Origin: Ariolimax columbianus
Taxonomy: Eukaryota > Mollusca > Gastropoda > Stylommatophora > Arionidae
NCBI GenBank assembly: GCA_036924085.1
Contig: JAVGWX010000004.1
Span: 11,101,916 to 11,165,915 of the forward strand
Direction: 5' to 3'
DNA length: 64,000 nt
Shown here piece by piece: positions 1 through 64,000 of this stretch. Numbering within the stretch: position 1 is the stretch's first letter; every line of letters starts with the position of its first letter. The notes beneath the pieces are model-generated. The model worked only from the letters and a program-made list of their open reading frames with translations. It made no database searches and had not been told where the DNA came from. Position numbers and translations under genes: made by a program.

Positions 1-190
1 CCGAAGATGCTGGGTTCGATCCCCATCACAGCACCGGCCGTTACCCTGGGGAAGCAAACCCTTAGTAAATGCAGGAGGAAGCAGACCCTTACATAAAATG
101 CATGCTGAAGTCGGATGCACTGGGCCGACAGGCGCAAAATAAAAACAAAGTGCAACGTACACCGCCTTGGGGATTAGAAAAATAAGGCGA
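1..190 (+). repeat. tRNA-derived SINE, family A, 5' end cut by window edge
   Basis: The start lies inside the tRNA-like head: a box-B-like GGTTCGATCCC is visible at 14-24. It is followed by the family A body and a tail ending near AATAAGGCGAAC. The same body recurs at 21.6, 25.4, 31.1, 41.0 and 61.1 kb. The box A half is missing because the window begins here. Confidence 0.85.
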
Positions 191-269
191 ACACCAAAGA
201 AAAATAAAAAATTATGATTTGTCTGTTCTGTGAATTTTCAGATTCTGTGAATATAAAGATCATGTCACG

Positions 270-577
270 AACGTAAAAATACGTCAGAGAGTTGAAGACG
301 CTATTGGTCCTATCAAAAGACGAAAGATGGCCTGGTGCGGGCACGTCGCGGGGTCCAACAGAATTACCAACTCGATACTCTTTGGTTCTGGACCGGGACA
401 GAGAGGGCGAGGACGTCCAAAGAAGAGATGGGTAAACAACATCACTGAGTGGTCAGGTCTTCGTCCCGGTGAGATACGACAGGCGGCGACAGACAGAGAG
501 GGATGGCATGGGATTTTGGGAGTGTCTTCATGTGTGCCCCAACGACCTGATGGGTTACGGGATGAACTGAACTGAAC
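270..577 (+). pseudogene. RTE-like LINE, 3' terminal fragment
   Basis: The frame at 327-575 encodes the C-terminal tail of a LINE reverse transcriptase protein: a WCGHV motif, then the basic RGRGRPKKRW stretch, a WSGL segment, and a final PQRPDGLRDE-like end. This order is typical of RTE-like ORF2 C-termini. The copy is truncated at its 5' side and ends in a short (TGAAC)n tail. The reverse transcriptase core is absent, so it cannot be autonomous. Confidence 0.8.
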
Positions 578-644
578 GTGCCATATGTTTAATACTGGTG
601 GAATTGTACAAAGTTTCTAATTTCTGTGAAGTGAACAGGGTCGA

Positions 645-935
645 AGATGCAGCACTGAGAATGAGCTGACAGCAACTAATAAAATGCTGTTTGCATCAGG
701 ACCAGTGACTCATAACTGACCACGACATTATTCCACCTCCAAGTGGTGGCCCTTGAAACAGACTGCAACTATGCAGCCTGGCTAAGCGATTAGGGATCAA
801 AGAGGGAAGGTAATCACGGTCCTAAAAATGCTTCACTGAAATCGAATGTTTCGTGCCAAAAGACGTAGATATCAGAACAACGCTGTAAACTACAACACAA
901 TGTCACAAACGTAATTTTAAGGGTGAAAGCTGAAG
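645..935 (+). repeat. SINE family B, old diverged copy
   Basis: The body follows the family B order: CTCATAACTGAC, a CCACCTCC segment, TGGCTAAG, GGGATCAAAGAGGGAAGG, an AAATGCTT core and CTGTAAACTACAACACAA. Divergence from the younger copies at 16.3 and 52.1 kb is high. Confidence 0.65.
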
Positions 936-944
936 GAGCAGACC

Positions 945-1170
945 AAGATTCTATTCCACCTCCAAGCAAAGGTCAAGGTAACAGGCTGCACTAGTGTGGT
1001 CTGGCTGAGAGAATAGGGATTGCAGTGGGAAGGAAACTAGGTACCCAAAAAAGTCAGCTAAAATTGGATGTGCCGGGCCAAAATTTGCAGATATTGCAGC
1101 TTCCTTGTAAACTACGACAATGTCACAAATGTACTTTTCAGGACAAACGCTGAAGAAGATGGATTGAAGT
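945..1170 (+). repeat. SINE family B, second diverged copy
   Basis: This repeats the order of the preceding copy: CCACCTCCAAG, a TCTGGCTGAGAGAA segment, GGGAAGGAAAC, a diverged core and TTGTAAACTACGACAATG. It ends in GCTGAAGAAGATGG. The two may be an old tandem pair. Confidence 0.6.
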
Positions 1171-1586
1171 GAATAAAGGACAAGGTCACATGTCAAGTTC
1201 GGGTCATCAAGCTATCATAAGAGTTCAGTGTAGTGTCCTTCTAGTGTAGGGTCAGCAAACTATGGTGCTCTGGCCGAATCTGCCTGCCAGCCAAAAATAT
1301 GCAGCCTGCGATCCCAAAACGAAATATTGATTAGTTAGTTGATACAGTCTGTCTATCTTTTCCTGTGCCGCCTCAACACTTTTACTCAGAAAAGCCAAGT
1401 CATCTGTGACGGTAAAATCTTCTGTCTTAGAATCTGTTCAATTTATGCCTAAATGTCTGTTGCGAGCATAGTTGCAACTCCTAACAATAATTCAAGCATA
1501 TATTTTACACATGTTGTAGAATTGCATGATCTTTAATAAATGGTATATATTCGTATGTATACATTTGTCTGTCTGTTTGTATGTGT
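1171..1586. other. Unannotated AT-rich stretch
   Basis: I see no coding frame or repeat boundary here beyond weak similarity to family B around 1,240-1,320. Confidence 0.5.
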
Positions 1587-1691
1587 GTATATACATACGT
1601 TTGAATATTATTACCTGAATTTATTAGCTACAGATAAATGTGGCCTATAGCTAATAAATTCAGGTAATAATATTCAAACGTATGTATATAC
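1587..1691. repeat. Perfect 44-bp inverted repeat with 17-bp loop
   Basis: The arm at 1,587-1,630 is the exact reverse complement of 1,648-1,691. The loop carries CAGATAAATGTGGCC, and the same 15 bases follow the right arm at 1,691-1,705, directly at the 5' junction of the RTE insertion. It is therefore a fold-back duplication at an integration junction rather than a transposon with terminal repeats. Confidence 0.95.
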
Positions 1692-1705
1692 AGATAAATG
1701 TGGCC

Positions 1706-3826
1706 CACATCCTTGATGGCCAGGATCCTATTTGGTTCCCCCACTCTGTCTAGCTCACATATGGCTCCTAGAGTCTGCCTGTGTACGGCAGGCCCATCCC
1801 CCGGGCAACGGCTTTAGCTGGCCGGCTAAACTACGTGAGTGAAATGACAAGAAGGGGAGTCCACCCCTGACAAGGTCACACAGCTGCTGGTGGAAGAGGC
1901 GGAAGATCGACCTGTGCGACAACGACTCTGAAAGCGGGAGCTGGAAACGCCTGGTATCGGGCTAAGGGCGCACCAGAGACCATAGTTGGTAAGCGGCCAG
2001 AACAACGTTCAGAAAGCAATGGCAAACTACTGGATGTAAAACGCCAAGAAACTTATGACAGTCGAGAAAAACGAAACTCAAAGATCTGATGGTGAGGCCC
2101 TTAGGCCAGGCAGATCATCGACGTCAACTGGGGAAGAGGCCGATTTCAGAGTCAGTACAAGTAATAGAGATGACGGCCTAAAGCCTGACTGTATTACAGT
2201 GGACAACTCTGAAATGGGACTAAAAACAAAACTAAGAATAGGCACCTGGAACGTCAGGAGCCTATACCAGGGCAAGTTGTTCATGATTGGAAGAGAAATG
2301 GAGAGAACCAAGATAGGGATTCTTGAAGTCTCTGAGCACAGATGGGCCGGTCAAGGGCACTGTACCAGCTCCTCAGGAGAAACATTCATATACTCTGGGA
2401 TGGACAAGGGCATGTGCTTGAGTCTATCACAAGCTATGTAAACAGATATGGCACAGTGCAGAGTGGCCAGAAGCATGGAAGAAATCACTTTATATTCCTC
2501 TCCCCAAAACAGGCAACCTGAAGCTGTGCACGAACTGCCGAACTATTGCGCTGATCAGCCATGCTAGCAAGATACTCTTGCGGATCCTGTTAAGAAGGAA
2601 AGAGAAAAGGTTTGAATCTGAAATTCATGTAGTCCAGGCAGGTTTTAGGAAAGACAGAGGGACCCGGGACCACATATTCAATTTAAGGAATATCTATGAA
2701 AAAGGGAAGAGTTTAATGTAGACCTGTACACATATTTTATTGATTACACTAAGGCCTTCGACACGGTAAAACGTCAAAATCTGTGGAGAATCATGGGGGA
2801 AATGGGGTTTCCTTTGCACATGATCCATCTCATTGAAACATTATACCAAGATCAACAAGCCGCTGTCCGAGTATCTGGGCAAACATCAGATTGGTTTGCA
2901 GTACAAAAGGGAGTCCGACAGGGATGTATACTCTCACCTTATCTGTACAACATATATGCGGAATGTATAATGAGAAATGTTCGAGAAGATGTGAACATTG
3001 AAGGTTTCGACTCATTTACAATTGGGGGGTACGAGATTCCAGAGTTACGATATGCAGATGACACAGTGATACTATCAAGAAGTGCAGAAGGGCTAGAGCA
3101 GCTATTTTCAGCCGTTAATGGACATAGTAAAGATCAAAACCTGTTCATAAACATAAATAAAACAAAGATAATGACCACCGACAAAATACAATGTCAACAT
3201 AAATTTACAGTGGGTGGTGAGGAAATAGATCAGGTCACACATTTTGAATATCTGGGCTCCAGAATTGACAAAAATGGTGACTGCTCGAAAGAAATCAGAA
3301 GAAGACTAGCTATGGCAATGCAGAGACTAAACAGCCTGAAGAAATTATGGCAGGGCACCAACAAAATGATAAAAGTAAAAGTCTTGAGAGCCTGTGTTTT
3401 TCCTGTGGCAGCTTATGGCTGTGAATCATGGACGATTACCAAAACTTCTAGACAAAGAATCGAATCCTTCGAGTCAAAATGTTACAGAATGATCCTCAGA
3501 ATACTCTGAACAGAGAAAAAAACAAATGCAGACATTCTGCAAGAGTTGAGGATAGAAGAGAACTGGTTTATCAATTCCATTTTGGCTAGAAAATGCAAGT
3601 TCTTTGGTCACATCAAGAGACACAATGGTCTTGAGAGAACGGTGATGGACGGTATGGTGCCAGGCAAAAGAGGAAGGGGTAGACCAAGAAGACGAGGGCA
3701 CCAAGATATCCAGGAATGCCTGAGTATGACTGTGGCGGAGGCTGGTGTTTTGGCAAGGGAACAAGTTTCTTTCAGACAGACTGTGATGGAAGCGACGTTC
3801 TACAAAGGACCTGCTACATGATGATG
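1706..3826 (+). mobile_element. RTE-type LINE, internally deleted, 10-bp TSD
   Basis: The element is bounded by a direct repeat AAATGTGGCC (1,696-1,705 and 3,827-3,836) and ends in an ATGATG tail, as RTE elements often do. The 5' part is a GC-rich leader. A frame from 2,055 reaches an AP-endonuclease start (GTWNVRSLY near 2,240, then the SEHRW segment near 2,332). The endonuclease stops near 2,411, where the sequence jumps into the reverse transcriptase domain. An internal deletion has thus removed the rest of the endonuclease and the linker. It is non-autonomous. Confidence 0.88.
2455..3820 (+). pseudogene. RTE-type reverse transcriptase, broken
   Basis: This is the reverse transcriptase part of the deleted RTE element. 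The first part (about 2,460-2,715) encodes the fingers region (a PLPKTGNLK motif, then QAGFRKDRGTRD), followed by stops or a shift. The frame at 2,793-3,509 holds the palm, with GVRQGCILSPYLYN and the catalytic YADD near 3,050, then a thumb with YGCESW. A stop near 3,508 separates it from the basic C-terminal tail at 3,546-3,821 (KRGRGRPRRRG). The catalytic aspartates are present but the frame is broken in several places. The family copies new DNA from its own RNA at a nicked target; this copy cannot. Confidence 0.85.
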
Positions 3827-4036
3827 AAATGTGGCCTCGGCACCTGTCCTTGTGTTTGATGTTAATTTCATAAGCCAGTCTATGGTCAGTAAGATAAGGA
3901 CATGAGACAACAAGAATGTTTGTTATCCTCCAATTAGTCCACGATTTGTCAAGGGCTCTATTAATGTCCAATCATGCAGAACTAGCATTTTATTACTTCA
4001 AATGTTTTTAATCGCTAATGGACTTTTGCAGCTCTC

Positions 4037-4197
4037 TTCTTCTTCTGCGTTCGTTCTCAGTCTCCCACTATTAAGCCCTGAACAGAGCTTTGCAATTTAG
4101 CAGATATAGTCAAGAGAACAGAATGTGTTGTGTCACTAGTTTACAGCTTTACTTCGATTATTTGCACCTTTAGGTCGGACACATCCATCTTCTGCAG
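4037..4197 (-). repeat. SINE family B, 5'-truncated, 10-bp TSD
   Basis: This is the 3' half of family B, starting on the plus strand with TTCTTCTTCTGCGTTCG (the reverse of the tail) and running to the core. TGCAGCTCTC occurs on both sides (4,027-4,036 and 4,198-4,207). The tail ACGCAGAAGAAGAAG is nearly the same as the 3' end of the RNase-H LINE at 8.4 kb. Confidence 0.9.
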
Positions 4198-4207
4198 TGC
4201 AGCTCTC

Positions 4208-4735
4208 TAAAGTGTCCCACCAACCAGTTTATGGTACAACCTTACTTCTGCAAGGTTTAGCCATATTTTGCCAGACTTTTGTTATTTTTGCAGAAGTACA
4301 TTTATACAATTGACTTGTAAGATTGTGTTTTTTTTAAATACAAATGTGTGCTCAAGTTTGTTGATTTCAGATGGGTTTTTTTCCTTCAGGTCTACATCAG
4401 ATGTTCAGTCCACTGCAATATTGGTAAGTCTTGATGCTTCTGGTACAATTTTAGCAATATCTTGTAATTTTTTTAAATAATAACTTTTATTTGTAAACAA
4501 CATTTGTATAATTATATAATGATGGTGTTTTTCACATTACTACAACTCACATGGGAGATTTATAGGTCAGTATTTGATAAAAGCTGAAATCTTACCACAT
4601 TAGGCTTGGCATGATGTTGGTAATGCAAGTGGTTCCACCAGGAGGGAGATGCTCCCTGGAGAAAATAAATATGTGAAGCTAGGAACAATGTTTGATAATA
4701 TGAGAAAATGTACTCATTCAAACTATAAACACAAC
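4208..4735. other. Unannotated AT-rich stretch
   Basis: I recognise no gene or repeat here. Short open frames look like chance. Confidence 0.5.
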
Positions 4736-6165
4736 TTAACTTAACTTAACTTAACTTAACTTAACATCTTTATACTGGTTTAGAAGACCCTGCAGAGTCT
4801 GTATACAACCAGTTACATTTACATCACCTTGCTCTAAAATCTATGCGCATCCAGTTTATTCTTAAATGCATTAACTGTCCCTGCCTCCACTACCTCCCCT
4901 GGCAATGCATTCCAAGCAGACACCACTCTCTGACTAAAAAAATATTTCCTAATATCTAACCTGGACCTCTCTTTAATCAGCTTGTAGCTATGCCCTCGTG
5001 TTATTGTAGGTGGCTGTATTTTAAAAAACTTGTTATAGTCTAATTTATCGATTCCTCTGATCATCTTATAAACCTGTATTAAGTCACCACGAATTCTTCA
5101 CTCTTCGAGACACTGTAGGCCCGTTTTTCTGAGACGTTCCTCATAACTGTAATTCTGGAATCCCACTATCATCTTTGTCGCTCTTTTTTGTATTCTTTCT
5201 AGCATGTTTATGTCCCCTCTATGATAAGGACTCCACACCTGTACACAGTACTCCAATCTAGGTCTAACTAAAGCTTTATACAGTTTGACGATCACTTCCT
5301 TGCTCCTATGTTTAATATTTCTTTTTATCATACCTAACATTGCATTTGCCTTTTTCACTGCTACCTTAACTTGCTCACTCACCTTTCCTGTATGATCTAT
5401 TATAACCCCTAGGTCCCTTTCCTTATCTATCTTTCTAATATTGTTTTCTCCCATTCTGTAATTATGTTCCATATTGGATCTACCCATGTGGATGACTGTA
5501 CATTTATCTACATTAAACTCCATTTGCCAGCTTACAGACCATTCTCGAATTTTATCTAAATCCGACATCAATATATCCACTTCCGCTTTAGATGAGACAC
5601 TACTGCATAGTTTTGTGTCATCAGCAAATTTTGCAATCATGGATCTCATATCAATGTCCAAATCATTTATATATATCAAGAACAAAATTGGTCCCAAAAC
5701 CGAGCCCTGTGGCACACCACTTTTCACTTCACTCCACTCAGAGTACTCCTTATTTATGCCCACCCTCTGCCATCTTCCCGTTAACCAATTTTCAATCCAT
5801 TTGGCAACTTTGCCACCTATTCCATGTGATTTTAACTTTCGAAATAATCTTTGATGAGGTACTCTATCAAAGGCCTTTGCAAAGTCTAGATAAATAACAT
5901 CCACTGGCTCCCCTTTATCTATGATTTTAGTAACCTCCTCCATGAAATCTAATAGATTTGTTAAGCATGATTTCCCTCTAGTAAACCCATGCTGACTATT
6001 TCTAATTAGATTAAATTTGTCTAAATGCATTACAATGTTTTCTTTGATTATTGACTCTAACAATTTACAGACTATGCTCGTTAAACTCACCGGTCTATAA
6101 TTTGCCGGATCTGATTTTTTGCCTTTTTTGAATAAGGGGATCACTCCTACAGTCATTTATGTTTT
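4736..6165 (-). mobile_element. CR1-like LINE, 5'-truncated, with (TTAAG)n tail
   Basis: On the minus strand the element starts inside the reverse transcriptase fingers (GVIPLFKKGKKSDPANYRP) near 6,156 and ends in five to six TTAAG units at 4,736-4,765. A short 3' UTR carries CTTCTAAACCAGTATAAAG, which also marks the copies at 7.4, 8.2, 16.2, 16.7, 51.4 and 62.3 kb. It has no endonuclease. This is the best-preserved member of the family in the window. Confidence 0.88.
4834..6156 (-). pseudogene. CR1-like reverse transcriptase with one in-frame stop
   Basis: The frame encodes 352 residues, then a single TGA (5,098-5,100), then 87 more residues in the same frame. Visible motifs are LDFAKAFDRVPH (palm aspartate), GVPQGSVLGPILFLIYIND, the catalytic FADDTKL, a YLGV-type region seen as RDLGVIID, and a C-terminal VRPRLEYC..VWSPY segment. 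The CR1/jockey-type assignment rests on these motif spellings. Only the one nonsense codon and the 5' truncation are visible, so the copy is fairly young. Its product would copy element RNA at a nicked target, but the endonuclease is missing. Confidence 0.85.
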
Positions 6166-7419
6166 ACTGTTCCCTCTCTCTATTTCTTAATCTAGTCTTT
6201 GTCAATGACATCAAACTAACTTACTATTTCAACCATTCTGCTAAAGCTTTCCTGTATTCTGGGTGCATTAACTATCAATTTAGTTCAAAACAGCTGTTGC
6301 AACTTTAAAAAAAACAACAACAAAAAACACACTAATAACATCGACACAAAAGTGACAGAACTTTCAGAAAGGCAATAACTATCAAATTGAAAACTACTAC
6401 ATACGCCTTGCATGAGTTTAATTTTTACATAAGCACTGGTGAAAAAATGTGCCCGAGGCATTGTCTGTCGCTTTTATCAGACTGAATTTACATTTCACGG
6501 CGGATATTTTTTTCAAATCGTTGTAATCATAGATAGACAACCAAACTACCATAGAAATAGGCTGAAAATACTACTCTTTTCATTATAGAGTTCCACTTCT
6601 GTCCTGTCAGGTTAAAAACAATGGTGATTTTGAAATTTATTTGAAAAGTTTTCTTCCGTTTTTCTCTTGGATATGAAGATTCGCCCCTTATTGAGAATGG
6701 GGAAAGTTAAGTTTCTGCAACAGGTTTTTTTTTTAGGTAGATCTATTTAGTTTGTTTATTTAGATACAATAAATACGTTTGTAGTGGAAACAGATGCTGA
6801 TTTTGTAAACATTGATTATCCATCCTTTGTTGGAAAAACGTTTCTACACACCAAAGACGCCAAAAACAGTAAGTCTATACGATTGTGCTGTTTTTCAACA
6901 CTATCACCTTCATCTTCTTGTATCTCAGAAACTAGCACTCACACAATAAAAACAATAACACGTTCTTTATTCATTTATTTCTCTACACACAACAAAATCA
7001 TATCTAAAGACCAACGAATAAAAAGGTCAACAACCATAATAAAATGTGACGTGCTGAAAAAATAATGTGGCAGCACAAAGGCTAAAACAAAGTTCACTAA
7101 TTAATAATCAAACCTGTCATGATGGATTTTAAAATATTCAATTCATTCTTCTCGTCTTTGGATTTGCTTGGTAAGAAAACCATAATTACTTTTCTTAAAT
7201 ATTAATTTTTTATGACTGGGGTATATTGCTACATGAATCCTTCAAACTTCTTCAAGCTTATGTGACTGGATTAAACCACAGATGACATAATCATCATCAT
7301 CATCATCACACTATTAAAAGACATGCACTTTGTTCAACCAAGTGAATAATCTTCCCCTTGTCATTGACTGAGAATGAACCAACAGCTCAGCAGAACTAGT
7401 TGTCAACATCAAGGCTACA
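6166..7419. other. No gene seen; AT-rich, one ATC microsatellite
   Basis: There is no recognised coding frame. A (ATC)n tract lies near 7,289-7,308. The 93-residue frame at 6,784-7,065 shows no family I know and is rich in Ser, Thr and Lys, as expected of chance AT-rich frames. Confidence 0.5.
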
Positions 7420-7516
7420 GATGCGCATAGCTTTTAGAGCAAGGTGATGTAAATGAAACTGGTTGTATACAGACTCTGCAGGGTCTTCTAAACCAGTATA
7501 AAGACGTTAAGTTAAG
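7420..7516 (+). repeat. CR1-like LINE, 3'-end fragment
   Basis: It contains GCGCATAGCTTTTAGAGCAA, the CTGCAGGGTCTTCTAAACCA motif and GTTAAGTTAAG, matching the tail of the 4.7-6.2 kb copy. It is strongly 5'-truncated. Confidence 0.85.
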
Positions 7517-7742
7517 ATGGTGGTTATTGTTACTATGATGATGAAGATAATGATAATAATAATGATGATCGAGGTGGAAGTTCAGAGATGGAGGTAGAGA
7601 ATCACTGCTGATAATGAGAACATGTCTATTAGTGCTCATGGTGACTATTACAATACTAAGCCATGAATACCAAACCCTGAGCTAGCAAATTTAAGACTAT
7701 TATTGGCAAGTGATTATACAAATCTTCATTACTTCCGACATT

Positions 7743-7900
7743 CTTCTTCTTCTGCGTTTGTTCAATCTTCTGCTACCAAGCCCTGAACAGACCTTGGCAA
7801 GTACCAGGATGTAGTCCGGAGAAGGAATGCATTATGTCGCTAGTTTACAGATTGACTGCGATATTTGCTCCTTTCAGTCTGACACATCCGTTTTCAGCAG
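7743..7900 (-). repeat. SINE family B, 5'-truncated, 12-bp TSD
   Basis: The tail appears as TTCTTCTTCTGCG at 7,744-7,756. Flanks ACTTCCGACATT (7,731-7,742) and ACTTCAGACATT (7,901-7,912) match except for one base. It covers the 3' half only. Confidence 0.85.
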
Positions 7901-7912
7901 ACTTCAGACATT

Positions 7913-8237
7913 ATATCCTAACCTATCAAACCTCCAATAACTCCTACCATCCCCATAAAGTTCTCCTATATCTTTCTCCTTATCTTTTACCCACACATAT
8001 AAACATAAATGTAAATAAAATTCTCTTGAGCAAAAAAACAACAATGTTTGTAAAGCTTTCTTATTATACTTCCTTTACAGAAAGTAGAATCAATGTTACA
8101 TACTTTAAGGCTTGCACACAGATAAAGGATGTGGCTCTTCACATCAGATTCTATATATGTCATAGATTAAAAAATTTATATTATAAATAAATAACTTATA
8201 TTATGAAGTATGCAAGAATGATTAAAATGAAAAACTG
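7913..8237. other. Unannotated AT-rich stretch
   Basis: Nothing recognisable between the SINE and the next CR1-like tail. Confidence 0.4.
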
Positions 8238-8438
8238 CAGTTTATAACTTAATTTAACATAACGTTTTTATACTGGTATAGAAGACTTTGCAGTCTGTAA
8301 ACAACCAGTTACCTTTACATTTCCTTGCTCTAAAAGCTATTTTTAAATGCATTAATGGTCCCTGCCTCCACTACTTCATGTGGCAATGCATTCCAAGCAT
8401 TCACCACTCTCTGACTAAAAAAATATTTCCTAATATCT
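8238..8438 (-). repeat. CR1-like LINE 3' fragment, left half of interrupted copy
   Basis: This 3' end of the CR1-like family carries the CTGACTAAAAAAATATTTCC segment seen intact at 4,932-4,953. It breaks at 8,438, and the missing continuation resumes at 15,806. This shows that the 7.35-kb insertion landed inside an older LINE copy. Confidence 0.9.
8425..8438. repeat. Target-site duplication, left copy (14 bp)
   Basis: ATTTCCTAATATCT here equals 15,792-15,805. The uninterrupted relative at 4,945-4,958 has the sequence once, as expected for an empty site. Confidence 0.95.
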
Positions 8439-8463
8439 TCTTCTTCTTCTTCTGCGTACACAG

Positions 8464-11400
8464 TCAGACAGTAACCATTATTTTCTCGAAAAAAGCGGCG
8501 GTCATCCTGAGACTCTCGCCACTACCATAGAGCTTGTCTTGCAGTTCCACTGGCAATGGCCACATCTGCTCTCTCTGATCCTCGTATGTCGGGCAGTTCT
8601 GCAGCAGATGTTCAGTGGTCATTTTACCAGTACCGCACGGGCATTCGTCGGTACACCCTATCTTCAATTTGTTGAAGAGGTGGTACCTCAGTCTGTTGTG
8701 GCCAGTGCGAAGTCTGAAGACAACGACCTGCTCTCTTCGGTTCAACTGGTAATAGGCATCGTTTTTGGTGTAACCAGTATGTTCGGTTTCCCATTTGGAC
8801 ATGTACCTGGCTTTGATAAGCCGTTTTGACTCTTCGTACGTCATACTGGTATCTATTTGTGGTAGCCTTGCACCTTCTTTTGCCAGTCTGTCTGCCTCCT
8901 CGTTGCCTTGGATGTTGCAGTGTGACGGAACCCACTGTACCACTACCCTTTTTGGTGCGGACTGTTGGCACAGTTTGCAGAGTGCTGCTCTTAAGTCATT
9001 AAGCTCAGTGTTTTTCTGGCTTTTTAGCGCTGTGACTACTTCGAGAGCATCTGTCAGCAGGACTATATGGCTCTCATTTTCACTGTGTGTTACCATTTCT
9101 TCCACTGCCGCCCTCAGTGCCTCTGCCTCTGCTCTGAAATTGCTCGTGTACTTACCAGTAGCGAATGACAGTGTTATTTTTCTGCCATTTGGTAGGTTCA
9201 GGAATGCTCCTGCCCCTCCGTTCTGTGTAGTGTTTGTTACAGAACCGTCGGTGTATGCATGGGTCCAGTCCATGCTTGGGTAGCTTTTCGTTATGAAGCT
9301 TAGGGTAGTGTCTCTCCTTTCTTTTTCGGTCTGGCAGTTTTTGTTTGCAATACCTGGTATATTTTCTACCACCTCTGGAAATATATCCTGCCTCCAAGTA
9401 GGTTTTCGTACAGTAGTGATGGGTTTTGGTGTTGTTAGTGCGTTTATGGGATCTTCGTGCATCTTTGCTTTGGCTATTTCTGCAAAGTTTCTCCGCTTTA
9501 GTTTCCCAGTTCCCAAATTGTTTAGCCTCTGGTACATTGGATGGTCCGTCAGTCTTCGGAGTTTCTCTGACTGCAGCTGGGCTCTGCAGTCTCTTCTGTC
9601 GGTCATGGATTGCAGTTTTGTAATCTTTTCAAGTTCTACAATTGGCGTTGACTTCATGCCACCTGTTATGATTCTCATGGCTTGGTTTTGAAGTTTGTTA
9701 ACTTTATCGAAGTTCGCCTTCGCTGCTGTTGTCCATGCCGCGATGCCATACTCGAGAACTGGTCTCACTCTTCCAGTGTACAGTTTCTTTAGTATGCCTT
9801 CGTCTGCTCCCCAGCTTGTGCCAGCAAGTTTCCTCATGATCGCCATTCTTTCTCTGGCTTTCATTCGGTTTCTCTCAATCTGACTTTTCCATGTCATGCG
9901 CCGATCAAATGTGACTCCCAGATAGGTTGGGTTGTCGTTTGGCTGCAGGATTTTGCCATTTAGGCTTAATTTGGTACTTTGGGGTTTTAATGAGAGCGAG
10001 AATATTGTGCACGTGGTTTTCTCCTCGTTTATTTTGACCAGCCATGAGTTCGCCCACTCTTCCAGCGATGTTAGGGCCGTTTGCATCCGATTTCTTGCTA
10101 TGGTGAGATTCTTTTCAGAGGTCCACATAGCCAGATCGTCTGCAAACATTGAGCTATGGACTCTTCTTGGTATATTCTCTGTAATATCGTTTATATATAC
10201 CAGGAAGAGTGTGGGTGACAGTACTCCCCCTTGGGGTACTCCCTGCTCGAGTGTCACCTTTTTGCTCATCTGCCCTTGTACTTGGACTCTGGCCGTTCTT
10301 TGTTTGAGGTAGTGGTTGATCCACTTGTACATCTTCCCACAAACATCACTTCTTCTTAGCTTGACTCTAAGTCCATCCTTCCAGACTTTGTCAAATGCCT
10401 TTTCCAGATCCACCCAAACAGCTACTGTGTGTTTCTGTGCCTGGTAGGCATCTTCTATCTCCTGGGCTATGAGGATGACCTGGTCCTCAGTGGATCTGTG
10501 CTGTCTAAAGCCGGCTTGCTGTGGAATTAGTATTCGTTTTTCTTCCAGATGCCACATCAGTCTGGTGTTTATCATCCGTTCCATCAGCTTGCCGACACAG
10601 CTCAGTAGGCTTATGGGCCTGTATCCATTCGGATCTGTTTTGTCCTTTCCTGTTTTTGGTACTGGTACCAGTATTGCATCTTTCCATGCCTGGGGTACAA
10701 TACCCCTTTTCCAGCTTTGGTTCAGGACTGATAGTAGTTTTTTCTTCGCTGTTTGGCCCAGCCCCATCAGCATTTCGTTTGTTATCCCGTCTTTTCCGGG
10801 AGATTTCCTTCTCTTTAGTGTTCTCATAGCCTCTTCCATTTCGCGCATTGTTAGTTTGGCCATCATGTGCTCTTCAGGAGCCGTATTTATGTTTTCGTGC
10901 CCCTTTAGCTCTTCGCTAATGTCTGTATGCTTATCTGCAGGGACCTCGATGTGGTTTGCTCTGGCATAGTGATCGACAAAGGCGTTTGCGGCTTTCTTAC
11001 CTGTGATCAAGTTCTCGCCTTGCTTGATAGTAATTTGTTTATTTGACGGGGTTTCGTCGTTCATGGCTCTGACTAGCTTCCATAGCTTGTTCCCTTCTTT
11101 GTCCAGGTTTAAACTTTCCGTTTTATTTTTCCAACTTTCTCTTGCTGTTTGCTTGAGAGTGTGTTTGTACTTCGCCGCGGCGGCTTTGAGGGCGATGTTT
11201 GCCTCCACGGATTTTTCTCGTTCTGCCATGTTCCTAGCATTTGTTACTGCATCTTCCACTTTCTGTAACTCATCATTCCAGTAGGGCTTATAGTTTTTCC
11301 TAGCTCCTCTTGGGATGGTTTCAGTGGCGGCTTGCATTATTGCCTTGCTTAGGCTCTCTACCATGGGCTTCATTTTGGTGTTTCGTGTGTTGATGGTTTC

Positions 11401-12372
11401 ACACAGCCCATCTGTCAGGATTGCAAATCTGTCCCAGTCGGCTCGTTTGTAATTCCAACGTGGGAGCGGTTTTGTTTCCTGTGGGCCTACTTCCATGTCA
11501 ATGGTTAGCCTGATCGGCCTGTGGTCGCTACCTGCCAGTTGGTTTAGCACCTGGCGGTCTATTTTATAGTGTATGTCCTGTGTGGAGAAGGCCAAATCTG
11601 GAGTCGAGGTGGTATGCCATGTTCTTGAATAGAAGCTAGGGCTATCCTCCGGCCTATTGATTAGGGAGAGATTTGCATCTATCTCCCAATCTTCCACTTC
11701 GTCACCTCTGCTGTCTGTGTCAGAGTATCCCCATCTCTCCGAGTGGCTGTTGAAATCTCCAACCACTATGCAGTTGGAGTCTCTGACCTCCATACTCGAG
11801 AGCGATAGGTCTCTGTTTGGTGGTCCGTACAGATTGAAAATGCGGAGCTTCGTCTCTTGAGCCATTATGTCAACTCCTACAATTTCTGCTTGTCCGGTGT
11901 GATTGACAGGTACCGCGCTACTCGGTATGCTGTTTCTGGTCAGTATCAGGACCCCTCCTTTGTGGCCTTCTCTATCTAGACGGAAAGTCTGGTATCCTCT
12001 GATTGAGAATTTATGGTTATTGTTGAGGTGCGTTTCCTGGATACATGCCACGTCAATCTTACCTTCATGCAGGTGATGTGTTAGGGAAAGTTTTTTGTTA
12101 ATGACTCCCTCCGCATTCCACTGTAATATTCTGAGGGTCTTGAGGTTTTGGCCAATAGTCGTTTCCCCATAGCCATGTGCCTTGACTCCACGACACATGG
12201 GTGGGTGACCACCAGTAGTCAAGGGTGGGCCCCTTCGAGGCGTGGGGCCCGGCGCTATCGCTGCCTGGCGGGTCTCCTCAGGATGAGCGCCATACGTTTT
12301 TCGAATAGGTTGTGCTGCCATCATACTGTGATTTACGTTGCACTGTTTTGTTAGGCTTGCGGCCCCGTGCAT
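8464..12372 (-). CDS. LINE ORF: AP-endonuclease / reverse transcriptase / RNase H polyprotein, intact
   Basis: An uninterrupted 1,302-residue frame. The N-terminal ~75 residues are Pro/Gly-rich without a known domain. AP-endonuclease at about 80-290 shows WNAEG, IQETHL, GDFNSHS and SDHRP. Reverse transcriptase at about 560-830 shows VDLEKAFDKVW, GVPQGGVLSPTLF and catalytic FADD (743-746). RNase H at about 1,038-1,165 shows YTDGS, FRAEAEAL, LLTDAL and WVPSHCNIQGNEEAD. A Cys/His motif follows (C1240, C1244, C1246, H1255, C1260). The protein would nick the target, copy its RNA and remove template RNA. The RNase H domain points to the I/R1/Nimb-like group, but I cannot choose a clade. The start is the first Met; a later one would still keep all domains. 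No separate ORF1 is visible upstream. All catalytic residues I can check are present, so the copy is young. Confidence 0.92.
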   Translation of the reverse strand: MHGAASLTKQCNVNHSMMAAQPIRKTYGAHPEETRQAAIAPGPTPRRGPPLTTGGHPPMCRGVKAHGYGETTIGQNLKTLRILQWNAEGVINKKLSLTHHLHEGKIDVACIQETHLNNNHKFSIRGYQTFRLDREGHKGGVLILTRNSIPSSAVPVNHTGQAEIVGVDIMAQETKLRIFNLYGPPNRDLSLSSMEVRDSNCIVVGDFNSHSERWGYSDTDSRGDEVEDWEIDANLSLINRPEDSPSFYSRTWHTTSTPDLAFSTQDIHYKIDRQVLNQLAGSDHRPIRLTIDMEVGPQETKPLPRWNYKRADWDRFAILTDGLCETINTRNTKMKPMVESLSKAIMQAATETIPRGARKNYKPYWNDELQKVEDAVTNARNMAEREKSVEANIALKAAAAKYKHTLKQTARESWKNKTESLNLDKEGNKLWKLVRAMNDETPSNKQITIKQGENLITGKKAANAFVDHYARANHIEVPADKHTDISEELKGHENINTAPEEHMMAKLTMREMEEAMRTLKRRKSPGKDGITNEMLMGLGQTAKKKLLSVLNQSWKRGIVPQAWKDAILVPVPKTGKDKTDPNGYRPISLLSCVGKLMERMINTRLMWHLEEKRILIPQQAGFRQHRSTEDQVILIAQEIEDAYQAQKHTVAVWVDLEKAFDKVWKDGLRVKLRRSDVCGKMYKWINHYLKQRTARVQVQGQMSKKVTLEQGVPQGGVLSPTLFLVYINDITENIPRRVHSSMFADDLAMWTSEKNLTIARNRMQTALTSLEEWANSWLVKINEEKTTCTIFSLSLKPQSTKLSLNGKILQPNDNPTYLGVTFDRRMTWKSQIERNRMKARERMAIMRKLAGTSWGADEGILKKLYTGRVRPVLEYGIAAWTTAAKANFDKVNKLQNQAMRIITGGMKSTPIVELEKITKLQSMTDRRDCRAQLQSEKLRRLTDHPMYQRLNNLGTGKLKRRNFAEIAKAKMHEDPINALTTPKPITTVRKPTWRQDIFPEVVENIPGIANKNCQTEKERRDTTLSFITKSYPSMDWTHAYTDGSVTNTTQNGGAGAFLNLPNGRKITLSFATGKYTSNFRAEAEALRAAVEEMVTHSENESHIVLLTDALEVVTALKSQKNTELNDLRAALCKLCQQSAPKRVVVQWVPSHCNIQGNEEADRLAKEGARLPQIDTSMTYEESKRLIKARYMSKWETEHTGYTKNDAYYQLNRREQVVVFRLRTGHNRLRYHLFNKLKIGCTDECPCGTGKMTTEHLLQNCPTYEDQREQMWPLPVELQDKLYGSGESLRMTAAFFEKIMVTV

Positions 12373-13271
12373 CCGATTTCAACAGGCGTTTCTGTAGGGA
12401 TGCCCTCCTTAGCCTTTGGCTGTCCCCAGCCTATCTGCAAGGCAGCAGTTGTTTACGATCAGAGTTTTCTCTCCTATGGAAGTTGTCTTACCAGACTATC
12501 GAGTCTTCACTACTCGTGTCTATAGGGTGCAATGATGGTATGTGATATATGAGATGGACTGGTTTACCCGGAAGAGAGGCAGTCCAGTGTGTCTGTATCC
12601 CAGGATCGTCACGTCCTGCCAGAAACGTAGCATTTGCATGTGAGTGGGGTATCTCTTTTTCCCTTTATTTTCTTGGCTTCTATGCAGGGATGGTACGCCT
12701 AGCATTCCCCGCCACCTGGGGTGTTGACACAGTGGGGCAGGTGTGCAATGTCCGCTGGTCTGCATCTCTTCTGCGTCCAGCATGATAGTTATGGCTGATA
12801 ACGTACAGAGGTAGATATCGTAACCGGAGTGCATTTAGCCAGAGGACAAGCCTGGTAATGTCACAGAGATGTTGATCGCCTGGTGTGCGGACAACTCTCA
12901 TGGTCAGTGGTTGAGTCTTGACAGTTCACAGTGTGGTGGCTGCTCTACTGTTTTCGACACCCCGACCAGGTTCTAAGTCTTTGGTTGGTGTTTTTCGCAC
13001 CCCATCGCCGTATAGGGTGAGTATCAAGCAGTTTTCCGCCCGCTTTGATTTGCGGGCGGCAAGGACCTCTTACTGTGGCTCTACCGGATAGGGCTGGGGC
13101 GCAAGCCCCAGGTCCCGAGCATGTAGGAGCCTCCCATTGCAGTGGTGCTGAGATTTTGGGCGGGATTGCGGCTTTCAAGGGTTCGGCCGTAATCCCCCAC
13201 ATGGTAGCCTCGCGCCCTTGGCTTATCAGCCTGGTACGTGAACCAAAGTGTCTGCGGCTCCTCTCGATTTG
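12373..13271 (-). other. LINE 5' UTR, non-repeated part
   Basis: This lies between the ORF start and the tandem 18S-bearing repeats. The longest minus-strand frame (12,945-13,301, 118 residues) has no zinc knuckles or coiled coil expected of an ORF1. I see no recognisable ORF1 product, so the element either has one ORF or has lost ORF1. Confidence 0.6.
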
Positions 13272-13927
13272 AGCTGGTTTTCCGTAGCAACGCCCTGTCA
13301 TTTGTAGGGTAAAACTGACCTGTCTTCAGATCTATTTCCAGCACCCGTGCACTATTTGGTCAGACGAATTTATTGAGGGCTTTTGTTTGTCAATGACCAG
13401 GTATTTGAAATCTGCGGAGTTAAACACGATTTCCGTAGCGTTCTTTCATTTGAGCTGACTTGTCGTCCGTGAGTCTAATACCAGCGTACGTTCATTATTA
13501 GACCCAAGCGGCAGTGCTCTCAATTTGTCAGTTGTTCTACAGTATTGGCGTGTTCAGTCAAATTAAGCCGCAGGTTCCACACCTGGTGGTGCCCTTCCGT
13601 CAATTCCCTTAGCGAGATAATCAAGTTTCTTAAAGGGTAGCCCCAAAGATTTTCGAGGGTCTAATTCCAGCACATGTTCTCTATTAGACCCCACTAAGGT
13701 GTACTTTTTGATAGTCATTCTGCAGTATTGGCGTGGTAAGTTAACTTAGGTCTCAGGCTCCACTCCTGATAGTGCTCTTCCGTCAATTCCTTTATCAAAC
13801 ACTGGATGCAGACAAAACCGAGCCACAGGGGACATAACCCCAGATTTCTGGGGGTCTAAGTCCAGCACCAGTTCCATATTAGACTCCAGAAGAGTGGTCT
13901 CGGCATGTCAATCATTTCAGTGTTGGT
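13272..13927 (-). repeat. 5' UTR tandem repeats carrying 18S target copies
   Basis: On the minus strand, units of about 183-196 bp each begin with a ~63-bp 18S-like block (13,732-13,794 and 13,549-13,611) that ends in CACG exactly where the real 18S ends at 13,928. Each block is followed by a spacer starting CCAATACTG (CCAACACTG in the first) and holding GGGTCTAAT-like and TTAGACCC-like boxes. A fourth degenerate unit at about 13,272-13,440 keeps spacer features (TTTCCGTAGC, CCAGCACC) but no clear 18S block. The 13,549 block is closer to 18S than the 13,732 block. Confidence 0.88.
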
Positions 13928-13950
13928 CGTGTTGAGTCAAATTAAGCCGC

Positions 13951-13999
<49 letters not shown>

Positions 14000-15159
14000 T
14001 TTGCAACCATACTTCCCCCGGAACCCAAACACTTTGGTTTCCCGGAAGCTGCCCGCAGAGTCATCGAAGCAACTCCTGCGGATCGCTAGTCGGCATCGTT
14101 TATGGTCAGAACTACGACGGTATCTGATCGTCTTCGCGCCTCTGACTTTCGTTCTTGATTAATGAAAACATTCTTGACAAATGCTTTCGCAGTAGCTCGT
14201 CTTGCGGCGATCCAAGAATTTCACCTCTAACGCCGCAATACGAATGCCCCCGTTTGTCCCTGTTAATCATTACCTCCAGTTCCGAAAACCAACAAAATAG
14301 AACCGAGGTCCTATTCCATTATTCCATGCACCATTATTCAGGCAGCCGAGGCCTGCTTTGAACACTCTAATTTTTTCAAAGTAAACGCGCCGGCCACCCA
14401 GGACGCTCAGCGAAGAGCACCCGTGGGAGAGAGCCGGCAGACGGTAGGGCAGGAGACAACGGGCAGTGAACCGGCGCGAGCCGGACCGCCCGCCTGCGCC
14501 TGAGATCCAACTACGAGCTTTTTAACTGCAACAACTTTAATATACGCTATTGGAGCTGGAATTACCGCGGCTGCTGGCACCAGACTTGCCCTCCAATAGA
14601 TCCTCGTTAAAGGGTTTAAAGTGTACTCATTCCAATTACGGGGCCTCGAAAGAGTCCCGTATTGTTATTTTTCGTCACTACCTCCCCGTGCCGGGAGTGG
14701 GTAAGTTGCGCGCCTGCTGCCTTCCTTGGATGTGGTAGCCGTTTCTCATGCTCCCTCTCCGGAATCGAACCCTGGTTACCCGTTACAAACATGGTAGGCA
14801 TGTCACGTACCATCGACATTTGATAGGGCAGACATTTGAAAGATGCGTCGCCGGCACATGGGGCCATGCGATCAGCACAAAGTTATCCAGAGTCACCAGT
14901 GGGGACGCCGCAACCCCGCGAGGGGAAACGACGATTGGTTTTGAACTAATAAAAGCGCTCTTTCCGCGAGGGTCGGAGCTTGGTAAGCATGTATTAGCTC
15001 TAGAATTGCCACAGTTATCCAAGTAGGATCGTGTCATCTAAGGAACCTCGACTGATTTAATGAGCCATTCGCGGTTTCACCGTGAGACAGTGTGAACTTA
15101 GACATGCATGGCTTAATCTTTGAGACAAGCATATGACTACTGGCAGGATCAACCAGATA
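13928..15159 (-). rRNA. 18S ribosomal RNA, 5' ~1.23 kb only (truncated retrocopy)
   Basis: The minus strand starts with TATCTGGTTGATCCTGCCAG at 15,159, the 5' end of eukaryotic 18S rRNA. Conserved tracts follow, including the GCCGCGGTAATTCCAGC region (about 14,560) and AGGAATTGACGG (about 13,976-13,988). It stops after TTGACTCAACACG at 13,928, so about the last third is missing. The V4 area (about 14,380-14,510) is GC-rich and perhaps expanded. I see no disabling change in the part present. Because it sits inside a TSD-bounded insertion away from any rDNA array, it is a retrotransposed piece and not a working rRNA gene. Confidence 0.95.
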
Positions 15160-15791
15160 TCTGTCGGAGACGTACGTACTGCGCACACCGGTCGGCGGAG
15201 GAAGGGTGTGTAAAAAGCCTCACTGGGACGGCCGCAGGGACCGACTGACGGGACGGACGGACGGTTGTTTCACCCGTCCCTCACTCCGTCGACCTAGGAC
15301 CGCCTGACAGGGGCCTCCCACACGCACCAGACGACCGACCGACCGGGCTCGCTCGAGGAGGGATGGCAGCGCTCTGTGCAGAACGGATCCCAACGACCTC
15401 GGCGATGAATTTCACTGGGACTAGAGACAATTTGGCCTGCCGGCCTGCCCTTCTCCGTAGGGAGAACGCAGGGCCTCGAGGCAACGATTCCTGCTTTCCA
15501 TTTGCCGGTCACAAGCTCTTTGCGAGAGTCGGACCACCAGCGAGACGTACTGTCGAGCTCTGCTATAAGCCTTAGATAAATCACCACGGACGGACCACGT
15601 TTCCTGATACGGACCAGACTAGCACACCTCGGTGGAGGAGCCACTACCACAAACCGCACCCAATTCGCACTACGGGGAAAGGCAGGCGAGCGTTTTCCGC
15701 AAGCCCGCGCTATCGCTCCGCCTGGCGGGACTGAGATCGCTTTACGAACACTGGTTGAAATTGAGTCGCTGCGGCGAGACAACTACCCCAG
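15160..15791 (-). other. 5' external transcribed spacer of rDNA (retrocopied)
   Basis: About 632 bp of GC-rich sequence lies directly upstream of the 18S 5' end, with short GACG/GACC-type simple repeats and no coding frame of note. Its position and the sharp end at the TSD identify it as the 5' ETS. The outer edge at 15,791 is where reverse transcription stopped and may be the Pol I start site. Confidence 0.8.
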
Positions 15792-15805
15792 ATTTCCTAA
15801 TATCT
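15792..15805. repeat. Target-site duplication, right copy (14 bp)
   Basis: ATTTCCTAATATCT, identical to 8,425-8,438, marks the 5' end of the chimeric insertion. Confidence 0.95.
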
Positions 15806-15950
15806 AATCTTGACCTTTCATTAGCTAATCTGTAGGTTCTGCCCTCTTGTTCTTGTAGGTGTTTGTAATTTGAAAAACTTCTTATAGTCTAATTTATCCG
15901 TTTCTTTGATTATCTTATAAACCTGAATTAAGTCGCCTCGAATTCTTCTC
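15806..15950 (-). repeat. CR1-like LINE, right half of interrupted copy
   Basis: It continues the CR1-like copy broken at 8,438: AATCTTGACC, a TGCCCTCTTGTTCTTGTAGG segment, TTATAGTCTAATTTATC and AAGTCGCCTCGAATTCTTCT correspond to 4,959-5,100 of the better copy. Confidence 0.9.
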
Positions 15951-16006
15951 AGCCTCGCTGTAAACTACATTATACACAATGTAAAAGAACGAAAGCCGAA
16001 GAAGAA
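15951..16006 (+). repeat. SINE family B, short 3' fragment
   Basis: CAGCCTCGCTGTAAACTAC and a GCCGAAGAAGAAAC end match the 3' part of family B, with most of the body deleted. Confidence 0.6.
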
Positions 16007-16222
16007 ACACAAAAACAAATATAAACACAAAAATGTGCATTCACACAAACATACACGTTTACAAATAAAGTACATACATATTTAACATTTTATACTACTT
16101 GTATATTAACAATATATTATTGTTTCAAATGTTTCCACCACACTGAAGAGTTCATCAACAATTGAAATAGTCTCCATAAAGCATGCATTTTACAAACCAT
16201 CACTACTTTACATGAGTTACAG

Positions 16223-16296
16223 GGACAGTTAATGCATTTAAGAATAAACTGGATGCGCATAGCTTTTAGAGCAAGGTGATGTGAATGTAACTGGTT
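16223..16296 (+). repeat. CR1-like LINE 3' end, left half
   Basis: TTAATGCATTTAAGAATAAA, GCGCATAGCTTTTAGAGCAA and ACTGGTT belong to the CR1-like 3' end. The copy is split by SINE B and resumes at 16,679. Confidence 0.88.
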
Positions 16297-16308
16297 GTAT
16301 ACAGACTC

Positions 16309-16666
16309 GGGATCAAGATGCTGAGCAGCGCATGAGCTGCAGTGATCAGCGACTCATAGCTGACTGCTAGCGTCAGGGCCAGCGAACCATAGCTGCCAAG
16401 ACCCTTCTACACCTCCACGCGGTGATCCTGGATAACAGGCTGCAGCAGGGCAGACTGGCTAAGGAGAAGGGATTGAAGAGGGAATGCTACCCGGTACTCA
16501 AAAAATGCTTGCTGAAGTCGGATGTGTTAGACCGAAAGGTGCAAATATCGCAGCCAAGCTGTAAACTACGACACAACGCATTCCGTTCTCTGGACTACAT
16601 TCCGCTACTGAAGCCTTTTCAGGGTTTGGTAGTGGGAGATTGAGAATGAACGAAGAAGAAGAAGAA
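16309..16666 (+). repeat. SINE family B, complete copy with 12-bp TSD
   Basis: GTATACAGACTC flanks both sides (16,297-16,308 and 16,667-16,678), so the element spans 358 bp from GGGATCAAGATGCTG to a GAAGAAGAAGAA tail. It holds the central core shared with family A (GCTGAAGTCGGATG) and no coding frame of note. The older copy at 41.6 kb keeps a box-B-like AGTTCGCTTCC, which suggests a tRNA-derived head that has decayed here. Confidence 0.93.
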
Positions 16667-16678
16667 GTATACAGACTC

Positions 16679-16735
16679 TGCAGGGTCTTCTAAACCAGTA
16701 TAAAGACGTTAAGTTAAGTTATGTTAAGTTATGAA
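16679..16735 (+). repeat. CR1-like LINE 3' end, right half with TTAAG tail
   Basis: It continues from 16,296 after the SINE: TGCAGGGTCTTCTAAACCAG, TATAAAGACG and TTAAGTTAAG-type tail units. Confidence 0.88.
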
Positions 16736-17029
16736 TTACTTGCAAATTTTTGTAGTGTTATCTTCCCAATCTCCCTTTATTTGAGGCAAAAAAATAAAGA
16801 AAGCAAAGATCATGCTGATCATGATATGCTTACTGTTCATGTGGAACATACCATACTTGAAGTCACCATCCACAAATGTAACCACGTAATGTAAGTAGTT
16901 ACTTGAACAGATTAACTGCACTAATTCAGAACTGAATACTAATTATTCTACTATGTGACTTTGTTTTAAACTGAGAGGTTTCTGAAATCCAGAGCAAACT
17001 TGTTTCTCTTTGTTTATCATGTACGACTT

Positions 17030-17525
17030 GCAATCCGAGTATTCAAACAGGCATGTTGTTAATGTCTGTTGCCAGGTAGCCAAAGGCTATACATGGAAAG
17101 TATTCCAAACTTCCTGTGGCTTACTAGACCTGGGAGAAGATACAAACAATTTGGGTAGATTTTCAACTGCATGGAATACTTGGAATCCTGGTATTCAAAC
17201 AGGCATGTTAATGTCTGTTGCCAGGTAGCTGAATGCTTCGGCTATGTGTAGTAGGTATTTTTACAACTTCCTGAGACTTACTCAACTATAATTTTTTTTT
17301 TTTTTTGTATTTCTGGGCAGAGGGCCGTTAAGTATACTCTTTTTCAATTTCGAACTACTAAGGAATTATTTTGCGTGCTCAACACGGGAGGCCGATCTCA
17401 CTACCCAGAGATCAGGGAAATTTCTACCAGAAAATCCACGTGATTAAATCCCAGTCTTCACAGTGATTAGAACCCACGACCTTCGGCACACGAGGCTAAC
17501 ACGTTACATTGCGACCACTGTCTAT
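17030..17525 (-). repeat. tRNA-derived SINE, family C
   Basis: Read on the minus strand the head near 17,525 gives an A-box-like GTGGTCGCAATGTAACG and a box-B-like GTGGGTTCTAATCAC. The body is shared with 39,000-39,335. Its 3' segment (ATTCAAACAGGCATGTT.AATG, TCTGTTGCCAGG) occurs twice, at 17,039 and 17,191, so the 3' part is duplicated in tandem or two copies are nested. Confidence 0.75.
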
Positions 17526-17929
17526 CATGTCAAATACCAAAAACAATTTTTTTAACATCACATTTGTTCTATGAACGTATTTTCACTGACCCTCATACCA
17601 TAAATTTATTCATTGTGGCTTGACCCCCAGAGCTGCACAGTTTCAACACACTATTCTATTGGTAAATATTCAGTGCCGGGAAGGAAGTCTATCTATTGTA
17701 AGCATACTATTGCTGAATGGTAACAAAAGATTGTCCAGGTTATATATACAGTAGTTAGCCAATATCATCTGCACCCATCAAACATATAATACAACTGAAT
17801 ACTATGAAAACACAATTTAGTGAAAATAAGTTGGGGAGTGGGAGGTTACATTGTTATAATACCTGTCTTTTAACAAAGAGAATACAGGTTCAAAATCTCA
17901 ATATGGCATTGGTTTTTTTTTGTACACAC
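17526..17929. other. Unannotated stretch
   Basis: I see no gene or recognised repeat. Confidence 0.4.
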
Positions 17930-18505
17930 TCCTGCTGAGGCAAACAACTTATATACCTCCGCTGTATATTTTGTCGCTCTTCTTTGTATCCTTTCCAGCA
18001 TGTTTATATCTCCTCTATGATAAGGACTCCTCACCTGTGCACAGTACTCCAATCTAGGTCTAACTAATGCTTTATATGGTTTGACAATCACTTCCTTACT
18101 CCTATGTTTAATATTTCTTGTTATCATACCTAACAATGCATTTGCCTTATTCACTGCTACTTGGACTTGCTCTGTCACTTTACCCGTATGCTCTATTTTA
18201 ACTCCTAGGTCTCTTTAATTATCTATCAATCTAATATTGTTCTTGTCCATTCTGTAATTATGTTCCATATTGGATCTACTACCCATGTGGATGACTGTAC
18301 ATTTATCTATATTAAACTCCATTTGCCAGATCACAGACCGGTCTCAAATTTTATCTAAATCCGACCTCAATATATCTACTTCTGCTTTAAATGAGACACT
18401 CCTGCATAGTTTTATGTCATCTGCAAATTTTGTAATCATTGATCCCATATCAATGTCCAAACCGTTTATATATATCAAGAACAAAATTGATCCCAAAATA
18501 AGTGC
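17930..18505 (-). pseudogene. CR1-like reverse transcriptase fragment
   Basis: The minus strand encodes the C-terminal part of the CR1-like reverse transcriptase (AVNKANALLGMITRNIKHRS, then VRPRLEYCAQV), and upstream antisense DNA equal to the FADDTKL region. It matches 5,180-5,690 of the larger copy. Both ends are truncated, and stops and a shift break the frame. Confidence 0.85.
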
Positions 18506-20950
18506 TAAATATCAAGTTCAGCTTCCAAAAAACTAGAGATTTACTATTTCTTTCAGTTTAGCTAAATTTGTTGCTAAATAATATTAACAATGAACTTATT
18601 CTATGGTTGTCCCTGCGCATTTCCTTCTGTTCCCCATTACCCCGTTCAACATAACAAATTAAATGCTATTTATCAGACGTCTAGCTGAAACAAACACATA
18701 TGATCATTATACATTAAGATCCCCCTTAAATTTAATTCTTATAAAATCAGATAACGGCATGCCAAAAACAAAACAAAAATAAAGCCAGATTCATAATGAA
18801 AGTTGTCAAACTTAACAAAAATAAAATAAAGCAACAACATGACAAGCACTAATTAGTAAACGTTTACAGCAAAAACAGATGTAAATTGAAACATGAAAGC
18901 TGGAATATAAATAAAAACTACAAAAAGTGCCTAATTTATAAGCAGATGTTAAAAGTTTAAACAAATCAAGTTATGTAAGAGCTAAAACATATTAAGTTTT
19001 TCCTGATTAATGTTTGACGAGGACAACTGCGTTTAAATGCTATGAAAATAATAAAATAAAACTATAAGGGACAGTATTACATCATCACAGGGATAATTAG
19101 TACTCACACAACAGTTTCAAACATTCAGCTTACATCTAATGATCGCTGAAGGTCATAAAATGGGCACTTTTTATTCTTGCACTGATATAAAACTAATCCT
19201 TACATTCTTACAATTTAGCACTCTAGATCAAAAGCTTGATATAAAGTTGTATGTTGCATGCATTAATACCACTATTTACAGCATTGTACTAGTATGTGGA
19301 GAATTCCTACACCATACTCTCACATTATTTTAGAGCTGTCTTAGGATTATTTCTTTATCTAAGCTTAAATAGACACATCTTTGTCTCTATGTTTATTTTT
19401 AAATTGTACAATATGATTGATTTCATAATTCATAAAATTTTGTTTGTATGGTAAAATTATTTGATAAAACCCATTTCCTATTTTCTTGGTTACACAATGA
19501 CTATGTGGTCTAAAGGTTAAGCAGTATTCTTCATTGCCTACCCTCACAACAATATTTTAACATCACCACTTGAGCAGTAGAGCCTGTTTTTGTGAGACAT
19601 GAAGAAAATTATTGTTCCAACACAAATAAAACATCTCTAAACTTAATAATAAACCAGATAGAAGGAATTATGCAAATGTGTACACTATGCTTGCCTTAAG
19701 ATTGACCTTGTTCCTCTCTCTCTTCCCACAAGTAAACAGCATTTTATCAGTTTTAAAAAGTTCCTAATATATTCATGCATTGCCCCACAGATAAGGAAAC
19801 CTATCACATTAATTTACAAATGAAAACAAGTTTAATTAACAAAAAGCAATTCACTTTCATGCTATAATGCCAAAACAAAAAAGAGTAGAAATACACAACA
19901 CAAAAAAGGAATTACACAATGTGCATGGTCAAAAACGTATTCCTTGAATCTGCACAAGTCAGACAAGTTGGTTAAGACTGTAGGTTGACAAATATCTATC
20001 ACGTTGAGATATCAACAAAAGAAAGTAAACAAAATGATGCAGGTTGAAAAAAAAGGATGTGCTACACTAATTGTAATTTCTCTCCCAGAGCATCAATGTT
20101 GAATCTCATAAAATATATGTCTCTTCAAGACTGTTCATGTATTTAAAATCTGGGTCAATTTAAGGGATATGAAAATCGACAAGCTCATACCTAAAGTCTC
20201 TTGGATAGAAGACTCAACTCATGGTTTTGCACAGCCAACAATTTACACATGCAGAGTGTGGAGTTTTCTGGTTTTGAAAGCAAGCACTAGAAACAATACT
20301 CTGTATACTGATACAGGCATAAAGAGTGAGAAACTCGTTTACCCCGGGATCAGAAGAAGAAGTGCCACTGCTATCATTTCCTAGACAGGCTATGGTGCCA
20401 GTTGACAGGTTCTGTTATCTAGACATACTTACACTGCTGTTTCAAGTATTCTAAATGTACCCACCTATACCACATTCTATAACAATCAAAATGCTTACAG
20501 AAACACCACATTTCCTAGATTAATCTACAGATACATGAACATTTTTTAAAGTGGCTTCTAATATATATGCTATTTTTTAGAATATCACCTGATATATTTA
20601 CTATTTGTATATATACACAAAGTAACACTCCGAGTTACGTAACCTGTGACTTAAGCAAATTAGTAGCTACTTACATTAAAATTAATTTTTAAAATTAATT
20701 AAAATTCAGAGAACTATTTTTGGGTGTGTCAGTGTCATCAGCACTAGCAGGAATGAAATAAATGCGGATCTGCACAGCTCTCCAAGTGTCCTCAACAGCC
20801 ATTTTTATTGTTTAAGCAGTAGAATGCCACCGAAATGCAAAAATGAATACACAGATAAATAGGCTTTAAAAAATGTCTTAAAATATATTAGAAGAAAAGT
20901 TAAAAATAATTTTGATGTATCAAGATGGGAAAACTCTGTCAACAGTTCAG
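18506..20950. other. 2.4-kb AT-rich non-coding stretch
   Basis: I searched both strands for exons and repeat boundaries and found none I can support. A segment near 20,235-20,300 resembles 38,760-38,845 (CCAACAATT.ACACA, GCAGAGTG.GGAGT, AAAGCAA..AGAAACA), so a weak dispersed repeat may be present. Confidence 0.45.
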
Positions 20951-20954
20951 TTTA

Positions 20955-21485
20955 ATTGCTATTTCTGCATCGAAGATCGACTGCAATGGATCTCTCCAAT
21001 TTGACAAGCCTTTTCCAGTCCATCTCCAATCTGACAAGCCTTTTCCAGTCCATCTCCAATCTGACAAGCCTTTTCCAGTCCATCTCCAATCTGACAAGGC
21101 TTTGCCAGTCCATCTCCAATCTTAGAGGCCTTTGCCAGTCCATCTCCTGGTGTTATCTGCCCACTTATAACATTGTCTCTTGGACAACTGCTTTTCACCC
21201 TTCACTCTAGTATGGTCTTTAACAATGTCTTGTTATATTGCCAAAGTATCTAACTGTAATACTTTAATTTTGGTCATTAATTCTCTTTTTCTGCCAACGT
21301 TTTCAATATCTCCCCATTTATGTTCTTCTATTTCCACAAAATGCGACCCAAATTTCTATATACCCACATTTCTAAGGCTTCTACACCCTTTTCCAACTTT
21401 TTATTCAGTGTCCATGTTTCTGCACAATAAAGTAGTGATGAGTATACGTAACATCTGTCAACAATTGCTCGTTAATAGATCACTC
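20955..21485 (-). pseudogene. LINE 3' fragment ending in a minisatellite
   Basis: On the minus strand the codons give a thumb region with a YCAETWTLNKKLEKGVEALE motif near 21,400, then a broken tail with a KWADNTRRWTGKGL-like segment near 21,140. This is the end of an RTE-like reverse transcriptase protein. The WTGKGL region then runs into a 30-bp tandem repeat. Stops and shifts are frequent. Confidence 0.75.
20998..21148. repeat. 30-bp minisatellite, 5 copies, inside LINE
   Basis: The unit reads AATCTGACAAGCC then TTTTCCAGTCCATCTCC, with variants in the last two copies. The period is a multiple of three, which opens frames on both strands by chance. The unit derives from the LINE C-terminal coding sequence. 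Confidence 0.95.
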
Positions 21486-21593
21486 TATTTCGACAGATAA
21501 TATGATAGTGAAGAAAAATAATTGCATTGTTGAAAACATGAATGATGAGGCAGCATTAAATAGCACACTTATTACTAAGAAGAGGTATTTTGT

Positions 21594-21824
21594 TTGCGTT
21601 CGCATTATTTCTCTAATCCCCAAGGCGGGTGTGCGTTGCACTGTGGTTTTTATTTTGCGCCTGTCGGCCCAGTGTATCTGACTTCAGCATGCATTTTATG
21701 TAAGGGTCTGCTTCCTCCTGCATTTTCTAAGGGTTTGCTTCCCCGGGATAACGGCCGGTACTGTGATGGGGATCGAACCCAGCACCTATCGGCTGTGAGC
21801 CGTGCCACCCACGCCGTCCCCTGA
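21594..21824 (-). repeat. SINE family A
   Basis: The tRNA-like head lies near 21,780-21,822 (minus-strand GGGGACGGCGTGG start and box B as GGGTTCGATCCCC). The body and TTGCGCC core match the complete copy at 25.4 kb. Confidence 0.9.
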
Positions 21825-22089
21825 GGCTGGATATGATTTCAGAGATCGAGAAACTATTGTCTCACTGTATCGAGAATCTGACACAGAAGTGGATAGAGTT
21901 TACTGATTATCCAAATAAAGGCTAGGTCTTTAAATACGGATTTACAGAAGGCTGGCATCAAGGACACGGAGGGTATATTTAAAGCTAGTGATGGTAGTTC
22001 AGAAGATTTTTTAAAACAGTGAATACTTCAGTGTCTTTTATATTCCTCGCTATATTTTTCATACTTTCATAATTTATATTGGAGCAAAT

Positions 22090-23930
22090 ACTGTCACATG
22101 ACTATATGGAAAGAAATGGCAGAAGCATAGGAGGAGTGGATATCAGAACAATGTACAGAAATTCAAGTCTACATTAACAGGAACAACAGTCAGAGAGCGT
22201 TACCAGCTGGTTAAGCACCTTACAAGAAAGATAATACCCAAAGTGAGAACAATACAGGACGAGGCAGGGAACACCCTAGCTACAGAAGATGTTATTCGGA
22301 GATGGACAGAATACGGCTCCCAGTTATATAACGAATAGACCACTCGGGACAATAGAGTGATATTACTAGAAAACCCACAAGAAGAAGAGGATAACTTTCA
22401 CCATCCTACGTGAAGAAGTAGAGGTGGTGGTAAAGTCTCTCAAGAAGGACAAGGCGGCTGGTATAGACAACATGCCAGGCAAACTACCAACACATGGAGG
22501 GTTTGTGGTTATAAACATTCTCACAAAGATTTATAACACGATCTGGCAGACAGGGTAATGGCCAACAAGTTGGACAAAATCAATGATTATAGGCCTACCT
22601 AAGAAGGGTAACCTCCAACAATGTCAAAATTACTGAACCATCAGTCTTATCAGCCACCCCAGTAAAGTGATGCTTAATGTTATTTTGAATAGACTGCAAC
22701 CAAGGGCAGACAACATTATTGCAAAAGAACAAGCCAGTTTTCGGTCTGGTCACAGCACAATTGAACACATTTTCATTTGCGTTTGCTCAACGAAAAATAC
22801 CTTCATCAAAAGCTATACAAAGTCTTTGTTGACTTAAAAAGAATTTTTGACATGTTCTGGCATGAGGCCCTATGGGCAACTATGCAAAAATATAAGATGG
22901 GGTGTTGGCTTACCTACATCATTGAGAAACTCTACTCCCAGACCACCAGTGCAGTCTTCTTTAACGAGATAACTGGGGAATGGTTCCGCACGTCAACCGG
23001 TGTACAACAAGGATGTATACTTTCACCGACCCTATTCCACATTTTTCTTGAACGTATCATATCCGAAGCTCTGGAGGATCACGTGAGTACTGCCAACATA
23101 GGTGCTCGCACACTTACCAATCTCCGGTTCGCTGATGACGTTACCGGGTTGGCTAGAACAGAGCTGAACTTGCGAGTCTAATCTCAAACATTGACAATGC
23201 CAGTCAAAAGTTTGGAATGGAAATTAGTGTAGAGAAGAGCAAAATCAGGGTCATCATCCCAGTGGGCCTAACAAATCTGACAAAGGCGAGCCATTGCAAA
23301 CTGTTAACAAGTTTAAATACCTAGGAGCACTGATGGATGCGGAAGATTCCAGAACTGAGATTAAGGCATGAACAGCAATCAGCTGCTCTGATCAAACTGA
23401 AGCCACTATGGAGAGACAAAATCATCAACCCAAGATCCAAATTGAGTTTAATGTATATACTTGTCACTTCCATGTACCTTTAAGCATGCAAAATTTGGAC
23501 TCTGACAGCAGTTCTAAACCAAAGAATTTATGAAATGGAAATGAGATGTCTGCGTCGAATCCTCAGCATTTCGTATCTAGACGTCACAAATAAGACAGTT
23601 CAGGGCACCGTTATCAGAGAGGTCAGCCAATATCAAGACCTAATTGACTATGGTAAAAGCACACAAGCTTACATGGTATGAGCATGTTTCAAGATCGTCT
23701 GGGCGGACCAAGACGGTCCTGGGAGGTACTGTGCCTGGGAAGTGCAATAGAGAGGGAGGCATAAGAAGAGATGAGAAGACAACATCAGAGAGTGGATGGG
23801 AAGGTCCAAAACTAGAACAAATATCCTGGCATAAAACCAAGTGGAGTGGCGGGAACTGGTTCAACCATCTGCAGTATTGGTGAATGACCTTCCAGGTTAC
23901 AGAACTGATGACGACGACTGCCACATGTCT
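22090..23930 (+). pseudogene. RTE-like LINE, degenerate, no endonuclease
   Basis: Plus-strand coding remnants run from a RKIIPKVRTIQDEAGNTL segment (about 22,230) and WTEYGSQLYNE (about 22,300), through LPKKGNLQQCQNY (about 22,600) and QASFRSGHST (about 22,735). The frame at 22,777-23,181 has VFVDLKRIFD, GVQQGCILSPTLF and catalytic FADD near 23,133. The tail near 23,650-23,880 holds WYEHVSRSSG. Stops and shifts break it in several places. The protein would copy element RNA at the target; this copy cannot. Confidence 0.88.
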
Positions 23931-24309
23931 CTCCTATTACCGATATGAAAAAATACAATTTTCTTTTATCTTGTGTAATATTGCAGCTTCTTTTGAAGCT
24001 ACACTTAAGTAAAAATTCAAATTATGCAAAAAGCGAGTTACGTAACAGACCCAAAAACATAACCCTTACAAAAGTCAGGATATTGCTGTATATGTATGTA
24101 TGCATATATCCACATATATATTCACACAAAACAGAGAGAGAGGCAGGGACAGTGAGAGAAAGAGAAGACAGCAAACCAAAACTAAATGCTAGCTGGTAAT
24201 CTTTACCTATTTAAAAAAACCATTTTCATTATCATTCAATGAAAGCAATTATTTCTCCATAAATGGAAGGAAAGCAGATATTTTGTGGAAGTCAGTCAAT
24301 ACTAATTAG

Positions 24310-24785
24310 AAAACATACAGAAAGATATGCACAACTGGTTTGCGGAGCCCAACACTGTGGAGGATGTCGACAAAAGGCTAGGCCGCCTTGAACTCGATAG
24401 AGACGGCAACAGACGCCACAAGAGACACCAGACTGTGAGCAGATATATTCGACTCAGTGGTCCTACCAGTGCTATTCTATGGAAGTGAAGCCTGGTCTCT
24501 GATAATATCCATGGGGAATCAGCTAAGAATAACACATGCCTCGCTTGAGCGCCGTCTCATGGGCCTATCACTTAGGCAGCTGCACCAGATGGGCCTACAC
24601 AACAGTGACATCCGGGCATTGTCACATGTCAAGGATGTCCTACATCATGCCAACAACTCCAAGCACCGCTGGACTGGCCATGTAGCCAGAAGGAAAGACA
24701 AATACTGGAGCACAGAAACCCGTGGCATCCTGGTGGCAAAAAAAGACTTTGCCACTGTGATCCCTATTCTCTTAGCCAGACTACA
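24310..24785 (+). pseudogene. LINE reverse transcriptase C-terminal fragment
   Basis: The frame at 24,457-24,789 encodes VLPVLFYGSEAW, LERRLMGLSLRQLHQMGLHN and KHRWTGHVARR, the thumb and tail of an RTE-like ORF2. The closest relative in this window is the minus-strand fragment at 34.5-35.1 kb. It has no catalytic core. Confidence 0.85.
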
Positions 24786-24955
24786 CTAGTGCAGCCTGCA
24801 GCCTGTTTCTAGGGCTGCCTTTGACGGCAAAATAGGATTTTGGTTGGCTATGCGTCGCTGACCCTGACGCAAGCAGCCAGCTATAATTCACTGGCTGCTG
24901 TCAGCTCATTCACTGTCCTGCATCTTCAACCTCCAGAAACAGAATTAAAAGGTGA
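24765..24955 (-). repeat. SINE family B-like fragment, diverged
   Basis: On the plus strand CTTAGCCAGACTACACTAG, GCCAGCTATAATTCACTGGC and GTCAGCTCATTCACTG are the reverse of the family B head and middle seen in the older copies near 0.7-1.1 kb. Confidence 0.6.
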
Positions 24956-25356
24956 CAGTCAAATAAATAACAGATAATGAACATATACATTTTCTTTACT
25001 GAATTGGTAAACAGCATCATGTACATGTACATACACACACATACAAACCACAATATTCACTAAATTTGAAACCTGAATGATGAGACTTATCTCAAAATTA
25101 TTTTTTTTATTAATTGTTTGTTGATTTTAAATACCAGAATTAAAAATATGCTGTGTCCATATTTTTAAAGGCTTGTTAATGTGAACAGTCTGATGGGAAA
25201 GTAAACTGACAAAATAAAGTATCACAAAACACTAGACATGCTGCATTCATTATCACACAGGATTTCAGCCAGTGAAGAATGGCAGACAAATCACAAGGCT
25301 GGTACAAGAACTAGGCTTGGACAAAAGTTACATATGAAGATATAAGAGAGGTGTTT

Positions 25357-25600
25357 TTTTTCGTTCGCCTTATTTCTCTATTCCCCAAGGTGGTGTGCGT
25401 TGTACTGCGGTTTTTATTTAGCTCCAATCGGCCCAGTGCATCCGACTTTGGCATTCATTTTATGTCATGATGGGTCTGCTTCCTCCTGCATTTTCTAAGG
25501 GTTGCTTCCTCGGGGTAACGGCCGGTGCTGTGATGGGGACCGAACCCAGCACCTTTGGATTGTGAGCCGTGTCACTTAACCACTAGCCTACGCTGTCCCC
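25357..25600 (-). repeat. SINE family A, complete copy with 13-bp TSD
   Basis: AAGAGAGGTGTTT flanks both sides (25,344-25,356 and 25,601-25,613), so the element is about 244 bp. On the minus strand it starts GGGGACAGCGTAGG, with box A as GGCTAGTGGTTAAGTG and box B as GGGTTCGGTCCCC, and ends in a short A-rich tail. These are internal Pol III promoter boxes of a tRNA-derived SINE. Confidence 0.95.
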
Positions 25601-25613
25601 AAGAGAGGTGTTT

Positions 25614-26070
25614 GAAAATGGACATCCACTTCCCAACGAACACTTGGTAAAATAAATGTCAGATAAGTGAACCAAAAGGGAAGGTGACGAAAAGCATCTC
25701 ATACATTTCAATTTTATGGGTTTCAATATTAATTCATTTTCCATTGACTAACTAACATTAATGTGTTTACAAAGCATGAAACATTTCAAATATATCAGTA
25801 TTAACACAACAAGAACTAACTTATTGCACAAAAGCACTCATAAACAATAACAAGGAACATGCAGTAAGTTTCAGGATGGAGCACAGCAAAGCTATCAAAG
25901 TTGTCTTTACAAAATTCCTACTGGGCTAACCAAATTACTCCCAAATTTGTTTACAGATATAAAATACAATCACTAAGAGAAAATGTGTGGAGTGAATGAA
26001 GGCAAATAATAAAGCACACATAATATCTCACAATACAGATAATGTTAATAATAATGCTATGTTGATATCA
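25614..26070. other. Unannotated AT-rich stretch of intron 4
   Basis: No exon or repeat boundary recognised. Confidence 0.4.
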
Positions 26071-26074
26071 GACA

Positions 26075-26910
26075 ATGGCTGGAAAATGTAGTGATGTGAT
26101 AACAATGGCTGAATACTGTAGTGATGTGATGATAGCTGAATACTGTAGTGATGTGATGATAGCTGAATACTGTAGTGATGTGATGATAGCTGAATACTGT
26201 AGTGATGTGATGATAGCTGAATACTGTAGTGGTGTGATAGCAATGGCTGAATACTGTAGTGATGTGATGATAGCTGAATACTGTAGTGATGTGATGATAG
26301 CTGAATACTGTAGTGATGTGATGATAGCTGAATACTGTAGTGATGTGATGATAGCTGAATACTGTAGTGATGTGATAACAATGGCTGAATACTGTAGTGA
26401 TGTGATGATAGCTGAATACTGTAGTGATGTGATGATAGCTGAATACTGTAGTGATGTGATGATAGCTGAATACTGTAGTGATGTGATGATAGCTGAATAC
26501 TGTAGTGATGTGATGATAGCTGAATACTGTAGTGATGTGATGATAGCTGAATACTGTAGTGATGTGATGATAGCTGAATACTGTAGTGATGTGATAACAA
26601 TGGCTGAATACTGTAGTGATGTGATGATAGCTGAATACTGTAGTGATGTGATAACAATGGCTGAATACTGTAGTGGTGTGATAGCAATTGCTGAATATTG
26701 TGATGGTATGAAGATAATAATAAATGAATAATATGGTGATATGATGATAACAATGAAGGAATACTGTGGTGCTATGATAACAACGAAGGAATGCTGTGGT
26801 AATATGATGATAATAATGGCTGAATTCTGTGGTGATGTGATGATAATAATGGCTGAATACTGTGGTGATGTGATAACAATAACTGAAAAATGCAGTGATG
26901 TCATAACAAA
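26075..26910. repeat. 27/30-bp minisatellite, about 24 good units
   Basis: The 27-bp unit is TGAATACTGTAG then TGATGTGATGATAGC. Interspersed 30-bp variants contain GTGATAACAATGGC. Units from about 26,700 to 26,910 are degenerate. Because 27 and 30 are multiples of three, long open frames exist on both strands, but these are by-products of the repeat. It lies in intron 4 of the desaturase gene. Confidence 0.97.
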
Positions 26911-26999
26911 CAATGACTGTTGCACATTATTACATTCTGGGAATGGTGATATTCACCAGAATAAGGACCAGAAGAGTTAATGTAAGAGCAAACAGTTAC

Positions 27000-27101
27000 C
27001 TTCATCATGCCCATGATAAAGAAATGCAACATGTGGTCTGTCTTGGCAGATTTGAACACAGAGACATGGCCAAAGTCATGCTGTAACCAGCTGCACTGTG
27101 T
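27000..27101 (-). CDS. FADS: Front-end fatty-acid desaturase, exon 4 (first His box)
   Basis: A 102-bp phase-0 exon with acceptor TTTGTCCAG and donor AAG|GTAACTG. It encodes 34 residues (about 168-201) including LQHDFGHVSVF. HDFGH is the first of the three histidine boxes that bind the di-iron centre in membrane desaturases. The exon follows exon 3 in frame. No exon for the HXXHH boxes is seen further downstream within the window. Confidence 0.92.
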
Positions 27102-27159
27102 CTGGACAAAAATAATTGCAGATGGTAAATAATTAGGGCACGGAGGTGGGTTTGAAGAG

Positions 27160-27566
27160 ACATGAGTTATGTGATGATTGTGGTTAGAGATCTGCACACT
27201 AAACATTAGAGAAATGTAGTGACCTGTCTGTCATTCCATATTTCGACACCTGATAGAGCCCATATTCACTGACATAACCCATCTGGTTCCCCTTAGAACA
27301 CACAGTTGCAAGAGATAATCATCATCTGTTCCTATTTTTGACTGTCACCCCAACTATATGGCACCTCAACTACAACAGCTTCTTATTTTTGTCAGGTCTT
27401 CTCTGATCTCTTCAACCGATACTTCCCTGTGGGGGTTCCAACCCACTAGTTCTGTTTGCATTGCCAGACTGCATTCTCTGAGTATATGTCCACATTAGCC
27501 GAGCTTGAGTAGTCCAGTTTTGGGAACAGTACAACAGGATGGGGACAACACATGTTATTTATTTAA
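27160..27566. other. Unannotated intron 3 sequence
   Basis: No gene or repeat recognised. Confidence 0.4.
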
Positions 27567-27745
27567 GTTTATGAGCTGAGGGAAGCAGTTTAACTGAGGG
27601 AAATAGTTAAGCTGAGGAAAGTTGATAAGCCAAGCAAAGCAGTTTATCTGAGGGAAATAGGTGAGCTGAGGGAAGTTGATGAACTGAAGGAAGCAGTTAA
27701 GCTGATGGAAGCAGCTGAGCTGAACGAAGTGGATGAGCTAAGTAA
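27567..27745. repeat. Degenerate ~17-bp tandem repeat
   Basis: Repeats of the type GAGCTGAGGGAAGCAGTTA with much variation. It lies in intron 3 of the desaturase gene. Confidence 0.75.
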
Positions 27746-27987
27746 AGTCGAAGTATAAAACTTATTCCACACACCAAAATTAAATAATCCTGGTTAATTT
27801 GAACATGTTGTGAGAAAGGAAGGGTTAGAGTACACTGTGACAGTAGGTTAAATAGCTGGGCAAACTGACAGAGATAGAAAGTTGCAGTGAGCCATGATTA
27901 CACATACAAGTTAGTAGAGTACATGAAGAAGTTGTAAGAACATATGTATTCATAATGTGTAATTATGATCTAAGCATGCTCATAAAT

Positions 27988-28074
27988 ATCATATGCTCAT
28001 GTCTCATATGCTCATGTCTCATATGCTCATGTCTCATATGCTCATGTCTCATATGCTCATGTCTCATATGCTCA
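27988..28074. repeat. 15-bp tandem repeat, about 6 copies
   Basis: The unit is CATATGCTCATGTCT, nearly perfect, in intron 3. Confidence 0.95.
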
Positions 28075-28164
28075 TTCACTGGCATCACACAAAACAAGAG
28101 AGACCAAAGTCAATCTTGAGAGAATGAAATCTCTAAAATTGAGGTTTCAAACTCAAACCAACCT

Positions 28165-28355
28165 GAGAGCAGCATGAAAAATACTCAATTGTCTTAGGGC
28201 CACACGAAAAATAGTTGATTGTCTTAGAGTCACAAAATAATAGTTAATCATTTTCTGGTCACATGAAGAATAATTAATCATTTGAGGGTCTGATAAAGAA
28301 TAGTTACTAATCTTAGGGTCACGTGATGAATAGTTAATCATCTGAGTACGGCAAG
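28165..28355. repeat. Degenerate ~31-bp tandem repeat
   Basis: Units resemble GTCACATGAAGAATA then GTTAATCATCTTAGG. Five to six degenerate copies lie in intron 3. Confidence 0.75.
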
Positions 28356-28417
28356 AAGACAATTTTTTTGTTCCAGGGTAAGCACAGCAATGAAAATTGC
28401 ATGCGTACTTTATAAAA

Positions 28418-31062
28418 ACTGTGTGGTCAGGATCTGCGTCTTCTGCAACAGTGTGTAGATGCTCTGCATTTTTGCCTTCATGAAGATCTCAGTGTCTGGC
28501 AGCCTATCTTGTCACTTTATTTTAAACAATCTACGGAGGCACTTTGCATGGAAGTGGTTTATTTTCCTAGCATGCTTGCTGCACACTGTCCACGTCTCAC
28601 TGGTATACAGAAGGGTAAGGAGCACTACAGCTTGGTAGACTGAGTTTCGTATCAAGCCTAAGACCCCTCCGTTTCCAGACACTGTTGCGCAGCCTCCCAA
28701 AGGCAGCACTGGCCTTGGAGATTCTGTTACTGACCTCACAGTCAATAGTAGCTTCCCTGGAAAGAGTGCTACCAAGGTACGTGAAGCTGTCTACTGATTT
28801 GAGGTGCTCGTTCTTGACTCTGATATCTGAGTCGCATTATGCGTCACTCGGGGCAGGCTGAAACATTACTTCGGTTTTTTTGGTATTAATTGTAAAAAAA
28901 AACATGTCGCAGGCTGCTGAGAACTTGTCCACATACAAGTATGTCTGCATGTCTCTTTCGGTGCTGGCAGCGAGGGCACAGTCATCAGCAAAAAGCTATT
29001 TCGAGATAGCTGTGTCCTTTACCTTGCTGTGTGCTTGCAGTCGCCTGAGAATGAAGAGTTTTCCATCAGTCCTGTATTTTATTTCCACTCTGTTTTGGTT
29101 ACAACCCTGATAGCTAACGCTGAGCATGGCAGCAAACATTATGCTGAAGAGTGTTGGGGCTAGTACACAGCCCTGCTTGACGCCATTTGTCACAGGTAAG
29201 GCATTCTATGTTTCCCCATCACTCAGCACACATGAGCATGTATACCTTCGTGGAATTGTTTGACGATCTTGGTGAATCTGCTTGGACAGCCAAATTTTCC
29301 CATGACCTTCGAAAGTCCATCTTTGTTGACGGTATCAAAAGCCTTAGTCAGGTCCACGAAAATCAGGTACAGCCCACGTTACTGCTCTTGGCATTTCTCC
29401 TGCAGTTGCTGAGAGGCGAATATTATATCCACAATTCCGCGACCCGATCTGAAGCCACACTGGCTCTCTGGAAGAAGACCATGTTCTAGGTGAGTGATCA
29501 ATCTGTTGAGGAGAACTCGTGCCAGTATCTTGCCAGCAGTCGATAGGAGGGAGATTCCTCTGTGGTTATCACAGGGTTGACGGTTTCCCTTTTGCTTGAA
29601 AAAGTGGATGATGGTAGTATCCTTCAGTTCTTGTGGGACAGTCTCAGTGGTCCATATTGTGTTGCACAACTCAGTTAGTCTCTGTGTTAGGACACAGCTA
29701 CCTGCTTTGTAGATCTTAGCCGGTATTAGGTCGGCACCTGCAGCCTTACCATTTGATAGCTGGTTGATTGCAGCTCTGACCTCCTTGATATTTGGAGGAA
29801 CGTCCAGTTCATTGTTCAGGCTGTGTCTGAGACAGGCGTTCTATTGCTTCGTCGCAGACGGAGCACGATTGGTTATGGACCGTGAGGAACTGTTCTGTCC
29901 AGCGTTCCAGTATTCTCGATTTATCTGTCAACTGTTCTGAGCCATCTGCATTCAGAATTGGAGTTCCATATAACGGTTGAGGGCCAAAAACAGTCTTTAA
30001 AGTGTCATAGAGTTTTGTGTCGTTTCTGTCAAGCATAAAGTTGGATTTCATCTGCCTTGTTTCCAAACCACGTGTCCTTCATGTTCCTGAGCTTTCCTTG
30101 GACCACTCTTCATATGGTTGTGAACGCAATCTTTTGGACTGCAGGCGATGTGTCCCTTTGAGGAGTTCTAAATAGCTCATTTTTTTCCTTGATAAGGGAC
30201 ATGATTTCTGCATCATTCTCATCAAACCAGTCTTGATGTTTACGTGTCGTGTATCCAATGTGCTCAGAGGCGGAGGAGTATACAGTGCTCAGAGGCGGAG
30301 AGGTATACAGTGCTCAGAGGCGGAGGAGTATACAGTGCTCAGAGGCGGAGGAGTATACAGTGATCAGAGGCGGAGGAGTATACAGTGCTCAGAGGCGGAG
30401 GAGTATACAGTGCTCAGAGGCGGAGGAGTATACAGTGCTCAGAGGCGGAGGAGTATACAGTGCTCAGAGGCGGAGGAGTATACAGTGCTCAGAGGCGGAG
30501 GAGTATACAGAGTCTCTATTGGCAGCCCAGTCTTCGTCCACATTGGTCTGACCGAGCTGCAGATTCTTGAGTTTTCCATTAAGGTCCCTTAGAAGTACTT
30601 CAGCGATCGTCATGCTTTGCAGTTTTGTGGTGTCTAACTTCTTTTCCTTTGCCTTCCATCCTGATGCTGGCTTCTGGGTTTGATGTAGAAGTTCAGTTTG
30701 GACACAATTAGCCTGTGGTTGGTCCTGCACTCTGCACCATACATAGCTTTTGTGACTCTTACACTGCGTCTGTCAGTCCTCCTGGTGATAACATGATCAA
30801 TTAAGTGCCATTGTTTTGATTTGAGATGCATCCAAGTTGTTTTGTTCCGTGTGGGCAAGCAAAACATTGTATTCGTGATTGCTAGGTCGTGGGCTGCACA
30901 TAGCCCAAGCAATAAGAGACCATTACCATTGCATTTGTCTGTACCATGCATACCAAGTATTCCATCCTAGATCTGATGGTCTGTCCCTACTCTGACATTG
31001 AAGTCGCAGACGAGGATTAGCTTCTCAGACTTTGGGACCAATGAGAGAACAGTCAAGTTCTT
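28418..31062 (-). pseudogene. Zinc-finger-tailed LINE (L2/RTE-like), long degenerate copy
   Basis: On the minus strand it starts inside an AP-endonuclease (CDFNVRVG near 31,010, then LPTRNKTTWMHLKSKQWHLIDHV) and runs through HRGISLLSTAGKILARVLLNRL and ESQCGFRSGRGIVDIIF (about 29,470-29,590), NGVKQGCVLAPTLF (about 29,150) and the catalytic LFADDCAL (about 28,985) to HARKINHFHAKCLRR (about 28,540). It is the same family as the plus-strand copy at 32-34 kb, head to head with it. Stops, shifts and an internal 25-bp array disable it. It lies in sense within intron 3 of the desaturase gene. Confidence 0.9.
30261..30510. repeat. 25-bp minisatellite, exactly 10 copies, inside LINE coding region
   Basis: The unit is TGCTCAGAGGCGG then AGGAGTATACAG; 250 bp is exactly 10 units, with two variant units. 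On the minus strand the unit is the LINE codons for VYSSASE, followed beyond the array by IGYTTRKHQDWFDEN. The array is thus an in-place expansion of one LINE segment. As 25 is not a multiple of three, most copy numbers break the frame. Confidence 0.95.
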
Positions 31063-31063
31063 C

Positions 31064-31185
31064 TTAGAAGACCCTTACATAAAATGCATGCAGAAGTCAG
31101 ATACACTGGGCCGAGAGGTGCAAAATAAAAACATAGTGCAATGCACACCGCCTTGGAGAATAGAGAAATAAGGCAAATACCCCAA
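31064..31185 (+). repeat. SINE family A, 3' fragment
   Basis: CCCTTACATAAAATGCATG, CACTGGGCCGAGAGGTGC and GAATAGAGAAATAAGGC match the 3' half of family A. It abuts the truncated endonuclease end of the neighbouring LINE. Confidence 0.88.
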
Positions 31186-31249
31186 AAAAATAATAATTAC
31201 TATTTGTTAAACAAATTAAAGATAGAAAATACAGACGAATGTGTCTGCA

Positions 31250-31430
31250 GCACTGACTGCTGAACATTCACTATAAAGGTGTCCAACATGCAAGAAACAA
31301 AGAAAGCACATATGGGCGGCCATCACCAGTATCATTTCTCAATAAGCTCTATGAAGATTCCAATAACTTCAATCTGACCACCGTTTTCTTTAGAAATATT
31401 CAAATTGTCTGAAAGCGTACTAAGAAGAAG
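31250..31430 (+). pseudogene. RNase-H LINE, diverged 3' fragment
   Basis: The sequence GAAAGCACATATGGGCGGCC, AATAAGCTCTATGAAG and GAAAGCGTACTAAGAAGAAG parallels the 3' end of the intact RNase-H LINE and its copy at 53.3 kb. Only the last part of the ORF and the tail remain, with small insertions and stops. Confidence 0.75.
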
Positions 31431-31690
31431 GTGATTCACCGTTTAAATTTTTCACTGTCTAAATATCGGTCCTATTTTAATCTCACATTTAATCAGCGTT
31501 CTCTATTTTATTTTTGCAATCGTATCTTTTGGACTCGTTAAGATTCCTTTATAGTTCACTGCCCTTCTTCTAAAACTGATTTAACTTCTTCTGAACCTTC
31601 TGATGCTGCTCAAGTGGCTGGGCATGTGTTTGAGACCCCAGCTATGAAATCACTCAAGCATAACAACTGACAACATTGAACAATTCTTAC

Positions 31691-31837
31691 CTCAACTATA
31701 GTTACTAATAGTAGTGATATTAAATATGGCGTCCATGTGGCACCGAAGTAGTACATGACTGCCCAAGCTGCCCAGTCTAAGAATAAGATGTGTAACAGAT
31801 GGAGGGTGAAAAACAGGATGCTTGGCTTGAAGAGACC
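31691..31837 (-). CDS. FADS: Front-end fatty-acid desaturase, exon 3 (membrane segments)
   Basis: A 147-bp phase-0 exon with acceptor CATCCTCCCAG and donor GAG|GTAAGA. It encodes 49 residues (about 119-167), starting GLFKPSILFFTLHLLHILF and ending LLLVTIVE, two hydrophobic stretches that fit the first membrane segments of FADS proteins. The pyrimidine tract of its acceptor belongs to the first unit of a 50-bp tandem repeat that starts 4 bp upstream. Confidence 0.93.
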
Positions 31838-31840
31838 CTG

Positions 31841-31992
31841 GGAGGATGGAGAAATATGGTCACTTGATTACATAAAACATTTGTTACATTAGGGGATGGA
31901 GAAACATGTCACTTGATTACATAATGCATATCAGTTATATTGGACGATGGAGAAACATGTCACTTGATTATATAATGCATATCAGTTATATT
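31841..31992. repeat. 50-bp tandem repeat, 3 units, at the exon 3 acceptor
   Basis: Units begin at 31,841, 31,892 and 31,942 (GGATGGAGAAACATG then TCACTTGATTAC). The third unit ends in ATCAGTTATATT, which is also the TSD of the adjacent LINE. The units carry the reverse of TTTCTCCATCC, the pyrimidine tract used by exon 3; units 2 and 3 lack the AG. Confidence 0.9.
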
Positions 31993-34157
31993 CGAGAAGG
32001 CCCAGCAAAAGCTGCCTTCAATACTGCTCGCAAAGCTGTCCAGACCAGGCTTAGAGAGATGCAAGACTCCTGGCTCAGCAACAGAGCTGATGAAATTGAG
32101 ATGTTCGCCGAGCGTCATGACACCAAACGGTTTTACGAGGCACTGATAGCTCTCTACGGCCCGCAGCCCTCTAGTAATACTCCAGTTCGCAGTGCGGATG
32201 GGGTACTGCTAACAGATAAGGTTCAGATTCTAGACTGATGGGCACACCACTTCTGAAAAATACTAAACCCCCCATCGTCCATAAATGAAGAGGCCATCCG
32301 GCGAATGCCGCAGGTGGAACTGAACCTGGCGTTGGATGAAGTCATTACTGAGAAGGAAGTCGACAGGGCAATCAGTTCACTATCTATAGGAAAATCTCCA
32401 GGAGCTGATGCAATACCAGCAGAGGTATATAAGACAGATGGCCCATCTCTTACCAGAAGGATCACTGAACTCTTCTGTCACATGTGGGCTGAAGGAAAAA
32501 TTCCGCAGGAGCTAAAGGACGCCTCAATCGTTCACCTGTACAAAAGAAAAGGCAACCGTCAGGAATGCGACAATCATCGTGGAATATCGCTACTCTCCGT
32601 AGCAGGCAAGATCCTAGCTCACTTACTGCTAAACAGGCTCAACAAACACCTTGAACAAAGCCACCACCTCCCAGAAAGCCAATGTGGATTCAGAGCCGGA
32701 AGAGGAACAGGGGACATGATTTTTGCCGCTCGACAAGTACAAGAGAAGTGTCGAGAACAAAATCAGGCGTTGTACACCACATTTATTGATTTGACAAAGG
32801 CACTTGATACAGTTAACAGAGGAGGGCTGTGGATGATAATGTCTAAGTTTGGCTGCCCCAACAAGTTCATAACAATGGTAAAACAGCTACACGAAGGGAT
32901 GTGTGCTCGTGTACTGGACAGCGGTGCAATCTCTAAAACGTTTCTAGTATCAAACGGAGTAAAACAAGGATGTGTACTCGCCCCGACTTTGTTCAGCATG
33001 TTCCATGCCACGATGACAGACGCCTTCAGATCATTGGAGCTTGGAATATCCATAAAGTACCACACAGATGGCAAATTACTCAATTCCAGAAGAATGAAGG
33101 ACAAAACCAATGTGGCTGGCGACATAATCAGGGAACTTGTATTTGCTGACGACTGCGCTCTAATGAGCTACTCAGAACTGAACATGCAGGTTGGAATGGA
33201 CCAGTTCTCTGCCGCATGCAAAAATTTTGGCCTGACCATAAATGCCAAAAAAACAGAGGTCATGTACCAACCAGCACCAGGCATGCCGTACACAAAACCA
33301 GAGACTACAGTCAGCGGGCAGACGTTGAATGCCGTAGACAAATTCACATATCTGGGCAACACGCTGCCGAGATCTGTCAGCCTAGACGATGAGGTGGCAA
33401 GCAGAATAGCAAAGGCCAGGCCAGCACAGCCTTTGGTAGAATGCGCTCGATGGTCTGGGCACGTCGTGGCATCAGCGTCAAGACCAAACTCAAAGTCTAC
33501 AGTGCAACCATCATTCCAACCCTACTATACGCTTGCGAAAGCTGGACTGTATACTCTGGACATGCAAGGAGGTTAAACCACTTCCACACAGGTTGCCTGA
33601 GGCGAATATTCCACATCCGATGGCAAGATCGTGTCACTGACATCGAGGTTTTCTCGAGGGCTAACATGCCCAGCATCCATGCACTGCTAGAAAAAGCACG
33701 ACTAGGATGGGCCGGACACCTCGTCCGTATGTCAGACGAGCGGCTTCCAAAGAAGCTTCTCTACGGTGAGCTGAGAGAGGGATGGTGCGAGAGAGGGCGC
33801 CCAAAGAAACGTTTTAAAGACGGTCTGAAGGACTCACTAAAAAGTAGCCAGATAGACATCGACACCTGGGAATGTCTTGCGCAAAACAGATCTGACTGGA
33901 GAAGCGCAGTCAAATCGGGTGTAGCTGCCGGTGATGACGACCGTGTTGTGAAAGCCCAGAGCAGACGCGAGACGTGGAAATCCCGAGCAGCGGGAACACC
34001 ATCCCCTTCTACAAACCTCGTATGCCCGATATGTAGCAGATGTTTTCGTGCTCGCATTGGCCTGTTCAGCCACATGCGCACCCACACCCAACAGGGAAAT
34101 CTGTGACAAGGATGATGTCGGCGGTCCTCATCGACAACAATGGACAGCTATTAATTA
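31993..34157 (+). mobile_element. Zinc-finger-tailed LINE (L2/RTE-like), 5'-truncated, 12-bp TSD
   Basis: ATCAGTTATATT flanks both sides (31,981-31,992 and 34,158-34,169). The element lacks its endonuclease and begins just before the reverse transcriptase. It is inserted within intron 2 of the desaturase gene, opposite in direction to the gene, at the end of the third 50-bp repeat unit. Confidence 0.93.
31999..34108 (+). pseudogene. LINE reverse transcriptase with C2H2 finger, lightly broken
   Basis: Coding sequence shows GKSPGADAIPAEVY, HRGISLLSVAGKILAH, QCGFRAGRGTGDMIF, FIDLTKALDTV, NGVKQGCVLAPTLF, catalytic LVFADDCAL (about 33,137-33,163), a thumb with YACESW, the GRPKKRFKD tail and a C2H2 finger CPICSRCF..HMRTH near 34,023-34,085. 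Lesions are few: in-frame stops at 32,236-32,238 and near 32,253, and a 5-bp tandem duplication GGCCA (33,414-33,423) that shifts the frame. Such proteins copy element RNA into a nicked target. This copy is dead but recent. Confidence 0.92.
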
Positions 34158-34292
34158 ATCAGTTATATTGGAGGACACAACCTCTCATGTAGTACATCAG
34201 ATCACCTCTAGTTTTAAACATCTTAGCACATCAAGTTCAGTCAATCTAAAACAAAGCATATTAAATAAACATTAAATAAACAGACTCCTTAC

Positions 34293-34439
34293 CATCTTTT
34301 CAGCAACATCTCTCAGTTCTCTAAAGTCTCTTTCTATAGGTTTGACTTGCATCTGTGACTCCTTCAGACTTCCAATGTGAATAGCTTTCAAGTACTTTTT
34401 TACAAAGCTCAAGTCATTGTGAAATGCTCTGAATGCATC
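34293..34439 (-). CDS. FADS: Front-end fatty-acid desaturase, exon 2 (linker)
   Basis: A 147-bp phase-0 exon with acceptor CTTTCTCACAG and donor ATG|GTAAGG. It encodes 49 residues (about 70-118): DAFRAFHNDLSFVKKYLK, a variable stretch, then ERDFRELRDVAEKM. The FRAFHND and DFRELR segments are typical of the link between the cytochrome b5 and desaturase domains. It joins exon 1 in frame. Confidence 0.94.
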
Positions 34440-34489
34440 CTGTGAGAAAGGAAGACAAATTATATTTTAAAAACACTGTACATACTAAT

Positions 34490-35140
34490 ATTGATCAAGA
34501 TTGCACTTAGTTATAATTGTCAAGACTGTCCATTTGTTTTCTGTGGCTTGGAAGGGGAGCAAAGAATAGTTACACTGCAACCTGCCATCTTGATCTCGAT
34601 TACCTGTTCCTCAGTGCAGCTGCAGGTCCCAACTTCATTTTCAGCTGACCCTGTCTTGGGCCACGAAAGTCCAGTGCGTGGTAAGTGCTCCTCTAGAGGC
34701 ATCTCGGATGTTGCAGCATATAGCAAGGAAGTCTGACCAACACATTGGAGGTCTTCCCCGCGATCTCTTCTTATCTCAGGGGTACCAGACTGCTGTCGCT
34801 GGGCTCCATTGACCATCATTTTGTCACAAAATGTGACCTGTCCATCTATGTTTTGCCTTGTGTGCATGGATTACTGCATCCTTCACCAGGGATAATCGTC
34901 TTATGTCAGAATTGTGGAGACCTTGCATACGTTGGTTCCAGAGAGTGATTCCGACCAAGCGTCTCTCAAGGGAGGCCTAGGTAAATCTCAATTTGTCCTA
35001 TAGTGATTTTGTCATGTCCATGTCTCGACACCGTAGCACATCACAGGGAGTACAGTGGAATTGAAGAGAGAGGCTTGTAGGTCTTGGTCATGACAACTGT
35101 CCAGGACCGTGTTAATAGACGAGAAGGCTGCCCAACCTGC
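34490..35140 (-). pseudogene. RTE-like LINE C-terminal fragment
   Basis: Minus-strand codons give VLPVMCYGVETW (about 35,040), LERRLVGITLWNQRMQGLHN (about 34,930) and AKHRWTGHI (about 34,850), then a broken Arg-rich tail. It is closest to the 24.4-kb fragment. Several stops and shifts. It lies in intron 1 of the desaturase gene, in sense. Confidence 0.82.
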
Positions 35141-37900
35141 CATGCATATCATAAATGGGAAAAAAGTTGAGTCAGTCATTAGGTGGCTATTTTATACTGT
35201 AGAAACTATAGAAGACCCCCACACCTCAGGGTAAAAAGTAGTGAAAAGTATTATTGTAAAATCAATGGGATTGTTATCATGGTGTAAGACATGTTTCATC
35301 AGCCATTTCTAAACCCTGATTTCCAACACTATGTTGTGCTACAGTGATTCAAGAGTTTTTGCTAACACTTTATAATAGAACACATTATTAATCAATGTAG
35401 AATAGTATTATGTTCCAGTTTTACACTATACATCAATAAAATACATATAGGTAATGGCCCAGTGACCCCACCAGGACCAAAACAAAGCGACGCCTACAAT
35501 GTGGCCACAAGCCTTTGTCAGAGACAAAAATAACAAACAAATCCCAACGAAAAGCAAGACATGATGTAAAGACTAAAGTGAGTGGTTTAAGTCGCTGCCA
35601 TGCTTTAATATTTCCAGGTACGTCATCAAACTTCAACCACTAATTTTACATGACATTGTGATTTTACGATTGTTTTCTTTCATTTTTTTTCCGTGATGAA
35701 GGGCCTTGTGGCCATAATATAGGTGTCAATTTTGTTTATGTCATGTTGCTGTTACTAAGACACTACTTAAATGTGTTTTTATCTACTTATGACCTTCAGT
35801 ACCGTTGCAGCTCAAGTGTCACACAGTAATTGTCTCTAACTAAGTGTGCCCTGAAGTGGTAAAGGTTGGGACGAGTGGCGAGGCGTCCATATGGGCATTG
35901 TAAGCATTGCTTCTGTATCTAAGTTGGATTTAATTTCCTACAAAATGAAGTATAAAATGATTAGGCTATCAGACATTTTACAAGAGCATCAATTTTGAAT
36001 CTTGCCAATTTTTTACAGTTTTGAAACACACTAATATAGTGTTAGTATTAATTCAAAATGATGTGCCAAATAAAAAAACAACCTCCCCGTATCGCATTTT
36101 GTAAGTGACACATCGGACGCATACAGACTACACATATAACAAAGAAAGGACTTTAGATTTCTCCAAAAGAAGAGAGCTCATGGGCTAAATTCATTAGGGC
36201 ATGTAAGCACTTTAATAAATGTTTACTGCGGGCAGGTAACTCTATGATCTTTTCATTTTCATTCCAGGGATTTTTAGTTCCATTTCCAAACATTATTTAC
36301 ATAAGCAAAATGTTGTATCCATCCCTATCATTAGATAGAGAATGTAATTGTGTTGTGGAAGATTTGTTATTCGTTAAATCTTTTGGTGCCAGAGATTTCA
36401 CTGATCAATTGAATATTATTTTCAATGGACAACCTACACCTTGCTTTCCGATTTAAAGACAATAACAAAACGGTGTACTCGATATTTGAGAAAGGAAAAT
36501 TAAGATGCAATCAGTTGGATGTGTGGATGCACTAAATTATAGAAATTGTATTGTTGGCTATGTCTTCTGTTTTCTAGCGAGATAAATATTTGGACCATGT
36601 CTGGAGTTTCAGATTTAAATAATCTGCACAACTTCGGCCATTTTCGGCTTTGAAAAGAATCAAGACCTACTTTTCAATTCTCAGAGTGAAAATAGACTAT
36701 CTGCCCTAACGCCGATATCTATTGAAAATATACGGATTTCAAAATTGAAAACAAAACCTTTGTTCTACAACGATGTAATTAATTTATTTGCCCAGAAAAC
36801 CTGACGTATAGAACTTACTTACAAGACAAGAAGTAGGATGTGGCTAACATTTTTAGTTCTAGACATTGTTGTACAAGTTGCTCAATCTGTTTTAGCTTTC
36901 TAAAACTGGACTACATTCGTGATGGAACTTAAACTGCTAAAATTGAATCCCCTGAACGTTGTGTAGGTAAAAAAAAAACAGAGAATAAATGCTATCAAGT
37001 CCATCAGTTTAAATGCCTGCTACACTACTGCTAGCTCTGACCCCAACATCAGATGAGATATTTTTTTCATTCTGGATGAGTCAGCTCAAAGAAACAAGTT
37101 GTGCTTCCCCAATCTTCATTGAGGAAAATGATACCTATTATAATAATTACTTTTGTTAAACCAATTATTATTTTGAATTATGAGATAAATATTATTGATA
37201 AATGTGTAACATGTGTCTTTAGAATGTGTGTTACATAGATATTATAAATAACAACAAACAACGGTACAGTAAAATCGATATGGGTGTTGTGTTCCCTAAG
37301 ATTGCTTACAGTTCTGAGAAGGTCACCCCTCGCCACTGGTTGGCATCATTGTAATGGAACAACAACTGCATCTTACACATTAATGTATCACAGTACACAA
37401 TGACACTCAAATCTGGGAAGGTGTCAATAGCTAGTCTGCTGAGATTGTTAGCAAAAGAAAGTAAGCTATCCTGTATCATTTTGATCTCATTCAAATTTAC
37501 TGCCATAGGAAAGAGTACACAATGAGAACATGACAAATCCGTGGCTCTTGACCATTCTTAAGCTAAATTAGATGGAAAATGGTGCGTGTCAGGACTTCTA
37601 TATAGGAAGAAAAGAAAAGGACCAGTACACCTTCCAAGTATGTAATAAAAGGCATCTAAAGAGAGATGTGCATGGGGCCAGCAGCCTCTTTATGTTAAAC
37701 AAATTATTATAGAAACCACAATTTCAAGAGCAGACAAAGTGCTTGGCATAGGCATCCTGTAAGGGGACATCTACAGTAGTGGTCCTATGCTTCATAAGAA
37801 GCACGATATAGAAGAACTGATGGACAGACAGACATATATTTTAACGACCTGTTATCCTAGTGGATTCTATGTGTGACAGAGATGAGAATAAATCACAGCC
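35141..37900. other. 2.8-kb intron 1 stretch without features
   Basis: I find no exon, repeat boundary or LINE motif on either strand. Small open frames look accidental. Confidence 0.45.
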
Positions 37901-37940
37901 ACACTCAGGTATGTCGGCATGTCACAAGAGGTCAATAACA

Positions 37941-38545
37941 GAGATCAGCATAGCCCACAGTTACACTCAGAGCATGTCACAAGAGGTGAATAACAGAGAT
38001 CAGCATAGCCCACAGTTATACTCAGATCATGTCACAAGAGGTGAATAACAGAGATCAGCATAGCCCACAGTTACACTCAGAGCATGTCACAAGAGGTGAA
38101 TAACAGAGATCAGCATAGCCCACAGTTACACTCAGAGCATGTCACAAGAGGTGAATAACAGAGATCAGCATAGCCCACAGTTACACTTAGAGCATGTCAC
38201 AAGAGGTGAATAACAGAGATCAGCATAGCCCACAGTTACACTCAGAGCATGTCACAAGAGGTGAATAACAGAGATCAGCATAGCCCACAGTTACACTTAG
38301 AGCATGTCACAAGAGGTGAATAACAGAGATCAGCATAGCCCACAGTTACACTTAGAGCATGTCACAAGAGGTGAATAACAGAGATCAGCATAGCCCACAG
38401 TTACACTCAGAGCATGTCACAAGAGGTGAATAACAGAGATCAGCATAGCCCACAGTTACACTTAGAGCATGTCACAAGAGGTGAATAACAGAGATCAGCA
38501 TAGCCCACAGTTACACTTAGAGCATGTCACAAGAGGTGAATAACT
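37941..38545. repeat. 55-bp minisatellite, 11 copies, strict period
   Basis: Units start every 55 bp from 37,941 (GAGATCAGCATAGCCCACAG) to 38,491. Variants alternate between ACACTCAG and ACACTTAG. A partial unit precedes the array and a degraded one follows to about 38,710. It lies in intron 1 of the desaturase gene. Confidence 0.97.
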
Positions 38546-38999
38546 AAGATGAGAAAAGACCAGTCACGTTCAGGCATGTGCCAATTGCGACTTAAAGAGA
38601 TTAGAATAGACCACAGTCACAATCAGTGCCTATGATACTCAGCATGTCACATGACATGACTTAGAGATGAGAGTATGCCACATTCACATCATGTCACAAG
38701 AGGTAACACAACAGAACTGGCTAACACGTCTGGGGCAATATTCTCCAACTTGTTGCATTACACATCCAACAATTCACACAGACCAGAACCTGCAGAGTGG
38801 GGAGTAGCCATTTAGTTTTTTAAAGAAAGCAATAGAAACACATCACCCATATAGGATACATGAACATAGAAAAAAAAGTTTTTCTCCCTGGGAAAATCCA
38901 TAATTGCCAGAAGAACCTTATAAAGATGTTCGGTTTATTTCCTATTACTGATCTTAATTTTTACGTTTTTTTTTTTGCGGATGTTGCAACAATTAGGTA

Positions 39000-39335
39000 C
39001 TTGAAATCCTGATATTCAAACAGGCATATTAATGTCTGTTGCCAGGCAACCGAAGGCTATCGGCCATCCGTAGTAGGTATTTTAACATCCTGTGGATTAC
39101 TATGTATGGGAAAAGGTACAAATAATTTGGGTAGATTTTTAACTTGAATTTTGACCAGCAGCGGTCGTTAAGCCTACTCTTTTCTATTTCTATATAAGGA
39201 TTTTTTTAAAGTGTTCGACACTGAACACGGGAGTCCGATCTCACTACCCAGAGAGCAGGGCAATTTTTACCAGAAGCTGCACATTAAAATTTTTAAAATC
39301 CTGGTCTCCACTGTGGTTCGAACCCGCGACAATTA
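39000..39335 (-). repeat. SINE family C, head truncated
   Basis: It matches the 17.0-17.5 kb copy: ATTCAAACAGGCAT, TAATGTCTGTTGCCAGG, GGTACAAATAATTTGGG, CCGATCTCACTACCCAGAGA. A box-B-like GGTTCGAACCC in reverse sits near 39,316; the box A part is absent. It lies about 80 bp past the exon 1 donor. Confidence 0.82.
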
Positions 39336-39414
39336 AGTAAATAGCATTTATTTTAAAAAAGCAGGATAATGTACTATGCCCTCACTTGCATGTTTATAAT
39401 AACCAAATACTCAC

Positions 39415-39621
39415 TGTGGCATCTTGACCTGCATAATGACCTATAACCTTTGACCCACCAGGATGACGTTTGTGCCAACTGGTGATATTGTAGACTTCTC
39501 CATCCACAACCAACCATTTATTTTCATTTGTTGTTTTATCTTTGATATCATCCCATGTGTATTCTGGTAACTTCCTCTTGACATTGACCCCATTCGATTC
39601 TCCTTGGCCTCCCTTCCCCAT
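39415..39621 (-). CDS. FADS: Front-end fatty-acid desaturase, exon 1 (cytochrome b5 domain)
   Basis: First coding exon, 207 bp, phase 0, donor ACA|GTGAGT. It encodes 69 residues from MGKGGQGESN through a cytochrome b5-like fold: YTWDDI, NKWLVVDGEVYNIT, the heme-ligand motif HPGG (H53) and a second ligand His at 62 (GHYAGQDA). The next codons on exon 2 continue as DAFRAFHND. Front-end desaturases use this domain to bring electrons to the di-iron site and insert double bonds near the carboxyl end of fatty acids in the ER membrane. Typical members have about 440-450 residues, so exons 1-4 give about 45 percent. Delta-5 versus delta-6 activity cannot be told. The ATG is supported by the family-typical N-terminus. 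Confidence 0.95.
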
Positions 39622-40020
39622 GACTAAGTAAAGGGGAAAGTCCGTGCACAGAAGATTTCCTCTTAATGACAGAGGAAGTTAATGTGGTGGTAGGTCTCAC
39701 TGTTTAGCTGTATGTACGAATATCACAACCAGAAATGTGTTTTTAGTAGTTGTCACTGGTGTGATGCCTTGAAATGTTTCATGAAGCACCTGGTGGATCC
39801 ACTACCTCTATTCACTTGTATAATTCTGTGAATAAAGACACTGCATTTAGCGCATAATCAATAAAACATCCATAAATTACAGGCTAAATGAAGCATTATC
39901 AGATCAATCAATAAAAACAAAGGATGACTAACGAACTTAACAAATGGCCCAGATGACAAAGGCACTGAGACTGCTGAAGAATGGAAAGGCCGAGTGATTG
40001 GTGGAATTAGAAAACAGGGA
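39622..40020 (-). other. Upstream of the desaturase start: 5' UTR or promoter side
   Basis: I see no TATA box or clear upstream exon that I can support. Any non-coding first exon cannot be placed from sequence alone. Confidence 0.35.
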
Positions 40021-40021
40021 T

Positions 40022-40360
40022 GTTGTTGAATGCCTACAATGAGAATGATTACTCTTTTGTGCGCTCTACAAAGGACGTTAAGTGGCAGGTTGTCGCAGCT
40101 TTCCTCATATCTCGAACCTGCTGATAAAGGTGGACCGGTTGTGCTATGCTTGGATTCATCTGCGTGTCGCTCACTACTACGGGATCACATCGATCACTCT
40201 TCTTGTTAGCCAGGCTGCCATGAAAACAGCCCGTTTCCAGGAAGGACTACGAGGAAGCCTAGGCGATGGTCTGGTCCAGTATGTTTTCCTGAACCTAACT
40301 AACATGTCTGATCAGTATATTTTGCCTGACCAGACGTTAGTCTTCCTTCCCAAGGAAACA
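40022..40360 (+). repeat. Dispersed repeat family D, copy 1
   Basis: Shared landmarks: TGCCTACAATGAG, TTTCCTCATATC, TCTGCGTGTCGCTCACTACT, GTTAGCCAGGCTGCCATGAA, CAGTATATTTTGCCTGACCA and GACGTTAGTCTTCC. The same order occurs at 50.2, 51.0, 53.1 and 56.0 kb. No Pol III boxes, coding frame or terminal inverted repeats are visible, so its class is open. Confidence 0.85.
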
Positions 40361-40708
40361 GTGATAAAATCTAATATTGTAGTCATTGATGCAAAAGTTC
40401 AAATACAAACATTTTCAGAACCTCCTAGCAAATATACACTTTATCACATAAGTCCCCACGAACGTGTGGAATTTCTATTTCAGCACAACTGAATATTTGC
40501 TAAACTGAGAACCACTGAATAGTACCATAACAACACGTTATATTCCAGTGAATGGAAAACATTACACGTACCATAGAGCAAATACGTGTCCTCAGTTACA
40601 GGCAACGCAATAGCAATGTCTCTAGTAATTTTCAAAGTTCCTAGGTTAATCTCATGAGAGTACCAGGAAACAAATTCACATACATCCATTTCATTTGCAC
40701 TCCAACTT

Positions 40709-40820
40709 GTCCAGCACAGCCAAAGCATGCCAACAAAATGAACTAGCCCAGCACAGCCAAAGCATGCCAACAAAATGAACCAGCCCAGCACAGCCAAAGC
40801 ATGCAACAAAATGAACTTGT
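40709..40820. repeat. 37-bp tandem repeat, 3 copies
   Basis: The unit is CAGCACAGCCAAAGCATGCC then AACAAAATGAACTAGCC. Confidence 0.93.
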
Positions 40821-40997
40821 ATATCTCAGTGACATTAGGTGGCCGACGAATAACGATGGGTTTTCAGCTAGTCTTATTTCACTTAGAAGAAAAGGTGCCT
40901 TCATGATACTGAAAAGGTGCATTCCTTATACTGAAAAGGTGCATTCATGATACTGAAATACATTCAATTATTGTTAATTTTGTACCCATTTGATTTT

Positions 40998-41246
40998 GTG
41001 TTCGTTTGTTTGCGTTCGCCCTATTTCTATATTCCCCAAAGGCGGTGTGCGTTGCACTGTTTTTATTTTGCGCCTGTTGGCCTCGTGCATCCGACTTCGG
41101 CATGCATTTTATGTCTGGGTCTGCTTTCTCCTACATTTTCTAAGGGTATGCTTCTCCGGGGCAAGGGCCGGTGCTGTGGTTGGGAAGCAAACCGAGCACA
41201 TTCGGCTTGTGAGCCGTGTCACTTAACCACTAAGCCACGCCGTCTC
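40998..41246 (-). repeat. SINE family A, near complete
   Basis: The head near 41,195-41,246 includes the box A region (GTGGTTAAGTGAC in reverse) and a mutated box B. The body and tail match the 25.4-kb copy. Flanks ACCCATTTGA and ATCCATTTAA suggest an old 10-bp TSD. Confidence 0.9.
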
Positions 41247-41559
41247 ATCCATTTAAAATAAATGTTAACTAATATATGTCAAGTGACATTTTCCTTATGA
41301 ATGACACATTCTGGAAATGAACTTTCCCATATATGTATAAGCTTATATCATGATTTACACTAATTGGTTGAAATCTCGTTGCTTGTGCTTTTATAGAATG
41401 GAGTAAAGCCAGTAGTGAGCACCGTTAGAAAGTGTCAAAAGATTGTGTCAGGGATTGCATATATTTGGAAATTCTACGATTTATAAAACAGACAATGTTG
41501 CGCTAGCAAACATATGTTGTTGCTGTTACTAATGTCACTCGTGCTTGAGTTAGATATTC

Positions 41560-41805
41560 TTGACCACTTTGGTAGCGGCACAGTGAATAAGCTGTCTGCT
41601 TGCAGGTCCGCGAACCAGAGCTGACAATACCCAAGTTCGCTTCCAAGCGGCGGCCCTGAATATTGGATACGCTAGTGTAGTCTGGCTAAGAGAATAGATA
41701 TCTCAGTGGGAAGGTAAACTCTGTGCCCCGCAAAAAAAAGCCAGATGTGTCGGGACTGAAACGCGCAAATATCGCAGCCTCGCTGTAAACTACGACACAA
41801 CTTTC
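41560..41805 (+). repeat. SINE family B, older copy with tRNA-like head
   Basis: GGCACAGTGAATAAGCTG resembles box A and CAAGTTCGCTTCCAAGCGG resembles box B. The rest follows the family B order through GCAAATATCGCAGCCTCG and CTGTAAACTACGACACAAC. This copy best suggests that family B is tRNA-derived. Confidence 0.75.
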
Positions 41806-41996
41806 TTATTCAGGAAAACGACAATGATATTCGCTGTCCCAAGGCAGACTGGCAACCGTACTTGCATTCTCTCTTGTTGCTGCAGAAATGTGCATAAATA
41901 AACACCACAAATGCTCAAAACACGTATTGTCAACTTCCGTTAACATTACAATCCTTTCTAAAGTTTCAGGAGAAAAGTTCTCTGTCAACGACAAGT

Positions 41997-41999
<3 letters not shown>

Positions 42000-42031
<32 letters not shown>
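42000..42031. repeat. (TC)n microsatellite
   Basis: About 16 CT dinucleotides in a row, followed by TGTGTATGTGTTGTGTGTG. Confidence 0.97.
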
Positions 42032-42037
<6 letters not shown>

Positions 42038-42764
42038 GTGTTGTGTGTGTGCTGTTTTTTAAACACTTCCTTGTGCACACACAAACAATCAAATGGAAGG
42101 CGGCAGATATCCTTACGCAGCAAAATAACTATAGAAATGTGACTTATACAACACGTATTTCTAAAAGGTAAGTACAGCGTGACAGGTAACATGATCTAAC
42201 TGTGCGATAACAGCGTAATGAATTTGTTAGCAGCAAGGTAGATCGGTTGTGTTACATAAAGGTGCAGGGGAGAGGAGGAGGAAGAACAGAGTTCAACTGC
42301 GGTTGCCACGACGCAAACTTTGGTCGCTGGCTCGAACTGTATACTGATACAGAGTTTTATAACACTGTGTACGATAATAGCTAGCAAAGGGCACCACAAA
42401 CCGTTACTGAATTTCGTTGCCCCCGACGACTTGTCTAAGGGATGGTATCTCAATGTGAACGGAATAAAACGTCATTAAAACGGGATAGTGTCTGTAACCT
42501 GTGTAATGAACATATGACAACTGTGTTATACACTGGATCAGGATACTTGGAGTAATTTATTTTTCCAACTCTTGCGTATATTATAGTTGGCTTCTTCTAC
42601 CAAACAGAAGTTTATTAGCCATAAAGAAAACTAATATTACACCATAGCTGCATTCGCAAAAATAAAGAACGCAAATAAATATAACTAAATAATAAAACTT
42701 AGGCCTCCAATAAGTGGATACAATCTCACTCCGGGTCGGTTTTATGAAACATGTACAATTTGGC

Positions 42765-43125
42765 TTGGCTTGGCTTCGTTCTCAATCTCCCACCACCAAA
42801 CCCTGAAAAGCTTCTGGGTAGCAGAATGTAGTCCAGAAAACGGAATGCGTTGTGTCGCAGTTTACAGCTCGGCTGCAATATTTGCACCTTTCGGTCCGAC
42901 ACATCCGACTTTAGCAGGCATTTTTTTTTAGTACCTGGTTAGCTTTCCCTCTTCGATCCATTCTCCTTAGCCAGTCTGCTTTGTTGAAGCATGTTGTTAT
43001 CCGGGATCACCGCGTGGAGGTAGAAGGGTCTTGGCGCCTCTGGTTCGTTGGCCTAGACACTAGCAGTCAGCTATGGGTCGCTGACCGATGCAGCTGGTGC
43101 GCTGCTCAGCGTCTTGATCCCCTGT
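42765..43125 (-). repeat. SINE family B, near complete, (AAGCC)n tail type
   Basis: The plus strand starts TTGGCTTGGCTTGGCTTCG, the reverse of an AAGCC-repeat tail, and runs through the reverse core to TCAGCTATGGGTCGCTGACC and GCTGCTCAGCGTCTTGATCC, which matches the 5' end defined by the 16.3-kb copy. Confidence 0.92.
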
Positions 43126-43569
43126 ACAATTTAAAAACTTGGAGCTATATTTATCTGGGGCTACAGCGACGAAAATGCTTGCGAATGCGGTGCTGTCCAG
43201 GAACAGAAAAATCTCTTTTGACATGTCCAAACCCACTAATCGCATGTACCATGGAAAATCTGACTGAGGGAAAAGACACTGTTGTCAGTGTGACTGAACA
43301 CTAGTTCTTCCGTATGACGTGATTTTTCTGGCCAAAGGGCAGGAGTCCATAGGCCGCTGGATCAATAACTAACCAACCAACCGTACACGCATGTATGTAC
43401 AAGCCCGCAGATAACACCAAATAGATTAGGGAAATCTTATATTTTTAAATTGTGTATCAACCTACCGTACTGCACACTTGCCAAGAAACTTATAACAGCC
43501 AAATTGGTGGCGGTTGTAAGAAGGGACGTTCTGTTGAAGACATGCTACTTACTTTATATAGAAAATAAA

Positions 43570-43603
43570 GGGGGGGGGGGGGGGGGCGGGGGGGGGGGGG
43601 GGG
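43570..43603. repeat. Poly-G tract
   Basis: A G run of 16-17, one C, then a G run of about 17. Confidence 0.9.
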
Positions 43604-43669
43604 TACGAATTAAAAACAGTACTATCACATCAATAGTTTTATTTAAGTAGTGCAGTAGTTTTATTTGTC

Positions 43670-44008
43670 TGCTGAGCAGAGCATGAGCTGCAGCGATCAA
43701 CGACCCATAGCTGACTGCTAGCGGGCCAGCGAACCAGAGCTACCAAGACCCTTTTACATCTCCACGCTGTGATTCTGGATAAATGGCTGCAACAGAGAAG
43801 ACTGGCTAAGGGATCGAAGAGGGAATGCTAACCCAGAATTCAAAAAATGCTTGCTGAAGCCGGATGTGTTGGACCGAAAGATGCAAATATCGCAGTCCAG
43901 CTGTAAACTACGACACAACGCATTCCGTTCTCTGGACTACATTCTGCTACTTGGGCCATTTTCAGGGTTTGGTAGCGGGAGAATGAGAACGAACGAAGCC
44001 AAGCCGAT
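43670..44008 (+). repeat. SINE family B, near complete, (AAGCC)n tail type
   Basis: CTGAGCAGAGCATGAGCTGC, AGCTGACTGCTAGCG, CACGCTGTGATTCTGG, the GCTGAAGCCGGATGTG core and a GAACGAAGCCAAGCC end. Confidence 0.92.
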
Positions 44009-44117
44009 AGTTTTCTTTAAATCCATACAAAATCAATCTAACGGCAGATGGTGTTGCCTGTACCTCGTCAAACAATCCCCTCCCCTCCCCCGAATACGCA
44101 AGTAAGGTATTTGCAGG

Positions 44118-44329
44118 GTAAGATAATGTGTGGATAAAACAAGCACGCGGAAGTGACTGGCCAGGAAAGCGTAAGATAATGTGTGGATAAAACAAGCACG
44201 CGGAAGTGACTGGCCAGGAAAGCGTAAGATAATGTGTGGATAAAACAAGCACGCGGAAGTGACTGGCCAGGAAAGCGTAAGATAATGTGTGGATAAAACA
44301 AGCAAGCGGAAGTGACTGGCCAGGAAAGC
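44118..44329. repeat. 53-bp minisatellite, 4 copies
   Basis: Units start at 44,118, 44,171, 44,224 and 44,277 (GTAAGATAATGTGTGGATAA). They are almost identical; one base differs in the last unit. Confidence 0.96.
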
Positions 44330-44399
44330 GTAAGAAGTGGGAGAAGGTCGAATAAGCTAATAGCTGCCATGCAGGGAATGGACAGATGTACCATGTGTG

Positions 44400-45820
44400 C
44401 ACATATAGCAGCTACTTGAAAAAGAAGAAATAAAGACAGAGGCAGTGAGAAAAGGAGGGCGTAGATAAGGCCTAGGTAAAGGTAAGGAGAATGTTGATGC
44501 CACGCGGCTGAAGGAAGCCCTCGCGTTTGACAAGTTTATTCTCAGGTTCGAATCGATGACGATTGTCCGAGGAAGAAGAGATGATTCCAGTGACACTGAC
44601 GTTAACTATACCCCGGTGTCCTGGACTATTGAAGTGGTCGGCGATTGGGGAACAAATCTGACTATATATGTGGATGTGTTGTCTAGAGTGAATTCAGAGA
44701 GTTAAAGCTTCAGGAAGTGGAGAGCAGTAGCTGCATGATCGACAGCAGTCTGGGCATTCATCCACAAGTTCAGACATGTTGCATTAAGACGGTGCCATTT
44801 TTCGTGAGGACTATGACACCACTAGTCAACAATAAGCCCTACAGCTTTCAGCCAGCAATGGAAGTGAGATGCCAATTTTCTGCGTTCTTAGGCATTCGAT
44901 TATACGCACAAGATGGGTTCCTCGAATTCGCAGTCAACCACAGATGTCAAAAGAATATGGCACGTGAACATGTACAACAAAGGTATGCATTCCATTCTTT
45001 CATACTGGCAGTAGGCTGTAGAAGTTGACGGTGATTATGTGAGGGGGAAGGGGTGGGGTTGGAGTGGATTATAGCACGTGGAAAGGAAACGTTTAATTAT
45101 ACTGTGTGTGAATTGCATACATTGTGATTAAATAGTTTCAGAAAAAAACACTACGAGGCATTACTTTCTGATCAACCCTGTATAGTCGTACGTGGTCACA
45201 TCTTAATACCCACGGCTGGCGCTATCGCTTGCGATAGGCAACTATTATATATATATATATGAAATATATCGTGGAAAACAGCTTCTCTCTCTGCTCAATT
45301 CACAGGTATGTATCAGTATATATAAACTCGCAGCAGCAACTTTCCCGATCCTACTGGAAGATTACCAGCACGAGACAGATAACTCTAACATATACAAGAT
45401 TTAAAATCTAAGATCCAGTTGTGACATCCCCCTTCTTGTTCGAAGCTATTCCTGCTGAGTTGATTCAATATCTGTTGGCGTTTCTTTTGTAACATGTTTC
45501 GGACAATGGCTCTTCTTACATCCCGAAATGTATTTCAGGAGAAGGTGGACCTGAGTTCTCCCAGCTGTTGTGCAATGCGAGGCTCCTCAATTAAGATCAC
45601 CGTGTCGATCTCTACCTAGTTGGCCAGACTAGTTGTCCATGCGTAGAAGTTAGAGGGGGTCTTGGTCAGTATATTTGTGCTGACACTTAGATGTTACTCT
45701 TCGCTCCCTCTGAGAATACATTTTATGTCTAACCATATTTTCGTTTGTGGCTGGCAAGCACGCGTGTTAGCCTCCCTGAGATGCATATACTAGCTTCTTA
45801 CGTGCTTATTACGAGCTCAA
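44400..45820. other. No supported gene; possible LTR or DNA-transposon remnants
   Basis: The 103-residue frame at 44,717-45,028 has no family I recognise. Near 45,140-45,432 there are LTR-like or mariner-like traces that I could not confirm (see rejected items). Confidence 0.35.
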
Positions 45821-45829
45821 AGGGTAAAC

Positions 45830-46085
45830 GTGGTCCCATAGCAGACAATGCCATCGGCGATGAAGTGTTACAAACCTCATTTTTACGCCTCATCATTCTT
45901 TGGGTAATGTGCCAGATCTATTCTTCGCTGCCCTTCCTTCCTGACAAACCAGAAGCCTTTGTACAGATGGGTAGACTGGCGCGTGTTAAGACTGGGGTAT
46001 TGATATCATTACCGTTATCGTGAGAAGGACGTCCTCCAAAACACCCTTTAACTCAGACGCTCAATACAAAGCTTTCCAACTAAGC
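45830..46085 (-). repeat. tRNA-derived SINE, family E, diverged
   Basis: Shared with 57,040-57,270: GGTCCCATAGCAGACAATG, then CAGATGGGTAGACTGGCGCG, then a tRNA-like head in reverse near 46,030-46,085 (minus-strand TTAGTTGGAAAGCTTTGTA). Its box B is degraded. Confidence 0.65.
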
Positions 46086-46394
46086 TGCCAATATGGCAAT
46101 CATGACTATACCAATAACGCAACTGGTTAGTGCTATTCTTAGAACTGAACTTCCAATTTTTTACCACAAGTGTTACGGTGTGGGGATATACAATTACAGA
46201 TTGGTTGGAATTTACTCTAGTGTAAGTGGAGCTATACAATTTTTTTAAATTGTATATGTGCGATACTATTAGTTATATTGTGATTTTTTTATCCATAAAT
46301 TTACAACCAGCTGTCATACTTATATTTTATAAATATATTAAGGCTGTTTTTAAACATATAATATTACTTTAGCCATTGTAACATTATACACAAA

Positions 46395-46831
46395 CAAAGA
46401 TGATAGAAATGACTAATAACTATCGAGGTGTCTCTCTACTCAGTGTTGTATGCGAAGTCTTCGCCACAGTAATCTTACTACGGCTACAAAAATTGGCTGA
46501 GCGTGTGTATCCCAGATTCAGGAATGTAAAATTAACAATCGACATGATTTTTTTCTGTTCTGGCAACTTCAGGAAAAGTCACGTGAGCATAATCAGTCCT
46601 TTTGTATCGCCTTCATTGACCTGACAGTCATTTTATTTGGTTAGTAGGGATGGGCTCTTCCAAATCCTCTCTAAAATAGGGTGCATAAGCAAACTGCTAC
46701 GACTAATAATATCGTTCTATGAAGGATCAGTTCCATTTGATGGTAGCATATCACGACCATTTCATATTCACAGTGGTGTTAAGCAAGGTTTCGTCCTGGC
46801 CCCGACACTGTTTGGAATCCTCTTTGCTGTT
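46395..46831 (+). pseudogene. L2/RTE-like LINE reverse transcriptase, first part
   Basis: Coding remnants: NNYRGVSLLSVVCEVFA, a DGLFQILSKIGC segment and SGVKQGFVLAPTLFGILFAV, which is the palm region before the catalytic site. A SINE B insertion at 46,832 splits the frame right after FAV. Confidence 0.88.
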
Positions 46832-46997
46832 TCTTCTTCTTCTTCTGCGTTCGTTCTCAATCTCCTGCTACGAAGTCCTGAACAGGGCTTTGTAAGTAGC
46901 AGGATGTAGTCCGGAGAACGGATTGCGTTGTGTCGCTAGTTTACAGTATGACTGAGATATTTGCACCTTTCGGTCCAATACATCTGTCTTCGGCAGG
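46832..46997 (-). repeat. SINE family B, 5'-truncated, nested in LINE
   Basis: The tail is seen as TCTTCTTCTTCTTCTGCG. TTTGCTGTT (46,823-46,831) and TTTCCTGTT (46,998-47,006) form a 9-bp TSD with one mismatch. The LINE coding sequence continues after it. Confidence 0.9.
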
Positions 46998-47006
46998 TTT
47001 CCTGTT

Positions 47007-47560
47007 ACTAAAGCATGCATTTGGTAACGCAAGTGAAGAAATCTGCCTATACACTAGATCGGATGGTCGATTGTTTAACCCTTTACAGTCCAAATTGTCC
47101 ATTGATGTCAACTAGAGTAGCACCACTTACAGTCCGGTTTATCTTAAGCCACATGTCGGATATCAATCATGTCTTGTTATTCAGCTAAATTTGATTTATA
47201 AACAAAAACGGAATCTCCTTAATCAGCGAAGACATACGACGCATTGAACATGCTCGTCGCACGAAAGATGATCGCATTACCAAATATATCCTTTGTGGTC
47301 AGTTGGCGGATAGCAAGAGATCAGTCGGCCGACCAGTCGAGGTTCAAATGTGTGTAAGTGTGAAAAGAAGACCCTGAACATGAGTCTGACTTCCTGGGAA
47401 GTCGAAGCTGCAGAACAATCCAATTAGAGACGTACCATGAACGGCAACATCACGCTTGGTGATAAGAAACTCTTGCAACTCGGAGAAGTGAAACGGTAAC
47501 GCCGTAAGGATAAAGAGAATACACAAAAAGCCAAGTACATAGTTTGGTTGACCACTCCAA
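47007..47560 (+). pseudogene. L2/RTE-like LINE, second part, decayed
   Basis: After the SINE the codons continue as KHAFGNASEEICLYTRSDG, which belongs directly behind GILFAV in this family. A deletion then removes the YADD-type catalytic region. A decayed tail at 47,230-47,560 keeps the GQLADSKRSVGRPVE segment. Confidence 0.8.
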
Positions 47561-47579
47561 GGTCTTATCATCCTATAGT

Positions 47580-49395
47580 CAGTCAGAGCTGAAAGTGACT
47601 ACTACTATATTGTCATGTCGTCAAATAAATGGAATGCTTCCTTTAAAGGAAACCGGTTTCGAGGCAATTGCCGCCACTCGCCTTTTTGCTACAAAGTGAA
47701 GCCTAGATTCTAACCACAACTGACCCCTTTACAGAGGCCTGTATCCAAGCTTCTGCAGTGGCTGATTACAATGGTAATGTTTTTTAACACGAGGTTGCAA
47801 GCCCCAAGAACAAACCTCCTTAGTTGCCTTTTACGACAAGCTTAGAAGGTGACAGTGTCCATATCCGTTTCAAACGGGGTACCGATGGTGTCTATATACA
47901 TATGAATTTTTCACGTGTTTTTTTTCTTACAATCAAAAAGGAGGGTCTACTTTTATCCAATTTATATAAATGAACATCATGCTATTCGACAAGATTTCAA
48001 ATATTTTGTTTATAAATACATTCACAGTAGGCGCTGTTATGTTCAGTATGTTCCATACAGTCTTAGACCTCATTAACGTATATTTGATGCTTCATCGCTA
48101 ATTATGTTTTCATATATGATTCTTTGGATGCTTATATGTAAATGTATCTGTATGAATATAAATAAATAAATTGCATTAAGAAGCAAATATCTTAGCAGGT
48201 CTGACATCTATCTGGTAAATTTTTTAAGTTGCGTGGACAATTTTATTATTGTCATCTCGCAACCCTGGGAACAGCTCGAGTATAGTTAACTTCTTTCAGT
48301 TTTATTTGCAAATTGAAATATGAATATATTATATTGAGCTACATTTTTACTGAAAAAAAACCAAGTTAAAGGCATTAAAAAAAAAGAAAATGTCAAAAAA
48401 AGATGAGTTGCCATATGCAAGAAAAAACATGCCAAATAGTTTGACAAATTGCCAATATGGCAATCCTGCATTCAGATTACATTCATCCATCCAAATATAG
48501 CCCGAAACTCATTCACCCTATATGCCAGTGACATCTAAACTTGTTTCTGATGGTGTACGACACACGCACACACAAGCTAAGTAGATCGTCATTCGCAGAG
48601 GTTCCATCTTTTCACCCACTTCCCATGAGAAATTTTAAATATTCTGGTCTAATTATTTTTTGTTAAATCAAGCTTTATTGGTTGACAAATATAGACAGAA
48701 CTCTTCCACAAACTTTAGGTTAAAATCACCGATATACGAGGTTGATAGGACCACAGCCTACTGCAGATACAGGCCTTCTGACTCATTTAAAACGCCACAT
48801 TCCAAGGCTAACTAAATGACGTAACTTTCATGCGTCAACTATCAGTACAACAATGACTGCGTGTTGGGAAACAACGATGGATATGCAGTTGGTTTCAGAG
48901 CAGGATTATGTGAAAAGATCACTCTCAACGGTGATTTGTTGTGTTTTATACAGTGAATTTGTTTATTGTTATGTGTGGAGCATGGATTGATTATAAACCT
49001 TGACACAATATGAGTTCCATTATTTAGTCGGCGGTAGAATGTGACGTTTCAATTTATTTTCCCGGTGAGTCAGACGGCCTATCTAAAGTAGGCCATGATA
49101 GGACACACCCATGGTGGACACTACAGTATAAAACAATGTTTATGTTGCACCGTATTGTCTTGATATCGTGTATAATGAGTAAGGTAATCCTTGCCATACA
49201 CACTGTAATTTCACGGCTAATTGTAATTAATGAACTACGTGGTTAATTCCTAACGCACAAACGAGCCGAGCATGTGTGCACAAACACGCGTGCAACATGT
49301 ACAGCAAACATTTTCAACATACACCAGTGAAAATTGATAATATCTCCGCTGATCTAGAAATTTAGAAAACAGAGACAGACAGTCATACACACACA
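47580..49395. other. 1.8-kb stretch without features
   Basis: AT-rich; I see no gene or repeat I can name. Confidence 0.45.
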
Positions 49396-49398
49396 CAC

Positions 49399-49400
<2 letters not shown>

Positions 49401-49443
<43 letters not shown>
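49401..49443. repeat. (AG)n microsatellite after (CA)n
   Basis: About 20 GA dinucleotides preceded by a short ACACACAC run. Confidence 0.97.
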
Positions 49444-49448
<5 letters not shown>

Positions 49449-50157
49449 AGCGAGCGCCTCGATAACTTGTCACTGTGTTAACAGCTGCAGGGTGAGTATA
49501 ATTATTGTCATATATTTATTAATAAGATCCTAGTTGTGAACGGGATGAAAAGAATAGAACCACTGCCATCTTCAAAATACGAAGTAAAAGACAACTAAAA
49601 GGGTTGTGCAACCTCATCGTGTAAAAAATACCCACTGCCAATATAATCTGCCAGTACAAAAGCTCAGATACAGGCTTTCGGTAAAAGGATCAGCTGTAGA
49701 ACAAACGTATGCTTCAGGCTAAAACAGCATATATATATGTAAAGGTTTTATTCGTGTACTGAAACATACAAGTGGAATATGGTGAAGATATCTAAAAGTT
49801 AATACAAGTGAATATCTAAAACTTTAAACAAGTGAATGTGCATCTAAAAATAAACCTAATTTAAAAAAGTGATTATGAGTGAAATGAAATAACCAACGAA
49901 TATGCACCTCGAAGCTGGGCGGTACCCCTTTTGTTCTCCTTACCACAGCTTGCCAAACAACTAACATGTTACGAGAATGCCCACATGGGCCGTCACTGCA
50001 TGTGTGCCGTCTGTGTGTCACTGAATAATGTGCTTCAAATACCGTATTTACTCGTGTAATCGTCTTCTTCCGATCCTGGAAACACGAGAAATACTTCCTT
50101 ATTTCTCTAGTCACCCACACTTGGCAAACGTTAAACCATAATTTTCAGCATTATATG

Positions 50158-50490
50158 CCCGTTGTGGGTGGTGTTGTTCTTGAATGCCCACAATGATTAG
50201 ATTTACTCTTTTTGTAAGTCCTGAAAAGGACAATTATTGGCGGTTTGTTGTTTGTAGCTTTCCTCATATCCCGAGCGTGCTTGTTAAAGGTATACCCGGG
50301 TCCTCCAGGCGGTTGTGCTATGCTTGGCTTCATCTGCGTGTCGGTCACTACAACGTGGATCACGTAGATCCCTTCCCTCGTTAGCCAGGCTGCACTGAAA
50401 ACAGCCCGCTACGGGGAAGTCGAGGTAAGAGCCTTGCCAATATGTTTTGCCTGACCAGACGTTAGTCTTCCTCCCCAGGTCCACTGGGAT
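50158..50490 (+). repeat. Dispersed repeat family D, copy 2
   Basis: It matches copy 1 in order: AATGCCCACAATGATTAG, TTTCCTCATATCCCGAGCGT, CATCTGCGTGTCGGTCACTA, CGTTAGCCAGGCTGCACTGA and GACGTTAGTCTTCC, with a deletion in the middle. Confidence 0.85.
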
Positions 50491-50954
50491 CAAATGGGAT
50501 TACGTGCATGTATCTAACAAATTCATCATTGCTACAGAACCTCCTCAGATACATGCATCGAGTAAATATACCAACTGTATTGGTAACCCTATTCTTCGCT
50601 TGAAGCCAAAAGTTGTATCAATCAAGCTAACAATCTACGGACACGTGAGTATCGTTGTATAAACCCCACCTGCCACACCTGATATATGTTATCTTATCCC
50701 TAGACATCGTCATTCGTACATACAACACATTCACCTTTCAGGTGGTCATATATCAGACACTGCTGTCGCGGTTAATGTGTTAGAGACTTCCTGATACTAG
50801 CTAGGTCTGAGCTTTTTGTGAAGTTGAGGTGAACAGTTCACTTATAGCAGTCTTGTTTTTATTCTAACAATAGGTTTAGGTACAAGAAAACAGATTGCTA
50901 GACTGAAGCGTGTCGCCACCGGGGAGCAAACCCTATATCTTTGCTGTGGAAAGC

Positions 50955-51394
50955 AAGCGCTTTAGGGTTGTTGCCTACACTGAGTAGGATTACTCTTTTT
51001 GTATGCGCCCTGAAAATGACGTTAGTGGCAGGTTGTTGTAGCTTTCCTCACATCCCGGGCGTGCTGATGACGGTGGACCGCTGTCCTCCAGGCGGTTGTA
51101 TTATGCTTGGCATCATCTGCGTGTCGCTCACTACTACGGGGAATCAGGTTCATCCACCACCTCGTTAGCCAGGCTGCCATGAAAACAATCCGTTTCCATG
51201 AAGGACTACAAGGAAGTCGAGGTGGGGTCTTGGTTCGTATATTTTGTCTGAACCTGACTAATATGTTCGATCAGCATGTTGTGCATGGCCAGGCGTTAGT
51301 TTTCCTCCTCAGATCTTCCTCTAGGGTAAAACATGTGAAAAATGTTTCACGTTCGTTAATAATGTACTTGAATACCGTATTTACTCGTGTAACT
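50955..51394 (+). repeat. Dispersed repeat family D, copy 3
   Basis: Same landmarks as copies 1 and 2. Its right end GAATACCGTATTTACTCGTG also occurs near 50,038 and 53,702, so this may be the true right end of the family. Confidence 0.82.
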
Positions 51395-51680
51395 TAACTT
51401 AACGTCTTTATATTGGTTTAGAAGATTATGTAGAGTTTCATTTACATCACCTTGCCCTAAAAGCTGTGCGCATCCAATTTATTCTTAAATGCATTAACTG
51501 TCCCTGCCTCCACTACCTCCAGTGGCAATACATTCCAAGCATTCACCACTCTCTGGCTAAAAAAATATTTCCTAATATCTAATCTTTAGTTAATTTGTAG
51601 CTATGCCCTCTTGTTCTTGTGGGTGGCTGAATTTTTTTTTTAAATTGTTTTAGTCTAATTTATCACATTCCTCTGAATGT
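51395..51680 (-). repeat. CR1-like LINE, 3' fragment
   Basis: It starts with TTAACTTAACG and carries TTTAGAAGATTATG, TGTCCCTGCCTCCACTACC and TCTCTGGCTAAAAAAATATT in antisense. GTGTAACT occurs on both sides, suggesting a short TSD in the end of family D. Confidence 0.85.
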
Positions 51681-51744
51681 GTAACTCCCTGTTAGTGTGA
51701 AACGGAAACCAGAAAGAGAATATGGATGATTAAATCTGTTTTAA

Positions 51745-52040
51745 CCAACACTTGGTCAAGATGCAGCAGTGGATGAGCTGACAGCAGCCAACGACTCATA
51801 GCTAACTGCTGACAGCAGTTAACCAAGACGTGTTTCCGCCTCCCCGCGGCGGCTATGGAAACTGGCTGCACTGGTCACTACCGGTTATGTAGGCTAGCCG
51901 AGGGGCAACAGTGGTAAGGCAAACCTGGTACTAAAAAAAAAGCCAGCTGGAATCAGATAAGACTGATCGAAAGGTGTAGATAACGCAGCCTCGCTCTAAA
52001 CCACAACACAGCGTCCTTTTCAGGATTAACGCCGAAGAAG
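51745..52040 (+). repeat. SINE family B, older diverged copy
   Basis: Keeps the order GATGAGCTGACAGCAGCC, AACGACTCATAGC, CGCCTCCCCGCGGCGG, TCGAAAGGTG and CGCTCTAAACCACAACACAG, ending in GCCGAAGAAG. Confidence 0.75.
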
Positions 52041-52064
52041 TTTTCACCAGCAGAGTCATATGAC

Positions 52065-52405
52065 GGTTGATGATCTGCAGTGGTCAGCGACTCATAGCTG
52101 ACTGCTAGCGTCAGGACCAGCGAACCAGAGCTGCCAAGACCCTTCTACACCTCCACGCAGTGATCCTGGATAACAGGCTACAGCAGGGCAAACTGGCTAG
52201 GGAGAAGGGATCGAAGAGGGAATGCTAACCCGGTACTCAAAAAATGCATGTGAAGTCGGATGTGTTGGACCGAAAGGTGCAAATATCGCAGTCAAGCTGT
52301 AAACTACGACACAACGCATTCCGTTCTCTGGACTACATTCTGATACTTAAGCCCTTTCAGTGTTTGGTAGTGGGAGATTGAGAATGAACGAAGCCAAGCC
52401 ATATT
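52065..52405 (+). repeat. SINE family B, younger copy
   Basis: CTCATAGCTGACTGCTAGCG, CACGCAGTGATCCTGG, CGGATGTGTTGGACCGAAAG and GAATGAACGAAGCCAAGCC. Nearly complete, tandem to the older copy just upstream. Confidence 0.92.
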
Positions 52406-52549
52406 AGGGTTGGTCATAAATGAATACCCTCCGATTGTTTTCCTGAAACTATTCCCAATGTTTGAACAACACTCACTTTATAACTCAAGGTTTCCTTTAC
52501 CCGTGCTATTGTGTACCCTGAAAGTGTGGATACTTAAAAGAATGGGGCC

Positions 52550-52865
52550 CATCTCCTGAAAATAAAAGGAAAACAAAATAATGGAAGTCTTGGAAAAATT
52601 AGGGGTTCAACGAGAATTGATGAACAAAATCAGAGTCGACAGTTCAGATATGTTGTTCACATAGGAAGACATAGCACCTTTCTGAAAACAGTACTGGAAG
52701 AAAAGGTGAAGGACAAACGTACCAGAGGTAAACATGGTTATAAGTGGCAGGATGACTTCAAAGATGGACAGGGAAAAGCTTAGCAGACTGTACCATTAGG
52801 CAAAAGTAAGAGGACATTGGTCGATCCAGCCGACCTTCGCTGTGAAGACTGAACTCAACGTATCT
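52550..52865 (+). pseudogene. RTE-like LINE, 3' terminal fragment
   Basis: A broken frame encodes a basic tail with RQFRYVVHIGRHSTFLKTVL and KRTRGKHGYKWQDDFKDGQG, like the LINE end near 0.4 kb, and ends before CTGAACTCAACG. Confidence 0.72.
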
Positions 52866-53064
52866 TGTGATCTTTGTTTTGCACCTAACAATCTAATTAC
52901 CTGTGATTGTTATATCAACTCACTACGATTATCTTATCCCTAGATATCCATGTTCGTACTTACAAATAACATATTGAAACAAACAGATAAAGCTGAACTT
53001 GACCTGTACCCTCAAAGAACACTAACATATGTCAAAATGTAGCACAGGTCACTTGATATTTTGC

Positions 53065-53305
53065 TTGTGGTCGTTGAATGTTCACAATTTTTAGTTAGCT
53101 TACTCTTTTATGTGCCTTGACAATGGCGTTATGTGGCGGCTTTCCTCACATCCCGAACGTGCTGATGAAGGTGGACCGCGGTCTCCCAAGCGGTTGTGCT
53201 ATGCTTGCGTCATCTGTATGACGCTCACTACTACGGGGATCACGTCGATCTAGGTCTCTCAGTCGGACTGCCTTGAAAACAGTATGTTTCTTTAAGAGAA
53301 GAGAG
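53065..53305 (+). repeat. Dispersed repeat family D, copy 4, left part
   Basis: GTTGAATGTTCACAAT, TTTCCTCACATCCCGAACGT, GCTCACTACTACGGGGATCA. It is interrupted near 53,305 by a piece of the RNase-H LINE and resumes at 53,591. Confidence 0.82.
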
Positions 53306-53590
53306 CAGGTCGTGGTCTTCAGACTCCGCACAGGCCACAGCAGACTGAGGTACCACCTATTCAATAAACGGAAGATAGGTGGCACTGACGAATGCACGTG
53401 TGGTACAGGAAAAATGATCGCTGAACATATGCTGCAAAACTGCCCGATATACGAGGACCAGAGAAAGCACATGTGGCCATCACCAGTGGCAACACTAGAC
53501 AAGCTCTATGGCAGTGCCGACAGCCTCAGGATGACCGCTGCTTTCTTCGAAAAAATACAGGTTGACGTCTGACAGCGTACGAAGAAGAAG
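53306..53590 (+). pseudogene. RNase-H LINE, 3' terminal copy, 5'-truncated
   Basis: It encodes the last ~95 residues of the RNase-H LINE protein (REQVVVFRLRTGHSRLRYHL, EHMLQNCPIYEDQR, LRMTAAFFEKI), then TGACAGCGTACGAAGAAGAAG. The Cys/His motif has lost one Cys (GGTDEC in place of GCTDEC). GAAGAGAG (53,298-53,305 and 53,591-53,598) is a possible short TSD. It shows that the LINE inserts outside 18S, at least occasionally. Confidence 0.9.
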
Positions 53591-53720
53591 GAAGAGAGAT
53601 AGTGGTCTTGGTCAGTATATTGTGCCTGACCCACACGCGACGTCCTGGTCAGTATGTTGTGCCTGAACGGACTATCGCCTCAGCTCCCCAATATTTGGCT
53701 GGAATATCGTATTTACTTGT
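53591..53720 (+). repeat. Dispersed repeat family D, copy 4, right part
   Basis: GGTCTTGGTCAGTATATTG, TGCCTGACC and GGAATATCGTATTTACTTG continue copy 4 after the LINE piece. Confidence 0.75.
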
Positions 53721-54039
53721 TACATCACAATGATTATGCGACCTATAAAGAACACCGTTAGAAAGAAGAAACACACCCCCATTAATGTTAACACCAAATA
53801 TCCAAACCTGAAGCAGATAACCATAAAATCGTTTTCGAACCCACGTTATATTTTTCATAGGCTTGCATATGTCATATTCTAAAGAAACGAGTGGTCATAT
53901 TCTGATATTATTTGGTATCTCTATAGAGTTTGTCCCGACTGGCAATGGTGATAGACCGTGACACTTTCTCTGTTCCACGTGTTGGACATTTATTTGCAGC
54001 AGATGTTCGGACGTCCTTTTATCAACATCACGACACTCT

Positions 54040-54385
54040 ACTTTAATGAGTTGCAGCGATCGGCAGCCCATAGCTGACTGCTAGCCTCAGGGCCAGCGAA
54101 CCAGTGCTGCCAAGACCCTTCTACACCTCCCCGCGGTGATCCTGGATAACAGGCTGCAACAGAGTAGACTGGCTAAGGAGAAGGGGTCGGAGAGGGAAGG
54201 CTAACCCGGTACTAAATAATGCCTTCTGAAGTCGAATGTGTCGCATCGAACGGTGTAATTATCTCAGTCAAGCTGTAAACTACGACACAACTCATTCCGT
54301 TCTCTAGACTACATTCTGATACTTGCAAAGCCCTTTTCAGGGCTTGGTAGCGGGAGATTGAGAACGAACGAAGCCAAGCCAAGAT
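54040..54385 (+). repeat. SINE family B, (AAGCC)n tail type
   Basis: GCCCATAGCTGACTGCTAGC, CCCGCGGTGATCCTGG, a diverged core and GAACGAACGAAGCCAAGCC. Confidence 0.9.
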
Positions 54386-56025
54386 CATATGCTTAATTTG
54401 TTGAACAGATGTCGTGACAATCTATTGTGGCCAGTGTAAAGTCCGAGGGTTACTATTTATTCACGTCTGTTCAGCTAGTAATATGATTAGTTTTGTTTGG
54501 AAACGGGATGCTCTGTTTGCCACGTGTTCATGTATCCGTTGCTTACATCATAAGTACGCATACTTTGTGACAAGAGATAAAAAAGCAATTTGAAAGTTCT
54601 TTTTTCTTCAGTTTAATTGTGCATTTAGGGGGCGACACAGATAAAAGGTAATGGGCAGTTATCATTATGGCGCAGAAATAAAAAGTCAACAAAATGATCG
54701 ACTACGAACAGGAGGTTGCTCATAAATATTAGTATTACCTACTCTACCTCTACTAGGTACACAGATAAAATGAAAAGTATCGGCGCTGTAAAGCATGACT
54801 TCGATTACTGCCACCCACTTGAACTGCGCGGTTTGCCACGGCAAAATCACGTCACGCCAGCTGTTACACGACACGGTACCCACGCTCCCGTGTTTTACCC
54901 AGCAGTTGTACAACTCATGCTCTGTTTCAGATCTATAGTTATAGATCTCTGCAGTTGCTCTACCATAACATGAAGCCACTCCACAGCCATCATGTATGAA
55001 TATGTTGCTGCTAGTCTTATATTTGCAACCTTGAATTATCCGCTTCATAAGGAACATACCACCACCACCCCCATTCGACAGTCAGCAGCTGGTCAAAATG
55101 CGCTTATTTGTACCGTTGCTAGGTCATAAATTATGTGTTGACTCTCCAAGCCCGGAGATACGAATACCCTATATTGTAACTGAATGTGAGATATGATGGT
55201 GATTTATCCGTATACTAAAGCGGTGCCCTATTAATGATGACACAGACAAAACTTGACACCGTCAATATGGTGTCATTGTAAGGTTAGGGGCATATTTACA
55301 AAAGGGTGGTTCAAGTACAGCACAGTTAGGTTAACCTTGTGCAGACATTGGCTGGATGAAACTTGAACTTTGAACATTATCAAGCTTGAGACCCGCAGCA
55401 TATTTACTTAGATGCAAAAAAATTAATCCTTTCGCATAATTTGATGGCTTCTAGCGTGCAATACAGGATATAAACTGGTTGTGGAAATTTGTTTTTAGCC
55501 ATTTAGGTTTACCATTGCATGTCCTTAGATAATCTTTGTGTACAAACATTGGCGGGGACAGGGGTGTATTTTTGGGAAAGGAAGATGCAATTGAAAAATA
55601 ATTAATAAATAGCCAAGGCATGGATTTTGGATATGGTAAATGTGTTGAAAAGAGGAAGAGTGGTTTGAGTAGAAATATTATTTGAAAGAAAAAGATGTTA
55701 TCTCATTATCGTGCGACGTTTCGAACAAGTAATGAACATGCTTAGACATGTAGATAACGTTATCACACGTTTTTATCGGTTAGCAGGTGCTGGACTCACA
55801 CGTGACAAGACTATTTTTCTTTCATTTGATTACTTGTCTGTTCATATAGATGTGTTTTCTGTGTGCAGATATAACAACACGTGCGCATTAACACACAACA
55901 GTACTGCTGAACTCCAGATAGGCTTTGACTGACATAGTGTGTCGATATAATCTGATAACCTTTACAGCCGCCGTCCATTTCCCTGTTACGCTCCCCTTCC
56001 TTCAGACACTGGCCATAACTATTAT
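54386..56025. other. 1.6-kb stretch without features
   Basis: The 123-residue minus-strand frame at 54,686-55,057 matches no family I know and could be chance. Nothing else supported. Confidence 0.4.
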
Positions 56026-56029
56026 TTGC

Positions 56030-56690
56030 TTGTTATTATTGCCCACAATGAGTAGGTTTACTCTTTTGTGCATCCCGAATAGGACATTAAGTGGCGGGTT
56101 GTAGTAGTTTTCCTCACATCCCAAGTGTGCTGATGAAGGTGACCATGGTCCTTCCGGCAGTTGTGCTATGCTTGGCTTCATTTGCTTATCACTAACTACT
56201 ACGGGGATCACGTCGAACCCTCACCTCGTTAGCCAGGCTGACATGAAAACATCCCGTTTACAGGCAGGGCTACGAGGAAGCTGAAGTGAGGGTCTTGGCC
56301 AGTATATTTTGCCTGACCCTGTCTAACATGTCTGACCAGTATATTTTGCCTGACCCTGTCTAACATCTCTGATCAGTATATTTTGCCTGACCCTGTCTAA
56401 CATGTCTGACCAGTATATTTTGCCTGACCCTGTCTAACATGTCTGACCAGTATATTTTGCCTGACCCTGACTAACATGTCTGACCAGTATATTTTGCCTG
56501 ACCCTGTCTAACATGTCTGACCAGTATATTTTGCCTGACCCTGTCTAACCAGTATATTTTGCCTGACCCTGTCTAACATGTCTGATCAGTATATTTTGCC
56601 TGACCCTGACTAACATGTCTGACCAGTATATTTTGCCTGACCAGACGTTAGTCTTCCTCCCTTGTTATACGTGTTCAGCCTGGACGTGAT
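56030..56690 (+). repeat. Dispersed repeat family D, copy 5, with internal expansion
   Basis: Same landmarks as copies 1-4; the part that reads CAGTATATTTTGCCTGAC once elsewhere is expanded here into an array. Confidence 0.88.
56293..56645. repeat. 37-bp minisatellite, about 9 units, within family D
   Basis: The unit is GACCCTGTCTAACATGTCTG then ACCAGTATATTTTGCCT. One unit has an internal deletion. Other family D copies have this unit once, so the array arose in place. Confidence 0.95.
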
Positions 56691-57039
56691 AAACTTGGTT
56701 ATATTAGGACACTAATGATCAAGGTTCTGTTTGCTGCATCATGTTAGTTGATATATGTTTCTTGACGCGTCTCCTGATCACTTTCTGAACTCGCAATGAA
56801 ATAGCTTTGGCTGGATCATTGTGCTTCATCTTGTGTGTTAGTGCTTTGTGGTTGTCTTGTTTTGATGTTCGTGATGCTGCTATCTTGCTCAGACTACTTG
56901 GTCATTTACTTTGTTTTTCTTGTCTATTGTTTGGTACCGAAACGGCTTTCACTAGATAACTGTTGCTTCGTCTTGTGTCTTTAGTCTGTGCGACTATCTT
57001 GTTTTGCTTTGGTTACAAAGTGTTGATATGCCTCTTTTA

Positions 57040-57270
57040 TAAAAGGTAACGGTAGTCCCACGGCAGACAATGTGTTAGTGTTAGAGAGATTTGATTGTAC
57101 GAAATCAGATTGTTTATAAAGTGGGGTGTGTATGTTTCCTTCCTCGCTGCCGTATTTCACAAACATCAATTAGATATCCATTTACAGCTGGGTCGACTGG
57201 AGCGTGCCTGTAACCGGATTGAAACCCGTACCTTATCCGTGAGAAGTTAGTCCTCTACTACAAAGCTAAT
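57040..57270 (-). repeat. tRNA-derived SINE, family E
   Basis: On the minus strand the head reads GATTAGCTTTGTAGTAGAGG (box A region) and GGGTTTCAATCCGG (box B-like). Then comes CAGTCGACCCAGCTG, also present at 45.97 kb. Confidence 0.72.
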
Positions 57271-57539
57271 CAGACTTTCCTGTATTATAATAATCTTTTC
57301 TTGAATGTCTGACCTTCAACGAGCAGCCTATGGTAAGATTGATTGTATACAGTTAAAAGGCACATATTTCAAGTGTGCCTTAGCTGTAATCAAGTATTAC
57401 CGATTAAGAGTTATGTAAATAAGGTTTCACTATAGAATCTGCCAGGGGTGTTAAGTGTTTTATGTACTGGTATGCACCGTCAGCGCGGGTTCATTTTACA
57501 TAAGACCCTTTCCATTTGTCCGCTAATAAATACCTCAAC

Positions 57540-58110
57540 GTATGTATTTATAGGAATCAAAGAGGAGTTAACTGCACGAAGGGCAGCAGCAGGTAGATTG
57601 TTGCATGCAATAAACAGAGAAGAGAAATAAGCAGGAAAACAAAGATGGATGTATACCGCTCGATCGATGTGCCTGTCCTGACATATGGATGTGAGTCATG
57701 GGCAATGACTACAGCCCAAGAAAGGCAATTACAAACTTCAGAAATGAAGTACCTAAAAAAGGCGGTTCAGGTGACATAAAGGGACAAGATCCGTAACCAG
57801 ACAATACGTAGCAATCTTGAATTTCAACCCCTGCAGACACGAGTGGAGCAGTCCCAACTACAGTGGTTTGGCCATGTCTGTAGAATGGAAGAAGATCAGA
57901 TACCAAAGCGGTCATGGGAGATCAAAAGTCAAGGACGCAGACCCCGAGGACGTCCCAAAGTACGTTGGGAAGACAACATACGACAGTCCCTAAGTGATAG
58001 AGGGCTGGATTGGAAAGAGGCCAGGAAAAAGACGGTGGATAGAGCAGTGTGGCGTTCTCTTTGGCAAACCTCTACACCTCACGGTAGAAGAGGAGCGACT
58101 AAGTAAGTAA
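57540..58110 (+). pseudogene. RTE-like LINE, C-terminal part
   Basis: Remnants of DVPVLTYGCESWAM (about 57,665), RDKIRNQTI (about 57,782), then the frame at 57,843-58,106: QLQWFGHVCRMEEDQIPK, RGRPKVRWEDN and a TAAGTAAG tail. The upstream part has stops and shifts. Confidence 0.87.
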
Positions 58111-58300
58111 GGTAGAAGACTCTACACCTCACGGTAGAAGAGGAGCGACTAAGTAAGTAAGGTAGAAGACTCTACACCTCACGGTAGAAGAGGAGCGACT
58201 AAGTAAGTAAGGTAGAAGACTCTACACCTCACGGTAGAAGAGGAGCGACTAAGTAAGTAAGGTAGAAGACTCTACACCTCACGGTAGAAGACTAAGTAAG
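58070..58300. repeat. 50-bp minisatellite, 4.6 copies, from a LINE 3' end
   Basis: Units start at 58,070, 58,120, 58,170, 58,220 and 58,270 (CTCTACACCTCACGGTAGAA). The unit contains the last LINE codons, the stop and the TAAG tail. Confidence 0.96.
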
Positions 58301-59000
58301 CAAGTATGTATGTATTTATTGATGTCTTTACCTCGCAAATTGTTGAAATGATCAAGATAAAGGTGGTTATAATGTTGAAAAAGATAACACGTGCTGCTTG
58401 GAAACAGAAACGACAGTTGATCGTTGATATTTGAGAACACGCTGAAGTATCATCAGACACGTGTCTATCCCCGCCTGCCCAACACCAACTACATACTTAT
58501 TGGTAGTTATTGCCAATACTAAAACAACCAAGATCTAATGTTATATATAACTTATCTTTGAGGTCGCACGTTTGTGGAACACAAATTACGTTACGCTATG
58601 AGGAAATAAAATAATGGAAAATGTGTTGAATATCCAACCAACAAATATATTTATTGATTATCGATTTCAAAGGTGTTAGTCACCGTCTAGTAACTAGCAG
58701 TGCGTGGTTGCGAGTGAGTGGACCGTGAACCCAGGTTATTATGAGGAAAATACACTTAACCAGATAACTGTTCCAGTAATTTTTAAAATTGATAAGTGGC
58801 CATGATATCATAGGACAACAAGCGCATCAAGTATTGGAAAAAGTTCATATTAGCGATCTAACCAAAATAATGATAGCTAGTACCAAAAATGTGCAGACGA
58901 TGTTTTATGGTAAATAGTTATGCGCGGGGCTCTCTGCACGATAACTTTGCTAGGCCGCTTTTGACGATAACTGTATGACAAGTGTAGTAGTCTAGTTATG
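58301..59000. other. Unannotated AT-rich stretch
   Basis: No gene or repeat recognised. Confidence 0.4.
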
Positions 59001-59004
59001 TAGA

Positions 59005-59095
59005 GGGTGGTCGAGCGATTAGGATAACGGTTTCTTGACCAAAGGGATTGACTTACTTAGTCACTCCGGTTCTACCCTGAAGAGCAGAGGTTTGT
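59005..59095 (+). repeat. tRNA-like SINE head
   Basis: TGGTCGAGCGATTAGGATAA resembles box A and CCGGTTCTACCCTG resembles box B, with tRNA-like spacing. No second copy was recognised, so the family is open. Confidence 0.5.
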
Positions 59096-59529
59096 CAGCA
59101 AGAGCCATACTATTCTATCCGCTCTCTTCCCTTTGACCTGGTTGCAATCTAGTTTACCGTCTCTTATTGTTTGTTGTCATCCTCAAGGTCTGGAACTGAT
59201 TCTCTGTTCCTTATGCCTGCTATGGTAGCCGATGTTCTTTCATTCTGCATATATGACCAAACCACTAAAGTCGAAATTGCTCCTTCGAGATCGTGTCGTA
59301 TTGTCTAATTGCTGACTTTGTCTCTTCTTGTTACTTGGACAACCTTCCCTAGATATCTCATTTCTGCTGCTTGAAACTGACTTACTGGATTGTCATTGTC
59401 CCTGACTCACATACATAAGTCAAAAAGTGTTCATAAATGGAGCGATAAGACAGCCATCTTTGTTTTCTTATTTCTCTTTTGCTGCAGAATCACATCGTTT
59501 TGTTGTCCTTCGGGTAGCCAACTCTTCTT

Positions 59530-60240
59530 TAGCACCTGCTTCATGATATTTGATATGTTGCAGAGTCTGTTCACCCAGCATAATGTGATGATTCTTTGAA
59601 CTGCTGATGGTTATCCCTCTCTTCCCAAATGTGAATGTTGATCTATGGATGTGCCTCTGATTCAGTAATCAGTCCCCCATCATTGGTAAGTCAGCTCCTA
59701 TATATGGAATGGTCTCATCTTGCTTTACCTCACGTCTTCCAATACTTCACTGAGTACTATAACCTTACATGCGATAACCTTATCCATGAATAGTATGAAA
59801 AGGTATGATGATGTTATCCCCCCCCCCCCCCCCCCCGTCGTACGCCCCTGGTGGTCTTGAACTCCTCTGATGTAGTTTCCACAGGTCTTATAGAAATTCT
59901 ATATATCATAGATCAAAAGTGCTGGGATGTCCTTCCTTTCTAGGTCTAAGAAATGGAGGGCGGCGGGGGAATGGGGGAGACCGCGCATATCATCATACTC
60001 AAGCAATTTTTCATTCAGTTGTCAGAGTGTGTAGCTGAGGTCTTGAGTATTCTGGTTTGCTCTGAAACCAGATTGAGCATCGCCAGACGTCTTAGTCTCT
60101 GCTCCATATCCTAGATTAGGTTTTGCCAGGGACACTAAGAAGGGATATGCCTCTATAGTTTTCGCAGTCAGTTGTCAGCATTTTGAAAATACCAAAGCGA
60201 CATAAATTCCAAACCCTGATATGCCCTTCGGTGTTCATTT
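59530..60240 (-). pseudogene. Degenerate LINE reverse transcriptase with poly-C tract
   Basis: Minus-strand remnants give DCENYRGISLLSVPGKT (about 60,140), then a palm region with YIRGVQDHQG and LFILFMDKVI (about 59,790). The poly-C run at 59,819-59,836 sits about where the GVRQG..LSP motif should be. Heavily decayed. Confidence 0.7.
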
Positions 60241-60249
60241 CAGCTACGG

Positions 60250-61140
60250 TTAAAATAGAAACCTAGAATGAACATGGCAACTACAAGGATAATCTGACTT
60301 TATTCTGCAGTCGGACCCCATCAAAGGGTATAAAGGCTGAAATTGTAGGCTTTTGTCAGTCTATACATGGCACAACCTATAATCAAGATGCAGTGTAAGA
60401 GGAAGCTGTTATATGTTTGGCCATGGTGGTACAAGCATGGCTGGTCAATTCTCATTAACTGGGTGGACCATATGAAAAGATGCCCTCCTTGCAAATTAAA
60501 ACAACAAAAATACTACTTCAATATAGAATGCTGAAAAGAATAACGACACGAGGACTCGCAAGCATGCCAAACTCTTCAGAAATAAACAAGTTTATTATCA
60601 AAACATATATGACGCAATAAAATATTTATTCCTACCGAACACAGACACACAAAAGAATGATAACAAAAACCCATGTTCTTTTAACAGGCATTTCATGCCA
60701 CAATTAATGGTAATAAGATGGGTTGTAAGCTAGATAACGATAACTTTACATGCGTCTAATAATTGGTTGGCAGAAATATTAACCAATCCTTTGATATGGA
60801 TGGAAAATACATTCCAATGAACAGACAAATAGATTTCTCGTTCATTCAACGAAGGAGCAATTTTTTTAATAGGACAAAGAAAACTACGACAAATACTTGA
60901 GATATGTAACCTTTAGTTTTTGTTGATTTGTTCTCAAGATTAACACTATTTGGTAAAAACGTTCACTATGGTACGAATTGAATAAAAAAAGGTGTTATTT
61001 TACATTTCATTGTGTTGTTTTGTTTAATATTAATACCATTTTTTAAAAATAATTTAATAAACTTGTAATTAGTCAACACCATTTAAATGTCTAATTAATA
61101 AAAACTTTTTTATTTTTAAAATGTTTGTCTGTAACCTAAC
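60250..61140. other. Unannotated AT-rich stretch
   Basis: No gene or repeat recognised. Confidence 0.4.
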
Positions 61141-61142
61141 GT

Positions 61143-61378
61143 GGGGATGGAATGGACACCTTGTTAAGTGCCACGGCTCACAACTCGAAGGTGCTGGGTT
61201 GGCTCCATAAACATAGCACCGGCCGCTACCTCAGGGAATCAAACTCTTAAAAAATGCAGGAGTAAGCACACCCTTACATAAAATGCATGTCGAAATCGGA
61301 TGCACTGGGCTGACAGGCGCAAAATAACAGTGCAAAAATAACACACTGCCCTGGGGAATAGAGAAATAAGGCAAAAAA
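61143..61378 (+). repeat. SINE family A, older copy
   Basis: Head GGGGATGGAATGGACACC then GTTAAGTGCCACGGCTCAC, mutated box B GGTTGGCTCC, family A body, ending AGAAATAAGGCAAA. Confidence 0.88.
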
Positions 61379-61711
61379 CAACAAAAAAATTTTTTACGAT
61401 AAACCTGACTCAACATTTACACAATAAAAGTAGCCAACATTAAATCCACAGGGCCTGGCTCCAATAGACCAGAGACAACCAATGACATACAAGACACCTT
61501 GCAGGCAATCTCAGTGGTATGGACATTCCAGCTCCCAGATTAATCCCAACAAGATTAGATCCTTGGCTGTACAAGTGACACCCTAACTACAAAGATGTAA
61601 TACATGCTTGGGATTCTGTCTATACAATCTGGACATGAACTGGCCCAGGCTAACATAACATGTACATGTGAAACAGGAGTCTCCTACTGTGCAACAATAC
61701 TGCAAATACCA

Positions 61712-62400
61712 AAGGGTTAAAATGGGCGAGAACAAAATTTAAAAGATAGAAAGGGACCTAGGGTTATAATAGATCAAACAGGTAAAGTGAGTGAGCAGTT
61801 CCATATAGCAGTGAAAAAGGCAAATGCAATGTTAGAAATGATAAAAAGAAATATTAAACATAGGAGCAAGGAAGTGATTTTCAAACAGTATAAAGCATTA
61901 GTTAGACCTAGATTAGAGTACTGTATTCAGGTGTGGAGTCCTTATCGTAGAGGAGATATAAACATGCTGGAAAGGACACAAAACAGAACGAGAAAGATGA
62001 TAGTAGGATTCCAGAATAACAGTTTTGAGGAAAGACTCAGAAAAACCGGCCTACAGTGTTTAGAAAAGAGAAGAATTTGATGTGACATGTTTATAAGAAA
62101 AGCAAAAGAAAGGATAAATTAGACCATAACAAGTTTTTTTCAAAATACAACCACCTACAAAAAGGCATAGCTACAAATTAACTAAAGAAAGGTCCAGATT
62201 AGATATTAGGAAACATTTTTTAGTCAGAGAGTGGTGAATACTTGGAATACATTGCCACAGGAAGTAGTGCATGCAAGGACAACTTATGCATTTAAAAATA
62301 GATTGCATGCGCATAGCTTTTAGAGCAAGGAAATGTAAATGAAACTGGTTGTATACAGAATCTGCAGTCTTCTAAACCAGTATAAAGATGTTAAGTTAAA
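61712..62400 (+). pseudogene. CR1-like LINE, 3' part with TTAAG tail
   Basis: Encodes ERDLGVIIDQTGKVSEQ, VRPRLEYCIQVWSPY and GLQCLEK, then a broken C-terminus and the 3' UTR ending AAGATGTTAAGTTAA. It is homologous to 4.74-5.44 kb of the minus-strand copy; the catalytic core is missing. Confidence 0.88.
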
Positions 62401-62789
62401 CGAGTGATGCCATTGTTAGCACAAATGGAGCAAATAAATTGGTCATGTGACCACATTTGAGACTTTAAGAAAGCAAAAGTAAAAAAAAATTATCAACACT
62501 GGCAATGAAATGATAGACTACACCCAAGACATCATCACAGGAAATACAGAGAGTGGAGTAATGGTAATGTGTGGCTCGAGGTTGAACAGCTGATAAGTGA
62601 TAATACTGGGGTTGATACTGTATATACAAATGAATCAGTTCTCCAGTGTGAGAAGCCAGGATGGGGTTTCTCTGCTAGAGTAAGAGGTAGATTGTGACCG
62701 GGTGGAGTGGTACATACATGACAACAACGGTATCAGAATGGAGATCAAGTCGGTAAATTCAATTACTGCACCGAGCATTCAACAATCAC

Positions 62790-63850
62790 CTCTGCATACG
62801 TCGACCTAGAGGCTGCTTTTGTCTCAGTCCACAGGTCAGCACTCTGGTAAGCCCTACAAGGTATTAGCATTCCTGTTCCTTTTCTGAATCTGATAAAGGA
62901 GCTAGCTACACATGACATTGGTGCCAGACGCTGTATAAGATGCATTCTATTGGAAACGTTTCTTACATCTTCAGGAATTAGACAGGGCTGCATCCTTGTT
63001 CTATAAATTTTCTACCGGGCTATATACTGAGTTCTTCATCGCCTCAGCTCTCACCTTCAAGGTATCGCCATCGACCAGCCACACATAACTGACTTCACAT
63101 ATGCCAACGACATAGTTCTGGTTGGCCCAGACAATGCTGCATTGCAACAGTCTCTCGAATACCTTAGGCTGCAAAACAACAAATATGGGCTTATTGATAT
63201 CCTGTGCCAAAACTAATGTCCAGAACCTTGGCTCTGGCACTGGATTTCAGGGTATAGCAGTCCATGGACACACTGTGGAGGACACCAATGAATTTATATA
63301 CCTGGGTAGCATGATCACATCTGACAGCTGCAGTGGCTCAGACATGTCAAGGTGGATCGGGATTGCCGTTTCAGCAATGGACAACCTGTGCGCATGTGAA
63401 GCAACAGCAGATTTTCTCTACATTCCAAACTGCCCATCTACCAGACATATGTGATCCCTGTACTTCTGTATGGCTCTGAGACCTGGAGACTGCTTAAACA
63501 TGATATAACAATACTTGAGGCTTTTTATACACACAACCATCAATGCATTCTCTGAATTTGATGGCACAACCTTGCTCACAGCAGAGACATATCTCCCTCC
63601 CCCATCTTGAAAAATTTGGTCCGTCATCGCTATTCATCCTCGACCATGTTGTCTGACAGGATCAGGACATCCTGGCTCGCCAGCTACTTCTCAAATCATT
63701 CCTCTGTGCCAAGAACCACCCCCAGGCCAAATGGTGGTGCAGGAAGGGCTGCCCCCACACCTCATGGCTCTGACAGTTGGCAGACTCTCCTTCAGTTCTA
63801 GATGAGACCTGGAATCAAGCTGCAACATATGACCATGTCAGTGGTCGATC
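62790..63850 (+). pseudogene. LINE reverse transcriptase, degenerate
   Basis: Remnants of SAYVDLEAAFVSVHRSALW (about 62,795), SSGIRQGCIL (about 62,970), HITDFTYANDIVLVGP (about 63,084; YADD has decayed to YAND), SDMSRWIGIAVSAM (about 63,338) and YVIPVLLYGSETW (about 63,447). Many stops. The catalytic change and the breaks make it inactive. Confidence 0.85.
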
Positions 63851-64000
63851 GACACAACAGCCCACTGACGTCTAAGTGATCATCATTATTATTAGCTGGG
63901 CCTCTTTAGCATGGACAGACTCTCAATCCTTGCTTCTGAAAGTTTAGAAAGGCTTACTACAGCATAAGCAGATTGCAGTTATTGAGGCATCAAACCTTCA

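Follow-up and report, generated by a model that had tools for sequence, protein, structure and literature searches.

R2 and R1 are, like the LINE described here, elements that sit in rRNA genes; the endonuclease of R2 is restriction-like, whereas that of our LINE is of the APE type. R7 is a LINE in 18S, and Pokey is a DNA transposon that, to our knowledge, does not carry co-transcribed rRNA along; likewise, no dispersed copies of R7 or R8 that carry 18S are known to us. R8, from Hydra, is reported as a LINE in 18S (PMC5035012). Our LINE resembles R8 and R7 in its 18S insertion, although its family is not 18S-specific, and it shares with Pokey of Daphnia a reported residence both in rDNA and elsewhere (PMC4912750). 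The R2 ribozyme is reported to free its RNA at the junction or up to 36 nt upstream (PMC3774820), whereas here at least 1.9 kb of pre-rRNA is retained and the copies are dispersed. Also described are R2 families whose 3'UTR contains 28S-like sequence, replacing 110-130 bp of 28S (PMC5035012); there rRNA was absorbed on the 3' side of the LINE, whereas here it lies on the 5' side and is layered. In human 28S rRNA/LINE-1 chimeras, reported from 18 loci, the LINE 5' end carries 50-482 nt of 28S, in sense orientation in 83%, and the fusion is credited to ligation or switching (PMC13174262); in contrast, most copies read here carry the ETS from its start site together with 18S, and a resident source copy is present. 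A literature search of limited coverage returned, by title or abstract, no family of LINEs that contains 18S or ETS.

Structure of the insertion

The window is a 64,000-nt stretch of the Ariolimax columbianus assembly (contig JAVGWX010000004.1). The original prediction was that a 14-bp target site duplication (TSD) here encloses ETS-like DNA, 18S and a complete RNase-H LINE within a CR1-like copy, and that a LINE sitting in an 18S gene had been transcribed with the pre-rRNA and the joint RNA reverse transcribed into a new site. The structure was confirmed. The TSD, ATTTCCTAATATCT, encloses 5'ETS, 18S and an intact APE-RT-RNaseH LINE (Table 1); positions 1-1251 of the SSU rRNA model were matched on the minus strand of the window with 1053 bits, and the single stop-free frame encodes an endonuclease (Exo_endo_phos), a reverse transcriptase and an RNase H. 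The host is a single CR1-like copy: when its flanks were joined over one TSD, a single BLASTN alignment spanned the joint against each of three CR1-like relatives, all within the window (identity 74-81%). Not noted in the original prediction, two further 18S pieces, both of which stop close to the 18S position of the main 18S junction, and a diverged 28S 3' end (66 bits) lie between that junction and the ORF. The window copy deviates by a G-to-A change at the 18S/LINE junction and by a 7-nt deletion in 18S; inheritance of this deletion by the family was rejected, since the majority of copies do not have it.

Table 1. Features of the insertion and its target site duplications, in window positions.
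Feature	Position	Strand	Basis or remark
TSD, element 5' end, in CR1-like host copy	15792..15805	.	TSD and host continuity
5' external transcribed spacer (ETS)	15160..15791	-	29/40 copies start within 7 nt; same ETS behind TATA-like sequence in 5/5 rDNA units
ETS plus two preceding bases AT			start of full-length copies (ATCTGGGG); putative rRNA transcription start
18S rRNA nt 1 to about 1232	13928..15159	-	1239 in majority; 7 nt deleted in window copy
5'UTR unit A	13795..13927	-	first LINE-specific sequence after 18S junction
Internal 18S box B, 63 nt	13732..13794	-	53/63 identical to 18S flank
5'UTR unit B	13612..13731	-	
Internal 18S box C, 63 nt	13549..13611	-	59/63 identical to 18S flank
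5'UTR unit C	13321..13548	-	
Diverged 28S rRNA 3' end	12893..13320	-	Rfam LSU 12893-13296, 60-66 bits; last ~24 nt by eye
Leader	12373..12892	-	by eye, last part similar to translated upstream region in some relatives
Single ORF, 1302 aa	8464..12372	-	APE endonuclease, reverse transcriptase, RNase H
Short 3' end with (AAG)n tail	8439..8463	-	
TSD, element 3' end	8425..8438	.	

A single ORF combining APE endonuclease, reverse transcriptase and RNase H is the arrangement of Ingi-like (I-group) elements, to which the window LINE presumably belongs. Ingi elements are reported in gastropods (PMC11203168), and an HDV-like ribozyme is reported at the 5' end of trypanosomatid L1Tc/ingi (PMC4035085). 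An N-terminal motif conserved in relatives had suggested that such a ribozyme at the ORF start marks the true LINE 5' end; this idea was dropped because a crude descriptor search for HDV-like ribozymes gave nothing beyond six shuffles and because the 5'UTR is part of the aligned copies. Comparison of the ORF with viral contigs gave no confirmed relative.

Dispersed copies and rDNA units

From 3,479 first-look candidates we scored 40 copies, window copy included, mostly on chromosome-size contigs. Besides the window copy, 20 of the 40 were read as long stretches and the other 19 in pieces, 7 of these at the 5' end alone. Copies have a common 5' end: in 29 of the 40 the start lies no more than 7 nt from a single nucleotide, at ATCTGGGG (for 16/20 fetched copies the same holds relative to insert position 1, and 12/19 of the others begin at position 1 itself, the window copy being additional). 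A one-off event was rejected, since many genomic copies share this start. One copy, L047, has a repeat of ~20 nt from its 5' end. The junction AACACGG/CCAACACTG, henceforth site 1, occurs in 19 of the 20 aligned copies, the twentieth being the window copy with one base different (L027, which is inverted, was excluded from the alignment for that reason), and the fetched site-1 copies share 98.6-99.6% identity with the window copy. Among 18 copies tested for TSDs, 12 have one of 12 bp or more, and 11/12 further copies have one of 11 bp or more; these duplications lie at unrelated sites, which counters strict 18S specificity of the LINE, and TT is present at the nick in 14/21 dispersed sites. The confinement to rDNA that marks R-type LINEs (R1/R2) is thus not seen in this family. 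Assembly artefact, to which rDNA and repeats are prone, can be set aside as an explanation with near certainty, given that flanks differ among copies, that most copies tested have such TSDs and that the host continues across the window copy.

All five rDNA units read have GGAATGTATATT followed directly by ATCTGGGG, so that the ETS starts behind a TATA-like sequence. This junction has 119 exact matches in the genome (control 0); among the 100 matches listed, 98 fall on 13 small contigs, mostly in series of ~12.2 kb, and 2 on chromosome-size contigs. It is absent from all 27 full-length copies with a printed 5' flank. Short ETS or 18S pieces were taken from some rDNA contigs reached through ITS1 matches; 20 small contigs were sampled, one of them unreadable, and yielded satellites and two LINE matches, with zero rRNA matches.

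Four over-long rDNA units were probed: one has 18S joined to the LINE at site 1, as had been predicted for rDNA arrays, one has plain 18S there and two were unreadable. The positive unit, on contig C67 (promoter match at C67:99033, in the array at 80,479-99,046), is 6.4 kb too long, and its 18S/LINE junction lies ~1,850 nt from the putative rRNA start, where ~1,866 is expected; the ETS and 18S content of this ~1.85 kb promoter-to-junction interval was judged from length. The excess is greater than the ~5.5 kb of LINE, and the junction read is the 5' one. An exact-pattern search of the genome for the site-1 3' junction gave 0 matches. With this unit and a retrocopy that holds a 12-bp 18S duplication (below), the family does have resident copies in rRNA genes, as R-type elements do.

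Further junctions and sequence variation

A search with the 3' part of 18S gave 40 scored matches, from which 12 loci were read. The switch to LINE occurs at TTCGCC/ in 8/12 loci, with 7 or 8 different LINE starts, at GGTCTCGGTCT/ in 2/12, at CCCTGCCC/ in 1/12 and in ITS1 in 1/12. Two loci, L098 and one on C17, were read from ITS1 matches. The C17 retrocopy has the order LINE1-18S-ITS1-LINE2 and its own 15-bp TSD; within it, the LINE tail is followed by a 12-nt 18S duplication and downstream 18S, a configuration with one match in the genome (control 0). As at the nicks of most dispersed sites, TT is found near these junctions: by eye, 4/5 junction sites have it 11-13 nt upstream (P 0.0026 against a background of 0.155), the exception being that of L098 in ITS1. 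The sixth junction, that of C17 in ITS1, has a breakpoint made ambiguous by shared bases, with TT, by eye, 12-15 nt upstream; it was omitted from the count, and scoring it as a miss gives 4/6 (P about 0.007, by hand, same background). In L096 and L101, 18S is followed by a fresh ETS-18S start.

Template jumping, in which the reverse transcriptase moves from LINE RNA to pre-rRNA and copies it to the 5' end, requires no LINE in rDNA. The attribution of the human chimeras to switching or RNA ligation (PMC13174262) lends it precedent, and the differing LINE starts at one 18S position would fit jumps between RNA ends, as would the fresh ETS starts of L096 and L101; the ~20-nt repeat in L047 also speaks for it. 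We nevertheless regard it as very improbable. Where switching would leave no source at the DNA level, one is present at site 1 and at the TTCGCC site: an array unit carries the 18S/LINE junction, and a LINE tail runs into duplicated 18S sequence and on into the 18S downstream. The TT upstream of most junction sites and the near-invariance of the site-1 junction also argue against it. Mature 18S lacks the ETS and, on general grounds, would be the commoner acceptor for such jumps.

Variation was compared between ETS, 18S and LINE parts. Shared biallelic sites number 13/625 in the ETS, 0/1231 in 18S and 2/1557 in the other LINE 5' non-coding parts, the excess in the ETS over the latter being large (p 4.6e-6); in a second set of nine loci the counts are 5/279 columns for the ETS and 0/1396 for 18S. 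Alleles of the rDNA ETS at positions 386, 561, 570 and 609 are also found in LINE copies. However, ETS position 19 is T in 5/5 rDNA units and C in 28/30 ETS rows from LINE copies, and some rDNA ETS alleles are absent from the LINE copies examined, so the sampled rDNA units are not the main source. ETS class is distributed 9/4/8/6 by ORF haplotype (27 copies, p 0.69; table assembled by hand, with the incomplete L030 and L042 left out). Linkage between ETS and LINE is partial (mean r2 0.151 versus 0.065 permuted, up to 0.74 at site 22), and recombination is evident within the ORF too, with four gametes in 61/276 site pairs.

These data bear on the alternative that ETS-18S was acquired from rDNA once or a few times and then spread clonally from dispersed copies under another promoter. 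The close identity of the site-1 copies, the position 19 difference and the residual ETS-LINE linkage would all suit such a capture, and recombination between copies could mimic reassortment. Against it stand the concentration of shared variants in the ETS, alleles common to rDNA and LINE copies, the lack of shared variants in 18S in either set, the missing promoter in copies with a printed 5' flank and the several independent junctions, and we consider it unlikely.

Proposed co-transcription from the rRNA start

The evidence is best accounted for by rDNA-resident LINEs that were co-transcribed from the rRNA start and seeded the genome with dispersed copies, which we hold to be very probable. 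Two parts of this are seen directly in assembled DNA, namely 18S joined to LINE in one array unit and, in a retrocopy, a LINE inserted into 18S with a target duplication; co-transcription is suggested by the coincidence of the common 5' end with the putative rDNA start nucleotide. A LINE endonuclease of low specificity, nicking mostly after TT, would give insertions genome-wide, rRNA genes included. Sense copies in 18S or ITS1, downstream of the rRNA promoter, would be transcribed together with the pre-rRNA, and the joint ETS-18S-LINE RNAs would begin at the rRNA start site. Reverse transcription by the LINE machinery, primed on the (AAG)n tail, would then place this RNA at new sites as DNA, in most cases flanked by 11-15 bp duplications. 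Copying of a joint RNA would explain why most dispersed copies examined hold ETS and the part of 18S that precedes the LINE in their source copy, and lack the promoter. The origin proposed in the original prediction is thus supported, since full-length copies start at the nucleotide after the rDNA TATA-like sequence and the LINE is found at further pre-rRNA positions; its view of a single fossil gives way to a family-wide pattern, the LINE also occurs outside 18S, and the LINE 5'UTR held rRNA pieces beforehand.

If this is correct, a non-specific LINE can use rDNA as a source locus and the rRNA promoter as its own, with its RNA not cut free, and rDNA sequence has been exported to many sites (40 copies scored among 3,479 first-look candidates). 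The 5' ends of copies would then point to where rRNA transcription starts and preserve a record of the rDNA units active in the germ line. The choice of source copies becomes testable, as does the question of whether a LINE 5'UTR grows by capturing host transcripts.

The 18S boxes and the 28S end in the 5'UTR look like older rounds of the same process. On balance we favour a lineage whose active sources reside in rRNA genes and are driven by the rRNA promoter, whose offspring are promoterless and in which re-entry restarts the cycle: copies falling back into rDNA would start a new round, giving a layered 5' end (28S end, 18S boxes, 18S plus ETS, nested ETS-18S). L096 and L101, with the LINE part there unread, may be joint elements that went back into rDNA and from there were copied out a second time.

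Structure of the insert and its genome-wide family

The original prediction of a TSD, an 18S segment, a LINE and host continuity holds in each part: a 14-bp TSD encloses the whole ETS-18S-LINE insert, whose segments are listed in the table, and its flanks, when joined over one TSD, give uninterrupted alignments to three CR1-like relatives within the window.

Segments of the ETS-18S-LINE insert in order along the element (window coordinates)
Segment	Coordinates	Strand	Placement
ETS	15791-15160	minus	first segment
18S	15159-13928	minus	second segment
Three 5'UTR units, separated by two 63-nt 18S boxes		minus	after 18S
Diverged 28S 3' end		minus	after 5'UTR units
Leader		minus	between 28S 3' end and ORF
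One ORF (APE endonuclease, RT, RNase H)		minus	after leader
(AAG)n tail		minus	last segment

The best full-length match of the ORF protein is nameless and 71% identical, and the named relatives among its matches belong to the gastropods Littorina saxatilis and Batillaria attramentaria. The ORF start (window 12291-12190) encodes the peptide motif GA.P.E.RQAG..PGP.P..GPP.TGG, which is kept in many relatives with variable residues ahead of it. GC-rich hairpins are predicted at this ORF start, and a similar hairpin-forming stretch (GGGTCTAAT...ATTAGACCC) occurs in each 5'UTR unit (window 13468-13886). Approximately 30 nt of the ETS (window 15732-15703) resembles the start of the ORF (12275-12247) with a score of 39, which none of 200 shuffles reached (shuffle maximum 30).

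When the window's own genome (2.29 Gb) was searched with window 12700-13928, 3,479 candidates emerged; 40 of them were scored, each given as 100%. Besides the window copy, 20 copies were read as long stretches and 19 others in pieces. The 5' end is no more than 7 nt from insert position 1 (the element's first nucleotide, at its ETS end) in 16 of the 20 long stretches, the remaining four being truncated or rearranged; among the other 19 copies, 12 start at position 1, two start inside the ETS and five have no ETS in the piece inspected. Including the window copy, 29 of the 40 scored copies thus start at or near position 1 (at most 7 nt away). TSDs of at least 12 bp were found in 12 of 18 copies tested, and of at least 11 bp in 11 of 12 further copies. 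Many copies have AT between the TSD and CTGGGG, which indicates that the element starts with ATCTGGGG. Private substitutions amount to 0.6-1.7 per kb in every segment, which marks the copies as young. The TSD is oddly placed in two of these further copies: that of L037 is 24 nt long and 10 nt ahead of the element, and that of L047 is 23 nt ahead of it, behind a repeat of the element's start. L047 itself opens with ~20 nt repeated from the start of its ETS, and the 5' ends of L013 and L027 are rearranged, with a displaced 330-nt piece and an inverted segment, respectively. The window also contains an older, 5'-truncated copy of the LINE's 3' end (53298-53595, 84% identical), at a site that is not rDNA in the part inspected, and a piece resembling the leader just upstream of the ORF (61281-61335, 80%). 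L075, L076, L078, L080, L082, L085 and L090 are small contigs of AT-rich tandem satellite with a period of ~168 nt.

The putative rDNA start and a LINE within an rRNA gene

In all five rDNA units inspected around the predicted ETS start, the ETS is present directly behind GGAATGTATATT. This 26-nt GGAATGTATATT|ETS junction has 119 exact matches in the genome (control 0); among the 100 matches listed, 13 small contigs hold 98, mostly spaced in series of ~12.15-12.3 kb, and the other two are on the chromosome-size contigs C10 and C12. The same promoter-ETS junction is absent from all 27 full-length copies with a printed 5' flank. From the common 5' end and a TATA-like sequence, we infer that the shared start nucleotide would be the RNA polymerase I start. 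An antisense 128-nt LINE piece (L088, G000:C190:2001-2128; 100% identical) lies ~3.1 kb upstream of an rDNA promoter on C190, a contig bearing rDNA promoters.

The spacing of promoter matches reveals several array units longer than 12.2 kb, and in four such over-long units the predicted position in 18S was examined. One of them, C67:99033, is separated from the next promoter by 18,554 nt and, as inspected at its promoter and junction, shows CGG|CCAACACTGAAATGATTGACATGCC, the family's 18S|LINE junction, ~1,850 nt from its start versus ~1,866 expected; of the other three, one is plain 18S and two were unreadable. The proposed occurrence of a LINE joined to 18S in an rDNA array is therefore borne out in one of the four units probed. 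A pattern search of the genome for the 3' junction at site 1 (the family's main 18S|LINE junction, window 13928) gave no match. At one place in the genome, a LINE tail is followed by AAATAGTTCGCC and then by downstream 18S (pattern search, control 0), where AAATAGTTCGCC is a 12-bp duplication of the TTCGCC| site. This place lies inside a retrocopy on C17 that runs LINE1-18S-ITS1-LINE2 and has its own 15-bp TSD, the structure that the RNA of a two-LINE unit should give.

Further insertion points and a proposed mechanism

The 18S 3' piece as query gave 385 candidates, of which 40 were scored and 12 inspected; the matches are spread over chromosome-size contigs, and all 12 inspected loci are joint copies. 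Eight switch to the LINE at TTCGCC|, with seven or eight different LINE starts (L097 and L102 begin one base apart), while two have their junction at GGTCTCGGTCT|, one at CCCTGCCC| and one in ITS1. In L096 and L101 a fresh ATCTGGGG start follows the junction, and ETS and 18S fill the rest of the sequence inspected; we read both as probable cases of a joint element, its LINE part presumed, that had landed within 18S and then underwent a new export.

A TT lies 11-13 nt upstream of four of five junction sites (by eye; P 0.0026; P 2.4e-5 for the ATT version of the test), which matches the nick at dispersed sites, where TT is at the nick in 14 of 21 sites with an inspected TSD edge and within one base in 17 of 21. 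The count covers site 1 and four other junction sites; the sixth, the ITS1 junction of the C17 retrocopy, was left out because shared bases leave its breakpoint ambiguous. TT lies 12 to 15 nt upstream there, and scoring it as a miss gives TT at four of six junctions (P about 0.007).

Nearly all observations are accounted for if the LINE's own endonuclease inserts the LINE into rRNA genes, the LINE is co-transcribed, putatively, from the rRNA promoter and the joint rRNA-LINE RNA is retrotransposed. Evidence for the DNA steps of this probable mechanism comes from a single array unit and a single retrocopy. The 18S boxes and the 28S end, both in the 5'UTR, may be layers left by earlier rounds of it. 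R2 elements are reported to be transcribed within pre-rRNA only (PMC8789037) and to release themselves from it by cutting (PMC3774820), and human 28S/LINE-1 chimeras are known (PMC13174262). Literature searches, in the titles and abstracts that they listed, gave no generic LINE that retains the 5' part of the pre-rRNA and carries it across a genome.

Sequence variation and linkage

Shared biallelic sites number 13 of 625 in the ETS, 0 of 1231 in the 18S, 2 of 1557 in the boxes, 28S and leader, and 24 of 3908 in the ORF; a second set of nine loci with other junctions has 5 of 279 ETS columns and 0 of 1396 18S columns. Working rRNA genes show this contrast between a variable ETS and an 18S free of shared variants. 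The ETS of the C190 rDNA unit differs from that of L037 in four columns and has the same alleles at 561, 570 and 609; between the C222 unit and the inner ETS of L101 there are five such differences. ETS position 19 is T in all five rDNA units, but 28 of the 30 ETS rows of LINE copies have C there, and some rDNA ETS alleles are absent from the LINE copies examined; both points argue against direct sampling of the rDNA units inspected.

ETS haplotypes reassort with respect to those of the LINE (counts 9/4/8/6 across 27 copies, p 0.69). Linkage within the LINE is uneven (mean r2 over LINE pairs 0.499): site 2174 is in full linkage with 3648, 5330 and 6276 (r2 1.0) and in weak linkage with 3661, 4680 and 6937 (r2 0.05-0.29). 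For ETS-LINE pairs the mean r2 is 0.151 versus 0.065 when permuted, with values of up to 0.74 for site 22.
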